From: Bacteroidota bacterium
Lineage (GTDB): Bacteria > Bacteroidota > Bacteroidia > Flavobacteriales_D > Crocinitomicaceae
Direction of reading: 5' to 3'
Assembly (NCBI GenBank): GCA_006226425.1
Contig: SBGX01000010.1
Coordinates: forward strand, 124,001-188,000
DNA length: 64,000 nt
In this document: positions 1-64,000 of the stretch, in pieces
How the letters are laid out: every line of letters begins with the position of its first letter
How positions within the stretch are numbered: the stretch's first letter is position 1
Notes under the pieces: model-generated
What the model saw: only the letters and a program-made list of their open reading frames with translations
Databases searched by the model: none
Told to the model about the DNA's origin: nothing
Position numbers and translations under genes: made by a program

Positions 1-675
1 ACTGATCCGGAAGAAAAACGCAAAGCAATTGGAAAAGTTTTCATCGACGTCTTCGACGCAGAATCACACCTAATTGAAGATGCCAACTGGTTGGCCCAGG
101 GAACCATCTACCCGGATGTGATTGAATCAGTTTCTGTAGATGGAGGCCCTTCCCAAACGATTAAATCCCACCACAATGTGGGTGGACTCCCGGACTATAT
201 GAAACTGAAAATCGTTGAACCCTTGAGACTTTTATTCAAAGACGAGGTAAGAAGAGTCGGGCGATCCATGAACATGCCGGAAAATATCTTGAACAGACAT
301 CCCTTTCCGGGACCAGGTCTTGGAATCCGAATATTAGGTGAGGTTACGGAGGAAAAAGTACGTACCCTGCAAGAAGTAGATGCCATTTTTATTGACGGAC
401 TCAAAGAACACGGCCATTATGACGAGGTTTGGCAAGCTGGAGCAATCTTACTTCCCGTGCAATCCGTTGGTGTTATGGGAGACGAACGTACCTATGAAAA
501 TGCGGTGGCCCTGCGCGCGGTGAGCTCGACGGATGGAATGACTGCAGACTGGTGTCATCTACCTTACGATTTCCTGGCAAACACATCTAGCAAGATCATT
601 AACCAGGTCAAGGGAGTCAACCGAGTCACTTACGATATCAGCTCGAAACCACCCGCTACGATCGAGTGGGAATAA
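1..675 (+). CDS. guaA: GMP synthase (glutamine-hydrolysing), C-terminal part
   Basis: The window opens inside this gene; the reading frame is open from base 1, giving 224 residues and a stop at 673-675. GMP synthase amidates XMP to GMP in purine synthesis. The visible part covers the end of the ATP-pyrophosphatase domain and the C-terminal dimerisation domain. Family signatures include [10 protein letters not shown], the [11 protein letters not shown] stretch, [13 protein letters not shown] and the terminal KPPATIEWE, the usual GuaA C-terminus. The glutaminase domain lies outside the window. The next gene starts 35 bases downstream on the same strand, so the two are probably co-transcribed. 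Identification is firm from the motifs. Confidence 0.97.
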
Positions 676-710
676 TTTCTGGCATGGCACTTGTGACACA
701 ACTAAAGCGT

Positions 711-2516
711 ATGAAAAAAGAAAACATTCTGATCTTTCTGTTTTGCCTTTTAGGGAGCTGGGGACTGGCACAACCGGAAAACCCGACAACAGAAGTCATT
801 AACGGAAAAAAATACTATGTACATATTGTCCAGGGAGGAAATACACTCTATGGTCTGAGTCGTGTATACAAAACGGATGCAGCAAAGATCGTTGAAGCAA
901 ATCCCTTTGTGGAACAAGGATTGAAAATTGGCCAGAAGGTACTCATCCCTTTCATGGAAGAAGGAGAAAACATTTCCAAGACTCAAAAGCCCAAAGACAG
1001 TATTATCCGAAAAGATGTACCAATGGGTGATACCGTGCACGTGGTACAAAAATCTGAAACACTGTACGGCATTTCCCGAATGTATGGCTTAAAAATGGAA
1101 GACCTCGTTCGAGTCAACCCGGGAATTGAAAATGGAATTCAGATCGGGCAACAACTCAAATTGCCAAAGACCGCGAGGAAAAGTGACTCTTTGGGAGAAC
1201 CTAAAATTAAAACAGAGGTCAGCTTCTCGGACAGTGTCATCCAGCATGAGGTATTACCACATGAAACACTCTACAGCATCTCGAAACGCTTCATGGTTCC
1301 CATCGAAGAAATCCGAGAGCTGAATGAGATGAGGAATAATAGGATTCGTAAAGGTGACCTGATCAAAATTCCCGTCAAGAAAGAGACAATCAAGAAAATA
1401 GAAGTCCGTCAAATCGTAGAAAATCCCTTTAGCACCGGACAAGCCGACAGTCTGGACAGCATTCAACCTGTTCGGGTCAAAGACGTCTACGAAATTCTCT
1501 ATTTGCTCCCTTTCCAGTTAGAGGGAAGGAGCAATGTCCTCAGCGATATTTCAACAGATTTCTTCATGGGTTCCAGACTAGCCCTGGACTCGCTCGAAAA
1601 ATTAGGCTTAAAAGCCAGGGTCCGGGTAATTGACGCGACCATCAATGGTGCGGAGCTTCAAAAATTACTCGACAGCGATACCTTAATTTCTACAGACCTG
1701 GTCATCGGACCTTTCCTGGGTACAAATGTCGAACTAGTGGCTAACTGGTGTAAACAAAAAGGGGTCAGAATGGTTTCTCCTCTTTTCTCTTCGACGGAGA
1801 TTCTCAAGAAGAACCCTTATGTTTACAATGCGGTTAACTCTGATATTTCTTTGATCGAAGACTTGGCGGAACACCTGTCAGCTAATAAAGAAGTCAAACG
1901 AGTAATTCTCGTCAAAGTCGGTGAAAAGGACAATGATCTGTATCAGGCATTCCGACAAAAATTCATCGAAAAAAGCAGCTCCAAACCCGGTTTGTCGCTT
2001 GTTGAAAGTAGTGTCGCAGACATTGGAAATTACTTTTCCCGAAGTGAAAACACTATTTTGGTGGCTCCTTCCAGAGAATTGAGTCTGGCCACCCAATTGA
2101 TCAATCAAATTAACCGGGTGAAACACAAGGCCAAACATGACGGTATTTACATATACACCACCAAAGACTGGATGAACAGCGATCACATCAAAGGTTTTTA
2201 CAAGAATAAATTTCACTTCCATTGTGCATCTCCTTATGATTTGAATTACACTTATGATTCAACGAAGAAGGTGGTCAAGGACTATCGAATCAGATATAAT
2301 GCTGACCTTTCTAAATTCAGCTCTCAAGGCTTTGATGTGAGTCTTTGTTTCATCAGCTATTTTTTCCTGGAAGAAGTGCGTCATCAAGGAATCATGAATG
2401 AACTAAATCTCGTACAGGTGAGCGAGCTATCTGGTTATGAAAATCGAACCTCGTACATCTTAGGTCAGGAAGAATTTATGTTGAAGCGAATTGATGTCAT
2501 CGGTGGAAAAAAATAG
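711..2516 (+). CDS. LysM repeat protein with PBP1-type ligand-binding domain
   Basis: A 601-residue exported protein. I start it at the ATG at 711 because a signal peptide follows directly (MKKENILIFLFCLLGSWGLA); an in-frame start at 666 would overlap guaA and bury the signal. Three LysM modules follow in roughly the first 230 residues, each with a V/H..GETLY.IS..Y pattern and a closing IGQ.L.IP, so the protein should bind peptidoglycan. The C-terminal half (from about residue 255) resembles a periplasmic type 1 ligand-binding fold, with alternating strands such as LVIGPFLGTNVELVANW. This LysM plus PBP1-like architecture is a recurrent Bacteroidota family of unknown ligand. It lies between guaA and hemF and overlaps hemF. 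Confidence 0.85.
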   Translation: MKKENILIFLFCLLGSWGLAQPENPTTEVINGKKYYVHIVQGGNTLYGLSRVYKTDAAKIVEANPFVEQGLKIGQKVLIPFMEEGENISKTQKPKDSIIRKDVPMGDTVHVVQKSETLYGISRMYGLKMEDLVRVNPGIENGIQIGQQLKLPKTARKSDSLGEPKIKTEVSFSDSVIQHEVLPHETLYSISKRFMVPIEEIRELNEMRNNRIRKGDLIKIPVKKETIKKIEVRQIVENPFSTGQADSLDSIQPVRVKDVYEILYLLPFQLEGRSNVLSDISTDFFMGSRLALDSLEKLGLKARVRVIDATINGAELQKLLDSDTLISTDLVIGPFLGTNVELVANWCKQKGVRMVSPLFSSTEILKKNPYVYNAVNSDISLIEDLAEHLSANKEVKRVILVKVGEKDNDLYQAFRQKFIEKSSSKPGLSLVESSVADIGNYFSRSENTILVAPSRELSLATQLINQINRVKHKAKHDGIYIYTTKDWMNSDHIKGFYKNKFHFHCASPYDLNYTYDSTKKVVKDYRIRYNADLSKFSSQGFDVSLCFISYFFLEEVRHQGIMNELNLVQVSELSGYENRTSYILGQEEFMLKRIDVIGGKK

Positions 2517-3408
2517 TATCGCAAAGGCATTCCGAGAACTCCAAAGCGAAATTTGCCAGGGACTCGAACAATTGGACGGAAGTGCTAAATTCCGTTCTGA
2601 TGAATGGGCCCGGCCAGCTGGCGGAGGAGGACGTACAAACATCATTCAGGACGGAGCATTACTGGAAAAGGGAGGGGTTGCATTTTCTGAAGTGTTCGGA
2701 GAGATCAGTGAGGAAATGAAGAGGCAACTCAAATTTGATCAGGGAAAGGATTTTTATGCGACCGGAGTATCTATTGTGCTTCATCCTGAGAATCCGAACG
2801 TACCGATCATTCACATGAATGTCCGCTATTTTCAAATCGATGATCACCTCTATTGGTTTGGTGGAGGAATTGACCTTACCCCTCACTACATCGTCGATGA
2901 ACATGCCCGGATTTTTCATCAGCGCCTAAAAGATATTTGCGATCATTTTGACACCACATTTTATTCGGATTTCAAGCAACGGGCAGATGACTATTTTTTC
3001 CTTCCACATCGCGACGAGACAAGAGGCGTTGGGGGCATCTTTTATGACCACCTATCCGAAAACAACACTTCGTTATCCAAAGAGGAATTACTTCGTTTTG
3101 CACTTCGATTAGGACAAAATTTTGTCCCAATCTATGCAGAACAAAGTGAATTTGGAAGAAATATAGAGCCCTCTCCAGGAGAAATCGAGTGGCAGCAAAT
3201 CAGACGGGGAAGATACGTGGAATTCAATCTCGTTCATGACCGGGGGACCAAGTTCGGACTCCATTCGGGTGGAAGAACAGAATCTATTCTAATGAGTCTC
3301 CCTAAAACCGCTGGATGGCAATACGATCACCCAATCAAAATGGGAAGCCGGGAGGCCGAAACTCAGGCGAAATTGAAAAAGGGATTGGACTGGTTAAATC
3401 CGGCCTGA
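2494..3408 (+). CDS. hemF: Coproporphyrinogen III oxidase, oxygen-dependent
   Basis: A 304-residue cytoplasmic enzyme that uses O2 to decarboxylate coproporphyrinogen III to protoporphyrinogen IX in heme synthesis. Length matches E. coli HemF (about 300). Family motifs are clear: RPAGGGGRTNIIQDG near the N-terminus, FGGGIDLTPHY, FFLPHRDETRGVGGIFYDHL, and RGRYVEFNLVHDRGTKFGL near the end. I chose the ATG at 2494; a TTG at 2491 is directly adjacent. The start overlaps the LysM gene by 23 bases, so translational coupling is likely. Presence of HemF rather than only HemN implies an aerobic lifestyle. Confidence 0.97.
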   Translation: MSSVEKNSIAKAFRELQSEICQGLEQLDGSAKFRSDEWARPAGGGGRTNIIQDGALLEKGGVAFSEVFGEISEEMKRQLKFDQGKDFYATGVSIVLHPENPNVPIIHMNVRYFQIDDHLYWFGGGIDLTPHYIVDEHARIFHQRLKDICDHFDTTFYSDFKQRADDYFFLPHRDETRGVGGIFYDHLSENNTSLSKEELLRFALRLGQNFVPIYAEQSEFGRNIEPSPGEIEWQQIRRGRYVEFNLVHDRGTKFGLHSGGRTESILMSLPKTAGWQYDHPIKMGSREAETQAKLKKGLDWLNPA

Positions 3409-3506
3409 AACTTTTTCGAACAATTTTCGTTTTAAACAGCATAAACTTTTTTAGCGAATCAAAAATTATACCTATTTTTAGGGCGTTTAAACGATTCAAT
3501 TGAATT

Positions 3507-5105
3507 ATGAGAAAAATTATTATCCTGCTTTTACTGGGGTTAACAAGCTCAGTATCCTTTGCACAATTTTTTTCAGAAAACTGGGATAACCCAGCATTAT
3601 GGAGAACAAGGGACCTGGATTCCGATAGTCCCGCTTCCATTTGGGCTCCGCTAGACCTTTCAGCAGGAGGGGCTCCACTGAATCAATTCGGTAATGCGAT
3701 TGTTTCAGGGTCTTTTGGAATTGACCCGGATGATTTGGTCATCTCTCCATTGATCAATATTTCGACGATTTCAGGCAATATGAAGATGATCTATCAGGTG
3801 GCTGCTGTTGCAGGGGTCACGGATGGAGAACACTACAGTGTATATGTCGTTACCGATACAACAAACATTGCCACTTCCATAAACGGATTAACCCCTATTT
3901 TTGCCGAGACAATTACCACCGGAAATACCATTTTTGACCGCGAACTTGACCTGACAAATTTTGTAGGAGGAAGTCAGATTTTTATCATTTTCAGACACCA
4001 CCTTAGCCAGGATGAAACTTCAATAGTTCTAGATAACATTCATCTTCTCAATGCCAGCATGAACGTAAACTCCAGTGTAGGTTGTGTGGGAAGTACGTTC
4101 ACCTTCGCTGATATTTCAGAAGGAACGTACAGCGATTATATCTGGGATTTTGGGGCAGATGCTACTCCAGCAACAGCCACAGGACCAGGACCTCATTCCG
4201 TTACTTATGCAGCCGTTGGAGCCAAAACGGTTGTACTCACGAATCCGGCGGGACATCCTGACATTACAGGGGAACCTGGGGATACGAATGTGATGACTAT
4301 TGATATCACTGACAATCCGGTTCCAGTGTTTACGGCCAGTGAAACTGTTGGCTGTACTCCGATGACCGTGGAATTCGTCTCCAGTAATCAGTCAACAAAT
4401 TGTTCATTCTCCTTTAGTGATGGAATTACGGCTAATTCATGTACCGTTACCCGAACATTTACGGAGGCTGGAACATACGATGTAACACTGACAGAAACGA
4501 TTGATGCGGCTTGTTTTGGTTCAACTACCCAAAATGGAATGATTACCGTTTACGCTACCCCGACTCCTGCGTTCAGCATTGTCAACAATCCGGTAGATTT
4601 CCTTTATCCGCAAGTATCATTTATTAACGAATCACCTCCCCAGGTAACAGGTTACACCTGGTTATTCGGGGACGGATCGGCTCCAAGTACAGCCATACAC
4701 CCGACACACCTTTATCCTCAGGGGGTTGCAGCGGACTACACGGTTTCTTTGATTTCAACATCTGCAAACAGTTGTGATGATACAGTGAATCTTGTTGTAA
4801 AAGTACAGGAATCTGTTTTGATCTTTATTCCGAACAGTTTCACACCAAACGGCGATGAATTGAATAACCGTTTTGAACCAAACATCATTGCAGGAGTTGA
4901 TCCACAGGATTACAACATGAAAATCTTCAACCGACTGGGAGAATTGGTGTTCGAATCAAACGACCCAGAAATTGGATGGGATGGAGATTATGGTGCAGGT
5001 AGAGGCCTGGCTCAGACGGGAGTTTATACGTATAAGATCGAATTCAGCACCAAAGAAAACGATGAAAAGCGTAGATACATAGGCCATGTGAACCTCATTC
5101 GTTAA
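3507..5105 (+). CDS. T9SS-exported PKD-domain protein
   Basis: A 532-residue secreted protein. It opens with a signal peptide (MRKIIILLLLGLTSSVSFAQ), followed by a jelly-roll-like 'choice-of-anchor' region (about residues 20-185, with FSENWDN and TSIVLDNIHLL). Three PKD/Ig-like segments follow (about 190-430; YIWDFGADATPATATG and YTWLFGDGSAPS are the typical strands). The last 95 residues form the gliding-motility-type C-terminal domain: FIPNSFTPNGDELNN, KIFNRLGELVFES, GWDGDY and TGVYTYKIEF. That domain is the type B sorting signal for T9SS, so the protein should cross the outer membrane and stay on the surface or be released. It is single-copy with its own terminator; cargo function unknown. 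Confidence 0.88.
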   Translation: MRKIIILLLLGLTSSVSFAQFFSENWDNPALWRTRDLDSDSPASIWAPLDLSAGGAPLNQFGNAIVSGSFGIDPDDLVISPLINISTISGNMKMIYQVAAVAGVTDGEHYSVYVVTDTTNIATSINGLTPIFAETITTGNTIFDRELDLTNFVGGSQIFIIFRHHLSQDETSIVLDNIHLLNASMNVNSSVGCVGSTFTFADISEGTYSDYIWDFGADATPATATGPGPHSVTYAAVGAKTVVLTNPAGHPDITGEPGDTNVMTIDITDNPVPVFTASETVGCTPMTVEFVSSNQSTNCSFSFSDGITANSCTVTRTFTEAGTYDVTLTETIDAACFGSTTQNGMITVYATPTPAFSIVNNPVDFLYPQVSFINESPPQVTGYTWLFGDGSAPSTAIHPTHLYPQGVAADYTVSLISTSANSCDDTVNLVVKVQESVLIFIPNSFTPNGDELNNRFEPNIIAGVDPQDYNMKIFNRLGELVFESNDPEIGWDGDYGAGRGLAQTGVYTYKIEFSTKENDEKRRYIGHVNLIR

Positions 5106-5124
5106 AAACGAAAATAGACATACT

Positions 5125-5158
5125 AAAAAAGGGACTTGTTAAGTCCCTTTTTTATTTT
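5125..5158. terminator. Bidirectional intrinsic terminator
   Basis: A perfect 13-base stem (AAAAAAGGGACTT / AAGTCCCTTTTTT) with a 3-base loop sits between the convergent PKD gene and proline dehydrogenase gene. The A-run on one side and T-run on the other give a U-tract in either direction. Confidence 0.92.
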
Positions 5159-5177
5159 CCAGATTTCCTTTTCCTAA

Positions 5178-6362
5178 TTATTTGTGATTCATTCGCTGCT
5201 CTTTGCGACGCTTTTTCTCGGTAATGATCAAGCTCAACTCGCGACCTGTTTGTCCCTTCACGGAAGTATTTTCATCCGCTCTCCTCAAAAGATAAGGCAT
5301 CACTTCTTTGACTGGCCCGTAAGGCACGTATTTGGCAACATTATAAAGCGAATTGGAAAGATTGTATGAAATGTGATCACTCATTCCTAAAAGCTGTGCA
5401 AAATAGATTCTGTGGTCCCTTGGGTCAAGTCCCTTTTCTTTCATCAATTCACTCAAATACCTGGAGCTATTCTCATTGTGAGTACCCGCACAGATTTCAG
5501 CATAATCGATATTCTCAACCAATTTTTTCAGGGCGAGATCAAAATCTTTGTCCGTAGCATTCTTGTCCGGCTGAATGGGAGAAGGATAGCCTTTTGCCGC
5601 CGCCCGGGCACGCTCCTTTTCCATATAAGCGCCACGTACCAATTTTACTCCATACCTGATTTTATCGAATTTGGCCTGATCCAATTCCTTTCCTAAAAAG
5701 TCAAGTCTATCATGACGATACATCTGTAGGGTGTTGTATACGATCGCTCTTTCCTTGTTGAAAAGCAACATCATATCATAGGCCATCCGGTCGATCACAT
5801 CCTGAATCCACGATTCTTCCGCATCAATAAATACGGGAACCGAAGACTGGTGCCCAGCTCCACAAATTCGTCGAACACGATCCTTGACCTCAGACAACTC
5901 TTTTTGTTCCTTTTCAGAAAGTACCTCTTCTGACTTATTAGCCTTTTCCAGAAGCCCAAAACGCGAAATCCCGGTCACCTTAAACACAGCAAAAGGAATA
6001 TGCTCCGAATTTTTCGCTTTCTCAATGGTCGAAATGATTTCCTGGGTCGTCTCCTCAAAAGCTTCGGATGAAGTTTGTCCTTCAACCGAATAATCCAAAA
6101 TGGTCCCGATTCCAAATGCTCCAAGTTTATGGATAGTTTCATCACACTCATCAATGTGCTCACCTCCGCAAAACTGCCTGAAAATGGTCTTTTTTACCAT
6201 GGAACGAATCGGCAAATTCAGTTTCAATGCCAAATTGGTAAACCACTTGCCCAAACGAACCATTTTCGGACTTCCAATGATCTTAAAGAGCCAGTAGGCC
6301 CGACTCAAATCCTTGTTCGTTTTACTTTTAAATGCAATTTCCGTATTCTCAAAGGATAACAT
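5178..6362 (-). CDS. Proline dehydrogenase
   Basis: A 394-residue monofunctional PRODH that oxidises proline to pyrroline-5-carboxylate with FAD, first step of proline catabolism. Visible family features are the barrel strands KLVRGAYMEKERARA, the AGTHNENSSRYL segment, IYFAQLLGMSDHIS and YVPYGPVKEVMPYLLRRADEN, which carry flavin and substrate contacts in PutA-type enzymes. The open frame runs further upstream to 6491, but that extension is low-complexity and passes through a C-tract, so I start at the ATG MLSFENTEIAFKSK, the usual Bacteroidota N-terminus. No P5C dehydrogenase is fused. It is divergent from aroB across about 100 bases. Confidence 0.93.
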   Translation of the reverse strand: MLSFENTEIAFKSKTNKDLSRAYWLFKIIGSPKMVRLGKWFTNLALKLNLPIRSMVKKTIFRQFCGGEHIDECDETIHKLGAFGIGTILDYSVEGQTSSEAFEETTQEIISTIEKAKNSEHIPFAVFKVTGISRFGLLEKANKSEEVLSEKEQKELSEVKDRVRRICGAGHQSSVPVFIDAEESWIQDVIDRMAYDMMLLFNKERAIVYNTLQMYRHDRLDFLGKELDQAKFDKIRYGVKLVRGAYMEKERARAAAKGYPSPIQPDKNATDKDFDLALKKLVENIDYAEICAGTHNENSSRYLSELMKEKGLDPRDHRIYFAQLLGMSDHISYNLSNSLYNVAKYVPYGPVKEVMPYLLRRADENTSVKGQTGRELSLIITEKKRRKEQRMNHK

Positions 6363-6462
6363 ACGCCACAGATAAATTTCAAGTTGTAAAAATGGCTTTT
6401 TTCTCTGAAATATCTGTGTTTTTTCTTTTCTTTTGTGTTTTGTTTCAGTTGAAGTCCAGAAA

Positions 6463-7527
6463 ATGATATTATCCCCCCCCCCTCCCCACATTGGAAAGCT
6501 ATATGAATCTGATCTGAAGGTTCTTTTGGAAACGGATTATGCCGAATCTCAAAAGGTCATTTTGGTCGATGAATTGACACAAGAACACTGTCTTCCTTAC
6601 CTCCTCGAAAATTTTACCGCACTTTCCAGGGCAGAAATTATTGTGATTCCAGTTGGAGAAGAAAGTAAATCCCTTGAGATTGCCGCGCAGATTTGGCAAA
6701 GTCTTTCGGAATACCACATTAGTCGACATGACCTACTCATCAACCTGGGCGGAGGTGTTGTGACAGATCTTGGTGGATTCATCGCCTCCGTATATAAACG
6801 GGGAATCGACTTCATCAATATTCCAACCAGTTTGCTGGGCATGGTCGATGCAGCCATCGGAGGAAAAACCGGAATTGACCTGGGGCCATACAAAAACCAA
6901 CTCGGAATGTTTGCCCATGCAAAAAGAACATATGTTGACCCTGCGTTTCTAAATACCCTGGCAGACGATGAATTCTTGAGCGGAATGGCTGAAATGTGGA
7001 AACATGCCATGATCGGAGACCCTGAAAACTGGAACGAGCTCCTATCAATCACGGAAAAGGAAGAGCTCGAAGCAAAGATCATCGAGCGCTCCCTATTAAT
7101 CAAACATAAAATTGTCGAGGAAGATCCCTTTGAAAAAGGACCTCGAAAACAACTCAACCTGGGGCATACTATCGGACATGCACTGGAGGGTTTGAGCCTT
7201 CAGAATGGACGTCCACTCAAACACGGCTATGCCGTCGCTTTGGGAATACTATGTGAAAGTCACATCGCTTTTCAAAGAAAGATGCTTCAGCAGGAGGCAT
7301 ACGATCAAATCGTTGAAGTCTTGTCCAATCGGTATCCTTCATACGAATTGTCGGAACAAGAACGGCAAACGGTCCTTTATTTGATGCGTCAGGACAAAAA
7401 GAATAAAGGACAGAAAATCCTGGCTGTCTTACCTACCGGTATCGGAGACTGTGAAATCGATCAGGTACTTGAGGAAGAAGATATTATCGGCTCCTTAAAA
7501 TGGTTAAATGAAAAATTGACCTTATGA
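6463..7527 (+). CDS. aroB: 3-dehydroquinate synthase
   Basis: A 354-residue enzyme converting DAHP to 3-dehydroquinate in the shikimate pathway. The NAD-binding core is clear: INLGGGVVTDLGGFIAS, the INIPTSLLGMVDAAIGGKTG segment, the metal ligand region GMAEMWKHAMI, and LNLGHTIGHALEG with the zinc-binding histidines. The ATG at 6463 is preferred; a TTG at 6433 is possible but adds a non-conserved tail. The first codons contain a run of ten C (MILSPPPP), so slippage there would abolish translation of the enzyme. The 3' end overlaps the convergent MerR gene by six bases. Confidence 0.95.
   Translation: MILSPPPPHIGKLYESDLKVLLETDYAESQKVILVDELTQEHCLPYLLENFTALSRAEIIVIPVGEESKSLEIAAQIWQSLSEYHISRHDLLINLGGGVVTDLGGFIASVYKRGIDFINIPTSLLGMVDAAIGGKTGIDLGPYKNQLGMFAHAKRTYVDPAFLNTLADDEFLSGMAEMWKHAMIGDPENWNELLSITEKEELEAKIIERSLLIKHKIVEEDPFEKGPRKQLNLGHTIGHALEGLSLQNGRPLKHGYAVALGILCESHIAFQRKMLQQEAYDQIVEVLSNRYPSYELSEQERQTVLYLMRQDKKNKGQKILAVLPTGIGDCEIDQVLEEEDIIGSLKWLNEKLTL
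6473..6482. repeat. Homopolymeric C10 tract in aroB 5' codons
   Basis: Ten consecutive C residues lie 11-20 bases into aroB, encoding part of a Ser-Pro run, and 111-120 bases upstream of the divergent proline dehydrogenase start. It is a candidate slippage site. Confidence 0.9.
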
Positions 7528-7869
7528 TTTCAGTTGAATCAATCGAGCTTTGATTTTCTCCAAACGATCAATTAGTTCTTCTTTGCTTTTGTTCTCGGAA
7601 GAATCAAGCGGTTTTTTCTTCTCAGAAAGAACCTTTCTTGCCCCATCCAGGGTATAGCCTTCCACTTTGACCAATTGATAAATCTTGTTAAAATTTTGGA
7701 TGTCCTTCACTGAAAAAAGTCGATTTCCTTTCTTGTTCTTTTTACTCACCCGAAAACCGAATTCTTTCTCCCAAAAGCGAATTAACGAGGGGTTCACATT
7801 AAAAAAAGCGGCAACCTCCCCGATCGTGTAGTACAATTTTTTTAATTCTTTGGACTCTAACTCCCTCAA
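7522..7869 (-). CDS. MerR family transcriptional regulator
   Basis: A 115-residue DNA-binding protein. The N-terminal winged helix-turn-helix is recognisable (YYTIGEVAAFFNVNPSLIRF, then WEKEFGF and NKKGNRLFS), followed by a helical dimerisation region (KVEGYTLDGARKVLSEKKK) and a charged tail. No effector-binding cysteine cluster is visible, so it is one of the small MerR proteins common in Bacteroidota. No ATG is available in frame; TTG at 7869 is the plausible start, with an alternative TTG just before YYTIGEV. It is divergent from the NlpC/P60 gene, so it may regulate that promoter; this is inference from position only. Confidence 0.88.
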   Translation of the reverse strand: MRELESKELKKLYYTIGEVAAFFNVNPSLIRFWEKEFGFRVSKKNKKGNRLFSVKDIQNFNKIYQLVKVEGYTLDGARKVLSEKKKPLDSSENKSKEELIDRLEKIKARLIQLKS

Positions 7870-7899
7870 AACAAATTTTTTATTCTGTGAAAATAAGTA

Positions 7900-7907
7900 T
7901 ATTTTTG
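7900..7907 (+). promoter_or_regulatory. -7 box (TATTTTTG) of NlpC/P60 gene
   Basis: This matches TAnnTTTG, the Bacteroidota -7 element, and lies only 7 bases from the ATG at 7915. No clear -33 TTTG is seen. Transcription would start at or next to the start codon. Confidence 0.5.
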
Positions 7908-7914
7908 CAACCCA

Positions 7915-8472
7915 ATGTTAGTGCGACTTAAATATTGTGCCTTGATTCTCTGCTTCGGTGGAATTTCCATTTCGTGGGGGTTTTCACAGGAGATTCAACA
8001 GGATTCCATTCCCGTTGTTCAGGATAGTCTTGCACTGGCGACGAATGATTCCCTGAGTCTGCCAAACGGGCAAAAAAATCAAAAGATTGACCGACTAATC
8101 TCCTATGCCAAAGAGTTCCTCGGAACCCCTTATCGCTACGCAGGGACAAGTCCTTCGGGCTTTGATTGCTCTGGTTTCATTTATTACATCATGGGACATA
8201 TTGGGATTCCGGTCACCCGAACGAGCTATGGACTAGCAGAACTGGGTCAGAATATTCTGTTGAAGGATATTCAACCAGGGGACCTTATGTTTTTTAAAGG
8301 AAGAAATTTGAAATCTTCCAGAGTAGGACATGTTGCTTTGGTCGTGGACGTATCTGAAACCCAGATTATGTTCATTCATGCCTCTTCTTCCAGAGGGGTC
8401 GTGATCGATAATTTTAAGACCAGCAAGTATTACATTCCCAGGTATATCAAGACCAAGAGGTTGAATTATTAA
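7915..8472 (+). CDS. NlpC/P60 (C40) peptidoglycan hydrolase
   Basis: A 185-residue exported cysteine peptidase of the family that cuts murein stem peptides. A signal peptide covers about residues 1-25 (ILCFGGISISWGFSQ). The C40 domain spans about residues 55-180: catalytic Cys85 in FDCSGFI, His139 in VGHVALVVD and the third residue His155 in FIHASS. The motif PGDLMFF is also typical. There is no extra wall-binding domain. It sits between a divergent MerR gene and dnaB and has no obvious operon partner. Confidence 0.93.
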   Translation: MLVRLKYCALILCFGGISISWGFSQEIQQDSIPVVQDSLALATNDSLSLPNGQKNQKIDRLISYAKEFLGTPYRYAGTSPSGFDCSGFIYYIMGHIGIPVTRTSYGLAELGQNILLKDIQPGDLMFFKGRNLKSSRVGHVALVVDVSETQIMFIHASSSRGVVIDNFKTSKYYIPRYIKTKRLNY

Positions 8473-8513
8473 ATCAAGGTGGAAAAGACACCTAAAATAG
8501 CCCGGCAATAATT

Positions 8514-8543
8514 TTTGCTTGTGCGTTTTCTTGCTTAATTTTG
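8514..8543 (+). promoter_or_regulatory. Promoter of dnaB (TTTG / TAATTTTG)
   Basis: TTTG at 8514-8517 and TAATTTTG at 8536-8543 match both halves of the Bacteroidota consensus, with 18 bases between them. The -7 box ends 7 bases before the ATG, which predicts an almost leaderless dnaB mRNA. Confidence 0.6.
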
Positions 8544-8550
8544 TTAGACT

Positions 8551-10110
8551 ATGGATCGATTAAGTGACGGTGGTAAAAAAGTAGTGCAAAGGAAGCGCCA
8601 TCCAGTAGCTAACTTACTGGGAGAAAATGGAAAACTTCCTCCTCAGGCCGTTGACCTGGAACAAGCAGTCCTTGGGGCAATGATGCTCGAAAAAAATGCT
8701 GTCAATGATACCATTGATATCCTGACTGCCAATAGCTTTTACGATCCGAAACACTATTATATCTTCAAGGCAATTCACGAATTATTCGGTAGTTCAAGCC
8801 CCATCGACCTGTTGACCGTGGTCAACAAATTAAAGTCGGAAGGTGAACTTGAATTGGCCGGCGGTGCCTCTTATGTGTCCCAGTTAACCAACCGGGTGGC
8901 CTCTGCTGCCCACGTGGAATATCATGCGAGGATCATTGCCCAGAAATATATCCAGCGGGAAATTATCCGCATGTGTTCGGATGTATTGAAAGATGCATTC
9001 GACGAGACAACCGACGTTTTTGACCTGCTAAACAAGGCCGAATCAGAATTGTTCAAGATCGCTGAAAACAACATGAAAAAGAATGTGGACAACATGCAAA
9101 GTGTTGTGAAAGAAGCGATTGAAGAAATTGAAAAAGCCGGAAAAAGTGGTGATGGAATCTCTGGAATCCCAACCGGATTCAGGGATTTGGACAGATTGAC
9201 CTCTGGTTGGCAGCGATCGGATATGATCGTTATTGCCGCACGTCCGGCGATGGGAAAAACGGCTTTTGTCCTCTCCATGGCAAGAAATACGGCCGTCGAT
9301 CATGGCATGGGAGTCGCCATCTTCTCTCTGGAGATGTCCTCCGTCCAGCTGGTCAAACGTCTGATTTCAAGTGAATCAAGAATTAGCGCAGAAAAACTTA
9401 GGAAAGGGGACTTACGGGAAGACGAATTTGTTCAACTTCATGCACGGATCAATAAACTTTCGACTGCTCCTATTTTCATCGATGATACTCCCGGATTGAG
9501 TGTCTTTGACCTCCGGGCCAAATGTCGTCGCCTCAAAATGCTCCACAATATTGAGTTAATCATCATTGATTATCTTCAGCTGATGACGGCTGGTGGAACC
9601 AAAAATGCTGGAAACAGGGAGCAAGAAATTTCGACGATTTCCCGTTCGATTAAGGAAATTGCCAAAGAACTCAATGTTCCAATCATTGCCCTGTCCCAGT
9701 TGAGTCGATCGGTAGAGGCACGTGGTGGCGATAAACGCCCGTTGCTTTCCGACTTGAGGGAATCCGGTGCCATTGAGCAGGATGCAGACATCGTATCCTT
9801 CATCTATCGCCCGGAATATTACGGTCTTTTGCAGGACGAAAACGGAGAATCAAACGCAGGTGTCGGAGAAATCATTGTTGCCAAACACCGAAACGGTGCC
9901 CTGGATACCGTCCGACTTAAATTCATCGGTCAGTATGCCCGATTTGAGAACTTTGAAAGTTTTGGCGAGGAATTTGCACCGGTAATCGGATCAGCCATGA
10001 ATGCCAATCATGGATTTGATGAGGCTACGAATAGTAGCTACACGATTAAAAGCAAACTGAACAATGATGATTCATTTGACCTCGAACCGGAAGATGATGT
10101 CCCTTTTTAA
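8551..10110 (+). CDS. dnaB: Replicative DNA helicase DnaB
   Basis: A 519-residue hexameric helicase that unwinds DNA at the replication fork. The N-terminal DnaB domain begins at PPQAVDLEQAVLGAMM, and a linker leads to the RecA-like domain. Walker A is RPAMGKTA (residues 231-238), Walker B lies in ELIIIDYLQLM, and the arginine-finger/H4 region SDLRESGAIEQDADI and IVAKHRNGALDTV are present. No intein interrupts the conserved motifs. The acidic tail ends DLEPEDDVPF. The next gene starts inside its 3' end. Confidence 0.97.
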   Translation: MDRLSDGGKKVVQRKRHPVANLLGENGKLPPQAVDLEQAVLGAMMLEKNAVNDTIDILTANSFYDPKHYYIFKAIHELFGSSSPIDLLTVVNKLKSEGELELAGGASYVSQLTNRVASAAHVEYHARIIAQKYIQREIIRMCSDVLKDAFDETTDVFDLLNKAESELFKIAENNMKKNVDNMQSVVKEAIEEIEKAGKSGDGISGIPTGFRDLDRLTSGWQRSDMIVIAARPAMGKTAFVLSMARNTAVDHGMGVAIFSLEMSSVQLVKRLISSESRISAEKLRKGDLREDEFVQLHARINKLSTAPIFIDDTPGLSVFDLRAKCRRLKMLHNIELIIIDYLQLMTAGGTKNAGNREQEISTISRSIKEIAKELNVPIIALSQLSRSVEARGGDKRPLLSDLRESGAIEQDADIVSFIYRPEYYGLLQDENGESNAGVGEIIVAKHRNGALDTVRLKFIGQYARFENFESFGEEFAPVIGSAMNANHGFDEATNSSYTIKSKLNNDDSFDLEPEDDVPF

Positions 10111-11377
10111 ACAGCATATTCGACGAATAATTGGAAGCGGACTTTTACTTCTGACTTCCTTTCAACTTCAGGCCTCTCAGATCCTAATTCCAATGGATGA
10201 CAGCCAAACGAACCACCTGAAAGCTTATGGTGCTGCGTATTGGATGTTGGAGCAGGAAGTCGTCATTGAATGGCTACTCAATTACCGCGGAGGTTCCTTT
10301 TTATGTCCGAATGCCACTAAAATTGAAGAGGAACTGATCATTCGAAATATCCGCTATGAAATCATCCCGGATGGGACGGCAAATACGATTAAAAATGAAA
10401 TTGCCAACCCGGAAGTCAATCAGGAAATCGTTCAACTCGAAAAAGCACCAAAAATTGCCGTTTATACCCCTGGGGGCAAAATGCCCTGGGATGATGCAGT
10501 TACGCTGGTATTGGAATATGCTGAAATTCCTTATGAAAAGATTTACGATTCCGCAATCATCATGGGTGTACTTCCCGAATATGACTGGTTGCACCTTCAT
10601 CACGAGGATTTCACAGGACAATACGGGAAATTTTACTCTGCCTTCCGGAATGCCCCATGGTATAAAAAACAGGTGCGTGATTCCGAACGCGAAGCGGCAC
10701 AATTAGGATTCAAAAAAGTATCAGCGCTCAAACTGGCGGTTGCGACAAATATCAAAAATTTTGTACTCGGTGGAGGTTTTCTCTTCACCATGTGTAGCGG
10801 AACCGATAGTTTCGATATCGCCCTGGCTGCCCATGGAACGGATATCTGTGAACACATGTTTGATGGAGATCCGATGGACCCCAATGCCCAACAGAAACTG
10901 GATTACGAAAATTCCCTGGCCTTTGAAAATTTCAAATTGGAGAAAAATCCATTTATGTATGAATATTCGGACATCGATGGGACCTTACTGCACCGAAGAT
11001 TACGAGAAAACACCGATAAGTTTACCTTATTCGAATTTTCGGCCAAATGGGATGTCGTTCCTACCATGTTAACACAATGTCATACGGACGTAATCAATGG
11101 ATTCATGGGACAAACGACTGATTTTAAAAAATCCCTCATCAAACCGAACGTACTCGTTATGGGAGAAAACAAAGCCCTTGGAACAGCACGCTACATCCAT
11201 GGAGAATTTGGGCAGGGAACCTGGACTTTTTATGGAGGTCATGACCCGGAAGATTACCAACATCGTGTCTCAGATCCTCCAACTGATTTGAGCTTACATC
11301 CAAACTCGCCCGGATACCGACTCATTTTGAACAATATCCTCTTTCCGGCTGCTAAAAAGAAGAAAAGGAAAACCTAA
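10094..11377 (+). CDS. Secreted AsnB-like protein of Bacteroidota (GATase1-like fold)
   Basis: A 427-residue protein with a signal peptide (IIGSGLLLLTSFQLQASQ), starting at ATG 10094 and overlapping dnaB by 17 bases. Homologues are commonly labelled 'asparagine synthetase B', but I see neither the N-terminal catalytic Cys nor the PPi-loop motif of AsnB, and the protein is exported. Instead it carries an alpha/beta pattern with a glycine-rich nucleophile-elbow-like site, GGGFLFTMCSGTDSFD, and a late FYGGHDPED motif, resembling class I amidotransferase-like or ThuA-like folds. Function is unknown; periplasmic or surface location is expected. Confidence 0.72.
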   Translation: MMSLFKQHIRRIIGSGLLLLTSFQLQASQILIPMDDSQTNHLKAYGAAYWMLEQEVVIEWLLNYRGGSFLCPNATKIEEELIIRNIRYEIIPDGTANTIKNEIANPEVNQEIVQLEKAPKIAVYTPGGKMPWDDAVTLVLEYAEIPYEKIYDSAIIMGVLPEYDWLHLHHEDFTGQYGKFYSAFRNAPWYKKQVRDSEREAAQLGFKKVSALKLAVATNIKNFVLGGGFLFTMCSGTDSFDIALAAHGTDICEHMFDGDPMDPNAQQKLDYENSLAFENFKLEKNPFMYEYSDIDGTLLHRRLRENTDKFTLFEFSAKWDVVPTMLTQCHTDVINGFMGQTTDFKKSLIKPNVLVMGENKALGTARYIHGEFGQGTWTFYGGHDPEDYQHRVSDPPTDLSLHPNSPGYRLILNNILFPAAKKKKRKT

Positions 11378-11378
11378 T

Positions 11379-12986
11379 TTAGCGTACTACGTGAATATAG
11401 CCCACTTTTCGGCTTAATTCCTCCTCACAAATCAATCGGTACTTTAAATCGTAGAAATAAACCCCTTCCTTTACGGGAACCCCATCTGTCATGCCATCCC
11501 AAAAATTATGGGAATCGCTTGTTTCAAAAACGACATTTCCCCACCGATTATAGATGGTCATATCGTATTCAACCACATTATAATGATTGATCAGATGTAT
11601 ATCATTTACCTGATCCTGATTAGCCGTAATAACATTCGGAATGGATTTTACATAAGCCTTGTGCAAATGCGCTGTCATGGAATCCTTCGTAGAACAAATT
11701 CCATTTGAAAGTGTCAACTGAAGTTCTTGAGGTTCCGTAATAACGGTTGCTTCCGTACTGTCCCCGGTAGACCAACTAAAAATATCACCTCCCTGATAAT
11801 ACTCAGGCCGAATAAGGACCTCCTCTCCAATACACATTACGGTATCCGACCCTAAAATAAGCTGTGGAGGTAAAATTACTTTGATTGGAACACTTGCTGA
11901 ATCGACACAACCATTTGCGTCCGTAACGTGCAATTCGACAGTGTAGTCTCCATCATTCGGGTAGGTATAGGAAACCGAATCCCCCGCAGCTCCGCCACCA
12001 TCTCCAAAATCCCATTGAAAATCCAGCAAATCAAAGGAAGAGCTTGAATTGGAAACAAAAGCGTAGGCATTCTCGGTACAAACAGTTGTATCCATCTCAA
12101 TACCTACTGTCAGTCTCTCAGGCAAAGAATCAATCTCAAATTGATACTCCAAGGGTGGGCAATTAGGATCTACTGTTGGGATATTGAGCGTGTAAATTCC
12201 AACTTCACTAATGGACAACTCGTCTGTATTTAATCCACTAAATCCGGGACCTGACCAGATATATTCATCCATACCGTTGATTGCCGTGAGCTTAACGATC
12301 TCATCTCCGCAACCCGGCGTTTCCAAAACGATCTGATCAGAACAAAACGCATCCAAATAGGCGTAGCCCCAATCGATATTGTAAATGCACCAGGAATTCC
12401 GAATCGTAAATGTCAGGGTTTGGCCAATGTAGTCTTTAAGATCAATCGCTGTCAATTTCCATGGCATATAATAAATGGGGTAACAACATTCCCCTGAAAT
12501 ATTTCCCTCTACTCCAAGCGGTGATTTAAAAAAACCTTCTCCGGCCTCTGACTGAGCAAACAGTGTATGTGCTGTACATGGCACAATTGCCCCCGATTCA
12601 TCCTTCACCTCCAGCTCAATATACGATGCTTCAAAAGTACTGTGTGGATAGCCCAGTAAAACGATGGCAAAACTGTAAATGAAATAGCGGTTGTCCTCAT
12701 TGATTTCAATTTCCCTTGAAACGGAAGACTTTAAATAGTCAGCGCTGCCAGGTGACCCATAAGGGTCTTTTTGTCCCAATTTTACGGCATATCGACCCGA
12801 GGTTGCCAGTGAAAAATCTCCGTATGGATCTCGTTGAGATGAATCCACCACCACCACAGACCCACTGGTGTTCCATCCTTCCGCGCTTCCATTTTCAAAA
12901 TCAATATTATCACAGGCAGATTGTCCCCATGAGAAAGTGGCAAATACGAAAAGAGGCAGGATACAGATATATAGTTTAGAGTTCAA
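11379..12986 (-). CDS. T9SS-exported PKD protein with carbohydrate-binding-like N-terminus
   Basis: A 535-residue secreted protein with signal peptide LYICILPLFVFATFSWGQ. About residues 22-210 form a beta-rich domain beginning CDNIDFENGSAEGWN and ending WGYAYLDAFC, typical of surface lectin-like modules. Ig-like and PKD segments follow (FQWDFGDGGGAAGDSVSY is the PKD strand). The last 90 residues carry the type B T9SS sorting domain (IPNVITANQDQVND, MTIYNRWGNVVFE, FWDGMTDGVPVKEGVYFYDL). It is convergent with the AsnB-like gene with one base between the stops. No catalytic motif is seen, so adhesion is the likeliest role. Confidence 0.86.
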   Translation of the reverse strand: MNSKLYICILPLFVFATFSWGQSACDNIDFENGSAEGWNTSGSVVVVDSSQRDPYGDFSLATSGRYAVKLGQKDPYGSPGSADYLKSSVSREIEINEDNRYFIYSFAIVLLGYPHSTFEASYIELEVKDESGAIVPCTAHTLFAQSEAGEGFFKSPLGVEGNISGECCYPIYYMPWKLTAIDLKDYIGQTLTFTIRNSWCIYNIDWGYAYLDAFCSDQIVLETPGCGDEIVKLTAINGMDEYIWSGPGFSGLNTDELSISEVGIYTLNIPTVDPNCPPLEYQFEIDSLPERLTVGIEMDTTVCTENAYAFVSNSSSSFDLLDFQWDFGDGGGAAGDSVSYTYPNDGDYTVELHVTDANGCVDSASVPIKVILPPQLILGSDTVMCIGEEVLIRPEYYQGGDIFSWSTGDSTEATVITEPQELQLTLSNGICSTKDSMTAHLHKAYVKSIPNVITANQDQVNDIHLINHYNVVEYDMTIYNRWGNVVFETSDSHNFWDGMTDGVPVKEGVYFYDLKYRLICEEELSRKVGYIHVVR

Positions 12987-13080
12987 AGTAATTAGGTAAT
13001 CGTTTGTTTAAACATACGAAAAAACCGATCAAGAAGCAAATACTTTTTTTGAGTTCAATCTCACCTATACACACTCCGAA

Positions 13081-13122
13081 CTGTCACTCTGTCAGCCTTC
13101 CTGGAATGGCATAATCATTGAC
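13081..13122 (+). promoter_or_regulatory. Tandem CTGTCA repeats and sigma-54-like element upstream of htpG
   Basis: CTGTCA occurs at 13081-13086 and again at 13089-13094, an 8-base period. Thirteen bases further, TGGCA (13107-13111) and TTGAC (13118-13122) have the GG-N10-G spacing of a -24/-12 promoter, though the -12 has GA in place of GC. No TAnnTTTG box is present between here and the htpG start. This is probably a heat-shock-type control region; the assignment is inference. Confidence 0.4.
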
Positions 13123-13169
13123 TTCTCCCTACCAGTAATAGTTAATTCAATAAAAATTAAAATAGGCGT

Positions 13170-15050
13170 ATGAAAACAGGTCAAATTAATGTCCAAACGG
13201 AAAATATCTTTCCGATCATTAAAAAGTTCTTGTATTCAGATCATGAAATATTCCTGAGAGAACTTGTCTCCAATGCGGTAGATGCTTCACAGAAATTAAA
13301 GGTCCTTTCCGGAAATGGAGAGTTTAAGGGCGAGTTGGGAGAACTTCGAGTCGATGTTTTGCTTGACAAAGAAGCTAAAACGCTCACTATTCGGGATCGT
13401 GGGATTGGGATGAGTGAGGAAGAAATCGATAAGTACATTAACCAGATTGCCTTTTCCGGAGCGGAAGAGTTCGTACAAAAATACAAGGGAAAAGAAGGTT
13501 CCGAAAGCATTATCGGGCACTTCGGTCTCGGATTTTATTCAGCCTTCATGGTTGCCGAAAAAGTGCAAATCAGATCACTTTCCAGAAATGAAGGAGCCAA
13601 AGCGGTTCAATGGGAAAGCAACGGTTCTCCTGAATATACGATCACGGAAATCGAAAAAGATGACCGGGGAACGGATATCGTGCTCTTCATCAACGAAGAG
13701 TCAGCTGAATTCCTTGAGAAATCTCGAATTCAGGAAATTCTGAACAAATATTGTAAATTCCTTCCCGTACCCGTATTCTTTGGGACCAAGACGGAATACA
13801 TCGATTCTCCTGATGGAGAAAAAGATGAGAATGGAAAAGTGAAACGTGTGGCCACGGAAGTTCCAAACCAGGTGAACAACCCGGGTCCGGCCTGGACGAA
13901 AGCTCCGGTGGATTTGAAAGACGAAGATTACAAGTCCTTTTATCGAGAACTTTACCCAATGACTTTCGAGGATCCTTTGTTCCACATCCATCTAAATGTG
14001 GACTACCCCTTCAATCTCACTGGAATCCTGTACTTCCCGAAAATTAAAGAGCATGTGGAAGTGCAACGAAACAAGATCAACCTCTACTGTAATCAGGTAT
14101 TCATCACGGATAGCGTGGAGGAAATTGTTCCTGAATTCCTGACGCTCCTGCATGGAGTAATTGATTCTCCAGACATTCCATTGAACGTCTCCAGATCCTA
14201 TTTGCAAAGTGATGGAAACGTCAAGAAAATCTCTTCTCACATCACTAAAAAGGTTGCTGACAAATTGGCAGAAATGTTCAAGAAAGATCGGGCCGACTTT
14301 GAAGGCAAGTGGAATGACCTGAAAATCTTTGTTCAGTATGGGATGTTGTCTGAAGACAAATTTGCCGAAAAAGCGAAGAAATTTAGTTTACTTCAGAATA
14401 CGGAAAACAAATACTTTACCCTGGAAGAGTACCGTGAACAAATCAAGGCGCTTCAGACGGACAAGGATGAGAAACAAGTGATCCTGTACACCAATGATCC
14501 GGAAGGGCAATACGCTTTCGTAAAGGCCGCTAAAGAAAGAGGGTATGATGTTCTGGTACTCGATGGTCCTTTGGCCACTCACTGGATCTCTAAAATGGAG
14601 CAGTCCGAAGAAAAACTTTCTTTCGCCCGCGTAGATTCAGACAGCCTGGACAAACTAATTCAGAAAGATGAAGAAATCCCTTCCAAACTAAGCAAAGAGG
14701 AGGAAGAAAAGCTCAAGCCACTGTTTGAATCAAGTGTTGCTGCAGATAAATTCAGAGTTGAATTTGAGAGCATGAGCGAAGCAGAAGCTCCAATCCTGAT
14801 CACGCAACCTGAGTTCATGAGAAGAATGAAGGAACAGCAACAATTCGGTGGTTTTGGTGCATTCCCGGAAAGCTATCAGTTGGTTGTGAACAGCAATCAC
14901 CCAAAAATCGGGGATTTACTGAAGGAAAAAACGAAGAAAAAACAAACTCAAAAGGTGAAACAACTAACCGATTTGGCATTACTTTCTCAAGGAATGCTTA
15001 AGGGAGAGGCACTCAACGAGTTTATTGAACGAAATATCGAATTGGTTTAA
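13170..15050 (+). CDS. htpG: Molecular chaperone HtpG (Hsp90)
   Basis: A 626-residue ATP-dependent chaperone, full length compared with E. coli (624). The N-terminal GHKL ATPase domain shows the Bergerat motifs ELVSNAVDAS, RDRGIGM and GHFGLGFYSAFMVA. The middle domain contains YFPKIKEHVEVQRNKINLYC, and the client-binding region shows IPLNVSRSYLQSD. The C-terminal dimerisation domain ends NEFIERNIELV. It is transcribed alone from a leader of about 160 bases and followed by a hairpin, so it is probably monocistronic and stress-controlled. Confidence 0.98.
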   Translation: MKTGQINVQTENIFPIIKKFLYSDHEIFLRELVSNAVDASQKLKVLSGNGEFKGELGELRVDVLLDKEAKTLTIRDRGIGMSEEEIDKYINQIAFSGAEEFVQKYKGKEGSESIIGHFGLGFYSAFMVAEKVQIRSLSRNEGAKAVQWESNGSPEYTITEIEKDDRGTDIVLFINEESAEFLEKSRIQEILNKYCKFLPVPVFFGTKTEYIDSPDGEKDENGKVKRVATEVPNQVNNPGPAWTKAPVDLKDEDYKSFYRELYPMTFEDPLFHIHLNVDYPFNLTGILYFPKIKEHVEVQRNKINLYCNQVFITDSVEEIVPEFLTLLHGVIDSPDIPLNVSRSYLQSDGNVKKISSHITKKVADKLAEMFKKDRADFEGKWNDLKIFVQYGMLSEDKFAEKAKKFSLLQNTENKYFTLEEYREQIKALQTDKDEKQVILYTNDPEGQYAFVKAAKERGYDVLVLDGPLATHWISKMEQSEEKLSFARVDSDSLDKLIQKDEEIPSKLSKEEEEKLKPLFESSVAADKFRVEFESMSEAEAPILITQPEFMRRMKEQQQFGGFGAFPESYQLVVNSNHPKIGDLLKEKTKKKQTQKVKQLTDLALLSQGMLKGEALNEFIERNIELV

Positions 15051-15054
15051 GCGA

Positions 15055-15078
15055 AATGGCCGGTTGAAACCGGCCATT
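15055..15078 (+). terminator. Hairpin after htpG
   Basis: An 11-base perfect inverted repeat (AATGGCCGGTT / AACCGGCCATT) with a 2-base loop starts 5 bases after the htpG stop. The following T-tract is short and offset (CACTTTT), so it may terminate only partly, or stabilise the mRNA end. Confidence 0.6.
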
Positions 15079-15105
15079 CACTTTTGATCACAAAAATGAA
15101 ACGTC

Positions 15106-15891
15106 TTGTTTAAATGGATTGGGGCCGTTGCAGGCTATTTTTTACTGGGAAGGAGATTTGTAGGTGCTCTATTGGGCTTCTTTGTCGGATCTTTTATTGA
15201 TAACTTTCAACAGGTTCGCAATGTGGCAGAAAATGCCCGAGCCAACGGAGGACAATATCGACGCGGTTTTTCTTCAGATGATCTCTTTGGAATCTATCAA
15301 CAACAAAGTAGTCAACACGATTTTGCAACAATGCTCATGGCCTTGTCTGCTGCGGTCATGCAGGCAGATGGAAAAGTATTGCATGCCGAATTAAATTATG
15401 TCAAGAACTTCCTGTCTCAACAATTTGGGCCACAATTCAATGCCTCGCACCTCCAGGTACTGAAAAAATTTCTGGATGCGGATCAGATTCCACTGGAACA
15501 AATTTGTTCAGATATTCAGCGACGTTTAGCTCCTGAATCGAGGGTTCAACTTCTTTATTACTTATTTGGAATTGCCAAATCAGACGGACACGTTTCGGAA
15601 ACGGAAATGAAAGTCATTGAGCGCATTGCCGGACTCATGGGAATACGTGGTGGTGAGTTTGAAAGCGTCAGCAACATGTTCTACCGCAATCCGGATTCGG
15701 ACTTTAAAGTCCTGGAACTAAGCCCTGATGCCACGAACGAAGAAATCAAAAAAGCTTACCGGAAAATGGCTGTCAAGTACCACCCTGATAAAGTTGCTCA
15801 ACTAGGAGAAGAATATCAAAAAGGGGCCAAGGAAAAATTTCAAAAGGTACAGGAAGCCTACGAAAACCTCAAAAAATCGCGAGGTTTCTAA
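15106..15891 (+). CDS. TerB-like / DnaJ-domain membrane co-chaperone (DjlA type)
   Basis: A 261-residue protein. A glycine-rich N-terminal segment (IGAVAGYFLLG and GALLGFFVGSFID, about residues 5-30) resembles the membrane segment of DjlA. A TerB-like helical domain follows (about 65-170, with AAVMQADGKVLHAEL and AKSDGHVSETEM). A C-terminal J domain contains the HPD motif in MAVKYHPDK (about 200-260), so it should stimulate DnaK at the membrane. The start is TTG at 15106; no in-frame ATG precedes it. A five-codon ORF (15096-15113) ends across this TTG. Placement after htpG suggests a chaperone pairing. Confidence 0.85.
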   Translation: MFKWIGAVAGYFLLGRRFVGALLGFFVGSFIDNFQQVRNVAENARANGGQYRRGFSSDDLFGIYQQQSSQHDFATMLMALSAAVMQADGKVLHAELNYVKNFLSQQFGPQFNASHLQVLKKFLDADQIPLEQICSDIQRRLAPESRVQLLYYLFGIAKSDGHVSETEMKVIERIAGLMGIRGGEFESVSNMFYRNPDSDFKVLELSPDATNEEIKKAYRKMAVKYHPDKVAQLGEEYQKGAKEKFQKVQEAYENLKKSRGF

Positions 15892-17238
15892 TTACATTCC
15901 CGGCATTCCTTTCATTCCGCGAAGCTGCTTCATCATTCCCATCATGTTCTTGGGATTGCTCATCATCTTCATCATTTTTCGGGTATCTTCAAATTGCTTT
16001 AAGAGCTTATTAACCTCCTGAACAGAACGTCCGCTTCCCTGGGCAATTCTATTTTTTCTGGAACCATTCAGCAAGGATGGATTCGCTCTTTCCTTCGGAG
16101 TCATGGAGTGAATAATCGCTTCGATATGCTTCAATGCATCATCCTGAATATCCACATCCTTCATCGCTTTACTCATTCCAGGCATCATCCCGACGAGGTC
16201 TTTGACGTTCCCCATCTTCTTGATCTGCTGCAACTGCCCCAAAAAGTCATTGAAATCAAACTGATCTTTCTGAATTCGCTTTTGAAGTTTTCGAGCCTCT
16301 TCCTCATCAAACTGCTCCTGAGCACGTTCAACCAGGGATACAACATCTCCCATCCCTAAGATTCGATCCGCCATCCGGCTGGGGTAGAAAACATCGATAG
16401 CATCCATTTTTTCACCAGTCCCGATAAACTTGATCGGCTTGTCGACAATTGCTTTAATTGACAAAGCTGCACCACCCCGGGTATCCCCATCAAGCTTGGT
16501 AAGTACAACACCATCAAAATCAATCTTATCATTGAAGGCTTTAGCCGTATTGACCGCATCCTGACCTGTCATGGAATCTACCACGAACAGGGTCTCTGTT
16601 GGCTTAATTGCAAGTTTGACTGCCTCAATCTCATCCATCATCTCCTTGTCCACTGCCAGACGTCCGGCCGTATCGACAATTACCACGTTGAATGAATTAC
16701 TTTTAGCGTATTTAATGGCCTCTTCAGCAATCCTCACCGGATTCTTTTCCTCCCGATTAGAGAATACTTCTACCTGAAGTTGCTCTCCGAGTACATGCAA
16801 CTGATCAATCGCAGCAGGTCGGTAAACATCACAGGCTACCAATAATGGTTTCTTCCCTTTTTTATTCTTCAGATAATTCGCCAACTTTCCGGAAAAGGTC
16901 GTCTTACCAGACCCTTGCAGACCAGACATCAAAATGATTCCCGGATTTCCCTGGAAATTGATCTGCTGCTCATTTCCTCCCATCAATTCGATCAACTGCT
17001 CATGACAGATTTTTGTCATCAACTGTCCCGGAGTAATTGAGGTCAGCACATCTCGTCCAAGCGCCTCTTCTTTCACCTTTTGGGTAAACTCTTTCGCCGT
17101 CTTGAAGTTAACATCCGCATCTAGCAGCGCACGTCGTACTTCTTTCAACGTTTCTGCTACATTGATTTCCGTGATTTGTCCATGACCTTTCAGGACTTTG
17201 AAAGCTCTCTCGAATTTTTCCGTCAGATTTTCAAACAT
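15892..17238 (-). CDS. ffh: Signal recognition particle protein Ffh
   Basis: A 448-residue SRP54 GTPase that binds 4.5S RNA and hydrophobic signal sequences and delivers ribosomes to FtsY. The N domain is followed by the G domain with P-loop GLQGSGKTTFSGKLA, DVYRPAAIDQL, DTAGRLAVD and TKLDGD. The C-terminal M domain is methionine-rich (KMMKMMSNPKNMMGMMKQL) with the RNA-binding RIAQGSGRSVQEVN. Its stop abuts the stop of the convergent DnaJ-domain gene with no gap. No ffs RNA gene was recognised nearby. Confidence 0.98.
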   Translation of the reverse strand: MFENLTEKFERAFKVLKGHGQITEINVAETLKEVRRALLDADVNFKTAKEFTQKVKEEALGRDVLTSITPGQLMTKICHEQLIELMGGNEQQINFQGNPGIILMSGLQGSGKTTFSGKLANYLKNKKGKKPLLVACDVYRPAAIDQLHVLGEQLQVEVFSNREEKNPVRIAEEAIKYAKSNSFNVVIVDTAGRLAVDKEMMDEIEAVKLAIKPTETLFVVDSMTGQDAVNTAKAFNDKIDFDGVVLTKLDGDTRGGAALSIKAIVDKPIKFIGTGEKMDAIDVFYPSRMADRILGMGDVVSLVERAQEQFDEEEARKLQKRIQKDQFDFNDFLGQLQQIKKMGNVKDLVGMMPGMSKAMKDVDIQDDALKHIEAIIHSMTPKERANPSLLNGSRKNRIAQGSGRSVQEVNKLLKQFEDTRKMMKMMSNPKNMMGMMKQLRGMKGMPGM

Positions 17239-17257
17239 AGAACGATTGATTTTACTG

Positions 17258-17265
17258 CAAAAGTA
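17258..17265 (-). promoter_or_regulatory. -7 box (TACTTTTG) of ffh
   Basis: On the minus strand TACTTTTG matches TAnnTTTG, ending 19 bases before the ffh ATG. No good -33 element is seen. Confidence 0.45.
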
Positions 17266-17380
17266 AGGAATTTAGAGTAGATTCTCCCGGGCTTTCGGCT
17301 TTTAGTAAAGGATATTCTTTCATATCCGCACCGAAAGCTTAACTTTACAGCTAGAATTTGTTCTTTCAGAAGTTTACGGA

Positions 17381-17773
17381 ATGGACCAACGATTTGGCAA
17401 GGCATACAAATTATGCAGTCAAAAAGCGATCACGGAATTGTTTGAACGGCATCAGAATGTTCGGCAATTTCCCTTTTTACTGCACTATGCAACCCTTGAT
17501 CTTCCGACGTCCAGGAAGTTTCAAATTGTCATTTCCGCTCCGAAAAGAATTTTTCGGAAAGCACATGACCGAAACCGTATCAAACGACTGACCCGGGAAG
17601 CCTTTCGAAAAAACAAATTCATACTGGAAGAATTCCTGAATGATCGCCCTGAACAACTGGGCCTTTTTTTGATCTACACCGGAAAAGAAGAATTCCAGTA
17701 CGCTATGATCGAGCAAAAGATGGCTCGATTAATGCACAAACTGATTGAAGAACTTAAATTGAAAGAATCATGA
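17381..17773 (+). CDS. rnpA: Ribonuclease P protein component
   Basis: A 130-residue basic protein that assists the RNase P ribozyme in maturing tRNA 5' ends. The diagnostic RNR motif is present (KAHDRNRIKRLTREAFRKNK), with the preceding FQIVISAPKRIFRKA strand and the N-terminal FGKAYKLCSQKAI. Length is typical. Unlike in many bacteria it is not next to rpmH, which lies 29 kb away on the other strand. It overlaps the ctpA-like gene by ATGA, so the two form an operon. Confidence 0.95.
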   Translation: MDQRFGKAYKLCSQKAITELFERHQNVRQFPFLLHYATLDLPTSRKFQIVISAPKRIFRKAHDRNRIKRLTREAFRKNKFILEEFLNDRPEQLGLFLIYTGKEEFQYAMIEQKMARLMHKLIEELKLKES

Positions 17774-19407
17774 GACTGAAAACATGGATATCAGGCCTCC
17801 TGCTGCTGATCAGCATTCATTTTTCGACCATCTACGGTCAATCCGACAACTTCGAGTTGATCAAAGGCATGGAGTTAATGAGTCAGATTCACCAACATCT
17901 GGAAATGTATTTCGTGGATGAGCCCAAACCGGGAAAAATGTCCAAAGATGCCATCGATGCCATGTTGCGAGAACTCGACCCTTACACAGTATATTACCAC
18001 GAGTCCAATATGGAGGACTATCGGCTGATGACCACCGGACAATACGGTGGGATTGGTTCGCTGATCCGTCGAATCGGTGACTATACCTGTATTACCGAAC
18101 CCTACGAAAATAGTCCCGCTCAAAAAGCAGGACTCATGGCCGGAGATCGAATCATAGCCGTTGACGGAAAGAGTATGAAAGGGCTTTCTACGGATGAAGT
18201 TTCCAAATCCCTCAAAGGTCCCAAAGGAACGGATATTGAGATTGAGGTGAAACGTGGGGATCAGAAAGTAAAAATCAAAGTGACCCGTGACCAGATCAAA
18301 TTGCCAGATGTCCCATATTCGGGCATGCTGAACCAGGAAACTGGTTACATCAAATTAAACAGTTTTACCCAAACGGCTGGAAGTGATGTGAAATCAGCCC
18401 TACTCCAATTGAAAGATCAGGGAGCTAAAAGCCTGGTGCTGGACCTTCGTGGAAATGGAGGAGGACTGCTCATCGAAGCCGTTAAAATTGTGAACCTATT
18501 CGTAAAAAAAGGACAACTCGTCGTAAATACCAAGGGACGAGTCAAAGATGAAAACCGCGTTTATAAAACCATGGATAACCCGGTTGATCTGGAAATGCCC
18601 CTGGTTGTATTAGTAGACGAAGGTTCTGCTTCGGCCAGTGAAATTGTTTCCGGTTGTCTACAGGATTTGGACCGGGCAGTCATCATTGGAGAAACTTCCT
18701 ATGGGAAAGGCTTGGTGCAACGTACTTACAATTTGAAATATGGTTCCAAACTCAAGTTGACCATTGCCAAATATTACACCCCTTCCGGTCGCTGTGTCCA
18801 AAAGCTGGAATACTACGATAAAGGAGTAGATGGCCGGGTGAAAGAAATTCCAGATTCTCTAATCAAGGTGTTTAAAACAGCCAATGGACGCGACGTGATC
18901 GACGGAAGAGGGATTGAGCCGGACATCAAAATCGAAGAGGAAAATTTGAGCCGTTTGTCCAGTATGCTCCTCATCCATAACCTGGTATTCAACTTTGCGA
19001 CTGACTACCGGGAAAAGCACCCTTCAATAGCGAATGCCAAGACTTTTCATTTGAGTAATGAGGACTATGAAAGCTTCAAACAAACGGCTATCAAGGATAC
19101 CTTTAACTATTCCACGGCTTCCGAAGAAATGTTGAAACGCATGAAGGAAACGGCGGAAAAGGAGGGCTATTTCGCAGACATCCAAAGTGAATACAGCTCA
19201 CTTCTGAACAAGGTAACTCCTTCCAAAGAACGGGATTTAGATAAGTTCCGCGATGAGATTTTGGAAATGCTGGAGAATGAGATTGTTTCCAGATACTACT
19301 ACCAAAAAGGACGGGCCGAGTATTCCTTCCGTCAGGACCCCTATGTGCAGGAATCCATCAAAATTTTCAAAGATTTGAGTGCTTACAACAAGATTTTGAG
19401 TAAATAG
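17770..19407 (+). CDS. S41 family C-terminal processing peptidase
   Basis: A 545-residue exported serine protease. A signal peptide (ISGLLLLISIHFSTIYGQ) is followed by a PDZ domain (about residues 90-170, YGGIGSLI and SPAQKAGLMAGDRI) and the S41 core. The catalytic dyad is Ser288 in EGSASASEIVSG and Lys313 in SYGKGLVQ, with the spacing of 25 known from CtpB. A charged helical C-terminal extension follows. Such enzymes trim periplasmic proteins or murein hydrolases. It starts inside the rnpA stop codon (ATGA). Confidence 0.94.
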   Translation: MRLKTWISGLLLLISIHFSTIYGQSDNFELIKGMELMSQIHQHLEMYFVDEPKPGKMSKDAIDAMLRELDPYTVYYHESNMEDYRLMTTGQYGGIGSLIRRIGDYTCITEPYENSPAQKAGLMAGDRIIAVDGKSMKGLSTDEVSKSLKGPKGTDIEIEVKRGDQKVKIKVTRDQIKLPDVPYSGMLNQETGYIKLNSFTQTAGSDVKSALLQLKDQGAKSLVLDLRGNGGGLLIEAVKIVNLFVKKGQLVVNTKGRVKDENRVYKTMDNPVDLEMPLVVLVDEGSASASEIVSGCLQDLDRAVIIGETSYGKGLVQRTYNLKYGSKLKLTIAKYYTPSGRCVQKLEYYDKGVDGRVKEIPDSLIKVFKTANGRDVIDGRGIEPDIKIEEENLSRLSSMLLIHNLVFNFATDYREKHPSIANAKTFHLSNEDYESFKQTAIKDTFNYSTASEEMLKRMKETAEKEGYFADIQSEYSSLLNKVTPSKERDLDKFRDEILEMLENEIVSRYYYQKGRAEYSFRQDPYVQESIKIFKDLSAYNKILSK

Positions 19408-19437
19408 TCGTTCTAAGAACAGACACGAAACGCACTT

Positions 19438-20988
19438 ATGATCTCAAATTGGATTGGCTACGTCAGGCTTCATCGGGTGTACCTATTCCTGTATGCCACA
19501 TTTGCCATCGGCTTACCGCTGAATAAAATTGTCCTCTCGCTGAGTGGCCTGCTTTTGTTTGCACTGTTCCTGATTGAATTGCAGCCTTCAAGAGATCTAA
19601 AACGTATTGCAGGGAGCAAACCCACACGAATACTCTTGCTCTTTTTGCTTGTCCATCTCCTCAGTTTTTTTTGGTCTGATAACAGCGCCTATTTTCTAAA
19701 GGATTTTCAGGTAAAACTTCCCTTTTATGCCTTGCCTCTCGTTTTCATGCAACACCCCATCCAATCCAAAAAAGAACGGGATTTCATTTTCTATTGCTTT
19801 CTTGGAGCTGTCACCTTGTGTTCGGTTTTTAACTTTATCCGGTTCTTCGGTTCCGAGCTCCACCTGAGCGAAGACGTACGACATCTCTCTTTCTTTATTT
19901 CGCACATCCGTTTTGGCCTGATGGTCCTGTTCTCTGCAGTCATTGCTACCTACCTCTTCATCAGTAAACGAGGGATGCTGAAATGGATCGGATTGGTTTT
20001 ACTTAGCTGGTTCCTCATTTATACCTGGTATTCGGAAGTCCTTAGTGCCTACCTGGCCGTCCCTGTATTGATTTGCAGTGCCCTGATCTTTCTCTTCTTT
20101 CGATCCTTCTCGCGAACAAAAGCCTGGGTTTTAAGCAGCTTAACAGTTCTCATTCCGCTCATCATCTTGGGACTCACTTCCTATTTTTTACTGAAAACGC
20201 CTCCACTTCCTACCATAGGCAAGTCAGAACAACTCACACGTGAAGGGAACCCATATACGCACAATTTAAAGTCACGCTATTTCATCAATGATCATCATGT
20301 TTATTCCTTCATTTGCAATGCGGAACTGGACCGGGAATGGAAAAAGGTCAGTCAGATACCTATCCGGGATACCAACCAATATGGCTATCTGCATTACTTT
20401 ACCCTGGTACAGTACATGGCCTCGAAAGGCCTGACTAAAGACGCTGAAGGGTTTCAACAACTGGACTCCAACGACATTCAACAAATTCTGTCTGGAGTAT
20501 CAAACGTCCGAATCGCAGAGGGAAAATCGATTCATCGCCTGGAATCGCTTCGCAATGAATTTTATGATGACGATCCCAATGGCAAAACGCTGACTCAACG
20601 CTGGGAATACCTGAAAACCGGGTGGAGAATATTCCTAAAACACCCCATGCTGGGAGTTGGATCAGGTGATCTAGCCGATTCTTTCCAACAGCAATATGAA
20701 CACGATCAGAGTAGATTAAGCCCCAACAACCAACTTCGAGCACATAATCAGGGGCTCACTTACCTAATCAGTTTCGGAATCATTGGGGGAATTCTTTTCC
20801 TGTTGTGGCTTGTTTTCAATTTCCAGGTACTGAATGAACAAAAGAACTTACTTGGAATGCTCTTCCTGATCCTCATGTCTTTCTCCTTCTTAAGCGAGGA
20901 CACCTTAGAAACACAAATGGGCGTCAGTCTGTTCTCCTTTTTCCTTGCTTTATTTAGCACCCAAACCTGGCGGCATCATGAAAATTGA
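19438..20988 (+). CDS. O-antigen ligase/polymerase-like membrane protein
   Basis: A 516-residue polytopic protein with about ten hydrophobic segments and one large periplasmic loop (about residues 255-415), the layout of Wzy/WaaL-type enzymes. The loop contains TQRWEYLKTGWRIF, then HPMLGVGSGDLADSF and the RAHNQGLTYLISFGIIGG stretch, matching the conserved H.NQ/HNxxL-type signature of the O-antigen ligase family. It probably joins surface polysaccharide to lipid A-core or polymerises it; the acceptor cannot be deduced. It lies 30 bases after the protease gene and overlaps cutC. Confidence 0.8.
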   Translation: MISNWIGYVRLHRVYLFLYATFAIGLPLNKIVLSLSGLLLFALFLIELQPSRDLKRIAGSKPTRILLLFLLVHLLSFFWSDNSAYFLKDFQVKLPFYALPLVFMQHPIQSKKERDFIFYCFLGAVTLCSVFNFIRFFGSELHLSEDVRHLSFFISHIRFGLMVLFSAVIATYLFISKRGMLKWIGLVLLSWFLIYTWYSEVLSAYLAVPVLICSALIFLFFRSFSRTKAWVLSSLTVLIPLIILGLTSYFLLKTPPLPTIGKSEQLTREGNPYTHNLKSRYFINDHHVYSFICNAELDREWKKVSQIPIRDTNQYGYLHYFTLVQYMASKGLTKDAEGFQQLDSNDIQQILSGVSNVRIAEGKSIHRLESLRNEFYDDDPNGKTLTQRWEYLKTGWRIFLKHPMLGVGSGDLADSFQQQYEHDQSRLSPNNQLRAHNQGLTYLISFGIIGGILFLLWLVFNFQVLNEQKNLLGMLFLILMSFSFLSEDTLETQMGVSLFSFFLALFSTQTWRHHEN

Positions 20989-21670
20989 GTTATGTGTCCA
21001 TGAAATAGCGGCCCTTCCCTTCGCTCAACACAGGCGAATTGACCGCATTGAACTTTGTCGGGGACTCGAATGTGGTGGACTCAGTCCCAGCCCTGAAATG
21101 CTTCGACTTGCACAGGAAAAATATCAGTTGGAAACACATGTGCTGATTCGTCCACGAGCAGGCAACTTCAACTATTCAGGTGAAGAAAAGGAACTCATGC
21201 TCCAGGAAGCCAAAGAACTTCAGAAAGCCGGAGCACGGCACTTCGTGATCGGAGCGCTTCAAAGCGACGGAACATTGGACCTGGGTTGGCTACGAGAATT
21301 CAGAACTTCCTTTCCCAAGACTACACTGACTTTTCATCGGGCCATTGACGATTGCTCTGACTGGGAAAACGGAATTGAGCAGTTGAAGACACTTGGCTTT
21401 AAACGGGTACTCAGTGCTGGAGGTGCTCATTCGGCATTGGAAGGAATCAATCGCCTCCAGCAAATGAAAGAAATGATTGGAAAAGATCTCGAACTCATGG
21501 CAGGAGGTGGAATTTCCCCACAAAATGTTTCAGGGATCATACAGATTCTCAATCCTGATGCGGTTCATTTTTCGGCCTGTTCCAAACGATCGGGAAAGGG
21601 ATTATTTGATCAGGATCATCTTTCCTTTGATCAACACAAGTTTGAAGGCATTCTCGAACAGATCGTTTAG
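20978..21670 (+). CDS. cutC: CutC family protein (copper homeostasis)
   Basis: A 230-residue TIM-barrel protein. Start ATG at 20978 (MKIELCVHEIA), overlapping the upstream gene by 11 bases. Family motifs include RIELCRGLECGGLSPS, VLIRPRAGNFNYS, FHRAIDDCSDW, RVLSAGGAHSALEG and LMAGGGISPQN. CutC was linked genetically to copper tolerance, but its biochemical role is uncertain. The gene is tail-to-tail with the small membrane protein on the opposite strand, overlapping by four bases. Confidence 0.93.
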   Translation: MKIELCVHEIAALPFAQHRRIDRIELCRGLECGGLSPSPEMLRLAQEKYQLETHVLIRPRAGNFNYSGEEKELMLQEAKELQKAGARHFVIGALQSDGTLDLGWLREFRTSFPKTTLTFHRAIDDCSDWENGIEQLKTLGFKRVLSAGGAHSALEGINRLQQMKEMIGKDLELMAGGGISPQNVSGIIQILNPDAVHFSACSKRSGKGLFDQDHLSFDQHKFEGILEQIV

Positions 21671-22029
21671 TGCTGCTTCTTTGCTGCTCTGAACAGAAAA
21701 TAACTCTGTATTCCCAGAGCAATTAGGAATAAAATGGAAGCATTCAATGCCAAATTCAGTCTCCCTTGCTTAATTTGAAAGCCCAGAACGAGAATCAGGG
21801 TCATCATGGCCAATAACTGGAGCGTCGTCATCACTAAAAAGCGCAAAGCAAAGTGTTCCCCACCTTTTTGAACTCCGGGACTCATAATCAAACCGCTAAT
21901 AACAAACAAAATAGCCATTCCGGCATCCAGTCTCAAAAAGTGCTGAAATTCTCCGGGGATCAGTTCAATTCTCACTGCCTCCAGATGCAATGCAAAAAGT
22001 AAAACGATTAAAAACAGGGGCTTGATCAT
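21667..22029 (-). CDS. Small membrane protein downstream of AtpZ-like gene
   Basis: A 120-residue protein with four predicted hydrophobic segments (FLIVLLFALHLEA, GMAILFVISGLIM, MTTLQLLAMMTLILVLGF, ASILFLIALGIQSYF). I do not recognise a named family. It begins with an ATGA overlap on the AtpZ-like gene, so the two are co-translated. In Bacteroidota a similar small membrane protein sometimes sits between AtpZ/AtpI and atpB, where it may help assemble the F0 sector; here no atpB follows. Confidence 0.65.
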   Translation of the reverse strand: MIKPLFLIVLLFALHLEAVRIELIPGEFQHFLRLDAGMAILFVISGLIMSPGVQKGGEHFALRFLVMTTLQLLAMMTLILVLGFQIKQGRLNLALNASILFLIALGIQSYFLFRAAKKQH

Positions 22030-22256
22030 TCGTCCTCGTTCATTTTACGGACTTCCTTAAAAATGAGGTACATCCCAAAGAAAACTCCAAACAGGGACAA
22101 GCAGATCGTCCAAATAGGCGTTTCATTTTGTTGTCGTTTATCGAGGTAATTACCAAGCCAGGTGAATCCGGCGATCACGATCCCCATCTGAATCCCTACA
22201 TTGGAAAAACGGATTAACCACTCATTTTTTTTCTTATCTCCGTCTTTCTTTTCCAT
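22026..22256 (-). CDS. AtpZ/AtpI family protein
   Basis: A 76-residue protein with two membrane helices (SNVGIQMGIVIAGFTWLGNY and TICLSLFGVFFGMYLIF) separated by a short loop, LDKRQQNETP. This helix-loop-helix with G.W.D.. features is characteristic of AtpZ/AtpI, small proteins coded beside F1F0 ATP synthase genes and implicated in c-ring assembly or Mg uptake. It follows sprE by nine bases and precedes a second small membrane protein. No ATP synthase subunit is coded in the window. Confidence 0.75.
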   Translation of the reverse strand: MEKKDGDKKKNEWLIRFSNVGIQMGIVIAGFTWLGNYLDKRQQNETPIWTICLSLFGVFFGMYLIFKEVRKMNEDE

Positions 22257-22265
22257 ACTTTAAGA

Positions 22266-24944
22266 CTAGTAATTATCCAGGTAGAAGAGGTCGTATTCTT
22301 CTAAGTTACTTGTTTCAAATAACTTTTTCAAATTTTTCCGGGTAATCCCATACATCTTATTCTCGTGCAGGGAACTGACATATTGCTTGGTTCGTTTCAG
22401 TACTTTGATGTACTCCACCGCCTTATCTGCGTCAAATGGATCGATTAGAATGATACTCTGATCCTTTCCAAAGACCTTTGAACTGACCGTCAGATCATCC
22501 CGACTGAAATAGGCCCGGTTAAAGTCTGCTATTTTCGACTTGGCCAATACAGGATTTTCACGTGGCTCCAGGAAGATAATCACCCAATGGGCCGCATCAC
22601 CTTCGTATTCATAAATTCCTTTTTTCACCCGCGATCCGTCCTCATACTTAGAGACTCCTTTATTGATGAGCGCTATCAGTTCCTGTGCCCTCTTGGCTTC
22701 GTCACTTTTCGGGTAGTCTTTCACCAGGCGTTCCAATCCTGGAAGCATCAGTTTCTTATCTTCATTCATTTTTCCGAGGCACATCGCATGAAGTAACATA
22801 TACTTGGCCCGGAAGTGATTCTGCAGATCCTCATTGATTACCGTCTCACAGCTCGTTGCCACGAAACTATACAAGCCCCGGTTATAGCGTTCCAGTAATT
22901 TCTGGTAGTCATCCTGATTCAACTTCTCCAGTTCTTTCTGCTTCACGAAAAATTCAGGATCAGTTAGGTACTTGGCATAATCAGAGTCTGGAAATTGTTT
23001 TAAAATTTTCTCCTTATAAGGATACGATTTTGTTGGGTCTTTTGAATTGTAAAGTAAATACAGCTGATACAGAGACATCAAACCATAATTTCCGTTCGGA
23101 TCTTTCGCTACCACCTTCTCAAAGCGTTGAACGGCCAACTGATCTTCTTTCAACAAATCCTTGTAAATCACTCCCGCATCAAACAAGGCATTCAACATCC
23201 GCTCTCTGGATGCCTGATAAGCCGAATCACTGATCGGAAGTTTACTCAACAACGATTCTGGAGTCAGGGAATCAATTTCCGGGGTATCTTCCGTCTTGTT
23301 TTCTACGCTTAAACTATCGCCTTCCTGTTCTTCAAACTTAGCCAGTACAACTTTATCGCTTCGTCTCCAGTCATCCTCATTCTCTCGTTGTCCCCATTGT
23401 TTTCGGAAAGTTTCCAGTCCTTCCCCCTTCACCTTGGCATTGTTCCAAAAGAACTTGGTACTTGATTTTTGCTCGGCCAGTGCTGCCTGACGCGCCTGTA
23501 AATCCTTCAGACGTGCTTCCTCACGTGCCTTTCTCTCAGCTTCCTCCCGTTTTATTTTCTCCAGCACTTTCTTCACATAGCTTTCCCTTTCGGATGCTGA
23601 CATTTTAGCAATTCGCTGTACGCTATCTTCATAAGCTGCTGTTTCAACTGCTGCTACCAAATCTTTTAGTTTCAGCGCCTTGTTTTGGATAATCTCTCCA
23701 TTCGGATAATCGTCCGGAAGTACGGCTGCACAGCTGTCGTAATATTTCTGTGCCGGAATATATGCCCGATCTCTGAAACTCAAATCTCCCAATTTCTCGT
23801 ACGCCATCGCCTTTTGTCGTCGATTGCTCAATGAAACCAGAATAGAACGGGTAAGCAATTCCTTCCCTTTGACTTCGTCTCCTTCTTTAAAAGCGATATT
23901 TGCCAGTGCGTAATAAATCTGGTCTTTAAACTCCGTATTCTTATTGTCGCGCAACATCTTCTCCAACTCCTTCTTGAGCTTCTCTCCACCTCCCATCAAA
24001 GCTCTATTGATGCGTGCGTTAAAACTCATTTCGAATGGGGCACTGTAACGCAATACCTTGCCATAATGATACACGGCCTTCTCCGAATTATTGTTACGCG
24101 CATTTAACTGCCCAAGAATGAAGTGAATCCGGGCCTTCTCTTTTGATTTCTTACAAAATTCAAGCGCTTTTTCCAGGGCTTCAATGGCCTTTTCGTCATC
24201 TTTCTGAGCCAGCTGCAACTCACACCGCGTCAACTCGAGCAAATAACGGCTTTTCCTGGTAAATTTTGCTTTTTCCTCTTCTTCGTCTTTTTTCTTCTTC
24301 CCTCTTCTTTTCTTGCGCTTTTTTTTCTTTTTCTCCTTAGAGAACAATTTTCCAAAAAATCCTTTTTTATTCTTCTTCAATTCCTCGAGCTCTGCAATGT
24401 GCTTATCCAATTCCTTGATTTGGATCGCAGCTTCAGAAATCTTTTTGGTTTGAATATACGACCTTGCAATCCAAATTCCAGCCAGATATGTCGAAGGGTC
24501 ATTTTCAAAAAATTTCTTGACATACTTGAAGTTCTTGACCGCCCCATCATAATCTCTTCGATAATAGTTGGCAATTCCAATTGTCAGCCAGTTCTCATCG
24601 ATCCACGGATTGTGCTCACTTTTCTTTTTAGAAGGAACGGAAGCCGTTGGCATACTATGCTTGGCAATGACCTTCGTACATTTTGCGATGGCCGTATCCA
24701 GTGCAGGATAAAGCGCTGAAACTTCTTCTTCATTCGGAACCGGTTTGAGTGGAAGCAATTTGTAATAGTCTTCCTTCAAGGTATTCCGATAGGTCGTGAT
24801 TGATTGATCAATTAACTCATTCGCATTGAAATAGCCATTGTAATGTGCCGTCAAACCATGATAAGTCCTGTTCACGACGCGATTTTTTTCTGTTGAACAA
24901 GCCAACAAAAACAACATGAGCAGGAAACTTAAATAAAACTTCAT
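22266..24944 (-). CDS. sprE: T9SS/gliding lipoprotein SprE (PorW)
   Basis: An 892-residue TPR lipoprotein. The lipobox is LLACS (Cys16). The N-terminal sequence NRVVNRTYHGLTAHYNGYFN matches the start of SprE/PorW, which is needed for type IX secretion and gliding. Many TPR-like helical hairpins follow (RSRYLLELTRCELQLAQ, the KALEFCKKSKEKARIHFILG stretch, DYAKYL). There is a strongly lysine-rich insert near residues 190-225 and a highly charged KREEAERKAREEARL coiled coil near 460-490. Together with the T9SS cargo proteins in this window it implies a working T9SS. It leads a three-gene unit with the AtpZ-like gene. Confidence 0.85.
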   Translation of the reverse strand: MKFYLSFLLMLFLLACSTEKNRVVNRTYHGLTAHYNGYFNANELIDQSITTYRNTLKEDYYKLLPLKPVPNEEEVSALYPALDTAIAKCTKVIAKHSMPTASVPSKKKSEHNPWIDENWLTIGIANYYRRDYDGAVKNFKYVKKFFENDPSTYLAGIWIARSYIQTKKISEAAIQIKELDKHIAELEELKKNKKGFFGKLFSKEKKKKKRKKRRGKKKKDEEEEKAKFTRKSRYLLELTRCELQLAQKDDEKAIEALEKALEFCKKSKEKARIHFILGQLNARNNNSEKAVYHYGKVLRYSAPFEMSFNARINRALMGGGEKLKKELEKMLRDNKNTEFKDQIYYALANIAFKEGDEVKGKELLTRSILVSLSNRRQKAMAYEKLGDLSFRDRAYIPAQKYYDSCAAVLPDDYPNGEIIQNKALKLKDLVAAVETAAYEDSVQRIAKMSASERESYVKKVLEKIKREEAERKAREEARLKDLQARQAALAEQKSSTKFFWNNAKVKGEGLETFRKQWGQRENEDDWRRSDKVVLAKFEEQEGDSLSVENKTEDTPEIDSLTPESLLSKLPISDSAYQASRERMLNALFDAGVIYKDLLKEDQLAVQRFEKVVAKDPNGNYGLMSLYQLYLLYNSKDPTKSYPYKEKILKQFPDSDYAKYLTDPEFFVKQKELEKLNQDDYQKLLERYNRGLYSFVATSCETVINEDLQNHFRAKYMLLHAMCLGKMNEDKKLMLPGLERLVKDYPKSDEAKRAQELIALINKGVSKYEDGSRVKKGIYEYEGDAAHWVIIFLEPRENPVLAKSKIADFNRAYFSRDDLTVSSKVFGKDQSIILIDPFDADKAVEYIKVLKRTKQYVSSLHENKMYGITRKNLKKLFETSNLEEYDLFYLDNY

Positions 24945-24975
24945 TCGACGCTTTTTCCAATTAACACGAAAAGCG

Positions 24976-24983
24976 CAAATTTA
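24976..24983 (-). promoter_or_regulatory. -7 box (TAAATTTG) of sprE
   Basis: On the minus strand TAAATTTG matches the Bacteroidota -7 element, 31 bases before the sprE start. Confidence 0.45.
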
Positions 24984-25036
24984 TTGTAAAAAAATGAAAT
25001 TTCTATCCACGATCAATGGGAAGAGGACTTTCTGGG

Positions 25037-26188
25037 CTAAAACTGATATTTCAAGCCCAAATTCATACTCAACCAATGACGATCACGCAGTGCGTCTCCC
25101 CCCAGGAAAAAACGTCGCTTTATGTAATGATGGTATTGTGGCTCTATTTCTAAAGATATGCTTCTATATAAGTGTATGCTCGTTCCTGCTCCAAGGGAAA
25201 TAGCCTGTGAGAATTTTCCGACGCCTGGAGTACTTGATTTTTGAAACTGATCCAACGAAACTGGTCCTCCTTGCGGATGATCCCACACAAATTCATTTTG
25301 CATGCCTGCATTTAGATAAGCCGTCCAACGAGGTCTCTGGAAAACTTCGTACTTCAACGAAACGGGGATTTTTAGTGCTTGCAGGCGATCATACTTCGCT
25401 CCCGAACTCGTCTGTACGTCATATTGAAGATACCCCAGCGCCAAGCGCCAGGCCCATCGTTTCCCCAGATAGCTTCCGAGAAAGAGTCCCAGATCGGTCA
25501 TTTTTCGAACCCTTAAGACTTCATCAACTGTCTCTGAGGAATTGACTGCGGTGTAAATTGTTTCTTTCTTCGATGTAGGCAACACTTTTTGTCCCTCATA
25601 GGATTTACCTATCCAGACTCCCACTTCCCAAAGTGTATTCCGCTCTTTTATCTGAGGTTTCGAAATTTTTGTGATGTCATAGGAAGCAATGTCTAACGAA
25701 AATGGAGTCGCATCTGCCAGTTTCAAACTGCTTATAGGCAATTCCGCTTCAAGTCGTTCCTGATGAGTTTCTTCTTCGTTAAACCTTTCGATTCCTTTCT
25801 CTTTAAATAGCTGATCTTTTTTCTTTTTGGGTACTTGCTTTGGAGATTTTTTATTTACATTTTCTTCCTTTTTTTTCGGCTCATCCCACACATCACCTGT
25901 CTTTTTTGCAGACCTGGCTTCCGAAGAGTTCTGGCGCGTCATTTTAGCGCTCTGTTCTTGCTGCACATTTCCTTGTACCGATTCTACCCCAGAATGATCG
26001 TTCCACCAGAAGAGCACCCCAGAAAGACAAGCAGCCAGGCCTAGTGCATACCACCACCAAATGATTCCCCTCCGCTTTTCCTTCTCATCCAATCCAGCCT
26101 CTATTCGTTGCCATAAGTCATGACCCGCTTCCTCCTGATATGTTTCGAAACGCTGTTTTAACAAACCTGGCTTCTCCCTATTTTGCAT
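25037..26188 (-). CDS. Anti-sigma-like membrane protein with beta-barrel C-terminus
   Basis: A 383-residue protein with a mixed architecture. Residues 1-40 are hydrophilic and end in basic EKEKRR. One membrane helix follows (about 41-62, WWWYALGLAACLSGVLFWW). Then comes a long Lys/Glu-rich linker (about 65-150), and the last 190 residues are amphipathic beta strands (LGLFLGSYLGKRWAWRLALG, KYEVFQRPRWTAYLNAG) ending LGLKYQF. A terminal Phe is the usual BamA signal of outer-membrane barrels. It starts inside the stop region of the ECF sigma gene, as anti-sigma factors do. I infer that the N-terminus binds the sigma factor and the C-terminus senses or inserts in the outer membrane. Confidence 0.72.
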   Translation of the reverse strand: MQNREKPGLLKQRFETYQEEAGHDLWQRIEAGLDEKEKRRGIIWWWYALGLAACLSGVLFWWNDHSGVESVQGNVQQEQSAKMTRQNSSEARSAKKTGDVWDEPKKKEENVNKKSPKQVPKKKKDQLFKEKGIERFNEEETHQERLEAELPISSLKLADATPFSLDIASYDITKISKPQIKERNTLWEVGVWIGKSYEGQKVLPTSKKETIYTAVNSSETVDEVLRVRKMTDLGLFLGSYLGKRWAWRLALGYLQYDVQTSSGAKYDRLQALKIPVSLKYEVFQRPRWTAYLNAGMQNEFVWDHPQGGPVSLDQFQKSSTPGVGKFSQAISLGAGTSIHLYRSISLEIEPQYHHYIKRRFFLGGDALRDRHWLSMNLGLKYQF

Positions 26189-26765
26189 AATTCCATCTCC
26201 TTTCTTCGTCTTGTGACTCTTTTTCTATTAGTTGAATCAAGGCCTTTCGTGCCCTCTGGTACTGCGATTTGGAGGTGCCTACTGAAATATTCAGCATCCC
26301 GGATATTTCCACATGCGTGTACCCTTCCACCGCATAAAGGTTGAAGATCACCCGCTGACCTTCCGGCAACATCCGAATCTTCTTCAACAGTTCTTCCAAA
26401 TGAATTTGCTCCAGTACCTCCATATTCAATCGCTCTTCTTGCAGGTAGACAATTTGTACTTCATGATTCAACTGTTGTATCCGCTTTTTCTTGCGATAAT
26501 TTTCCATCGCCACGTTAATCGTGACCCTCCGCAACCAGGCTCCCAATTCTCCCCTTCCGGCGTAGGTATCCAAACTTTTAAAGGCCCTGATAAAACTTTC
26601 CTGTAAAATATCATCGCACTCATTCTCATCGATCGCGTAACGAACAACAACTCCCTTCAGCATGCCTACATAGCGGCTATACAGTTCGAACTGTGCCTGT
26701 CTATCCGACGAGATACAGGCCTTGATCAGTTGTTCATCCGTGTATGATCTGTAAGCTGATATAAT
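26178..26765 (-). CDS. ECF-type RNA polymerase sigma factor, non-ATG start
   Basis: A sigma-70 family protein with region 2 (ECDDILQESFIRAFKSLDTY, then AWLRRVTINVAMENYRKK) and region 4 (LPEGQRVIFNLYAVEGYTHV, then SQYQRARKAL). The first ATG (26663) would remove the first helix of region 2. The frame stays open upstream and codes a normal ECF N-terminus (DEQLIKAC, QAQFELYSRYVG), but no ATG, GTG or TTG exists between the upstream stop (26775) and that helix. Candidates are ATT at 26765, ATA at 26762 or CTG at 26729. I draw it from ATT (195 residues), which would be coupled to the preceding gene. It overlaps its partner membrane protein by 11 bases. Confidence 0.8.
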   Translation of the reverse strand: MISAYRSYTDEQLIKACISSDRQAQFELYSRYVGMLKGVVVRYAIDENECDDILQESFIRAFKSLDTYAGRGELGAWLRRVTINVAMENYRKKKRIQQLNHEVQIVYLQEERLNMEVLEQIHLEELLKKIRMLPEGQRVIFNLYAVEGYTHVEISGMLNISVGTSKSQYQRARKALIQLIEKESQDEERRWNYAK

Positions 26766-26774
26766 CTTTAAATT

Positions 26775-27335
26775 TTATCTGAAATGAACCCCCAGAGTCC
26801 ATTCTATCCGATGTGCTAAGGTAACTGTTTCAAAATCTTCCCAACGGTCACTTTGCTCCGTTAAATAAGTGAAGCGATAAGCCAATGTGGACTGTATTCC
26901 AAAACGCTTTCCGGTATACTTTATTGCTCCTATTCTCAGTCCGGTAGTGAAGGCCTTTTGTTTCACAGACCAATCTGTCATGGGCATTTCATAACCCAAC
27001 ATCACTTCTGCAAATGGGCTGTCTCTTTTTCTCAGCAGATTGAAGCGTGTCATTCCATAAATCGGAACGTAACCTTCCCAATTCAAGGCTTCCAAACCAG
27101 CCCCCATACCAACACTCCATCGGGGAGTCAACTGCACTCCATTTTCAACCTGTAGAATGGGTGAAGCTGATTCTCCCGCAAGGATACCTGCTTTAATATT
27201 CAGATACATCGTCCTTTCTCGTATGTCTGGCTGCCCCCCCGTACTTTCCTGAGCCCTTACCAGTTGCGCACACAGCAACACCAGGCCGAAGCAAATTATT
27301 TTCCTTGCTCTTCTTTTCATGACCTTATTTTTCAT
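26775..27335 (-). CDS. Small outer-membrane beta-barrel-type protein
   Basis: A 186-residue exported protein. Start ATG 27335 (MKNKVMKRRARK) or 27320; either gives a signal peptide (IICFGLVLLCAQLVRAQ). The mature part is a series of amphipathic strands (MYLNIKAGILAG, LTPRWSVGMGAGLEAL, FAEVMLGYEMPM, TTGLRIGAIKYTGKRFG, RIEWTLGVHFR), consistent with a small porin-like barrel. A G7 run lies just after the signal peptide (codons STGGQ). It overlaps the Kunitz gene and its stop lies nine bases before the proposed sigma factor start, in the same frame. Confidence 0.72.
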   Translation of the reverse strand: MKNKVMKRRARKIICFGLVLLCAQLVRAQESTGGQPDIRERTMYLNIKAGILAGESASPILQVENGVQLTPRWSVGMGAGLEALNWEGYVPIYGMTRFNLLRKRDSPFAEVMLGYEMPMTDWSVKQKAFTTGLRIGAIKYTGKRFGIQSTLAYRFTYLTEQSDRWEDFETVTLAHRIEWTLGVHFR

Positions 27336-27573
27336 CGCATTCACATTCACATGCCTCCCGGGTTTCAAAGCCATATGTATTACACCCTCCGTATGACTTT
27401 TGCTCGCAGTTTCCTGTTTCCTGATTATAAAACCATCTCTCAAAATGAGCCTGGCAAACTTGATCCGTTGGAACCTGTTCCTGACACTTCGTCGATAATA
27501 CCTTTTTTTTATTCTTTTCACAGGAGTACAATGCCCCCAACACGAAAAGACCTAACATCCATTTCTTTTTCAT
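27325..27573 (-). CDS. Kunitz/BPTI-type inhibitor domain lipoprotein
   Basis: An 82-residue protein. The signal has a lipobox (GALYSC, Cys18). The mature part is a single Kunitz domain: Cys30, 40, 56, 64, 75 and 79 line up with BPTI cysteines 5, 14, 30, 38, 51 and 55, with identical spacings for 14-30, 30-38 and 51-55. The family hallmarks FYN (48-50) and YGGC (61-64) are present. One residue more lies between the first two cysteines and two fewer before the fifth. Cys77 is extra. The P1 position after Cys40 is Gln41, unusual for a trypsin inhibitor. It should sit on the membrane facing periplasm or surface; target unknown. Confidence 0.85.
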   Translation of the reverse strand: MKKKWMLGLFVLGALYSCEKNKKKVLSTKCQEQVPTDQVCQAHFERWFYNQETGNCEQKSYGGCNTYGFETREACECECDEK

Positions 27574-27597
27574 CTGATTCGTGGATTACGATTTAAC

Positions 27598-28857
27598 TTA
27601 AACGAATGCGATTCGACTCAGCAAACGAATATTCTCCGGATCACTGTAATCATACTGGTAGAGTCCATCATCCCCAATGAGGATGGCCACATCTCCCAAA
27701 AGAATCACGTCTGTCGCCTGAATTTGTCCGAAGCGCTTGATCAAATGGTCTCCGGCATTTTCCGGTTCTGTCGCATCAAATACCTTTAGTCCCTTTTTTC
27801 CGTCACAGACGAAAAGTAGCTTCCCATCGATTCCCAATCCATGTGGATTTTTGAGCTGATAGGAACGCATTAACATGGGGCTGCTACAATCGCTGATATC
27901 AATAATATCCAATTGATTGGAAACACCGGAACATGGTCCCCCGGAACGAATCGTGACATAAGCATATTCTCCCTGAACCACTACCGGATCACATGCCCTG
28001 GCATGTCTAATGGAACCCATCTTGGTTGGTTGTGCCGGATTTTCTGTGCTTAGGATCATCATTCCACTTGTCGTCCCCACGAAAAGTTTGTCTTCATGCG
28101 GAAATAAGGTCTCCACGTCCCAGGAAAGGGGCAGTTCTTCACCCTCTTGGGGGTCAGATGGATTTGACAGGTCAAAATTATTGAGCACGCTGTTTTCCAT
28201 CGCATAGAGGTAATCATTGACAATGGCCATTTGAGCAATCGAACCTGCCTGTCCAACAGACATCCCGGAAGACTTTTGAAGGGATGTATTCAGCGTCATT
28301 ACTTCGCAATTTGCACACCCGATCCACATTTGATCCTGCTCTATGTCTTCCTTATGTTCCACCACTTTCCAGGAGGTTACCACTCCCAGATTCCGATCCA
28401 CGGATTCCAGGGGATAATTATTCTCCTTAACTGGTAGTGCCATCGGAAAGACATCCTCTACTCTTTTTATTTCTTTGGGATTCTGAAGATCCGAAATATC
28501 CAGGACCAGGAGATCAATCAAGGCACTCACGTACATATAATTTCCCCGAATGGCTAAACCGCTGCAACCTACAATGCTTAGGAAGCCTGTCTTGACGGGG
28601 CTTTCGGGATTGGAATTATCTATAAAGTGAATCCCTTCATTGGGTTCGACAATAAACAGAAATCGCTCATGATAATAGATATTCCCCTTCTTTCTGAGTA
28701 GTCTGGGAGCTTCAAAAATGGCCTCCCGTCGAAAATCATCAACGCTTGTGTAAACCGGCTGATAACTTTTATAGTTGCGATACACTTTGTCCCGGCAAGA
28801 AACCGACAAGACGGTCAGCAAGGGAAGAAAATAGAGAAACCTGACTTTTTTCATCAT
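27598..28857 (-). CDS. LVIVD-repeat beta-propeller lipoprotein
   Basis: A 419-residue lipoprotein with lipobox LSVSC (Cys21). The mature part is built of repeats of the LVIVD type, such as YMYVSALIDLLVLDISDLQN, LYAMENSVLNNFDLSNPSDP, LFVGTTSGMMILSTENPAQP, LLFVCDGKKGLKVFDATEP and ILIGDDGLYQYDYSDPENI. This pattern forms a beta-propeller of about seven blades, probably on the outer membrane. No catalytic site is seen. It is the first gene of the five-gene unit that includes the Kunitz lipoprotein 24 bases downstream and the sigma/anti-sigma pair. Confidence 0.85.
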   Translation of the reverse strand: MMKKVRFLYFLPLLTVLSVSCRDKVYRNYKSYQPVYTSVDDFRREAIFEAPRLLRKKGNIYYHERFLFIVEPNEGIHFIDNSNPESPVKTGFLSIVGCSGLAIRGNYMYVSALIDLLVLDISDLQNPKEIKRVEDVFPMALPVKENNYPLESVDRNLGVVTSWKVVEHKEDIEQDQMWIGCANCEVMTLNTSLQKSSGMSVGQAGSIAQMAIVNDYLYAMENSVLNNFDLSNPSDPQEGEELPLSWDVETLFPHEDKLFVGTTSGMMILSTENPAQPTKMGSIRHARACDPVVVQGEYAYVTIRSGGPCSGVSNQLDIIDISDCSSPMLMRSYQLKNPHGLGIDGKLLFVCDGKKGLKVFDATEPENAGDHLIKRFGQIQATDVILLGDVAILIGDDGLYQYDYSDPENIRLLSRIAFV

Positions 28858-28920
28858 TTGAAATTTGTTGTTTATTCCTATGATGAATCTGATGCAAAAA
28901 GGGTTGCAAGAAGTCCGGAT

Positions 28921-29433
28921 TTATTTTTCGATTTTCCGTTGACGCTTATTGATCAACACGAACTTGAGGGCAATAAAGAAATCATTCAACTCTGTAAAAT
29001 CATCGGCCGGCAATCTGAAATAATAGCCACATTGCAAGTGGAATTGCGTCAGACGAAAACCAAGTGCCGGAGCCAGTCCTAGCCGGCTACTAATAAAGTT
29101 ATTGTGGTAAGCCAGTTGGAAACCGTAAGTCAGTCCAACCCGACTGTGCTGATACCAGTATCCACCTTCCAAACCAAGTACCGATTGGGGGAAATTATAG
29201 TTCATCCCCAGTCGAAAGGCCCGAATCGTAGGTCGGATTAATTTTACCTTTTTCAATTGTAACTCTCCTCCCAACTCTAAAAAATTGTACTTCCCTTGCT
29301 GGACACCTACATAGGGACCACTTCGCTTCACTTTGATCGAAGGTCCATCCAGAGTCATTGAACTCCTGAAATTCTGAGCCTGAAACCCAGAAAATAACAG
29401 GGAAAAGAAGGCCATCAGTATGAATTTATTCAC
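28921..29433 (-). CDS. Outer-membrane beta-barrel-type protein
   Basis: A 170-residue exported protein with signal peptide FILMAFFSLLFSGFQAQ. The mature part alternates hydrophobic and polar residues in short strands (FRLGMNYNFPQSVLGLEGGY, HSRVGLTYGFQLAYHNN, LAPALGFRLTQFHLQCGYYF, FFIALKFVLI), as in small outer-membrane barrels. I recognise no named family. It starts eight bases inside the cvpA gene, in the glyS-cvpA unit. Confidence 0.62.
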   Translation of the reverse strand: MNKFILMAFFSLLFSGFQAQNFRSSMTLDGPSIKVKRSGPYVGVQQGKYNFLELGGELQLKKVKLIRPTIRAFRLGMNYNFPQSVLGLEGGYWYQHSRVGLTYGFQLAYHNNFISSRLGLAPALGFRLTQFHLQCGYYFRLPADDFTELNDFFIALKFVLINKRQRKIEK

Positions 29434-30001
29434 GTTCTTCTATTTGAGGGTTTATGACGGGCGGTGAGAGTGAGTCCTGTTCATTCCCAAACAACCAGAT
29501 ATTTTCCAGGCTATCCAATTGATTCAAAAATTGACTTTCCTTCATACTCGGAATCGTATATAAAGATAGCTGACAAAAGGGCTTGTACAACAATGAATCT
29601 TTCTTCACCTGACTTTCTTCCGGACTAAAACCGTGCCAGATCAGAAAGAGAATACTGATCAAATAGGCGATCTTGAGCATGGAAAAAACAGCACCGGCCA
29701 ATTTGTTAAATACGGACAACTGAGCAATTTTTACCAGTTTTTCAAGCGCCTTTCCAGCGAAATATACGGCTGCCCCCACTCCAAGAAAGAGGATTAAAAA
29801 GGATACAACGGGAAGATAGGATGGTTCCAGGCGCACCTCCCCCACCAATCTTTCAGACAACATATCCGAAAAGCGAATGCCGGCATAAATCCCTACCAGG
29901 AGGGCGAGCAGTGTAAATACCTCAATGATCAAACCCTTGCGGAAGCCATTCCACGCGGCCCAGACCATGGGGATTAAAATCAGTACATCGAGGTAATTCA
30001 C
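29426..30001 (-). CDS. CvpA family membrane protein
   Basis: A 191-residue protein with four membrane helices in the first 130 residues and a soluble tail. The start NYLDVLILIPMVWAAWNGFR, then KGLIIEVFTLLALLVGIYAG, is the CvpA signature (D..i...l.....G..kGli.e...l). The family was named for colicin V production and is now linked to envelope integrity. It begins two bases after the glyS stop codon and overlaps the following gene, so it is in an operon with glyS. Confidence 0.88.
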   Translation of the reverse strand: MNYLDVLILIPMVWAAWNGFRKGLIIEVFTLLALLVGIYAGIRFSDMLSERLVGEVRLEPSYLPVVSFLILFLGVGAAVYFAGKALEKLVKIAQLSVFNKLAGAVFSMLKIAYLISILFLIWHGFSPEESQVKKDSLLYKPFCQLSLYTIPSMKESQFLNQLDSLENIWLFGNEQDSLSPPVINPQIEERE

Positions 30002-30003
30002 CC

Positions 30004-31545
30004 TTAAAGCTGCTTTAAAAGAGCTTTCATTTCAACTCGATCACCCAATCTTCCGGGTAATTCAGCAATTGGAATACGATCCTGCTCCATGGTGTCGCGA
30101 TCCCGAATGGTAACCGTATTATCTTCCAAGGTTTGGTGATCTACAGTTACGGAAAAAGGGGTTCCAATCGCATCCTGACGACGATAGCGTTTCCCAATGG
30201 AATCTTTCTCATCGTACTGACATTGGAAATCCAGTTTCAAGCCATCGATAATTTCTCTCGCCTTTTCGGGTAAACCGTCTTTTTTAGTCAGGGGCATGAC
30301 GGCCACCTTATAAGGAGCCAGTGCAGCGGGCAACTTCAAAACACTTCGCTCACTTCCGTCTTCCAGTTTTTCCTGTTGAAGAGAGCTACTAAAAACAGCC
30401 AGGAACATACGATCCAGCCCCAGGGAAGTTTCGATCACATACGGAACATAATTCTGATTCATTTCCGGGTCAAAATACTGGAGCTTCTTCCCCGCATGCT
30501 GCTCATGTTGTTTTAGGTCGAAATCAGTTCTAGAGTGGATTCCCTCCAGCTCTTTGAAGCCCATTGGAAAATCAAATTCGATATCACAGGCTGCATTGGC
30601 ATAATGGGCCAGTTTAATGTGATCGTGGAAACGATAATTGCTTTCTCCAAGTCCTAATGCCTGGTGCCATTTTACCCGTACTTCTTTCCAGTATTCGTAC
30701 CATTTCAGCTCTTCTCCCGGACGGACAAAAAACTGCATCTCCATTTGTTCGAATTCCCGCATCCGGAAAATGAACTGTCGGGCCACAATCTCGTTCCGGA
30801 AGGCTTTTCCAATCTGAGCAATTCCGAATGGAACTTTCATTCTCCCAGATTTCTGGACGTTCAGGAAATTCACAAAAATTCCCTGAGCTGTTTCCGGTCT
30901 CAGGTATATCGTCGCAGCATCTCCAGCTACTGATCCTAATTCTGTTGAGAACATTAAGTTGAACTGTCGAACTTCCGTCCAATTCTTGGAACCGGAAATC
31001 GGACAACTAATCTCCAGATCAACGATCAACTGATAAATAGATTCCAGATCGCCATCATCAAGTCCTTTTCTCATGCGGTCTTCAATCTCTTTGATCTTGG
31101 AGACATTTCGTAGGACATTCGGATTTGTTTCGCGGAACTGAGCTTCGTCAAAATCATCTCCGAAACGTTTTTTCCCTTTCGTTACCTCCTTCTCTATTTT
31201 CTGCCGGATTTTCTCAATGTGTTCTTCAATCAACACATCCGCCCGATATCTTTTCTTGGAATCCTTGTTATCGATCAAAGGGTCATTGAAGGCATCTACG
31301 TGGCCGGAAGCTTTCCAAACAGTCGGATGCATGAAAATCGCCGAATCAATTCCAACGATGTTCTCGTGCATCTGCACCATGGCTTTCCACCAATACTGCT
31401 TAATATTGTTCTTCAGTTCGGACCCCAACTGACCATAATCATAGGTCGCAGCCAAACCGTCGTATATTTCAGAAGAAGGAAAAATATACCCATACTCTTT
31501 GGCGTGGGAGATCACATCCTTCAATTTGTCATCCTTGTTTTCCAT
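30004..31545 (-). CDS. glyS: Glycyl-tRNA synthetase
   Basis: A 513-residue homodimer-type (alpha2, eukaryote/archaeal-like) GlyRS that charges tRNA-Gly. Typical segments are HAKEYGYIFPSSEIYDGLAA at the start, YDYGQLGSELKNNIKQYWW, the class II motif 2 region FRNEIVARQFIFRMREFEQM and motif 3 ETSLGLDRMFLAVF, followed by an anticodon-binding domain (YKVAVMPLTKKDGLPEKA). The SCPISGSK sequence sits in the usual zinc-like insertion region. The minus-strand -7 box TAACTTTG ends only 5 bases from the ATG. Confidence 0.97.
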   Translation of the reverse strand: MENKDDKLKDVISHAKEYGYIFPSSEIYDGLAATYDYGQLGSELKNNIKQYWWKAMVQMHENIVGIDSAIFMHPTVWKASGHVDAFNDPLIDNKDSKKRYRADVLIEEHIEKIRQKIEKEVTKGKKRFGDDFDEAQFRETNPNVLRNVSKIKEIEDRMRKGLDDGDLESIYQLIVDLEISCPISGSKNWTEVRQFNLMFSTELGSVAGDAATIYLRPETAQGIFVNFLNVQKSGRMKVPFGIAQIGKAFRNEIVARQFIFRMREFEQMEMQFFVRPGEELKWYEYWKEVRVKWHQALGLGESNYRFHDHIKLAHYANAACDIEFDFPMGFKELEGIHSRTDFDLKQHEQHAGKKLQYFDPEMNQNYVPYVIETSLGLDRMFLAVFSSSLQQEKLEDGSERSVLKLPAALAPYKVAVMPLTKKDGLPEKAREIIDGLKLDFQCQYDEKDSIGKRYRRQDAIGTPFSVTVDHQTLEDNTVTIRDRDTMEQDRIPIAELPGRLGDRVEMKALLKQL

Positions 31546-31550
31546 GCCGG

Positions 31551-31558
31551 CAAAGTTA
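31551..31558 (-). promoter_or_regulatory. -7 box (TAACTTTG) of glyS
   Basis: A minus-strand match to TAnnTTTG that leaves 5 bases before the glyS ATG, so a transcript from it would be practically leaderless. Confidence 0.5.
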
Positions 31559-31606
31559 CTAATGAAGACGTTAAAATCAATGCATCTACTAAAAAGGGTA
31601 CAATAA

Positions 31607-31634
31607 TTGTTTGACAGAATTATTGTTTACATTT
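31607..31634 (+). promoter_or_regulatory. Promoter of the cyclophilin-FKBP gene
   Basis: TTGTTTG (31607-31613) and TACATTTG (31627-31634) match the -33 and -7 elements of Bacteroidota promoters. The start codon is 31 bases downstream. This is the most complete promoter match in the window. Confidence 0.65.
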
Positions 31635-31665
31635 GTGAGCCTTCGCGGACATTAATTATTAAGCT

Positions 31666-32751
31666 ATGAAAAACATTTTTGCAACATTTTTTATCGCACT
31701 CACCATGGTTGCCTGTGCCAACGCTCAGAAGAATTCAGATGGTGACAAGAAAAAAGACAAAACCAAACTGGAAGACGGATTGTATGCCGTCATGACCACC
31801 AACAAGGGAGACATTACCCTGATGCTGGAATTCGAAAAAACACCCATGACAGTCGCCAACTTTGTTGGATTGGCTGAAGGAAAATTTGAAAACCATGGAA
31901 AGAAATTCACGAAGCCATACTATAATGGTTTGAAGTTCCACCGGGTCATCAAAGATTTTATGATTCAGGGAGGATGTCCACTAGGAAATGGTACAGGTGA
32001 TCCCGGATACAAATTCTTTGACGAAATCCACCCAGACCTAAAACATACCGGACCAGGAATTTTGTCGATGGCGAACTCCGGACCAAACACGAATGGAAGT
32101 CAATTCTTCATCACCCACAAAGAAACACCCTGGTTGGATGGAAAACACACCGTCTTTGGTCACGTGGTAGACGGAATGGATGTCGTGAACAGCATCGTTC
32201 AAAATGACAGTATTCTTGAAGTTAAAATCATTCGCAAAGGGAAAGAAGCCAAGAAGTTCGTTGCCAACGATGCCTTTGACAAAGTCTATCATGAACTCGA
32301 AGCGATTGAGAAAAAGAAGATGGAAAAATATGAGATGATTGCGAATATGTCTCATGAGGAATACAATAAATTTCTGTTGGATCAGGTGAAGGAAAAACAC
32401 CCAAATGCGCAACAAAGCGAATCTGGACTTATTTACATCATTGAAAATGCCGGTGAAAATCCAAAAGCAACAGCAGGAAATACGCTAAGTGTTCATTATA
32501 CGGGAACCTTTATGGATGGAAAGAAATTCGATTCTTCCCGCGACCGGGGAATGCCTATGACTTTCAAATACAAGGCACAACCGATGATCCCTGGATTTGA
32601 AGAAGGACTTTCCATGCTTGGAAAAGGAGGGAAAGCATTGATCATTATTCCTTACTATCAGGCCTATGGCCCACAAGGACGACCTGGTGCTATCCCACCA
32701 TTTGCCGATCTTATTTTCGATCTGGAAATTGTTGACTTGAAAGCCGAATAA
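31666..32751 (+). CDS. Dual peptidyl-prolyl isomerase: cyclophilin fused to FKBP
   Basis: A 361-residue exported protein. The N-terminus [14 protein letters not shown] could be a lipobox (VAC) or an ordinary signal. Residues about 40-190 are a cyclophilin domain ([17 protein letters not shown], then [23 protein letters not shown] and [12 protein letters not shown]). After a charged helical linker (about 200-245) comes an FKBP domain (about 255-361; [36 protein letters not shown] and [13 protein letters not shown]). Both domains keep the usual active-site residues, so one polypeptide should assist folding of secreted proteins in two ways. It has its own promoter and terminator. Confidence 0.93.
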
Positions 32752-32774
32752 CATTTTTGTTTGAATAAAACGAG

Positions 32775-32806
32775 ACCGTCCATCGCATGATGGGCGGTTT
32801 TTTATT
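32775..32806 (+). terminator. Intrinsic terminator
   Basis: A 10-base stem (ACCGTCCATC / GATGGGCGGT, one G-U pair) with GCAT loop is followed by six T, 24 bases after the isomerase stop. Confidence 0.9.
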
Positions 32807-32891
32807 TCCATCAAATCTGATCCAAAGAAACAAATCAGATCGGCTTATATAAAATCATTCTAAATAATTTTTTAATTCCGTCATTAGATCG

Positions 32892-32899
32892 TAATTTTG
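32892..32899 (+). promoter_or_regulatory. -7 box (TAATTTTG) of sufT-fabF
   Basis: TAATTTTG matches TAnnTTTG and lies 44 bases before the SufT-like start. It follows the upstream terminator, so it probably drives the sufT-fabF unit. Confidence 0.5.
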
Positions 32900-32943
32900 T
32901 CCCGTTCAATTTGACGCGCTGCGACAAATGATTCTTGCCGCTT

Positions 32944-33246
32944 ATGGATCTTGAAAACAAAATTGTTGACACCTTAAAAACCATTTACGATCCGGAAATC
33001 CCGGTCGATATCTTTGAACTTGGTTTGATCTATGAAGTCAAAATCGAACAGGGTGGTCAGGTATTTATCGATATGACACTGACCTCTCCCAACTGTCCGG
33101 TAGCTGAAACTATGCCGAAAGAAGTAGAAGACAAAGTAGCTTCGATTGAAGGAGTGGAGAGCGCCAAAGTAAACATTGTATTTGATCCTCCCTGGGACAA
33201 AGATATGATGAGTGAAGAGGCCAAGCTGGAACTTGGTTTTCTTTAA
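32944..33246 (+). CDS. MIP18/DUF59-family Fe-S assembly factor (SufT-like)
   Basis: A 100-residue protein; ATG at 32944 preferred over TTG at 32935. The family core is intact: IYDPEIPVDIFELGLIYEVK, then TLTSPNCPVAETMPKEVE with the conserved cysteine (NCP) and NIVFDPPWDKDMMSEEAK. SufT/MIP18 proteins help deliver Fe-S clusters to apo-proteins. No suf genes flank it; it precedes fabF by 30 bases and probably shares its transcript. Confidence 0.9.
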   Translation: MDLENKIVDTLKTIYDPEIPVDIFELGLIYEVKIEQGGQVFIDMTLTSPNCPVAETMPKEVEDKVASIEGVESAKVNIVFDPPWDKDMMSEEAKLELGFL

Positions 33247-33276
33247 TTTTTTTATTTTCAATAAAATTTTTGATTT

Positions 33277-34515
33277 ATGAGAAGGGTTGTTGTAACCGGT
33301 ATGGGTGCACTCACTCCGCTGGGAAATAATGTGGCGCATTTTTGGAATGCCATCAAAAACGGAGAAAGTGGTGCTGCCATGATCACCAAGTTTGATACAG
33401 AGAAATACAAATGCAAATTTGCCTGTGAACTAAAAGACTTTGATCCCAAAGAGCACTTTCACGTCAAGGAAATTCGAAAATATGATCCTTTTTCACAATA
33501 CGCATTATACACGGTTGATGAGGCCTTAAGAGATGCAAATATCGACTTTGACCAATTGAATCGAGATCGCATCGGGGTTATTTGGGGCTCAGGAAACGGA
33601 GGGATTCAAACCTTTCAGGATCAAATGTACGAACATGTACAGGGAGACGGCACCCCGCGTTTTTCACCTTTCTTCATTCCGCGCATCCTCGTCGATATCG
33701 CTTCCGGAATCATTTCCATTAAATACGGCCTTCGGGGAGTGAATTATTGCCCGGTATCTGCCTGTGCCACTTCCAATACGGCACTTATTGATGCTTTCAA
33801 CTACATTCGTTGGAACAAAGCCGATATGATCATCAGTGGTGGATCAGAGGCAGCGATCAACGAAGCGGCCATCGGGGGATTTGCTTCGGCGAAAGCACTT
33901 TCCACCCGAAATGACGATCCGGCTAGAGCATCGCGGCCATTTGATGTCACTCGTGATGGTTTTGTCATGGGCGAAGGTGCAGGAGCACTCATTCTGGAAG
34001 AACTGGAACATGCCCAAAAACGAGGCGCTAAAATTTACGCAGAAATCGTCGGAGGAGGAATGGCTGCAGACGCCTACCACCTCACCGGAACGCATCCAGA
34101 AGGAGACGGAGCCGTACTTGGAATGCAACTGGCCATGGAAGAAGCAGGAATTTCAGCAGACGAGGTGGGTTACATCAATATGCACGCCACCTCTACCCCT
34201 TTGGGGGACACCAGTGAATTGAAAGCTGTCAAACGTCTTTTTGGGAGCAGCAAAGAACTCAGTATCTCCGGAACAAAATCGATGACCGGTCACCTGCTAG
34301 GGGCAGCTGGAGCTATCGAAGCAATCATCAGTATCAAATCTCTGGAAGACCAAGTGGTACCACCAACCATCAATACGAAGGAAATTGATCCGGAGTTTGC
34401 AAATGACTTCCACTTCCCAATGGATAAGGCACAAAAGAAGGAGTTGAATTACGTTATGAGTAATACCTTCGGTTTCGGAGGACATATTGCTTCGATCGTG
34501 ATGAAACGATATTGA
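33277..34515 (+). CDS. fabF: Beta-ketoacyl-ACP synthase II
   Basis: A 412-residue thiolase-fold enzyme that elongates acyl-ACP with malonyl-ACP in fatty acid synthesis. The catalytic Cys163 lies in VSACATSN at the position known for E. coli FabF. The two histidines are in NMHATSTPLGD and MTGHLLGAAGAIEA, and the C-terminal glycine loop NTFGFGGHIAS is present. Length equals the family. No acpP or other fab gene is adjacent, which is a little unusual. Confidence 0.97.
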   Translation: MRRVVVTGMGALTPLGNNVAHFWNAIKNGESGAAMITKFDTEKYKCKFACELKDFDPKEHFHVKEIRKYDPFSQYALYTVDEALRDANIDFDQLNRDRIGVIWGSGNGGIQTFQDQMYEHVQGDGTPRFSPFFIPRILVDIASGIISIKYGLRGVNYCPVSACATSNTALIDAFNYIRWNKADMIISGGSEAAINEAAIGGFASAKALSTRNDDPARASRPFDVTRDGFVMGEGAGALILEELEHAQKRGAKIYAEIVGGGMAADAYHLTGTHPEGDGAVLGMQLAMEEAGISADEVGYINMHATSTPLGDTSELKAVKRLFGSSKELSISGTKSMTGHLLGAAGAIEAIISIKSLEDQVVPPTINTKEIDPEFANDFHFPMDKAQKKELNYVMSNTFGFGGHIASIVMKRY

Positions 34516-34547
34516 TGCTCATATTCGCTTAGGTCGAAATCTTTCTC

Positions 34548-34555
34548 TATTTTTG
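34548..34555 (+). promoter_or_regulatory. -7 box (TATTTTTG) of nhaC
   Basis: A TAnnTTTG match 22 bases upstream of the NhaC start, in the 62-base gap after fabF. Confidence 0.45.
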
Positions 34556-34577
34556 AAAACATTTCAAAACCAAGCTA

Positions 34578-36032
34578 ATGACGAAAGAACGAACGATCCG
34601 AAAGGTTCCATTTTTGCTCGCTATTTTACCGATCGCATTTTTGGTCGCACTTTTAGCTTTCAATGTGATCGTATTCGATGACGCATTAGGTGGACCGAAT
34701 CAGATTGCATTACTCCTTTCTGCGGCGGTCGCCGGACTCATTGCCTGGTATCTGGGATATTCCTGGACACAGATGAAAGATGGAATTTTGTCTAGTATCC
34801 AATCCTCCATGGGCGCCATTCTGATCCTACTCATAATTGGCTCACTCGCCGGTACCTGGATGGTTTCGGGAATTGTTCCCACGATGATTTATTACGGACT
34901 CAAGATTCTGAATCCACATGTCTTTTTGCTGGCAGCCTGTCTGGTAAGTGCCATTGTTTCCATTGCCACCGGAAGTTCCTGGAGCACCATTGCAACGGTC
35001 GGTGTGGCCCTTCTTGGAATTGGAAGTGCCATGGGAATCCATGTAGGGATGGTTGCCGGGGCTATTATTTCCGGAGCTTACTTTGGAGATAAAATGTCTC
35101 CTTTGTCTGATACTACGAATTTGGCACCCGCCATGGCCGGTACGGATTTGTTCACACATATCCGATACATGACCTATACAACGATTCCTTCTCTGGTTAT
35201 TTCCCTGATCATCTTTGTCATTCTGGGACTAAACATCGAAGCTCAGGCCAATGCGCAACAAATTAACGAACTACTTACCGCACTCGAAAGTAAATTCTAC
35301 ATTTCACCGGTCCTGTTCATTGTTCCAGCCGTAGTGATCTTTATGATCATTAAAAAGGTGGACGCCCTTCCCGCATTGTTTGTCGGAACTGTTCTTGGGG
35401 GAATTACCGCTGTCATTTTTCAACCTGAGGTCATTCGCGAAATCGCCTCTACTTCCGGAAGTTATTTTCAAGCTTCATATATGGCTGTGCTTAAAGCCAT
35501 GTCGCAGGAAACTTCCCTGACCACGGCTAACGAAAGCATCAATGAATTGCTATCCACACGGGGGATGTTTGGAATGATGAACACTATTTGGTTGATCGTG
35601 TGTGCCATGTGTTTCGGTGGAATCATGGAAGCTTGCGGACTCCTCCAGAAGATTACGGATAGCGTGGTTAAAATGGCACGTTCAGTCGGATCTCTGGTGG
35701 CGACCACCGCCGGTTCATGTATTTTCTTCAATGCCACTGCCTCAGATCAGTATCTGGCTATCGTTGTTCCTGGCCGTATGTTTGCAGACACCTATCGCGA
35801 ACGAGGATTGGCTCCCGAAAATCTGAGTCGTACCCTGGAAGATTCCGGAACGGTTACCTCGGTCCTTTTCCCATGGAATACCTGCGGGGCAACACAAGCC
35901 AGCGTATTGGGAGTGGCTACAGGAACCTATTGGATGTACTGTTTTTTCAATCTGATCAGTCCGCTGATGACTGTCCTTTACGCTTACCTGAACATTCGAA
36001 TTAAAAGACTGAGCTCTAACAATGGACAATAA
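34578..36032 (+). CDS. NhaC-family Na+/H+ antiporter
   Basis: A 484-residue membrane protein with about eleven hydrophobic segments. The NhaC family pattern is visible in IVSIATGSSWSTIATVGVAL, GAIISGAYFGDKMSPLSDTT and in the repeat-like second half (CIFFNATASDQYLAIVVPGR and SVLFPWNTCGATQASVLG). It should exchange Na+ for protons across the inner membrane, useful in a marine or brackish setting. Its 3' end overlaps surE by 11 bases. Confidence 0.9.
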   Translation: MTKERTIRKVPFLLAILPIAFLVALLAFNVIVFDDALGGPNQIALLLSAAVAGLIAWYLGYSWTQMKDGILSSIQSSMGAILILLIIGSLAGTWMVSGIVPTMIYYGLKILNPHVFLLAACLVSAIVSIATGSSWSTIATVGVALLGIGSAMGIHVGMVAGAIISGAYFGDKMSPLSDTTNLAPAMAGTDLFTHIRYMTYTTIPSLVISLIIFVILGLNIEAQANAQQINELLTALESKFYISPVLFIVPAVVIFMIIKKVDALPALFVGTVLGGITAVIFQPEVIREIASTSGSYFQASYMAVLKAMSQETSLTTANESINELLSTRGMFGMMNTIWLIVCAMCFGGIMEACGLLQKITDSVVKMARSVGSLVATTAGSCIFFNATASDQYLAIVVPGRMFADTYRERGLAPENLSRTLEDSGTVTSVLFPWNTCGATQASVLGVATGTYWMYCFFNLISPLMTVLYAYLNIRIKRLSSNNGQ

Positions 36033-36795
36033 AAAAGAACCCCTGATCCTGATCACCAATGATGATGGGGTCTTTGCCAAAGGAATCCGTTCTCTGATAG
36101 ACGTTGCCAGAAAACTGGGAAAGGTGGTCGTAATTGCTCCTGACAAACCGCAATCAGGCATGGGGCATGCCATCACCATCAATAATTTGCTCCGTCTCTA
36201 CCCCTATCATCAATTTGAGGGAATTGAAGCCTACACCTGTTCAGGAACGCCCGTAGATTGTGTTAAATTGGGAATCTACGATGTATTGCATCAGAAACCT
36301 GATCTGCTCCTTTCTGGAATTAATCATGGAGAAAATACGAGTACCAATGTGTTGTACTCCGGAACGATGTCTGCCGCCGTAGAAGGGGCTATTGAAGGAA
36401 TTCCTTCCATCGGATTCTCCCTGGCCGACTTTGATCCAGATGCCGATTTTGCGGGAGCCCAAATGATCGCAGAACGATTGATCAAAACTGCCCTGGAAAA
36501 AGATTGGCCTAAAAATATTTGCCTGAATGTCAATGTTCCGAAAATGCCCAGGGAATTCATCAAGGGAATCAAGGTTTGTCGGGCTGCACGTGCCTTTTGG
36601 GAAGATCGCTTCGAAAAACGCAAAGACCAATTCGATCGTCCTTACTATTGGCTCACCGGAGAATTTGTTTATCAGGATTTGGGAGAAGACACGGATCTAC
36701 ATGCCCTGAAATCGGGTTATGCCAGCATAGTCCCTGTACAATATGACATGACTGCCTACAATAGTATCAGCGAATTAAATACCTGGAAAGTATGA
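36022..36795 (+). CDS. surE: 5'/3'-nucleotidase SurE
   Basis: A 257-residue metal-dependent phosphatase acting on nucleoside monophosphates. The metal site LITNDDG (Asp14, Asp15) and PDKPQSGMGHAITI, the CSGTPVDCVKLG loop and LLSGINHGENTSTNVLYSGT are all diagnostic. It overlaps nhaC upstream and the small membrane protein downstream (ATGA), and lpxB follows. The surE-lpxB linkage recurs in Bacteroidota. Confidence 0.96.
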   Translation: MDNKKEPLILITNDDGVFAKGIRSLIDVARKLGKVVVIAPDKPQSGMGHAITINNLLRLYPYHQFEGIEAYTCSGTPVDCVKLGIYDVLHQKPDLLLSGINHGENTSTNVLYSGTMSAAVEGAIEGIPSIGFSLADFDPDADFAGAQMIAERLIKTALEKDWPKNICLNVNVPKMPREFIKGIKVCRAARAFWEDRFEKRKDQFDRPYYWLTGEFVYQDLGEDTDLHALKSGYASIVPVQYDMTAYNSISELNTWKV

Positions 36796-37100
36796 ATTTG
36801 AGATCATGGAATAAACATCATACGATCGGTTTGTTGATTGGGATTCTGACCATTCTCGCTGCCATTCCCCTGGTGATGTACATTCTTTCATTGACGGATA
36901 ACAGAGAGTTTTCCACGGTCTGGACCCGTTTCAACATCCTGAATAGTGAAAAAAGCCGCATTATTTCCCTGGCGAGTATTGCCAACCTCATCTGGTTCCA
37001 CACCTTCATGCGAAAGGAAAAATACGCTATGGGGATGGGGATTATTGTCGCTACGATCCTGAGCTTGTTGGTGATGGTATATTTCAAATTCATCGCCTGA
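36792..37100 (+). CDS. Small membrane protein between surE and lpxB
   Basis: A 102-residue protein with three hydrophobic segments (LLIGILTILAAIPLVMYILS, then SLASIANLIWF and IIVATILSLLVMVYFKF). No family is recognised. It begins with ATGA overlap on surE and ends with TGATG overlap on lpxB, so it is translated as part of that operon. A role in lipid A or envelope assembly is only suggested by position. Confidence 0.75.
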   Translation: MNLRSWNKHHTIGLLIGILTILAAIPLVMYILSLTDNREFSTVWTRFNILNSEKSRIISLASIANLIWFHTFMRKEKYAMGMGIIVATILSLLVMVYFKFIA

Positions 37101-38227
37101 TGTCCCCTAAAAAGAAGATTTACCTCATTGCCGGAGAAGCTTCCGGAGACCTGCACGGATCGAATTTGATCAAGGCCCTGCTTGAAGAAGATGCCTCGCT
37201 TGAATTTCGATTTTGGGGAGGTGATCTCATGTCTAAATATGCCGGACCACCCGTGAAGCACATCAAGGAACTGGCTTTCATGGGCTTCATTGAGGTCCTT
37301 AAAAATATTCGGACCATCCTTTCCAACATCCGCTTCTGTAAAGAGGACATTCTTAAATACAAGCCCGATGCCCTGGTTCTCATCGACTACCCAGGTTTTA
37401 ATCTCCGCATTGCCGAATGGGCCAAAAAAGAAGGGATCAAGGTGTACTATTACATATCGCCACAAGTTTGGGCCTGGAAACAATCCCGGGTGCATAAGAT
37501 CAAACGTTCGGTAGATCATCTGTTCACGATTTTACCTTTTGAGTCTGATTTTTACAAACGATTTGATTTTGACGTGGAATATGTAGGACATCCTTTACTG
37601 GATGCCGTTGATCAATTCAGACAGAAAGATTCCGATGAAGCCTCCTTCCGGAAAACACATGAACTATCGGAGAAACCCCTTGTCGCAATTCTACCAGGGA
37701 GCCGAAAGCAAGAAATCAGAACCAAGCTTCCGGTCATGCTCCAGGCCATCGATGGACTTGATCAATTTGAGTTTGTGATCGCAGGTGCCCCGGCACTGGA
37801 TGCTTCTTTCTACGAAGAATTTCTAAAGCAATCGAAACACCGCATTATTCATGATGCTACCTATGACCTTCTGAATTTCTCAGAATCCGCTTTGGTAACA
37901 TCTGGAACAGCCACTTTGGAAACGGCTCTTTTCAATGTCCCGGAAGTCGTTTGCTACAAAGCTTCTCCTATTTCCTATCAAATCGCGCGGAAACTCGTCA
38001 AAATTAAGTACATCTCTTTGGTCAATCTAATTATGGATCGGGAAGTTGTTAAGGAACTGATTCAGGGTGATTGCAATCCTTCACTACTAAGGTCTGAATT
38101 TCTTCACATTGTACCCGGCGGTTCCAAACGCTCTCAAATGCTGGAAGACTTTGAAAAACTCAGAAAAATACTGGGTACTGGTGGAGCCAGTAAAAAAGTT
38201 GCACAATCCTTGTTGAAAACTATTTAG
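37100..38227 (+). CDS. lpxB: Lipid-A-disaccharide synthase
   Basis: A 375-residue GT19 glycosyltransferase condensing UDP-diacylglucosamine with lipid X to make the lipid A disaccharide. Motifs include IAGEASGDLHGSNLIKAL at the N-terminus, LIDYPGFNLRIA, KVYYYISPQVWAWKQSRV and the sugar-nucleotide region LVTSGTATLETALF. It shows the organism makes lipopolysaccharide, consistent with the ligase-like gene at 19.4 kb. Confidence 0.96.
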   Translation: MSPKKKIYLIAGEASGDLHGSNLIKALLEEDASLEFRFWGGDLMSKYAGPPVKHIKELAFMGFIEVLKNIRTILSNIRFCKEDILKYKPDALVLIDYPGFNLRIAEWAKKEGIKVYYYISPQVWAWKQSRVHKIKRSVDHLFTILPFESDFYKRFDFDVEYVGHPLLDAVDQFRQKDSDEASFRKTHELSEKPLVAILPGSRKQEIRTKLPVMLQAIDGLDQFEFVIAGAPALDASFYEEFLKQSKHRIIHDATYDLLNFSESALVTSGTATLETALFNVPEVVCYKASPISYQIARKLVKIKYISLVNLIMDREVVKELIQGDCNPSLLRSEFLHIVPGGSKRSQMLEDFEKLRKILGTGGASKKVAQSLLKTI

Positions 38228-38258
38228 GAATCTTTTTTAACAGGGCCTGAAAAGCCCC

Positions 38259-38266
38259 TAAATTTG
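38259..38266 (+). promoter_or_regulatory. -7 box (TAAATTTG) of SpoIID-like gene
   Basis: A TAnnTTTG match only 4 bases before the ATG at 38271. It implies a leaderless transcript if used. Confidence 0.5.
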
Positions 38267-38270
38267 TGAC

Positions 38271-39452
38271 ATGAAGCCGATCATTTGGTTCGTCTGCATC
38301 CTTTTTTCCTCTGTGTTAATGGCACAGGAAATGTCCATTGGTGTTCTTCGTAGTTATAACGTCAAACGAATCCTGTTCTCCTATAATCAGGGCAGTTACC
38401 AGATTTTTGGAGACAGTACAGATTTCGGAGCTATTTTGCCCAATGAGTTCGTCGATATTCGCTTTTTGTCCCCCAACAAAATTTCCATGAACAAAGGAGC
38501 TGTTCACCTGGGCAACTTCAGTAAAATCACGTTGGTAGCGAACCAGGATAGCAATAGTATCACACTCACAAGTAAGACTCCCAAAGTCAAAATACGCAAG
38601 TACCAGGGAAATTTTGAGTTGAGCCCGGAAGACAAAGGACTTCGGATCGTAAACCTGGTGGATATGAACGATTATTTGTCCGGTGTGGTGGAGTCCGAAG
38701 GTGGTGGTGGCCGAGACATCGAATACTATAAAGTTCAGGCAATCATGTGCCGCACTTATGCCCTTAAAAGCATTGGAAAACATGAGGAAGAAGGATTTCA
38801 ACTCTGCGATCGGGTGCATTGTCAGGCTTATCACTCCATGCTTCGTTTTACTCCTAATATCCGGAAAGCGGTTAAGGCTACCGAAAACCTGGTACTTATA
38901 GATGAGGATGAACACCTTGCCGGAACTTTCTTTCATGCCAACTGCGGTGGCCAAACGAGTCAGGCAGCATACGTATGGAACAGAGACCTTCCATATTTAA
39001 GTTCTTTTAAGGATACTTTTTGTATCTACACCAAACAAGCCAACTGGGAAAAAAGAGTTCCACAGCAAACCTGGGCAGATTTCCTGGTCAAAAAGTATAA
39101 CTATCCCATTTACGATTCACTTTACGGAGCAAAAATCTTTCACTTTGAGCAATCCGAGCGAACAGCATTCTATCACAGCGCAGAACTGGGTATTCCTCTC
39201 CGGGATTTGCGACGACAATTCAAGCTCAAGTCCACTTTTTTCAGCTGTCACCCAGAAGGGCTGGAAGTAGTCATCAAAGGACGTGGAGTTGGTCACGGAG
39301 TCGGACTTTGCCAGGAAGGTGCCATGCGGATGGCCAAATACGGTTACAATTATCTGCAAATTGCCCTGTTCTATTTCCCGGGACTAAAAGTGGTGAACTA
39401 CCTGGACTATCTTTACTTCAGGCAAAGAGAAAGTCATCCAGAAAACTTTTAG
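38271..39452 (+). CDS. SpoIID/LytB-domain protein
   Basis: A 393-residue exported protein (signal IIWFVCILFSSVLMAQ). The SpoIID core is evident: LRIVNLVDMNDYLSGVVESE, then QAIMCRTYALKSIG, FHANCGGQTSQAAYVW and GRGVGHGVGLCQEGAMRMA. In sporeformers SpoIID is a lytic transglycosylase acting on denuded glycan; here the family probably remodels murein. Its -7 box lies 4 bases from the ATG. The gene converges on the DivIC-like gene with a 6-base gap. Confidence 0.92.
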   Translation: MKPIIWFVCILFSSVLMAQEMSIGVLRSYNVKRILFSYNQGSYQIFGDSTDFGAILPNEFVDIRFLSPNKISMNKGAVHLGNFSKITLVANQDSNSITLTSKTPKVKIRKYQGNFELSPEDKGLRIVNLVDMNDYLSGVVESEGGGGRDIEYYKVQAIMCRTYALKSIGKHEEEGFQLCDRVHCQAYHSMLRFTPNIRKAVKATENLVLIDEDEHLAGTFFHANCGGQTSQAAYVWNRDLPYLSSFKDTFCIYTKQANWEKRVPQQTWADFLVKKYNYPIYDSLYGAKIFHFEQSERTAFYHSAELGIPLRDLRRQFKLKSTFFSCHPEGLEVVIKGRGVGHGVGLCQEGAMRMAKYGYNYLQIALFYFPGLKVVNYLDYLYFRQRESHPENF

Positions 39453-39458
39453 GATCGC

Positions 39459-39788
39459 CTATTCATAGGAAATAATAAAGATATCTTCATCATCTTTCTT
39501 GAACAGCTTCTCTTCGCGTGCATAGCGTTCCAAAGCCTGACCATGCTTTAACTGTCTCAAAGTCCCTCTGGTCTCTTTCAAATGCATCTGAACTTCGTGA
39601 TGTTCGGCCTGGATTTTAGAAAGCTTTTTATTTTGAGCAATCAGGGTGAACAAATCGTTATCATCCAGAAAAAGAGCGTAAAGCGAAAACAAAGTCAGGG
39701 TCAGGATATACTTATTCCGGAAAATACGCAAACGGTACTTCCAACGCTCTATCAGGACTCTTCTTTTAAATGATTCACTCTGCTTCAC
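39459..39788 (-). CDS. Septum formation initiator (DivIC/FtsB family)
   Basis: A 109-residue bitopic protein. A basic N-terminus is followed by one membrane helix (YILTLTLFSLYALFLDDND) and a periplasmic coiled coil (IAQNKKLSKIQAEHHEVQMH), ending with the family signature ERYAREEKLFKKDDEDIFII. It should act in the divisome with FtsL and FtsQ. The start codon is GTG at 39788, 4 bases after a minus-strand -7 box. Confidence 0.9.
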   Translation of the reverse strand: MKQSESFKRRVLIERWKYRLRIFRNKYILTLTLFSLYALFLDDNDLFTLIAQNKKLSKIQAEHHEVQMHLKETRGTLRQLKHGQALERYAREEKLFKKDDEDIFIISYE

Positions 39789-39792
39789 AAAA

Positions 39793-39800
39793 CAAAGTTA
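39793..39800 (-). promoter_or_regulatory. -7 box (TAACTTTG) of DivIC-like gene
   Basis: A minus-strand TAnnTTTG that ends 4 bases before the GTG start codon at 39788. Confidence 0.5.
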
Positions 39801-39875
39801 TCGTCTTCCAGAACGCGTTCAACAGACATCAAAAATCTTTGTCCATAGCCCAGTGTTGACAAGCTCAACATTCGC

Positions 39876-40286
39876 TCATACCGGTACAACCTTCATTTCA
39901 ATAACGACCTCATGACTTAAAGATGATGCGACCGAGCAGTAATTCTCCAGACTCATGTCTGCTACTCGTTGCACCGTTTCCAGATCTAGTTTCTTATCCA
40001 CGTGTAAATCGAGCCGAACCAGGGTAAATGATTTGGGCATTTCTGCTTTCCTTGCTGCTGAGATATGAACTTCGTAAAAAGCCGGTTCCATTCGTTTCTT
40101 TCGAAGAATCAGCAAAATATCCATACTCACACATGCCGCCAGACTGGCCGCCAAACTTTCCATCGGACGCATTCCAAGGCCTTGCCCGCCAAACTGGGGT
40201 GCTCCATCAAACAATTGACTTTTACCTTCTTCATTGACTGCCTCAAAAGCAATCTGATCATTGATTCTCTTTAGTACCAGATTCAT
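39876..40286 (-). CDS. OsmC family protein
   Basis: A 136-residue protein of the OsmC/Ohr peroxide-defence fold. I start it at ATG 40286 (MNLVLKRINDQIAF); the longer frame to 40403 has a basic non-conserved tail. The two family cysteines are present, in SLAACVSMDI and in NYCSVASSLSHEV, spaced as in OsmC. The G.GLGMRPMESLAAS loop is also typical. Likely substrate is an organic hydroperoxide; which one is not deducible. Confidence 0.88.
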   Translation of the reverse strand: MNLVLKRINDQIAFEAVNEEGKSQLFDGAPQFGGQGLGMRPMESLAASLAACVSMDILLILRKKRMEPAFYEVHISAARKAEMPKSFTLVRLDLHVDKKLDLETVQRVADMSLENYCSVASSLSHEVVIEMKVVPV

Positions 40287-40424
40287 CCTATTCAATTTGC
40301 GGTGAAATGAAGTTTTCTTCTTCCACCTAATCTGTTTCAAGATAAGAACTTTCCACCTGACTATCATTCTCCGCCAAAAGAAAATCGAAGCGAAACAGAA
40401 CACCTAACTTCCGGATTTTTCATT

Positions 40425-40432
40425 TATTTTTG
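40425..40432 (+). promoter_or_regulatory. -7 box (TATTTTTG) of MazG-like gene
   Basis: A TAnnTTTG match 15 bases before the ATG at 40448. Confidence 0.45.
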
Positions 40433-40447
40433 ACTCAAAAGAATCGT

Positions 40448-40846
40448 ATGACACTCCTGGAAACCATCGAAGCAGTAGAACAATTTCATAATGCCTTTGG
40501 AATCGAAAATGCCTATCAACCCACCACAAACTTGTCTGAGGCTGATATTGAATTGCGTTATCGACTCATGAAAGAAGAAACGGACGAATACCTGGAAGCC
40601 GCTAAAAATGGTGACCTGGTTGAAATTGCAGATGCTCTAGGGGATCAGCTCTACATCCTGTGCGGAACGATTCTCAAACATGGTTTACAGCACAAAATTG
40701 TCGAGATTTTTCAGGAAATCCAGCGCTCCAATATGAGTAAACTCGATGCCGATGGAAAACCAATTTATCGGGAGGATGGAAAAGTCATGAAATCGGAATT
40801 GTACTTCAAACCAGATATTCAATCGATTCTTGGACGTGAAGGCTAA
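40448..40846 (+). CDS. MazG-like nucleotide pyrophosphohydrolase
   Basis: A 132-residue all-alpha pyrophosphohydrolase. The metal-binding pattern EExxE then ExxD is clear in MKEETDEYLEAAKNGDLVEI and ADALGDQLYILCG. The C-terminal part KLDADGKPIYREDGKVMKSE is typical of the phage/bacterial PRA-PH-like subgroup. It probably hydrolyses a non-canonical dNTP. The first start is ATG 40448. It overlaps a Nudix gene, giving two house-cleaning enzymes in one transcript. Confidence 0.88.
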   Translation: MTLLETIEAVEQFHNAFGIENAYQPTTNLSEADIELRYRLMKEETDEYLEAAKNGDLVEIADALGDQLYILCGTILKHGLQHKIVEIFQEIQRSNMSKLDADGKPIYREDGKVMKSELYFKPDIQSILGREG

Positions 40847-41267
40847 CAAGAGCTTCAACATCCGGGTGTACGGACTTCTGGTAGAAGAATATCAGGTTTT
40901 GATCAGTCATGAAGTGTATGACGGGAGGGCAATGACCAAATTTCCCGGCGGCGGATTGGAATGGGGAGAAGGTTTTAAGGAAACGCTTCAGCGTGAGTTT
41001 ATGGAAGAGTTAGAGTTGGACATTCAGGTCGGCGCACTATTTCATTTAACGGAAGAGTTTGTTGCCTCCGCTTTCAACCCGAATGATCAACTCATTTCGA
41101 TCTACTACTTTGTGCATCGTAAGGATGTATCCGAAATTCGGGCAGTCAATCCACGCCAGCGACTCGAATGGATGCCCATTGAAAGCATGAATCCCAACCA
41201 ATTCACCTTCCCGATTGATCGTTTGGTAGCAGAGAAAATGAAACGCCCTTCCTCCAGAGCTTATTGA
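40836..41267 (+). CDS. Nudix hydrolase
   Basis: A 143-residue Nudix enzyme. The Nudix box GX5EX7REXXEEL is complete in GGLEWGEGFKETLQREFMEEL. No ATG is available; GTG at 40836 gives the conserved start before NIRVYGLLV, with TTG at 40830 as an alternative. It overlaps the MazG-like gene by 11 bases and the opposite-strand methyltransferase by 7. Substrate unknown. Confidence 0.9.
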   Translation: MKANKSFNIRVYGLLVEEYQVLISHEVYDGRAMTKFPGGGLEWGEGFKETLQREFMEELELDIQVGALFHLTEEFVASAFNPNDQLISIYYFVHRKDVSEIRAVNPRQRLEWMPIESMNPNQFTFPIDRLVAEKMKRPSSRAY

Positions 41268-42061
41268 GGCAATCCCAGGATGTAATACCCGACCTGCTTT
41301 CCACCTTCTTTTTTAGCCGGTCCCATTTCCCAATGATACTTGTCAGATTTCTTTCCAACCAATAGTTCTTCGATATCGGCATAGGTGTACATCCTTGGAA
41401 CAGAAGCTTGTCCATCCCAGGCATAAAAAATGGGAATCACCGGAATTAAATAGGTAAATACGAGCTGACGAACACTTAAAGGCTTTGAAAAAGGCGTCAT
41501 GATCAGGGTCATCAAGATCAGGATCGTAAGTGAAATCGGCAACAAAATCCACCACAAAAGCAGCGGCATTTTATTCTCCCCGATCTCGTAAATCAGGATG
41601 GGTTCATGATTCTCCTGGGCCGAAAGTAAGATTTTACGCGCTCTATCAGGAGGCATGTGATGAAAGCTGTTCACCATTGTTTTTAGTCCCTCTGGTGCTT
41701 CTTTCAAGTTTGTTGCATCCAGCGGTCGTGCCCGGTAATCGACCCCAGCCATTCCCTGAGATCGAATATGCCCGATGAACTCCAGATTTGGATGCAGGTC
41801 CGTCAGAAGTAAATTTCGCTTCCGATCACCTGCTTCATTCATCTTCGCCAGTACTTCGGGCATAATCCCTCCGGAACCAGAGCCCATGTCCACAATGCGA
41901 TCAAAATCGTATTTTGAAGCTACTTTCTCTAACAATGAAACCAGTACTTCCCTGGTTCCCATCATCCGGTGCAATACGGCAATCAAATTGGTCATGCTGG
42001 CTCGCATCCAGGCTGGAAACCAGTCAAAATCCTCAAACTCGAATAATTGTACCCTTTTCAT
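41261..42061 (-). CDS. SAM-dependent methyltransferase with membrane helices
   Basis: A 266-residue protein. The N-terminal two thirds form a class I methyltransferase fold (motif I IVDMGSGSGGIMPEVL, then DLHPNLEFI and the helix ARPLDATNL). Two hydrophobic stretches interrupt the C-terminal part (LLLWWILLPISLTILILMT and LVFTYLIPVIPIFYAW), so the enzyme is membrane-anchored. The motif after strand 4, NSFHHMPPDRARKIL, recalls lipid or quinone methyltransferases. Substrate unknown. The thioredoxin-like gene ends 18 bases upstream of its start. Confidence 0.82.
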   Translation of the reverse strand: MKRVQLFEFEDFDWFPAWMRASMTNLIAVLHRMMGTREVLVSLLEKVASKYDFDRIVDMGSGSGGIMPEVLAKMNEAGDRKRNLLLTDLHPNLEFIGHIRSQGMAGVDYRARPLDATNLKEAPEGLKTMVNSFHHMPPDRARKILLSAQENHEPILIYEIGENKMPLLLWWILLPISLTILILMTLIMTPFSKPLSVRQLVFTYLIPVIPIFYAWDGQASVPRMYTYADIEELLVGKKSDKYHWEMGPAKKEGGKQVGYYILGLPQ

Positions 42062-42079
42062 CAGATGTACAATGAAAGG

Positions 42080-43270
42080 TTACAGCTTCTTGATCTTATC
42101 CAATAGCTTTTCCGTGTCTTTGTAGCGACTCTTGTCCAAACCTTCCTCTTTTGCTTTTGCAATGGCCATTTCGGCATATTTGGTCGCTTTCTCCTTATCT
42201 TTCAATTTATATAGAACGGCTGCATAGGTATCCAGACAAGCATAGTTGTTCCCCATTTCGCTAGACGTCAACTTAGCCATCCAGGAAGCCGCCTTTTGAA
42301 GTGCTTTGGGATCATCAGAACTTTCATAGATTGTCCAACTGATACTATTTAAATCCTCCAATTGATAGTACTTATCTCCATGAGCCACGGCATAAGCAAT
42401 CATCTCTTCTTTGCTTCCCATTTTGTTTATTCGAGCCAGTTCTAAATGAAAGAGTACTGCTTCATGACCCGCAAAATTCAAGTCTTTAATTTGCTTCACA
42501 AGGGCTTTATAATCTTCTTCCTGATAGTCCTTCCGGTAAAAAATTCTGTTTCCTGCATCGCGAAACACGTAAGACACCTTCATTTGAACAGAATCAGCGG
42601 TGTATTTAGAAGCAAATTCATCCTGATGTGCCAACAGGTACTTAAATTCCTTGCTATTAAAGTCACGTGTATAGTAGAACATTGTCCGCCAGTTGTAATC
42701 TTTAAGCAGATCCTTTTCATCCTGCATTTCAAAGTAGTACTTCAACTTTTCGTCCATCGGCAAACAGGTTCCGGCCAGCAAGGTGATGTACTCCTGCATG
42801 AAGGCAACATCATTCTTCTTGCTTTCATATTGCGCTTCCCAGGCTCCGAATCTGGTTTCCGGGTTCTTTGCCGTTTCTCCCATATCCAGGTAGTCCTGTA
42901 CTTCCTGAGCAGCCCCCGCCGTGCGGTGAACCAATTTCCCATCCCCGTCAATGAACAGCAGGTTCGGGTAGCAATACACCTGATAGCGCTTTGCGATGTC
43001 TACTCCTTCTCCTTTTTCCATGTCAAATTTGACATTGATAAATTCCCGGTTAAAGTATTCAGCGATCTTGTCGTTGGTAAACATGTGTTTGGACATCCAT
43101 TTACACGGACCACACCAGCTGGTATAGGCATCCATAAAAATGAGCTTTTGCTCTTTCTTTGCTTTGGCTAATGCCTGATCAAATGTTAGTTTTTCAAATT
43201 CAATGGCCTTGTTTTGTGCAACGAAAGACAAAGTCACAGCACATACGACTAAACTGAAGATATATTTCAT
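42080..43270 (-). CDS. Exported thioredoxin-fold protein with helical C-terminus
   Basis: A 396-residue protein with a signal peptide (FSLVVCAVTLSFVAQ). Residues about 25-140 are a thioredoxin domain with active site WCGPCKWM (Cys53, Cys56), followed by the cis-Pro-like YCYPNLLFIDGDGKL. The remaining 250 residues are helical and include TPR-like hairpins near the end (KDKEKATKYAEMAIAKAKEE). Likely a periplasmic disulfide oxidoreductase or chaperone; partner unknown. Confidence 0.87.
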   Translation of the reverse strand: MKYIFSLVVCAVTLSFVAQNKAIEFEKLTFDQALAKAKKEQKLIFMDAYTSWCGPCKWMSKHMFTNDKIAEYFNREFINVKFDMEKGEGVDIAKRYQVYCYPNLLFIDGDGKLVHRTAGAAQEVQDYLDMGETAKNPETRFGAWEAQYESKKNDVAFMQEYITLLAGTCLPMDEKLKYYFEMQDEKDLLKDYNWRTMFYYTRDFNSKEFKYLLAHQDEFASKYTADSVQMKVSYVFRDAGNRIFYRKDYQEEDYKALVKQIKDLNFAGHEAVLFHLELARINKMGSKEEMIAYAVAHGDKYYQLEDLNSISWTIYESSDDPKALQKAASWMAKLTSSEMGNNYACLDTYAAVLYKLKDKEKATKYAEMAIAKAKEEGLDKSRYKDTEKLLDKIKKL

Positions 43271-43380
43271 GATTTTACGTTGTTTTTGGAAACTTAAAAA
43301 TAAGCTTTCCCCGTCGTTCGGAAATTATAGGTTTTATCCAGTTCAGAAAGAATATTGGAATCCTAGAACGTGTCGCCTTT

Positions 43381-44133
43381 CTACTGTTGAATGAAGCTTC
43401 TGATATCGAGCAAAAAATCGATTTCCTCCTCCAGTTTATTGCCAATGACCAATACATTAACTCCGGCCTTTTGAAGATTTTCCATGCTGCCAATATTCCG
43501 GATTCCTCCTCCAACAATGATTGGGACGTCTGAATAATTCCGGAGACTTTCAATGAAGCGAACAGGAACCTCTTCCTTGGCCCCACTTCCGGCATCAAAA
43601 TAGATCAGCTTCTTGCCCTGCATTATAGCAGCCAGAGCTGTATTCAAAGCAATCCCGACCTGTTCACGAGGAATTGGGGTCGTTTGACTAACATAGGCCA
43701 CTGAGCTTTTTGTACCCCCATCGACCAAAATATACCCCGTCGGGAGAATTTCGATGCCCAGTTGAAAAACCTCCTGCGCACTGTTTACATGGTGGCTGAT
43801 CAGGTAATCTGGATTTCTTCCGGAGACCAGACTCAGGTAAAGAAGCCCATCTGCCTCTGGTGACAACTGATTACTGCTCCCTGGGAAGAGCAAACATGGA
43901 ATATTGGTATGCTTTTTCAGACAATGAACCGCCTGTTCCAACTCTTTTCTGGAAGCTGTACTTCCGCCGACAAAGAAATAATTGACTCCGGCAAACTCCG
44001 CCTTTTCTACCAAAGGACGAATTTGTTCCTCCGAATGCGTCTTCTCCGGATCAATCAATACTGCCACCTGTCCATAAGAGGATGCAATCTGATCAAATAG
44101 CCCGTTCTGTTCTTTTTTGCGGTTGGTTGACAT
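43381..44133 (-). CDS. Geranylgeranylglyceryl phosphate synthase family protein
   Basis: A 250-residue TIM barrel of the GGGPS/PcrB family, which joins a polyprenyl diphosphate to sn-glycerol-1-phosphate. Diagnostic parts are VAVLIDPEKTHSEEQ, FVGGSTAS, CLLFPGSSNQLSPEADGLLY, LIYFDAGSGAKEEVP and PIIVGGGIRNIGSMENL. This is the group also known from Bacteroidota and archaea. Start ATG 44133 (MSTNRKKEQ). It overlaps the phosphopantetheinyl transferase by 41 bases. Confidence 0.92.
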   Translation of the reverse strand: MSTNRKKEQNGLFDQIASSYGQVAVLIDPEKTHSEEQIRPLVEKAEFAGVNYFFVGGSTASRKELEQAVHCLKKHTNIPCLLFPGSSNQLSPEADGLLYLSLVSGRNPDYLISHHVNSAQEVFQLGIEILPTGYILVDGGTKSSVAYVSQTTPIPREQVGIALNTALAAIMQGKKLIYFDAGSGAKEEVPVRFIESLRNYSDVPIIVGGGIRNIGSMENLQKAGVNVLVIGNKLEEEIDFLLDIRSFIQQ

Positions 44134-44740
44134 TCGTTGAAAGTATATAATCCTTGTAGCGCTCAGCACATAAATTTACGAAAATTTCATGATCAGGGTT
44201 CACGATCTTCCCCTGAACAATTCCTTTTTCCTTTGCAGTCAGTAAGAGTTCTTCCTTAAAGAGGAGCTCCTTTCTTCCTGCCATCTTATAGAGTGCTTCT
44301 TTCATGGACCAGCAGGTAATCAGTGCTTCCTCATCCTTACAATCAAATAATTTTTGTTCGGAGGGGTTCAAAAACTTCTGGTAGAGTCCCAGGACCTTTG
44401 AGTGGATCAACTCGATGTCAAAACCCACCTGATGCTCTGTGTTTCGGGCAAATCCAACCAGGTGCTTCGCATGACTGATTGAAATGTAATCTTCTCCTAC
44501 CAAATATGGGGCTCCATGTGCCGTGTACTGAATTTCCTGGTATCCAAAAACTTCGTGAAAAAGCATTCGCGTAGCCACGAATTCCTGCTTTCTACCCAGG
44601 TTTCGAAAACCTTTATAACGATCCAATTCCCGCAGGGTCAATTTGGAAAGATGATCTTCCGGATTGAATTCCGAATCAATTTCACAAAGGTAAATGCGAT
44701 TCCCTCCCAGGCTCCGCTCATGTATGTAATAAGGCAACAT
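44093..44740 (-). CDS. 4'-phosphopantetheinyl transferase superfamily protein
   Basis: A 215-residue Sfp-type enzyme that loads phosphopantetheine onto carrier proteins. The three signatures are present: ISISHAKHLVGFAR, VGFDIELIHSK (GFDIE in place of GVDIE), and CWSMKEALYKMAG (WxxKEA). The acceptor could be the fatty acid acyl carrier protein or another carrier. Its 3' end lies inside the start of the GGGPS gene. Confidence 0.92.
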   Translation of the reverse strand: MLPYYIHERSLGGNRIYLCEIDSEFNPEDHLSKLTLRELDRYKGFRNLGRKQEFVATRMLFHEVFGYQEIQYTAHGAPYLVGEDYISISHAKHLVGFARNTEHQVGFDIELIHSKVLGLYQKFLNPSEQKLFDCKDEEALITCWSMKEALYKMAGRKELLFKEELLLTAKEKGIVQGKIVNPDHEIFVNLCAERYKDYILSTNVNQPQKRTERAI

Positions 44741-44757
44741 CGCCCAGGAAATTTTGA

Positions 44758-45318
44758 CTAGATCGTCATGATATCCTTCTCCTTGGCTTCTGCATGCTCA
44801 TCGGCCTTCTTGATAAAGGAATCTGTAATATTTTGAATCTGGCTTTCGGCATCTTTGACCAAATCTTCCGAGACACCGTCTTTCATTCCCTTGATCATAT
44901 CCAGGGCTTCTTTCCGGTTATTTCGAATTGAAATCTTGGCGTTCTCCACTTCCGATCTCGATTTTTTCACCAAATCCTTTCTTCGCTCTTCCGTAAGCGG
45001 TGGAACGGAGATGATCAACATTTCGCCATTATTTTGTGGCGAGAAACCCAAATTGGAATTGATGATGGCCGTGGCGACATCATTCAGAATATTTTTTTCC
45101 CACGGCTGCACCGTGATTGTTCTCGCATCCAGAGTCGACACATTGGCCACCTGCTCCAGGGGAGTAGGTGAACCGTAATAATCAACTGAAACTCCTTTTA
45201 ACATGGATGGTGATGCCTTCCCAGCCCGAATCTTTTGAAGTTCTGTCTCCAGGTGATTGATTGAGCCCTGATTGGCATCTCTGCATTCGTCAAATATGAT
45301 CTGAAATTCTTCGTTCAT
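44758..45318 (-). CDS. frr: Ribosome recycling factor
   Basis: A 186-residue tRNA-mimic that splits post-termination ribosomes with EF-G. Family motifs: LQKIRAGKASPSMLKGVSVD, then YYGSPTPLEQVANVS, VPPLTEERRKDLVKKSRSE and the C-terminal helix ADEHAEAKEKDIMTI. It follows pyrH by 20 bases, the widespread pyrH-frr pair. Confidence 0.98.
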   Translation of the reverse strand: MNEEFQIIFDECRDANQGSINHLETELQKIRAGKASPSMLKGVSVDYYGSPTPLEQVANVSTLDARTITVQPWEKNILNDVATAIINSNLGFSPQNNGEMLIISVPPLTEERRKDLVKKSRSEVENAKISIRNNRKEALDMIKGMKDGVSEDLVKDAESQIQNITDSFIKKADEHAEAKEKDIMTI

Positions 45319-45338
45319 GTTCTAGGTTTTTCTTTTCG

Positions 45339-46052
45339 TTAATCCTCATTACAAACGACGGTTCCAACTTTCTCTCCGTCCAACAGTTTCTTGAGATTTC
45401 CCGGTGTATCCATATCAAAAACCACGATTGGAAGGTCATTTTCCTTGCACAATGTAAAGGCCGTCATATCCATGATTTTCAAGCCCTTGCCATAAGCCTC
45501 ATCGAAAGAGATCCGGTCATACTTCACCGCTGTAGGGTCCTTCAAAGGATCTGCCGTATACACGCCATCCACACGAGTTCCCTTCAGAATGACATCCGCA
45601 TCGATTTCAATCGCCCGCAAGGAAGCAGCAGAATCCGTCGTAAAATATGGATTTCCTGTTCCCGCACCAAAAATAACCACTCGCCCCTTTTCCAAATGGC
45701 GCAAGGCCTTTCTTCGGATAAATGGTTCTGCGATCTCCTTCATTTCAATAGCTGATTGCAAACGGGTATAGACTCCGGCCGATTCGAGCGCAGCCTGCAG
45801 GGCCATACTGTTAATCATCGTGGCCAGCATTCCCATGTAATCCCCATGGGTCCGGTCCATTCCGCCTTCTTCTGCCTGTACTCCCCGGAAGATATTTCCA
45901 CCACCGATAACGATCGCGGTCTGAACTCCCATTTCACAAACTTCTTTGATTTGTCGGGCATAAGAATTGATCCGATTGTTATCAATTCCAAAGTTCTTTT
46001 CGCCCATTAGTGACTCTCCACTTAGTTTGAGGAGAATTCTTTTATATTTCAT
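45339..46052 (-). CDS. pyrH: UMP kinase
   Basis: A 237-residue kinase converting UMP to UDP. The amino-acid-kinase fold is recognised from [20 protein letters not shown], the [13 protein letters not shown] loop, [20 protein letters not shown] and [19 protein letters not shown]. It leads the pyrH-frr operon; a weak -7-like TATCTTTA lies on the minus strand at 46079-46086. Confidence 0.98.
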
Positions 46053-46105
46053 GAAATCTCAACCTTTTAAGTCGAGCGTAAAGATATAAATTTTATTGGA
46101 TTGCT

Positions 46106-46297
46106 TTAGTCAACCCACTTATCGTTTTTGAACTCACCAAGTATCACTACCTGCTTGCTTTTTCGGTACTCTTCGGCGGCTGCCATCATCTGCTCTTTCG
46201 TATCCCTACGCAGCTTAATGGCACCTGATCCTGCATTTTTTACTTCCAAATAAAATCCGTCTCGTAATTTAGTTGGCTTTGTCGCTGGTCGTCCCAT
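46106..46297 (-). CDS. Small conserved hypothetical protein
   Basis: A 63-residue basic protein (MGRPATKPTKLRDGFYLEVK). It has a beta-like middle (GAIKLRRD) and a helix (KEQMMAAAEEYRKSK), then VVILGEFKNDKWVD. No known domain is recognised. The clean length, basic start and standalone position upstream of pyrH suggest a real gene; function unknown. Confidence 0.7.
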   Translation of the reverse strand: MGRPATKPTKLRDGFYLEVKNAGSGAIKLRRDTKEQMMAAAEEYRKSKQVVILGEFKNDKWVD

Positions 46298-46398
46298 TGT
46301 AATTTGTTTTAATTGTTATTGTAATCTTTCTTGTGCATTATTTAAGATAACATTTTTTTAGTTGAAATGTTGCCTTTTTAGCATATTTTAACATAACA

Positions 46399-46433
46399 AA
46401 AAAGGGGCTATCTTCTTACGAAGCAGCCCCTCT
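46399..46433 (-). terminator. Intrinsic terminator of rpmH
   Basis: Stem AGGGGCT / AGCCCCT with an inner TCTTC / GAAG helix around a TTAC loop. Read on the minus strand it is followed by a six-T run. It lies 22 bases after the rpmH stop. Confidence 0.88.
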
Positions 46434-46454
46434 CTTTTTATGAATATCTTCAAA

Positions 46455-46613
46455 TTAACGTTTGTGATTTGCCTCGTCAGAAACTGTTAATTTTTTTCTC
46501 CCTTTTCGTCTTCGGGCTGCCAGGACCTTACGTCCATTTTTTGTTGCCATTCTGCTTCTGAATCCGTGTTTATTCTTTCGTTTTCTGACAGATGGTTGAA
46601 ACGTTCTTTTCAT
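46455..46613 (-). CDS. rpmH: 50S ribosomal protein L34
   Basis: A 52-residue gene that is easy to miss. It translates to the universal L34 start [20 protein letters not shown], then [20 protein letters not shown] and a short tail [12 protein letters not shown]. Length matches the Bacteroidota form. It is divergent from the ABC transporter gene and has its own terminator. rnpA is not adjacent. Confidence 0.97.
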
Positions 46614-46739
46614 GACCTATGCTTATTTTTAATGCTTGTTTCCTCAAATTTGGATTGCAAAGATACACTTTTTTCATCAGGATACAAGTGTTCTTTCCTC
46701 TTTTTGGCAAATTTAGCTCTTTATTCTCTCCCAGAATCG

Positions 46740-46747
46740 TAATTTTG
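46740..46747 (+). promoter_or_regulatory. -7 box (TAATTTTG) of ABC transporter gene
   Basis: A TAnnTTTG match 24 bases upstream of the ATG at 46772. Confidence 0.45.
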
Positions 46748-46771
46748 ACAAAACTTGAGCCTTCAATTAAT

Positions 46772-48595
46772 ATGTTCCGACCCAAAAAAGAGAAAAAAGA
46801 AAAAATCAAACTGAGCAAAGAGAGTATTCGTAAAGCCAGACATATCTTCTCATATCTTAAAAAGTACCGACTCATATTTTCCCTTGGCTGGGTGTTTTTG
46901 GTGCTCTCTACCAGTGCGGGGATGCTGTTTCCATTGCTCATGGGGAAACTGCTTGGTGCCGGAGGCAATACAGCGACAGATACTGGTTCCCTCATCCAAC
47001 TAATCTCTTTCGACAACATCAACCAGGTAGCGATCGCCCTTTTTCTCCTCTTTGGAGCACAGGCAGTCTTCTCCTTCTTCAGAGTAGTGATCTTTAATTA
47101 TGTCACAGAAAATGTACTCCGGGATATCCGACAGGATTCCTTTTCCAAACTGGTGTACATGCCCATGAGCTTTTTCAACCGAAACAAAGTCGGGGAGCTC
47201 ACCTCCCGAATGGCTTCTGATATCTCTCAGATTCAAGAAACCATGCGGACAACCATTGCCGAGTTCTTTCGACAGGTGGTCATGATCGTTGGAGTCATCG
47301 TCATCCTGGCCATCCTTTCCTGGAAACTGGCGCTCATTATGCTTGGAACCGTTCCTGTCATGGCTTTGATCGCTGTGTTCTTTGGCCGTTTTATTCGAAA
47401 ACTCTCTAAAAAAGCTCAAGACGAAACCGCGAAATCTACCGTCATCATCGAAGAAAATCTCAGCGGAATTTCCAATGTCAAGGCTTTTACCAATGAACTT
47501 CGTGCGATCCGTTCCTTCACCGGAGCAATCAACGAAATTCGTTCGCTCAATCTAAAAAGTGGATTGTGGCGTGGTTTTTTCGCTTCCTTCATCATCATTT
47601 GCCTGTTCGGAGTGATTGTATTTATCATTTGGCAAGGACTACTTCTAACCCAGGGTCCCAATCCGGAACTCAGCCTCGATAATTTTTACGCCTTTGTACT
47701 TTACACCATCATGATGGGAGCTTCGGTTGGATCGATTCCCGAACTCTATGCTAATATTCAAAAGGCAATTGGTTCTACGGAAAACCTGATGAATCTCATC
47801 GAGACCGAAAGTGAACAAGACCTGGACCGGGGAGAACTGAAACCCGAAATCAAAGGAGCCATTTCCTTTGATCAGGTCTCTTTTGCCTATCCACAGCGGA
47901 GTGATGTGACCGTACTCAAGGAAATCTCGCTGGAAGCAAAACCCAGTCAGCGCATTGCCCTGGTTGGACCTTCCGGTGCTGGAAAATCGACCATTGCCAG
48001 CCTGCTCCTCAGATTTTTTGAACCCAACTCCGGAAAAATTCTGGTGGACGACACCAATCAACTGGAGATTGACCTGAAACATTTGCGGAGTCACATGGCT
48101 TACGTCCCTCAGGAAGTGTTGCTTTTCGCCGGTACGATCCGTGAAAACATTGCCTTTGGAAATCCGGAGGCCAGTGAAGAAAAGATCGTCGAAGCAGCCA
48201 GACAGGCCAACGCCCTGGATTTTATTCAGGCTTTTCCAAAATCCTTTGATACGGAAGTTGGTGATCGGGGAATTCAATTGTCGGGGGGACAAAAGCAACG
48301 GATTGCCATTGCCCGGGCACTGCTCAAAAACCCGACTATTTTGATCCTCGATGAAGCCACTTCGGCCCTGGACGCTGAATCCGAAAAACTGGTCCAGGAT
48401 GCCCTCGACCGCTTGATGGAGGGACGTACTTCGATTGTCATTGCCCATCGCCTCTCTACCATTCGCAAATCAGATTGTATCTATGTTCTGGAAGGGGGGC
48501 AGGTCATCGAGTCTGGAACGCATCAGGAGTTGATTTCCATCGAAGAGGGTGCCTACGCGAACCTGGTCAACCTTCAACTCGAGCAACATGACTAA
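46772..48595 (+). CDS. ABC exporter, half-transporter type (MsbA/ABCB-like)
   Basis: A 607-residue fusion of one membrane domain and one ATPase domain. I start at ATG 46772 (MFRPKKEKKEK), as an earlier frame from 46619 is not conserved. Six membrane helices fill about residues 30-330. The NBD (about 360-600) carries Walker A VGPSGAGKSTIAS, Q-loop YVPQEVLLF, signature LSGGQKQR and Walker B ILILDEATSALD. Such homodimeric exporters move lipids or drugs; the substrate is unknown. Its last codons overlap the AlkD-like gene by 8 bases. Confidence 0.93.
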   Translation: MFRPKKEKKEKIKLSKESIRKARHIFSYLKKYRLIFSLGWVFLVLSTSAGMLFPLLMGKLLGAGGNTATDTGSLIQLISFDNINQVAIALFLLFGAQAVFSFFRVVIFNYVTENVLRDIRQDSFSKLVYMPMSFFNRNKVGELTSRMASDISQIQETMRTTIAEFFRQVVMIVGVIVILAILSWKLALIMLGTVPVMALIAVFFGRFIRKLSKKAQDETAKSTVIIEENLSGISNVKAFTNELRAIRSFTGAINEIRSLNLKSGLWRGFFASFIIICLFGVIVFIIWQGLLLTQGPNPELSLDNFYAFVLYTIMMGASVGSIPELYANIQKAIGSTENLMNLIETESEQDLDRGELKPEIKGAISFDQVSFAYPQRSDVTVLKEISLEAKPSQRIALVGPSGAGKSTIASLLLRFFEPNSGKILVDDTNQLEIDLKHLRSHMAYVPQEVLLFAGTIRENIAFGNPEASEEKIVEAARQANALDFIQAFPKSFDTEVGDRGIQLSGGQKQRIAIARALLKNPTILILDEATSALDAESEKLVQDALDRLMEGRTSIVIAHRLSTIRKSDCIYVLEGGQVIESGTHQELISIEEGAYANLVNLQLEQHD

Positions 48596-49316
48596 AACCA
48601 TCAGCAGGAAAGGAGACATTCGTCCCCTGTTGAGCTCTGTACTGACAAGCTACCGGGAAGAAGGTGTTGATGCCTGCATTCATTCCTTCCATGAACTCAT
48701 TCTGCTACACAAGGTCAAATTTCCGCTGCTTGAATTTTGTGCACTCGAACTTTTTTCAGACATCCCCCCGAAGGAACATATTTACTTCTGTGATCGCATC
48801 GAGGCCTCCAAGCAAATCGGTGGAAACGTCATTCTCGGAATCTTCCTGCAACAAAGACTAAGTACGGATTTTGATTCTGCTATCCGGGATACCACAAGAT
48901 ACATCTCCAAAGGGAAGGAATGGTACGTTTCGGATATCATTGGAGAACGCGTTTTCGGACACGCTCTTCTGAACCATTTTAATCAAATTCAATCCCTCTT
49001 TCCAGAACTCTATGAACATCGCAACAACATGGTTGTTCGGGCCATGGGTGCAGGAACACATTATGCGATCAAAAAGGGGTTGTCTACCGATCACTGTACG
49101 CTTTGCTTTGAACAACTTTTAAAACAGTCTGAAGCCAGAGACCATGAAATCCGTAGAGGAATTGGATGGGCGGCCAAGACCACGGCCAAATTCCATCCTT
49201 CCATCGTTCTAAATCATCCCCTCTTTGAAGCGGGAAATAGCCTTCCGGGGTGGTTAGTCAACAAGATCAATATCGGACTGAATCGACACGCTTATGCCCA
49301 GAGAGATTCAAGTTAA
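48588..49316 (+). CDS. AlkD-like HEAT-repeat protein (putative DNA alkylation repair)
   Basis: A 242-residue all-alpha protein starting at ATG 48588 and overlapping the ABC transporter. Features recalling AlkD-type DNA glycosylases are the HEAT-like helices, the W.vSD..ge.v pattern (GKEWYVSDIIGERVFGHALL), a run of basic residues in EARDHEIRRGIGWAAKTTAK, and NNMVVRAMGAGTHYAIKKG. I do not see all residues of the AlkD active site, so glycosylase activity is tentative. It overlaps the radical SAM gene downstream by 23 bases. Confidence 0.6.
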   Translation: MTKTISRKGDIRPLLSSVLTSYREEGVDACIHSFHELILLHKVKFPLLEFCALELFSDIPPKEHIYFCDRIEASKQIGGNVILGIFLQQRLSTDFDSAIRDTTRYISKGKEWYVSDIIGERVFGHALLNHFNQIQSLFPELYEHRNNMVVRAMGAGTHYAIKKGLSTDHCTLCFEQLLKQSEARDHEIRRGIGWAAKTTAKFHPSIVLNHPLFEAGNSLPGWLVNKINIGLNRHAYAQRDSS

Positions 49317-50193
49317 ATCTGTTCTCAACAAAAGTAAACGACGAGATCACTGGTTTCTGGATGATTACACCATGAACCCCTATGGCAGCTGTTCCTTCAA
49401 TTGCCTCTATTGTTATATTCGAGGCAGCAAATATGGAAGTAACCTGAGCGAACAACTCACCGTTAAGACAAACGCACTGGAAGTCCTGGAACGTCAGCTT
49501 TCTTCCCGAGCCAAAAAAGGGGAATTCGGATTCATTGTTCTTTCCTCCGCGACTGATCCATACATCAAAGTAGAAGAAAAGTATCAACTTACCCGTGGTG
49601 CCCTGGAAATCATACTGAAATACCGTTTTCCGGTGCATATTATCACGAAGTCAACGATGGTGAGCAGGGACTTTGATCTGCTTCATGAAATCGATCGTCG
49701 GGCAATTCTTCCATCCGATCTTAACTGGATCGGTCGCGGAAGCATTTTGACGTTTTCTTTCTCTTGTCTGGATGATCAAATCGGGAAAGTTTTTGAACCG
49801 GGTGCACCCCAACCGTCAGAACGCCTTCAAGCCCTACAACAGTCGGTTGAGCAAAACTTCCTATCAGGTGTAAGTCTCATGCCACTACTCCCCTATATCT
49901 CGGATACCGGGGAACAACTAGACATGTATTTCAACGACTTTAAGGAACTCGGAGCACTCTATCTCTTCCCGGCTGGCACCACATTATTCGGAAGCGGAAA
50001 AGGCAGTAGTCGTGATCTTGTTTTCGCTGCTATCGAAAAACATTATCCAGAACACATAGCGCGCTATCAGAAATTATTTGGGCAATCTGATTCCCTCCCT
50101 ACTTATTATCATCAGGCTTTTCAACGCAAGGTTCGAGCGTTAAGTCTCCAATACGGACTTCCCTTAAGTATCCAGGAGGCTGTTCGGAAATAG
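49294..50193 (+). CDS. SPL-family radical SAM protein
   Basis: A 299-residue radical SAM enzyme. The cluster motif CxxxCxxC is in GSCSFNCLYCYIRG. Downstream motifs LSSATDPYIKVEEKYQLTRG, VHIITKSTMVSRDFDLL and GVSLMPLLPYISDTGEQLD match the spore-photoproduct-lyase-like subfamily found outside sporeformers. Some members repair thymine damage, but most are uncharacterised. It overlaps the AlkD-like gene; this is consistent with a DNA repair pair but is not proof. Confidence 0.88.
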   Translation: MPREIQVKSVLNKSKRRDHWFLDDYTMNPYGSCSFNCLYCYIRGSKYGSNLSEQLTVKTNALEVLERQLSSRAKKGEFGFIVLSSATDPYIKVEEKYQLTRGALEIILKYRFPVHIITKSTMVSRDFDLLHEIDRRAILPSDLNWIGRGSILTFSFSCLDDQIGKVFEPGAPQPSERLQALQQSVEQNFLSGVSLMPLLPYISDTGEQLDMYFNDFKELGALYLFPAGTTLFGSGKGSSRDLVFAAIEKHYPEHIARYQKLFGQSDSLPTYYHQAFQRKVRALSLQYGLPLSIQEAVRK

Positions 50194-50202
50194 TACCAAA
50201 TA

Positions 50203-50235
50203 AAAATGGCTGCCCGAAGACAGCCATTTTCTATT
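50203..50235. terminator. Bidirectional intrinsic terminator
   Basis: Stem AAAATGGCTG / CAGCCATTTT with an 8-base loop lies between the convergent radical SAM and adhesin genes, with T-rich DNA on the plus-strand side and an A-run serving the minus strand. Confidence 0.88.
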
Positions 50236-50248
50236 TTAATTTTCGTGA

Positions 50249-53200
50249 TTAATTACGAATCAGTGTCACGTTTCCATGTCCTTCGGTCACGTTTCCATCG
50301 TTTCCGACAACTCGGTACTTGAAGAAGTAGACTCCTTCCGAAGCTGGTTTCCCGTTATGGGTTCCATCCCAGAAGTCAACGAAGTCATCAATTGTCTTCA
50401 ACAAGCTACCCCAACGGTTATATACTTCCACGTGCATCTCTTTCCCTTGCTTATTGGTTACATCGATGAAGAATCCATCGTTTGTTCCATCTCCATCAGG
50501 AGTAAAGATGTTTGGAATGTGCAGGATCGCTCCGTCGAATGGTACGACATTGATCGTTACCAAAGCTGTATCCTTACATCCGTTCGTCGTGTTCGTAGCA
50601 ATCAAGCTAACAACATAGACACTTGTATCAGCATAAGTTGCAGTCTGCCCGGCCAAAGTGGTAGCATTCACTTCCGGAGATCCGTTTCCGAAGTTCCAAA
50701 CGTAATCGTTTGCTCCGGTAGACTCATTCGTGAAGTTTACTACCAAACCAGGATTTCCTGTTGTTGGATCTGCTGTGAAACCAGCTGATACCGTATTCGC
50801 AATCACGTCAAATGTATGACACTCTTGAGTTGAACAACCATTTCCATCTGTTCCTGTCACACAGAAAGTAGGTGTTGCTACAGAAGGTACGACCGTAATC
50901 GTAGAGGCTGTCTCCCCATTATCCCACTGATAAGACAAAGAACCATCAGCAGGCTCAACAGACAATTGCTCCGTGTGACCATCGTCACAAATTTGGGCAT
51001 TGTTACCTGTCAGGGTCAAGGTTGGCAATGCGTTTACTGTCACATCAATTGTTTGTGGCAAGGTCGCACATCCGTTTGTTCCGAATCCAACCGCTGTATA
51101 GGTATCTGTACCAACAGCTCCAGGAGTAAATGGAACTCCGTTTGTAACTGTTGCTGGTGCCCACTGAATAGATGAGATATCTGTTCCAGATGCATTCAAA
51201 GTAACCTGATCTCCCAAACAGATGTTTGCTCCCGGAGATGCATCCACTGTAATTGTTGGAAGTGGAAGTACAGTTACTGTGAACGTAGCATTCGTATTCT
51301 GATCGGAAGAACAACCTGTTGTTTGGTTGGTCGCATTTACCGTGTACGTTGTTGTTGTATTCGGATTCACTGTGATACTTTGTCCCTGATCTCCACCAGG
51401 AGTCCATGTGTAAGTCATCGGATCACCCGCTGAGTTATTAATCACAGTAGCTACCAAAGTTGTAGATTCCGTTCCTTCACAGATCGTAGGATCAGCTGAA
51501 GTGATTTGCAACACTGGCAAGAAGTTCACCACAACCGTCGTAACGTTTGTTGCAGAACATCCTGTACTGGCATCTGTTGCTGTAACAGTGACTGTCTCAG
51601 AGTTCGTTGGTGTGTAGCTTACTGACTGTCCAGACAATCCATTCGTCCAGGCAAAATCAGTCGCATCAGCACTTGTTGCAGTCAAGGTCACTTGTTGTCC
51701 CTGACAAACCGGTACCGGAGCCGCTGAAGCAGAAACCGATGGTGGATCAGAGATCGTGATTGTCGTCTCTCCCGGTGTTCCAGGACATCCTGCTGCCGGG
51801 CTGTTTGTAATCGTATATGTACCTGCTGCACTCGCACTCAGGTCAATTGCTCCCGTGGTAGGGCTCAATGAAAGTCCGATCGCTGGAGAAACTGTAAAGG
51901 TACCTGCTCCTGTTCCTGCAAAGTTTGGGGAAACAACTCCTCCGTTCGTACAGAATGGTGCCGCATAGCTCAATGCTCCATCAAAGGCATTCGTAATTGT
52001 AAATGTTACTGAACCTACAATATCACAAGCATTGAATGGCTGCAACTGGTAAGTTACTGTAAACTGTCCCGGAGGTGCCGCAGACAAGAATACTTCTCCT
52101 GTCGTTGGGTCAACCAATCCTGGGATCGAAGATGAGAACACACCACCTGGAGTCGCAATTGACAATGGTAAAATGTTTGGTGATCCCGGACAGAAAGATG
52201 CTCCGGAATATTCAATCGTACCGTCACGTACTGTAGAAACAGTGACATTCAATGTATCTCTGGATTGACATCCGTGTACATCTGTAGCTACTACTGAGTA
52301 TTCCTGATCTGTTACCGGACTAACCGTTTGTGTCTGTCCAAGGAAGTTGTTACTCCATGTAAAGTTAGCTGGTGCATCCACTCCGGAGGCGGTCAATGTC
52401 GCCGAGTTTCCAAAACAGATGTTCTGATCCGGTCCGAGTGTCACCTGAGGATAAAACATCAGTGTTACTACAGACACCGAGTCACAGGATGTTTGTCCCG
52501 TACTGAAAGTCTCAGAATAAACTCCTTCTTCCGTTTGTACGATTCCGTGAATCACTGCTGAACCACCTTCACAAATCATGATCGTCTGATTGGTCTGAGT
52601 CTGAGCCAAAGAAGTTACCGTAATCGGATCCGAAGTTGTCTCACAACCATTCGCATCGATCGCTGTCAATGTAATCGGATTATCAGCATCACTCACAAAG
52701 GTCGTGTCATTGGTAAATCCGTTCGACCATGTGTATGAGACAAAAGCTGCTTCATTGACCAGAATGGCCGTGTCAATCTGACAATAGGTCGGATTAGCCG
52801 TTATGATCGGTTTAACCGTATCCACGATGGTTACATCAAAGGTGTGAACATCCGGACATTTTAGTTCTGCATTCAATACCGTATTGGTAATGGTATAGGT
52901 TCCTGGTGTGGAACCGTTTGGCGTAAAGGTACCCGTTGCAGGGTCCACGACCAATCCTGTAGGTGGATCTACTGTAAACTCTCCTGCCCGACCATTGTTA
53001 ATATAGTTTGGAGAAATCGTTGAAGGATCATCCTCACAGAACAAGTTTATTGGATACTCAAAGTCAGCTGTATCGCGATCCAACACGATGAAACATACTG
53101 TTGTATCATACATACAACCAAAGTCATCCGTCACCTGAACGTTATAACAATAACGTCCAATTGTTTTTGGAGAAACTCTCAAGGTATCTGCATCAGCCAA

Positions 53201-54799
53201 TGAAGAGATGATTGAACCTGTAGCTGGGTTTGGTGGAACTACATTCTCAGACCAAACTGTATCTACATAAACATTCTCGAACTCATCACCAAAGGTTGGT
53301 TGAATTGAAGGATCCAAAACCATGTTCCAGTTTCCAACGTATCCGTTATCATTGATACGACCATCTTTTACAGTCAATACCCAGTTACCGTTGATTTCAC
53401 ATCCAATGAAGTTGTCAAAGTTATCCAACGGCAAGTAGTTCCCAGGAGGCAATTTCTGTACTGTTGTCAGTGTCGTTGCTACTGAAGCCATTGTAGAAGC
53501 TGCTACCATATCAAAACAGTAGGTGTCAACCGTACCCTGAGCTGTGTTACCAGGAATATCAATAGGCGTACCCAGGTTCGCGTTTTCTCCGAATGCCTGA
53601 GTAAGGAATCGGACTGTCTGCCCGGAAGGACAGGTCAGCGAGATTTCAAGGTCACCAATCGCCGAGTGCTCAATATCCATACAGATGGAAACGATATCCG
53701 TTCCATTATTAATGATCCCGGAACCTGGAACGTTGACATCGATCGGATAACAACGGTACTCCGCTTCCGATTCATACGTCAAACCTGATCCTTTGTCCTG
53801 ACCATCCGGAATAAATTCCAGGGTACCTGTTGGAGGAACACAATCATCAATGTGCTTTACCGGATCCAAACTTGTAACAATTATATTCTCATCCCCCAAA
53901 CAGATGGTATCACGAGTAACTGGCATCAGTCCGGTTGGAGCAAAGATTGGAGGTCCGGAAACCCATACAACCTGACTCAGATAGTTGGAGTTTTTACACT
54001 CGTTATCCGGGTTCTCATCCTTGATCTCTAATTTAATGTGATAGATCCCTGAATCCGGGAACTGGATAAAGGAAAATGTTGAATCCGTAATCGCGTCATA
54101 TTGTGAGGTACCTGGACTCGGAGGTGAATTAACCGGGTTTCCAGGAGTCACAATCCAGGTAAACTGCGAAGTGGAGTTCTCCTGATTGTATAATTCTTTC
54201 GGTGTGTTGATATCCGGATAAATTCCGAAACCAGCAAGGTTTACGATATCGTTCTCACAAATTTTAATCGGCTCATTTCGTTGAGACGGTGTCAAACCAT
54301 CAAAGGTTCCTGTCGCAATCACTTCCTGACATGGGAAGAAACAGGAAATCTCAAAGTTCCAACCCTGGTCTGTTTTAGTATCGTTATCCGAAATAAAAAC
54401 AAACGTTAAACATCCTGTTGTATTGGATGTTGAAGCCTGAATAGTATCTCCAGTCTGCAAATCGTACCCCTCACTACCAGCAGAGTAAATCCCCAATTGG
54501 TTTGCCGTCACATCGTCTCCATCATAGATAATCAGGTTATCATTTTGCTGAATCCGGTAATCTACCACGATCATACGCAACAACTTCCCGGCTTCATCCG
54601 GACAAATTGTGATTGTATCATCTTCCGCATCCTGATAAAAGGCCGTAATTTCATCGGGTGGTCCATCTCCCCCGGTATCAAAGAAGTTCCCTGAACAGGT
54701 AACGACATTCTGAATACCAGAAGTACCATCCAAAATTACGTCCTGAGCGTAGACATACCCAAGAGAAATAAAGGTTAAAACTAAAAGTAATTGTCTCAT
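50249..54799 (-). CDS. Giant T9SS-exported adhesin with CUB, P-domain and PKD modules
   Basis: A 1516-residue secreted protein. Signal peptide LLLVLTFISLGYVYAQ. Residues about 25-155 resemble a CUB domain (LIIYDGDDVTANQLG, TGCLTFVFISDNDTKTDQGW). Residues about 335-500 match a proprotein-convertase P domain (DIEHSAIGDLEISLTCPSG, WVLTVKDGRINDNGYVGNW). A long series of Ig-like repeats follows, with recurring TYTITNT and W.N...TTF motifs, then a PKD domain (NDYVWNFGNGSPEVNATT). The last 90 residues are the type B T9SS sorting domain (IPNIFTPDGDGTNDGFFI, VEVYNRWGSLLK, FWDGTHNGKPASEGVYFFKY). It probably mediates adhesion or holds a surface enzyme; no catalytic domain is seen. Confidence 0.88.
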   Translation of the reverse strand: MRQLLLVLTFISLGYVYAQDVILDGTSGIQNVVTCSGNFFDTGGDGPPDEITAFYQDAEDDTITICPDEAGKLLRMIVVDYRIQQNDNLIIYDGDDVTANQLGIYSAGSEGYDLQTGDTIQASTSNTTGCLTFVFISDNDTKTDQGWNFEISCFFPCQEVIATGTFDGLTPSQRNEPIKICENDIVNLAGFGIYPDINTPKELYNQENSTSQFTWIVTPGNPVNSPPSPGTSQYDAITDSTFSFIQFPDSGIYHIKLEIKDENPDNECKNSNYLSQVVWVSGPPIFAPTGLMPVTRDTICLGDENIIVTSLDPVKHIDDCVPPTGTLEFIPDGQDKGSGLTYESEAEYRCYPIDVNVPGSGIINNGTDIVSICMDIEHSAIGDLEISLTCPSGQTVRFLTQAFGENANLGTPIDIPGNTAQGTVDTYCFDMVAASTMASVATTLTTVQKLPPGNYLPLDNFDNFIGCEINGNWVLTVKDGRINDNGYVGNWNMVLDPSIQPTFGDEFENVYVDTVWSENVVPPNPATGSIISSLADADTLRVSPKTIGRYCYNVQVTDDFGCMYDTTVCFIVLDRDTADFEYPINLFCEDDPSTISPNYINNGRAGEFTVDPPTGLVVDPATGTFTPNGSTPGTYTITNTVLNAELKCPDVHTFDVTIVDTVKPIITANPTYCQIDTAILVNEAAFVSYTWSNGFTNDTTFVSDADNPITLTAIDANGCETTSDPITVTSLAQTQTNQTIMICEGGSAVIHGIVQTEEGVYSETFSTGQTSCDSVSVVTLMFYPQVTLGPDQNICFGNSATLTASGVDAPANFTWSNNFLGQTQTVSPVTDQEYSVVATDVHGCQSRDTLNVTVSTVRDGTIEYSGASFCPGSPNILPLSIATPGGVFSSSIPGLVDPTTGEVFLSAAPPGQFTVTYQLQPFNACDIVGSVTFTITNAFDGALSYAAPFCTNGGVVSPNFAGTGAGTFTVSPAIGLSLSPTTGAIDLSASAAGTYTITNSPAAGCPGTPGETTITISDPPSVSASAAPVPVCQGQQVTLTATSADATDFAWTNGLSGQSVSYTPTNSETVTVTATDASTGCSATNVTTVVVNFLPVLQITSADPTICEGTESTTLVATVINNSAGDPMTYTWTPGGDQGQSITVNPNTTTTYTVNATNQTTGCSSDQNTNATFTVTVLPLPTITVDASPGANICLGDQVTLNASGTDISSIQWAPATVTNGVPFTPGAVGTDTYTAVGFGTNGCATLPQTIDVTVNALPTLTLTGNNAQICDDGHTEQLSVEPADGSLSYQWDNGETASTITVVPSVATPTFCVTGTDGNGCSTQECHTFDVIANTVSAGFTADPTTGNPGLVVNFTNESTGANDYVWNFGNGSPEVNATTLAGQTATYADTSVYVVSLIATNTTNGCKDTALVTINVVPFDGAILHIPNIFTPDGDGTNDGFFIDVTNKQGKEMHVEVYNRWGSLLKTIDDFVDFWDGTHNGKPASEGVYFFKYRVVGNDGNVTEGHGNVTLIRN

Positions 54800-54933
54800 T
54801 TTTTCAATTTTAAAGCCGTAAATATAACTAATTATTCCTTGAAGACGTGGTTTGAACTAAAAAAGTTGCACCGCCTTCCTTTTTTTTTGTTTTTTTCTCT
54901 AACCCCTTTATTTCTGTGGTTTTAGGGAAATAA

Positions 54934-54959
54934 AAAAAGGCCCCTGACGGAGCCTTTTG
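54934..54959 (-). terminator. Intrinsic terminator of gdhA
   Basis: On the minus strand AAAAGGC / GCCTTTT with an inner CC/GG pair and TGAC-type loop is followed by a seven-T run, 21 bases after the gdhA stop. Confidence 0.85.
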
Positions 54960-54979
54960 ATCTGTTGTTTTCTGTTTTA

Positions 54980-56335
54980 CTAAACAAGTCCCTGATCCAA
55001 CATAGCATCTGCCACTTTGACAAATCCGGCTACATTGGCTCCCTTCACATAATCCACCGTACCGTCGGAATCTTTCCCGTATTGTACACAAGATTCGTGA
55101 ATTGAGACCATGATTGCATGTAATCTGGAATCTACTTCCTCTGCTGTCCAGGACAATCTCAATGAGTTCTGAGACATTTCCAATCCTGAAGTTGCTACCC
55201 CTCCGGCATTTGATGCTTTTCCTGGTGCGAACAATACTTTCGCCTTTTGGAAAGCCTCTACTGCTTCAGGCATACAAGGCATGTTTGCTCCTTCTGCTAC
55301 ACACATCACTCCATTTGCGATCAGTGCTTTAGCTTCTTCTCCATTTACCTCGTTCTGCGTCGCACAAGGCAGCGCGATGTCTACCTTCGCTGACCATGGA
55401 CGTTCTCCTTCACAAAATTGTGCAGATGGATATTGTTTAACGTACTCTGAAATACGACCTCTCTTCACATTCTTCAAATCCATGATGAATGCCAATTTCT
55501 CTGCATCAATTCCTTCCGAATCGTAAATATATCCTTTGGAATCGGACAAGGTGACCACTTTCGCTCCCAGTTGAGTCGCTTTTTCACAAGCGTACTGAGC
55601 TACGTTTCCAGAACCGGAAATCGCTACTGTTTTTCCTTCAAAAGAATCTCCTTTGGTTGCCAGCATTTCCTTGGCAAAATACACGGTTCCGTAACCTGTC
55701 GCTTCCGGACGAATCAATGATCCTCCCCAGTTTCTTCCTTTTCCGGTAAGTACTCCAGTGAATTCATTTCTCAATCGTTTGTACTGACCGAACATGTATC
55801 CGATCTCACGACCTCCAACTCCGATATCCCCTGCAGGAACATCTGTATCTGGTCCGATATGTCTAGACAACTCTGTCATAAATGATTGACAGAACTTCAT
55901 TACTTCATTGTCTGATTTTCCTTTTGGATCAAAATCAGAACCTCCTTTTCCTCCTCCCATTGGAAGTGTCGTCAAAGAGTTCTTGAAAATTTGCTCAAAT
56001 CCGAGGAACTTCAAAATGGACAGGTTCACCGAAGGGTGAAAACGCAATCCTCCTTTATAAGGTCCAATCGCTGAATTAAACTCTACACGATAACCTCTAT
56101 TCACCTGAATCTCACCATTGTCATCCAACCATGGAACCCGAAACATAATTACTCGCTCCGGCTCAACAATACGATCCAGTATTTTTGCACTCTTATATTT
56201 TGGATGTTCCTCAATGAAAGGAACTACCACCTCAGCCACTTCATGAACGGCCTGAATGAACTCTGCCTCATGTCCATGGGTTGCTTTTACCCGATCCATG
56301 AAAGCATCTATTTCCGCTTGGTACTTTGTTGACAT
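54980..56335 (-). CDS. gdhA: Glutamate dehydrogenase (hexameric, NADP-type)
   Basis: A 451-residue enzyme that reductively aminates 2-oxoglutarate. Length matches E. coli GdhA (447). The substrate domain has [20 protein letters not shown] and [20 protein letters not shown] with the catalytic lysine region, and [20 protein letters not shown]. The Rossmann motif is [16 protein letters not shown]. The NADP preference is inferred from length and family. It is flanked by its own promoter and terminator, so it is monocistronic. Confidence 0.97.
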
Positions 56336-56364
56336 GTGTCTTTCTTATTTGAGATAATATTTGG

Positions 56365-56372
56365 CAAATGTA
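56365..56372 (-). promoter_or_regulatory. -7 box (TACATTTG) of gdhA
   Basis: A minus-strand TAnnTTTG match 29 bases before the gdhA ATG, in the divergent region with the lipoprotein gene. Confidence 0.5.
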
Positions 56373-56418
56373 ATATATTTTTAACTTCATCTTTGAAAAT
56401 TGTGTAACCCTCACTTCT

Positions 56419-56489
56419 TAATTTTGTCCTCCCCTTCCGGAACTCCCAATTCATGCAGAAAATTAGAACGCTCTTTTTGTGTAATTTTG
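56419..56489 (+). promoter_or_regulatory. Two -7 boxes (TAATTTTG) of lipoprotein gene
   Basis: TAATTTTG occurs at 56419-56426 and again at 56482-56489, 63 bases apart and 85 and 22 bases before the ATG at 56512. Tandem promoters are possible; the proximal copy is the better placed. Confidence 0.42.
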
Positions 56490-56511
56490 GATTCTATTTT
56501 GTTCGTTTATT

Positions 56512-57300
56512 ATGAAGACTTCGTTTCTTTTTCTTTTAAGCTTTTCTTCCCTCCTCTTTGTTTCCTGTAACGAATCAAAGGCTCCGGATACACCAACAAA
56601 CGACAAAGCAGGAGATGAAAGTCAAACGCTTTCCTTTGAGGAGCGAGTTCGAAGAAATATTGAATCCCAGCTCAAAATCGCCCCAGGGGAAAAATATCAA
56701 CTGGACATTCATCTGGAACATTTGGATTCAGATACGATCCAGGATGCCGTCATTGTCGTTAACCGCCTCGAAATGGCCATTCAAAAAAGTGTGGGGTCTC
56801 AATCGGCGGACACCAAGCGCAAATATGGATATATGGGGAATTACAACTATTTTGCCATCTATGATGGGAAACGCGACCAAATTTCCCGTTGCCAAATCAT
56901 TGCTTCCAGTGCGAAAGCCCCTTTACAGGTCCACTTTGAAAACATCCAATCCGACTTGTTCAAAAACCTGGTCATTACCTATCGGATCCGAAATTCGGGA
57001 TTCAGAAACTATTACCTTTATGAAAACGGTCAACTCGCCATCATGTTTCAGTGGAAGTCTTTTGATGCCCTGGGAGAAGAGAACTATGAAGCAAATTTCT
57101 TTCAATACGATCAGGGGAGTTACAGTCTGGCCAAAGACATCCTAATCTACCGGGGAAAAATTGGCAACTACCAACTTCCCATTCAGGATATCTACCTGTT
57201 TAAACCGATGATTGAATCGACGGGACAGCTTCGATATCGCTTTTTTTACGATCCTAAAAGTCAAAAATACATGACGACCGATCAGGTAACAGGGCTGTAA
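56512..57300 (+). CDS. Hypothetical lipoprotein
   Basis: A 262-residue lipoprotein (lipobox LLFVSC, Cys19), with a low-complexity acidic linker and a beta-rich body (YQLDIHLEHLDSDTIQDAVI, FKNLVITYRIRNSGFRNYYL, YGYMGNYNYFAIYDGK). No domain family recognised. It is divergent from gdhA and precedes the TauE/SafE gene by 61 bases, so it is probably on its own or first in that unit. Confidence 0.7.
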   Translation: MKTSFLFLLSFSSLLFVSCNESKAPDTPTNDKAGDESQTLSFEERVRRNIESQLKIAPGEKYQLDIHLEHLDSDTIQDAVIVVNRLEMAIQKSVGSQSADTKRKYGYMGNYNYFAIYDGKRDQISRCQIIASSAKAPLQVHFENIQSDLFKNLVITYRIRNSGFRNYYLYENGQLAIMFQWKSFDALGEENYEANFFQYDQGSYSLAKDILIYRGKIGNYQLPIQDIYLFKPMIESTGQLRYRFFYDPKSQKYMTTDQVTGL

Positions 57301-57361
57301 CTAATTCTTTTTGTAATTTTAATGTCCATACATCTTTAAGTCGGTACCTGTACCCTTATTA

Positions 57362-57769
57362 ATGAAATTATTCGAAAACATGACTCCCCAGGTAATCATC
57401 ATTCTCATCCTAATCGGTCTTGTTGCCGGGATCACCAGTGGCTTTGTAGGTGTCGGAGGTGGAATCATCATCGTGCCAGCATTGATTTACATGCTTGGAC
57501 TGGGGCAGCATGAAGCACAAGGGACCAGTCTCCTTCTTATGTTGCCACCGATCGGGATTCTGGCCGTTATGAATTATTACCGTGCCGGACAGATCAACTG
57601 GACCTACGGCATGATCATCGCCGCGACCTTCGTGCTTGGAGGGTATATTGGCTCTAAACTTTCACTGAGAATGTCGCCTGGAATTGTGCGGCTGATTTTC
57701 GGTTTAATTATGGCCTATGTTTCTGTCAAACTGATCATCTCTGGCTATCAATCCGTCACTAATGAATGA
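57362..57769 (+). CDS. Half-size TauE/SafE (TSUP) family permease
   Basis: A 135-residue protein with four membrane helices, half the usual TSUP length. The signature VAGITSGFVGVGGGIIIVPAL, then GTSLLLMLPP and the second half GYIGSKLSLRMSPGIVRLIF are typical of sulfite/organosulfonate exporters. Half-size members are thought to act as dimers. It overlaps the M20 peptidase gene by 8 bases. Substrate unknown. Confidence 0.85.
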   Translation: MKLFENMTPQVIIILILIGLVAGITSGFVGVGGGIIIVPALIYMLGLGQHEAQGTSLLLMLPPIGILAVMNYYRAGQINWTYGMIIAATFVLGGYIGSKLSLRMSPGIVRLIFGLIMAYVSVKLIISGYQSVTNE

Positions 57770-58961
57770 GATTCATCAACAAATCAGTCGATTAAGCGCC
57801 TCCTTATTTGATCAGGTCAAAGGTTTCCGGGAACATCTGCATCAGCACCCTGAACTCTCCTATCAGGAGTTTCAAACAGCCGATTTCGTTGAACAGGAAT
57901 TGCGCAAAATTGGAATTCAGGAAATCCAACGACTCGCCGACACCGGAATAGTCGCCATCATTCGAAGCGAAAAACACAGATCAGAAGACAGTTGCATCGC
58001 CCTCCGGGCAGATCTGGACGCTCTTCCAATCATGGAAGCAAATGAGGTTCCCTATAAATCGAAAAACGAAGGGATCATGCACGCCTGCGGACATGATGTT
58101 CACACTTCTATTCTTCTTGGGACAGCCCGTATTCTTTTTGAACTCAGGAATGAACTTCCTCAGGCAGTGAAACTTATTTTCCAACCGGGAGAGGAAAAAA
58201 ATCCGGGTGGTGCTTCCCTGTTGATCGAACAGGGAGTCCTTCAGCAACCAAAAGTTGATCGCATTTTTGCCCTGCATGTTTTCCCGGAATTGGATTCGGG
58301 AATGCTCGGCTTCCGGGAAGGACTTTATATGGCTTCCTGTGATGAGATTCACCTCACCATTCATGGAAAGGGAGGGCATGCGGCCCGACCACATGACTGC
58401 GTTGACCCCATTTACATTGGAGCGAATCTGATCACCCAGCTTCACCAGTTTGTTGGAAGGAATAACAATCCTGAAACCCCCTGTGTCCTGGCTTTTGGAC
58501 ATTTTGAGGGATTAGGGGCCACCAACGTCATCCCGGATCAGGTGCATATCAAAGGGACCTTCCGGACCATGAACGAAACATGGCGTGAAGAGGCTCTCAA
58601 GGGAATTGAAGAACAAGCTCATGCGCTCGTCCGTTCGATGGGAGGAAAACTCGATCTGAATATAAGTCGAGGCTATCCTTTTTTAGAGAATGATCCTGAT
58701 CTTACACGTCAATTACGGAATCAATTGTCTGCCCTCTTTGGAGCCGACCATTGTGTTGATCTCCCAATCAGATTAACCTCCGAAGACTTTTCTTTTTATG
58801 CCCAGGAAATTCCGGCCTGTTTCTTCCGTCTCGGCGTACGCAATGAATCGAAGGGAATCGTACATGGAGTCCATCATCCCCGTTTTGACATCGACCCAGG
58901 TGCTCTTCAAACCGGAATGGAAGCCATGAGTCTGGCTGCCTTTTGTACCAGTAAAACATGA
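57762..58961 (+). CDS. M20 family amidohydrolase
   Basis: A 399-residue zinc-dependent hydrolase of the N-acyl-amino acid amidohydrolase type. The first metal site is in MHACGHDVHTS and the bridging glutamate in FQPGEEKNPGG. The dimerisation lid HGKGGHAARPHDCVDP and the late metal histidine VHGVHHPRFDID are present. No signal peptide is seen. It overlaps the TSUP gene upstream and, by ATGA, the DUF4230 gene downstream. Confidence 0.93.
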   Translation: MNEIHQQISRLSASLFDQVKGFREHLHQHPELSYQEFQTADFVEQELRKIGIQEIQRLADTGIVAIIRSEKHRSEDSCIALRADLDALPIMEANEVPYKSKNEGIMHACGHDVHTSILLGTARILFELRNELPQAVKLIFQPGEEKNPGGASLLIEQGVLQQPKVDRIFALHVFPELDSGMLGFREGLYMASCDEIHLTIHGKGGHAARPHDCVDPIYIGANLITQLHQFVGRNNNPETPCVLAFGHFEGLGATNVIPDQVHIKGTFRTMNETWREEALKGIEEQAHALVRSMGGKLDLNISRGYPFLENDPDLTRQLRNQLSALFGADHCVDLPIRLTSEDFSFYAQEIPACFFRLGVRNESKGIVHGVHHPRFDIDPGALQTGMEAMSLAAFCTSKT

Positions 58962-59569
58962 AGTTATTCAAGCTCCATATCACCCCTTTATTAATTGGCC
59001 TGGTTTGCGTGGGAAGCCTTTTCCTGACGTCCTGTTCTGAAAAGGAAAAAGACAAAGAAACAGACCAGGAAGTTGAAATTTTCGGCATTCGGGAGATTGG
59101 AGAACTTGAAACGAGTGAATACACCATTAGTAAAATAGTTGAACTCAGGGATCCTCCTAGCTGGTACAAATTTGGAGATCGAAATATCCTGATCAGCTGT
59201 AAAGCAACAGTCCGGGCCGGGGTCGATATGGGCCTGATCCGAGAGGAAGACATCAAAGTCAAGGGAAAAACCCTCTACATCACCCTTCCACAACCCGAAA
59301 TCATGTCCTTCGACATGGATCCGAGGCATATTCACACAGAGATGCAAGACGTTAGTGGGTTTCGTTCCCCCTTCACCCAGGATGAAAAAAATAAAATCCT
59401 GAAACTGGGAGAAAAATCCATCCGCGCAAACCTTCAGCGAACGCAAATGCTGGAACTAGCTCGTAACAACGCCGGAATATTTGTTCAAAATTTCTACCGG
59501 GAACTCGGTTTTGAGCAGGTAGTTGTCGAATTTATCAAAACGAATGAAGAAACGTTTAAAGCTCTTTAG
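58958..59569 (+). CDS. DUF4230 lipoprotein
   Basis: A 203-residue protein with lipobox LFLTSC (Cys26) and a charged linker. The body contains FGIREIGELETSEYTISKIV, ILISCKATVRAGVDMGLIRE, then LYITLPQPEIMSFDMDPRHI, which is the DUF4230 pattern found across Bacteroidota and Firmicutes. Function unknown. It begins with ATGA on the M20 gene and overlaps a second DUF4230 gene by 26 bases. Confidence 0.85.
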   Translation: MKLFKLHITPLLIGLVCVGSLFLTSCSEKEKDKETDQEVEIFGIREIGELETSEYTISKIVELRDPPSWYKFGDRNILISCKATVRAGVDMGLIREEDIKVKGKTLYITLPQPEIMSFDMDPRHIHTEMQDVSGFRSPFTQDEKNKILKLGEKSIRANLQRTQMLELARNNAGIFVQNFYRELGFEQVVVEFIKTNEETFKAL

Positions 59570-60182
59570 GACCATCCTCTCCCTGGGAATTCTGGCGGTA
59601 CTCATCCTGCTGGTCTGGAAATTTTGTTCTGGCAAGGGAGAAGCGGAGGGCTTTCAAATTGAGAACACTCCCATGCGCATTGAGCGAATCAGGAACATCG
59701 CACATCTAGCCACCATTAGCTACAAGGACGAGGTAGTCATCGACTCCACAGAATATTATCAAAGCACTACGGAACTCGTCAATGATAAAATTGCCAAAAT
59801 CACGGATCCGGACAACATCAAACACGCTCTAGACCCTTATGTGAAAAGAAAACTCACCCTCATTGTTAAGGGAGAAATCCGTTATGGCTTCGACCTCAAA
59901 GACAGCCTGTTTACCATCGAAGAAAAAGAGCAGGAAATCTTCATACGTTTACCCAATCCAAAAATACTGGATGTCATCAGTACACCATCATCCACCAAAA
60001 TCTTCCTTGAAAATGGCCGTTGGAAAGACCATGAGATCACTATCATCCAACAGCAGGCACGCAAAAAGATGATTGATCACTTCCTGGACATGAAACTTGA
60101 AAATCAGGCCAAATACAAGCTTGAAAAAACGATTCGCCAACTGATTCCTCCAGGGAAAAGCATCCGTTTCCGATATCCTTAG
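59544..60182 (+). CDS. DUF4230 membrane-anchored protein
   Basis: A 212-residue protein; ATG 59544 (MKKRLKLFRT) preferred over the TTG at 59523. An N-terminal membrane anchor (TILSLGILAVLILLVWKF) is followed by a DUF4230 domain with IERIRNIAHLATISYKDEVV, LIVKGEIRYGFDLKDSLF and IFIRLPNPKILDVISTP. It is a diverged paralogue of the preceding gene, but uses a transmembrane anchor where that one uses a lipid. The two probably function together. Confidence 0.84.
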   Translation: MKKRLKLFRTILSLGILAVLILLVWKFCSGKGEAEGFQIENTPMRIERIRNIAHLATISYKDEVVIDSTEYYQSTTELVNDKIAKITDPDNIKHALDPYVKRKLTLIVKGEIRYGFDLKDSLFTIEEKEQEIFIRLPNPKILDVISTPSSTKIFLENGRWKDHEITIIQQQARKKMIDHFLDMKLENQAKYKLEKTIRQLIPPGKSIRFRYP

Positions 60183-60355
60183 TTGAAACCATCAGTTTTT
60201 TCTTTAAATTAAACTGATTTTCAGCCAGTTATAATTCAACACTCATCCCAATCACATTCTTTTCATTTTATCATGGTTTTTTACCCGGGATTTTGTATAT
60301 TCGTATATAACAACACGCCAAATTTTACGGTGCTAAAGCAAGATACTGATAAAGT

Positions 60356-62542
60356 ATGCCGATGGTTCAGGAAAATCTAAAAGAAGCACTCCGAAAATTT
60401 TTTGGATTCGATCAATTCAAAGGAAAGCAGGAAGACATTATTAACAATGTGCTGTCAGGGAAAAACACTTTCGTCATTATGCCGACGGGAGGTGGAAAAT
60501 CACTCTGTTACCAGTTGCCTGCTCTTCTATCAGGAGGGACCGCTATTGTCGTTTCGCCACTCATCGCTTTGATGAAAAATCAGGTTGACGCCATTCGTCA
60601 AATTAGTGATAACGAATCCATTGCTCATTTTCTGAACTCTTCCCTTTCCAAGGCCGAAATTAACGGGGTAAAAAGCGACATTTCTGATGGACGAACCAAA
60701 CTCCTGTATGTCGCCCCCGAATCACTGACCAAAAAGGAATACATTGACTTCCTGACTCAGGTAGACATTTCCTTTTTTGCCATTGACGAAGCACATTGTA
60801 TTTCTGAATGGGGACATGACTTCCGTCCGGAATACCGTCGCCTCAGAGAAATTTTTGAAAAAATATCCAATGTTCCAATTATAGCACTGACAGCCACTGC
60901 TACCCCAAAGGTTCAGTTTGACATTCAGAAGAACCTGAATATGCTGGATGCTACCGTATTCAAATCTTCCTTTAACCGGGACAACCTTTATTACGAGATT
61001 CGTCCTAAGAGGGAGGTTGAAAAAGAGATCATAAAATACATTAAGAACAAAGGAGATAAGTCAGGAATTGTCTATTGTCTGAGCCGGAAAAAAGTAGAGG
61101 AACTGGCACAATTGCTAAATATCAACGGGATCAATGCACTACCTTATCACGCTGGACTGGATGCAGGCACACGTGCCAAACATCAGGACATGTTCCTGAT
61201 GGAAGAAGTGAATGTGATTGTCGCAACCATTGCCTTTGGGATGGGGATTGATAAACCGGACGTGCGTTTTGTAATCCACCACGACATTCCGAAATCGGTT
61301 GAGAGTTATTACCAGGAAACTGGACGTGCCGGACGTGACGGAGGCGAAGGGGAATGTGTCGTCTTCTACAGTTACAAGGACATTGAAAAGCTCGAAAAAT
61401 TCTTGCAGGGAAAACCTGTTGCCGAACAAGAAATTGGCAAACAGCTCCTGAATGAAATGGTCTCCTACTCGGAAACCTCAGTATGTCGACGCAAATACAT
61501 CCTACATTACTTTGGGGAGGAATTCGACGAGACGGATTGCAACAATATGTGTGACAACTGTCGTCATCCACGCGAGAAAACGGAAGGAAAAGAAGCCGTA
61601 GTCATGGTCCTGAAAGCCATTGAGGCCCTTCAGGAAATGCAAAAGGCCAAACACATTTGCGCCTTCATTGCCGGAAATGTCATTGCGGAAATAAAAAGCT
61701 ACCGCCATGATCAACATGAATTATTTGGTTCGGGAAAGGATCGTGATGAAAATTTTTGGAATGCAGTCATTCGTCAGTGCCTCGTTTCCGGCCTGATCAC
61801 CAAAGATATCGAGAGCTACGGTGTTCTGAAAATCAGTCAAAAAGGACTGGACTTCATTCAGCACCCAAGTTCCTTCCAATTGATTAAAGAACATGACTTT
61901 TCTGGAACGGACGATGATTCCGGGATTGTTACCAATGCAAAAGGTGGTGCCTTTGACGAAGCGCTCTACGAGCAGTTGATTCAATTGCGTAAACAAATTT
62001 CCAAGCAACGCAACATCCCTCCCTTTGTGATCTTCCAGGAACCCTCGTTGCGAGACATGTGTCTCCAATACCCGATTACCCTGGATGAGCTGACCAATAT
62101 TCAGGGAGTTGGAACCGGAAAAGCCAGTCGCTACGGAAGACCTTTTACTGAATTGATTAAACAATATGTGGAGGAAAATGAAATTGACCGCCCACAAGAC
62201 ATGGTTGTTAAATCACTGGTCAATAAATCCGGCCTGAAAGTACAACTCATTCAAAACATCGATCGAAAACTCCCACTCGAGGATATCGGTAAAGCGCAGA
62301 GTAAAAGCCTGGATGACGTCATCGAAGAAATTGAAGCCATCGTTTCTTCCGGAACTCGTGTAAATATCAATTATTACATCGACGATATTCTGGATGCAGA
62401 AAACCAGGAAGAGATTTACGATTATTTCAGGGAAGCAGAAACGGATGATTTAATCACCGCTTATCACGAATTTGATGGGGATTACACCGAAGAAGAACTG
62501 CGACTCATGCGCATCAAGTTCATGAGTGAAATGGCGAATTAA
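60356..62542 (+). CDS. recQ: ATP-dependent DNA helicase RecQ
   Basis: A 728-residue 3'-5' helicase. The helicase core has Walker A MPTGGGKSLCYQLPALL, DEAH box in FAIDEAHCISEWGHDFRPEY, SAT-like TATATPKVQ and motif VI QETGRAGRDGGEG. The zinc-binding region has the four cysteines in CRRKYILHYF and CNNMCDNCRHP. An RQC winged helix and an HRDC domain (about residues 535-610, LRDMCLQYPITLDELTNIQG) follow, plus a Bacteroidota-type acidic C-terminal extension. Probable role is recombinational repair and fork restart. Confidence 0.96.
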   Translation: MPMVQENLKEALRKFFGFDQFKGKQEDIINNVLSGKNTFVIMPTGGGKSLCYQLPALLSGGTAIVVSPLIALMKNQVDAIRQISDNESIAHFLNSSLSKAEINGVKSDISDGRTKLLYVAPESLTKKEYIDFLTQVDISFFAIDEAHCISEWGHDFRPEYRRLREIFEKISNVPIIALTATATPKVQFDIQKNLNMLDATVFKSSFNRDNLYYEIRPKREVEKEIIKYIKNKGDKSGIVYCLSRKKVEELAQLLNINGINALPYHAGLDAGTRAKHQDMFLMEEVNVIVATIAFGMGIDKPDVRFVIHHDIPKSVESYYQETGRAGRDGGEGECVVFYSYKDIEKLEKFLQGKPVAEQEIGKQLLNEMVSYSETSVCRRKYILHYFGEEFDETDCNNMCDNCRHPREKTEGKEAVVMVLKAIEALQEMQKAKHICAFIAGNVIAEIKSYRHDQHELFGSGKDRDENFWNAVIRQCLVSGLITKDIESYGVLKISQKGLDFIQHPSSFQLIKEHDFSGTDDDSGIVTNAKGGAFDEALYEQLIQLRKQISKQRNIPPFVIFQEPSLRDMCLQYPITLDELTNIQGVGTGKASRYGRPFTELIKQYVEENEIDRPQDMVVKSLVNKSGLKVQLIQNIDRKLPLEDIGKAQSKSLDDVIEEIEAIVSSGTRVNINYYIDDILDAENQEEIYDYFREAETDDLITAYHEFDGDYTEEELRLMRIKFMSEMAN

Positions 62543-62554
62543 GCCGTAACTTTA

Positions 62555-62562
62555 TATCTTTG
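62555..62562 (+). promoter_or_regulatory. -7 box (TATCTTTG) of HU-SPOR gene
   Basis: A TAnnTTTG match 34 bases before the ATG at 62597. Confidence 0.48.
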
Positions 62563-62596
62563 TGTCCGTATAATTAAGCAATTACTGTATTAATAC

Positions 62597-63892
62597 ATGA
62601 AACTGGAACAACTTGTTGGAAAATTACTCCTGAATCACGATTGCGTGATCGTACCTGATTTTGGGGGATTTGTCTGTTCCAGAAAAGCGGCACAAATCAA
62701 TCCAAAAGGAGTGATTACGCCTCCTTACAAATCCATCTTATTCAACCGACAATTGATCCTGGATGATGGTTTACTGATTCATGCATACGCTAAGGAATCC
62801 GGTCAAAGCTATGAATCCAGCCGAAAGGCAATCAGTGAGCTAAAAGATCAGTGGTACCGGGAATTGAATGATGGAAAACGACTTGAATTCGAACAACTCG
62901 GATTCCTGTATTTCGACAACGACAAAAAACTACATTTCGAACAGGATCGTTTTCACAATCTCTTGCTCGAATCGTACGGAATGGGAGATGTGAACTTCAT
63001 CCCGGTTGTCGAAAAAGAAAAGGTTCAGGTTCAACAAACGGCCGAACAAAAAGCCCCTGTTGAAAGTAAACCTGAAGTCAATAAAGAGCAGGACGAGGCG
63101 ATTAAGATCACCACGGGAATTGCTCCCATTGTCTCCATACAACGGAAATCAAGTCCGGAAAAAGTTGCTGTAAAATCAGTTGACTCCTCTCTTCGCAACA
63201 AGGCGAATTCGAAAACAGCATCTAAAAAGGACCAACATAAGCCTCAAAAAGAAAATAGCGGAAAGAAAGGTTCCGGAAGGCGATTGATCAAATATGCAGC
63301 AGCAGCCTGTATGCTTCCCATTGCCTTCTACTCGGTATGGATTCCCATGAAAACGGATGTTTTACAATCTGGACTGATTTCTGCTCATGATTTCAATCCT
63401 TTCTATCAGGAAGCGAAAGCTATTTACCATCCGGCTAAGGAATTACCGGCTTTTGAGCAAACGGCGGAATGGGCTTCATTGGATCAGCATCTTCATAAAT
63501 TACCGGAATCGGTTGATTATTATGCCTTTGACCTCTTTGAGAATGATCGTTTTCTTAAAGTCGCAGTTAAGGGAGAAGAGCCGAAAAACATCGAGTCATC
63601 GAAAGATGATCCAGAAATAAGCACTCAAATCAAGGAAACCGAACAACAAGTGTCTATGAACCACACCATGACATCCGGTTCCATTCGGGTGATTGTCGGA
63701 AGTTTCAGTAATCAGGAAAATGCCAGACAGCTGACATCCGACCTTAAGACCCTCGGATTTGAAGCGTTTACGTTTGGGGAAGAATCTGGCCTAACACGGG
63801 TTGCCGCTGGACGTTTTCAGTCTTTGGATGCTGCACAAAAAGCAGTTTCGGACCTTTCTGCTCAAGGAAAGGCCTCCTGGATTCTAAAATAA
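62597..63892 (+). CDS. HU (CCDC81-like) - SPOR domain fusion protein
   Basis: A 431-residue protein. Residues about 1-130 match the paired CCDC81-like HU domains of Bacteroidota (LEQLVGKLLLNHDCVIVPDF, then GGFVCS, YKSILFNRQLILDDGLLIHA and LEFEQLGFLYFDNDKKLHF). A charged, low-complexity linker leads to one membrane helix (about 234-250, AAAACMLPIAFYSVWIP). The C-terminal 70 residues are a SPOR domain (361-431, IRVIVGSFSNQENARQLTS and TRVAAGRFQSLDAAQKAVSD) that binds denuded peptidoglycan at septa. The HU part is cytoplasmic and the SPOR part periplasmic, so it could link DNA or a partner protein to the division site. Confidence 0.87.
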   Translation: MKLEQLVGKLLLNHDCVIVPDFGGFVCSRKAAQINPKGVITPPYKSILFNRQLILDDGLLIHAYAKESGQSYESSRKAISELKDQWYRELNDGKRLEFEQLGFLYFDNDKKLHFEQDRFHNLLLESYGMGDVNFIPVVEKEKVQVQQTAEQKAPVESKPEVNKEQDEAIKITTGIAPIVSIQRKSSPEKVAVKSVDSSLRNKANSKTASKKDQHKPQKENSGKKGSGRRLIKYAAAACMLPIAFYSVWIPMKTDVLQSGLISAHDFNPFYQEAKAIYHPAKELPAFEQTAEWASLDQHLHKLPESVDYYAFDLFENDRFLKVAVKGEEPKNIESSKDDPEISTQIKETEQQVSMNHTMTSGSIRVIVGSFSNQENARQLTSDLKTLGFEAFTFGEESGLTRVAAGRFQSLDAAQKAVSDLSAQGKASWILK

Positions 63893-63897
63893 TTCTC

Positions 63898-64000
63898 TTA
63901 ATTATTATCGTTTTTCAGAACTCTATCCTCTTTGGAAATTGAGGCATTCTTATTCGCCAATTGTCCACAGGCCGCATCGATATCTTTTCCTCTTGATCTA
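63898..64000 (-). CDS. rlmN: 23S rRNA (adenine2503-C2)-methyltransferase RlmN, C-terminal end
   Basis: A partial minus-strand gene cut by the window end. The last 33 residues read RSRGKDIDAACGQLA followed by a short tail and a stop at 63898. The SRG.DIDAACGQL motif, with the cysteine that forms the methyl thioester intermediate, is diagnostic for RlmN. The gene converges on the HU-SPOR gene with a 5-base gap. The rest lies outside the window. Confidence 0.85.
   Translation of the reverse strand, partial: RSRGKDIDAACGQLANKNASISKEDRVLKNDNN

Follow-up and report, generated by a model that had tools for sequence, protein, structure and literature searches.

Five genes, all on the minus strand, lie one after another between positions 25037 and 28857 of the window (the whole stretch of 64,000 nucleotides that was analysed). 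Profile searches and reading of the open reading frames recovered all five of the genes that the initial annotation had placed here. The first (27598..28857) encodes a lipoprotein (lipobox Cys21) whose LVIVD repeats (PF08309, 4e-21) form a propeller in the AlphaFold model (mean pLDDT 86). It is followed by a lipoprotein with a Kunitz domain (27325..27573; PF00014, 4.8e-7, 30.3 bits against a cut-off of 21), occupying a position, here called the slot, whose gene is optional. The third (~26775..27335) is a small, exported, beta-barrel-like protein (BRL), with a signal peptide discernible by eye, no lipobox, and no Pfam match. The last two encode an ECF sigma factor (26178..26765; Sigma70_r2 1.6e-14, Sigma70_r4_2 5.3e-16), Das-like as judged by a tree, and a Dma-type anti-sigma factor (25037..26188; OMP_b-brl 2.7e-6, 28.1 bits, slightly below the cut-off of 28.7). 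Among the 25 NCBIfam matches listed for the sigma factor, only the general sigma70-ECF model was above cut-off.

The genes are as tightly packed as had been described, with gaps of no more than 24 nt or overlaps: 24 nt separate LVIVD from Kunitz and 9 nt separate BRL from sigma (assuming that sigma starts at ATT 26765), and the Kunitz/BRL and sigma/anti-sigma junctions are overlaps of 11 nt each. A predicted ECF promoter, TGCAACC-N16-CATCA (28881..28908, minus strand), stands 23 nt before the ATG of the LVIVD gene. Because this is the lone ECF-type promoter, at the head of the operon, and because a sequence scan found no terminator-like site inside it, the five genes probably constitute one transcription unit, as had been supposed; so far as can be computed, separate promoters do not split the cluster. 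The genome has a second promoter-like match, spaced by 17 nt, but it falls within a coding ORF, and a scan for the sigma-70 consensus gave fewer sites than did shuffled sequences (4 vs 7.9).

The last protein had been called a membrane protein with an anti-sigma-like head. Head and membrane segment are indeed present; what had been overlooked is a C-terminal barrel of the outer-membrane type. According to the structure model, the protein consists of a head, a transmembrane helix, a disordered tether, and an 8-stranded OmpA-like barrel. A helix of residues 23-65 (25994..26122, minus strand) runs from the cytoplasmic head, with a Trp26 that is nearly invariant in the alignment, into the only transmembrane segment, at about residues 42-60, the most hydrophobic stretch. 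Residues 66-186 (25631..25993, minus strand) have no secondary structure and mostly pLDDT < 50, as befits a disordered periplasmic tether, and residues 187-382 (25043..25630, minus strand) form the barrel, whose best Foldseek match is OmpA (1.4e-7; TMt of 0.78 with 1qjp). This barrel and BRL are weakly related (32% probability, E 5e-4). The alignment took in relatives from Parabacteroides, Bacteroides sp. 519, and others, and in most relatives, too, the ORF after sigma has a head and one transmembrane segment. The head is predicted from sequence to bind sigma, and the anti-sigma factor is predicted from the model to span the whole cell envelope, its barrel in the outer membrane. The proposed ECF sigma/anti-sigma pair is supported, as is an envelope-related role.

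A close LVIVD gene occurs in 22 genomes of the family, and in 20 of these sigma lies beside it. Among 80 LVIVD loci of named genomes, 31 have a similar sigma within ~3 kb and two more match only the anti-sigma factor; neither was found at 47, some of which are on short contigs. LVIVD adjoins sigma/anti-sigma in several gene orders across Bacteroidota, and BRL, alignable with homologues encoded next to LVIVD in relatives, is a recurrent neighbor there of both LVIVD and sigma. The neighbors are therefore conserved together, contrary to what would be expected if the initial grouping had been mistaken. It might be argued that unrelated genes merely happen to lie together, and most relatives' versions of the cluster do lack Kunitz. 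This is highly improbable, however, as the gene set is recurrent, the genes overlap, and they share one promoter at the head, whose strict form occurs nowhere else in the genome; synteny already contradicts chance. Kunitz as a fixed part of the module was rejected: within the full LVIVD-barrel-sigma-anti-sigma module, it is found only in the window, L136, and L139 (at L037, LVIVD, Kunitz, and a weak barrel match are followed by the end of the contig). Six of eight slot proteins scanned had no Pfam match, and two of these six, tested further, had no NCBIfam match either. No paper joining 'LVIVD' and 'sigma factor' was found in the open-licence literature searched.

The promoter motif, GCAAC-N17-CAT[CT]A, precedes LVIVD in 19 of 19 module loci (expected 0.0014 per 360 nt), a result that is partly by construction, since the motif was derived from the very loci on which it was counted; searches across whole genomes are more independent. 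The 19 loci were hand-picked, omitting L143-L145 (where LVIVD runs off the contig), L107 (from another family of the order, arranged sigma-anti-sigma-LVIVD-barrel), and L137 (which ends before sigma). A looser form of the motif lies before 13 of 27 other sigma genes (expected 0.009) and is missing before 14. In 200 genomes of the family, the strict motif was found at 28 sites in 17 genomes, against 1 for the reversed control. It occurs in 13 of the 22 LVIVD-positive genomes (not in the other 9) and in 4 of the 178 others, if the sets of 200 covered by the motif search and the LVIVD search are taken as the same; the Fisher test of this association ignores kinship among genomes. Twelve of the 28 sites precede LVIVD, mostly at the same module loci, and of the 73 LVIVD loci that are not in the module, 72 have no strict site before LVIVD.

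Of the other 16 sites, twelve have an ORF 18-42 nt downstream whose N-terminus is hydrophobic and resembles a signal; among random positions taken from these loci, 260 of 6000 did. Among the twelve, the ORFs at L314 (8e-24) and L275 (1.1e-8) show homology to slot proteins encoded next to sigma, and the ORF at L306 encodes a DUF6970 protein (5.7e-9), like a slot gene of L002. ORFs were first chosen by a score favoring lipoboxes, with signals and lipoboxes called by simple pattern, hydrophobicity, and eye; when instead the longest ATG ORF 5-60 nt downstream was taken, the ORF at L311 did not look exported and L309 (a contig edge), L310, and L312 gave no ORF. The window's own genome has the strict motif only once, so a wider regulon there lacks support; the other sites are in relatives. 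We infer that this sigma factor reads the GCAAC/CATCA promoter, and, because relatives have the same promoter before small lipoprotein genes at other places, the lipoproteins (Kunitz among them) look like the output of sigma rather than its sensor.

The initial annotation had put Kunitz and the propeller on the sensor side. This loses its footing given that the anti-sigma factor has its own barrel, the likely sensor, and that the promoter is common to lipoprotein genes elsewhere. Perhaps, nonetheless, LVIVD (and Kunitz) sits on the barrel of the anti-sigma factor, gates it, and loses contact with it when bound or cut by a protease. The association of LVIVD with sigma/anti-sigma in differing gene orders would fit such a role, as would its better conservation (mean column identity of 48% vs 24% for the anti-sigma factor), and autoregulation is compatible with it. 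Structural matches to LVIVD include BamB, likewise a beta-propeller lipoprotein of the outer membrane and one associated with a barrel, but the likeness is generic (TM ~0.5-0.6, ~9% identity): PDB structures matching at E <= 0.001 numbered 850, and the two best were eukaryotic. Moreover, Kunitz is optional, with unrelated small lipoproteins taking its place, unlinked small lipoprotein genes are preceded by the same promoter, as expected for outputs, and there are LVIVD paralogues with no sigma match nearby (L108-L111, L146-L149). Sensing by the lipoproteins is rather doubtful. LVIVD and the small lipoproteins may well be exposed at the surface.

The Kunitz domain brings to mind a different possibility, that the operon answers foreign proteases, which the Kunitz lipoprotein inhibits at the cell surface. 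The domain may be an active inhibitor. The window copy retains the six canonical cysteines (plus an extra one, by eye) and has Gln at P1 and Ala at P1', and P1' is Ala in 28 of the 29 sequences that could be parsed (the thirtieth, L203, has Asn at P1; L206 matches only half of the profile). Of 29 other genomes with Kunitz, 4 have it next to sigma and a further 2 have it next to LVIVD but not sigma; in 17, no match to sigma, LVIVD, or DUF6970 was found within ~6 kb. Furthermore, P1 among 30 distinct Kunitz sequences is Q, M, A, L, E, D, F, or N, never K or R, and the scanned slot lipoproteins other than Kunitz match no inhibitor family. A switch for defense against proteases is thus unlikely. 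The promoter motif (GCAAC-N16..18-CATC, within 130 nt) precedes none of the 30 distinct Kunitz genes, and for this reason, Kunitz genes outside the module seem not to be part of this regulon; inside it, the operon promoter would drive Kunitz.

A feature of the sigma gene had gone unnoticed: there is no ATG, GTG, or TTG near the proper N-terminus, upstream of conserved region 2.1. The first canonical codon, ATG 26663, lies within conserved region 2 and was rejected as a start, as it would cut into that region. The candidate non-canonical start (26760..26765, minus strand) is ATT (26765-26763) or ATA (26762-26760, the aligned position). A single aligned position, at which conservation of the protein sets in, holds AUU, AUC, AUA, or CUG in 17 of the 21 members of the clade, and AUG in none of the rows seen; in L004, L132, and L183, the near-cognate codon is 1-2 codons upstream of that column. 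Pairwise identity rises from 0.04-0.15 before the near-cognate codon to 0.56 at it, the latter value being partly by construction, since motifs were placed by hand with most rows starting at that codon; the register is supported by a conserved Asp 8 codons further on (identity 0.81). Of the 23 sigma ORFs in the cluster group, 20 entered the column alignment, which left out L105 (of the same clade, with an upstream TTG) and L107 and L205 (with ATG). L142 has an upstream TTG as well. The survey of start codons skipped ORFs aligning too far from the anchor; its controls were 19 alignable sigma genes of the 27 other matches in the same genome and, from the family, 31 ORFs of 30 loci (far fewer than all family matches), with exceptions at L072 (contig edge), L074 (broken), and L225. 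Sequencing error in a metagenome-assembled genome was rejected, as the record of Crocinitomix catalasitica ATCC 23190 (L002) has the same feature.

Sigma might instead initiate at a downstream TTG, GTG, or ATG, or through coupling, read-through, or frameshift from the upstream gene. TTG or GTG does occur 3-5 codons past the conserved Asp in 8 of the 19 sigma genes that lack a canonical start upstream, and the stop of the upstream ORF is <=12 nt away in 10 of 21 sigma genes examined, the window's included. In the window, however, the next canonical start is 25 codons beyond the Asp; upstream stops range from -90 to +4 nt in varying frame, after different genes; and identity jumps at the near-cognate codon itself. 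These routes are accordingly quite unlikely, and fusion of barrel and sigma by stop read-through was rejected as a general route, the upstream gene, frame, and distance varying among species. Sigma appears, then, to begin at a conserved, unusually weak non-AUG codon, the purpose of which may be to keep sigma below its anti-sigma factor. Tentatively, and at somewhat less than an even chance, we propose that a clade of envelope-signaling sigma factors has fixed a non-AUG start as part of its switch, giving sub-stoichiometric sigma and a circuit perhaps sensitive to the fidelity of initiation, in command of fast-changing small surface lipoproteins, Kunitz domains among them. Among the matches listed in the open-licence literature, none deals with ECF sigma genes that start at a non-AUG codon.

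Computation gives the architecture, the synteny, the common promoter motif, the lack of a canonical sigma start, and the onset of conservation. The locus is likely an autoregulated envelope-signaling operon of the Dma (dual membrane-spanning anti-sigma) type. The N-terminal head of the anti-sigma factor would hold ECF sigma in the cytoplasm; the protein would cross the inner membrane once and the periplasm by its disordered tether, with its own 8-stranded barrel as the anchor in the outer membrane. The signal may be a ligand or a disturbance of the outer membrane, upon which sigma would be released and start transcription at the promoter before LVIVD. The output would be more sigma and anti-sigma factor, the LVIVD propeller, variable small lipoproteins (here Kunitz), and the second barrel, with weak non-AUG initiation keeping sigma in deficit. 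Such a circuit would connect the recently described Dma class of trans-envelope anti-sigma factors with a precise promoter and, as its predicted output, with small surface lipoproteins; it also places a bacterial Kunitz domain in a testable setting. The conserved non-AUG start, if true, is an unusual means of setting the stoichiometry of sigma and anti-sigma, and gene callers limited to ATG, GTG, and TTG would truncate or miss such sigma genes.

FecI/FecR and PUL-type systems consist of a separate TonB-dependent receptor, an inner-membrane anti-sigma factor, and an ECF sigma factor. They too convey an outer-membrane signal to ECF sigma via an inner-membrane anti-sigma factor, but in the present operon barrel and anti-sigma factor are fused in one protein. 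For the start codon, the parallel is infC, a regulatory gene with a conserved AUU start. It shares with the present case a conserved near-cognate start in a regulatory gene; here, however, the gene encodes an ECF sigma factor, the codon is AUU, AUC, AUA, or CUG according to species, and the autoregulation of IF3 is not implied.

No described system of this composition had been known to the initial annotation. That is to be qualified as regards the regulatory core, which by its modeled architecture and gene order matches the Dma ECF circuits of Bacteroides thetaiotaomicron (PMC13088901). As described in the passages of that account used here, Dma1/Das1 and Dma2/Das2 have an N-terminal sigma-binding head, as is predicted here, and share the single transmembrane helix, disordered tether, and C-terminal beta-barrel, as well as the placement of the anti-sigma gene beside ECF sigma; the same passages mention neither an LVIVD nor a Kunitz gene (PMC13088901). 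The Dma2 operon goes up when its anti-sigma gene is deleted: loss of dma2 increases expression of the cognate sigma gene (log2FC 4.54) and of a neighbor (6.00), and published effects of Dma, in the parts consulted, extend to vesicle production and polysaccharide-utilisation loci (PMC13088901). Set against the Dma/Das systems as so described, the present operon is distinguished by LVIVD, a second barrel, and variable small lipoproteins upstream, and by a sigma gene with a predicted non-AUG start (PMC13088901).

The five genes lie on the minus strand at 28857-25037, in the order LVIVD lipoprotein, Kunitz lipoprotein, small barrel-like protein, ECF sigma factor, and membrane protein. The tight cluster described in the initial annotation, with gaps of at most 24 nt or overlaps, is present: LVIVD and Kunitz are 24 nt apart, Kunitz and the barrel-like protein overlap by 11 nt, the barrel-like protein and sigma are 9 nt apart (provided that sigma starts at ATT 26765), and sigma and the membrane protein overlap by 11 nt. 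No terminator-like site was found over 24900-29500. Directly upstream of the probable operon lies a second small exported barrel-like protein (28921-29433; by eye, with no Pfam match), itself preceded by a CvpA-family gene, and directly downstream of the anti-sigma gene lies a large TPR lipoprotein (22266-24944), which may resemble the gliding/T9SS protein SprE/PorW.

In the window, no ATG, GTG, or TTG precedes conserved region 2 of sigma, and its reading frame is closed by a stop 12 nt upstream of ATT 26765. The first canonical start falls downstream of the conserved Asp in 19 of the 23 sigma genes in clusters of this kind or like those that are. When 20 of the sequences were aligned, with rows anchored by hand, one column held ATT (10), ATC (3), ATA (2), or CTG (2) in 17 rows, and the other three had a near-cognate codon one or two codons upstream. 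TTG occurs upstream in locus L105, the clade's 21st row, and also in L142, which in addition has ATT in the aligned position. Across the ten columns preceding the near-cognate one, pairwise identity is 0.04-0.15; it is 0.56 in that column and 0.11-1.0 after it. In 18/23 cluster sigma genes, at least five residues ahead of the first canonical start can be aligned, versus 0/31 family paralogues, 1/19 own-genome paralogues, and 2/29 other sigmas of LVIVD loci (a contig edge and a broken gene), and the near-cognate group and L105 form one clade in the tree (100/98). The missing upstream canonical start, the aligned near-cognate codons, the onset of conservation, the paralogue controls, and the single clade make a conserved non-AUG codon the most likely start, one at which initiation would, on general grounds, be weak. 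Among the matches listed in the open-licence literature, nothing concerned non-AUG starts of ECF sigma genes, and ECF21 was not named.

The neighbors proved to be conserved together in relatives, one of the points on which the initial annotation had staked its reading: LVIVD was found (E <= 1e-60) in 22 of 200 Crocinitomicaceae genomes, and sigma adjoins it in 20 of these (in G119 the contig ends first; G049 has no sigma in the stretch fetched). Among 80 LVIVD loci of named genomes, a sigma relative lies within about 3 kb in 31, an anti-sigma relative alone in 2, and neither in 47. The order varies, being sigma-anti-sigma-LVIVD in Parabacteroides, Dysgonomonas, and others, and LVIVD-barrel-sigma-anti-sigma in Crocinitomix and kin. 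No sigma match was found near second LVIVD copies (L108, L109, L146-L149) or more distant ones (L110, L111). The open-licence literature yielded no paper joining 'LVIVD' with 'sigma factor'.

The small lipoproteins between LVIVD and sigma differ among relatives: a 'DSRCP' type (L077, L102-L104, L144), DUF6970 in Crocinitomix catalasitica (3.4e-23), a lipocalin-like protein in L136 (1.5e-5), others without a family, and in some relatives none recognized. Kunitz occurs within the module in the window, L136, and L139. It is found in 25/200 family genomes and 6/395 phylum genomes (the window's genome counted in both). Among the 29 other Kunitz genomes, it adjoins sigma in four (G086, G103, G089, G231), LVIVD without sigma in two (G346, G516), and DUF6970 in six; in 17, none of the three lies within about 6 kb. 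The four adjacencies, within about 1 kb, have a rough binomial p of 0.001, based on the own genome's 28 sigma matches and ignoring kinship. At L205 5875-8008, in G231 of another family, a Kunitz lipoprotein gene lies directly upstream of a divergent sigma and of a membrane protein that has a TM segment and a head of anti-sigma type, with no LVIVD match nearby. In six family genomes (L196-L201) Kunitz and DUF6970 lipoprotein genes adjoin with no sigma match nearby. The P1 residue is Q (14), M (5), A (3), L (3), E (2), D (1), or F (1) in the 29 parsed sequences and N in L203, never K or R; P1' is Ala in 28/29. Among the matches listed in the open-licence literature, nothing concerned bacterial surface Kunitz proteins.

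The motif GCAAC-N17-CAT[CT]A lies upstream of LVIVD in 19/19 module loci, the same loci from which it was derived (background 0.0014 per 360 nt), and directly upstream of LVIVD in 1/73 other LVIVD loci. In LVIVD loci, 13 of the 27 other sigma genes have a looser form upstream (background 0.009). The window's operon has a single such site. A strict form, TGCAACCnTTTn12CATCA, gave 28 sites in 17/200 family genomes (reversed control, 1), in 13/22 LVIVD-positive versus 4/178 other genomes (p 1e-11 by Fisher's test, which ignores kinship); the window's genome has it only at its own operon. Twelve sites precede LVIVD. The LVIVD gene of G049 (L320/L150) has the strict promoter and an in-frame TGA. 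In 12 of the other 16 sites, an ORF whose N-terminus is hydrophobic and signal-like begins 18-42 nt downstream (ORFs chosen blind to signal; control, 260/6000 random positions in the same loci). Such genes include homologs of slot proteins of L145 (L314, 8e-24) and L102 (L275, 1.1e-8) and a DUF6970 protein (L306). Since strict sites precede exported-type ORFs of these kinds, the lipoproteins would most simply be the sigma's output, and in some genomes a wider regulon of unlinked small lipoprotein genes is predicted. Six unlinked small lipoprotein genes (L286, L307, L288, L323, L317, L304) have the strict promoter 19-31 nt upstream; the L288 protein matches PrcB_C weakly, under the cut-off. Two results count against the output reading: the lone strict site in the window's genome, and the lack of the motif immediately upstream of any of 30 distinct Kunitz genes. 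Control of Kunitz by sigma would thus be confined to copies within the operon.

At most of the loci examined, sigma is followed by an ORF whose head carries a conserved Trp and leads to a single TM segment. A few loci have a truncated ORF or a TM segment set deeper in the protein, and L007 and L034 yielded no ORF of this kind. The head in G012 (L102, 3737-5215, minus) is, by eye, tandemly duplicated ahead of the TM helix. In the AlphaFold model of the window's protein, residues 23-65 form a helix, 66-186 are disordered, and 187-382 make up eight strands (mean pLDDT 64 overall, >90 across much of the barrel), and the barrel's best PDB matches are OmpA-type barrels. In the favored model, an outer-membrane event would act on this barrel and free sigma, and the operon would then be induced. 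The architecture (head, TM, disordered stretch, barrel) matches that described for the dual membrane-spanning anti-sigma factors (Dma) of Bacteroides thetaiotaomicron (PMC13088901). There, deletion of dma2 raised the partner sigma gene das2 (log2FC 4.54) and BT_1557 (log2FC 6.00), which fits the model of a sigma-induced operon.
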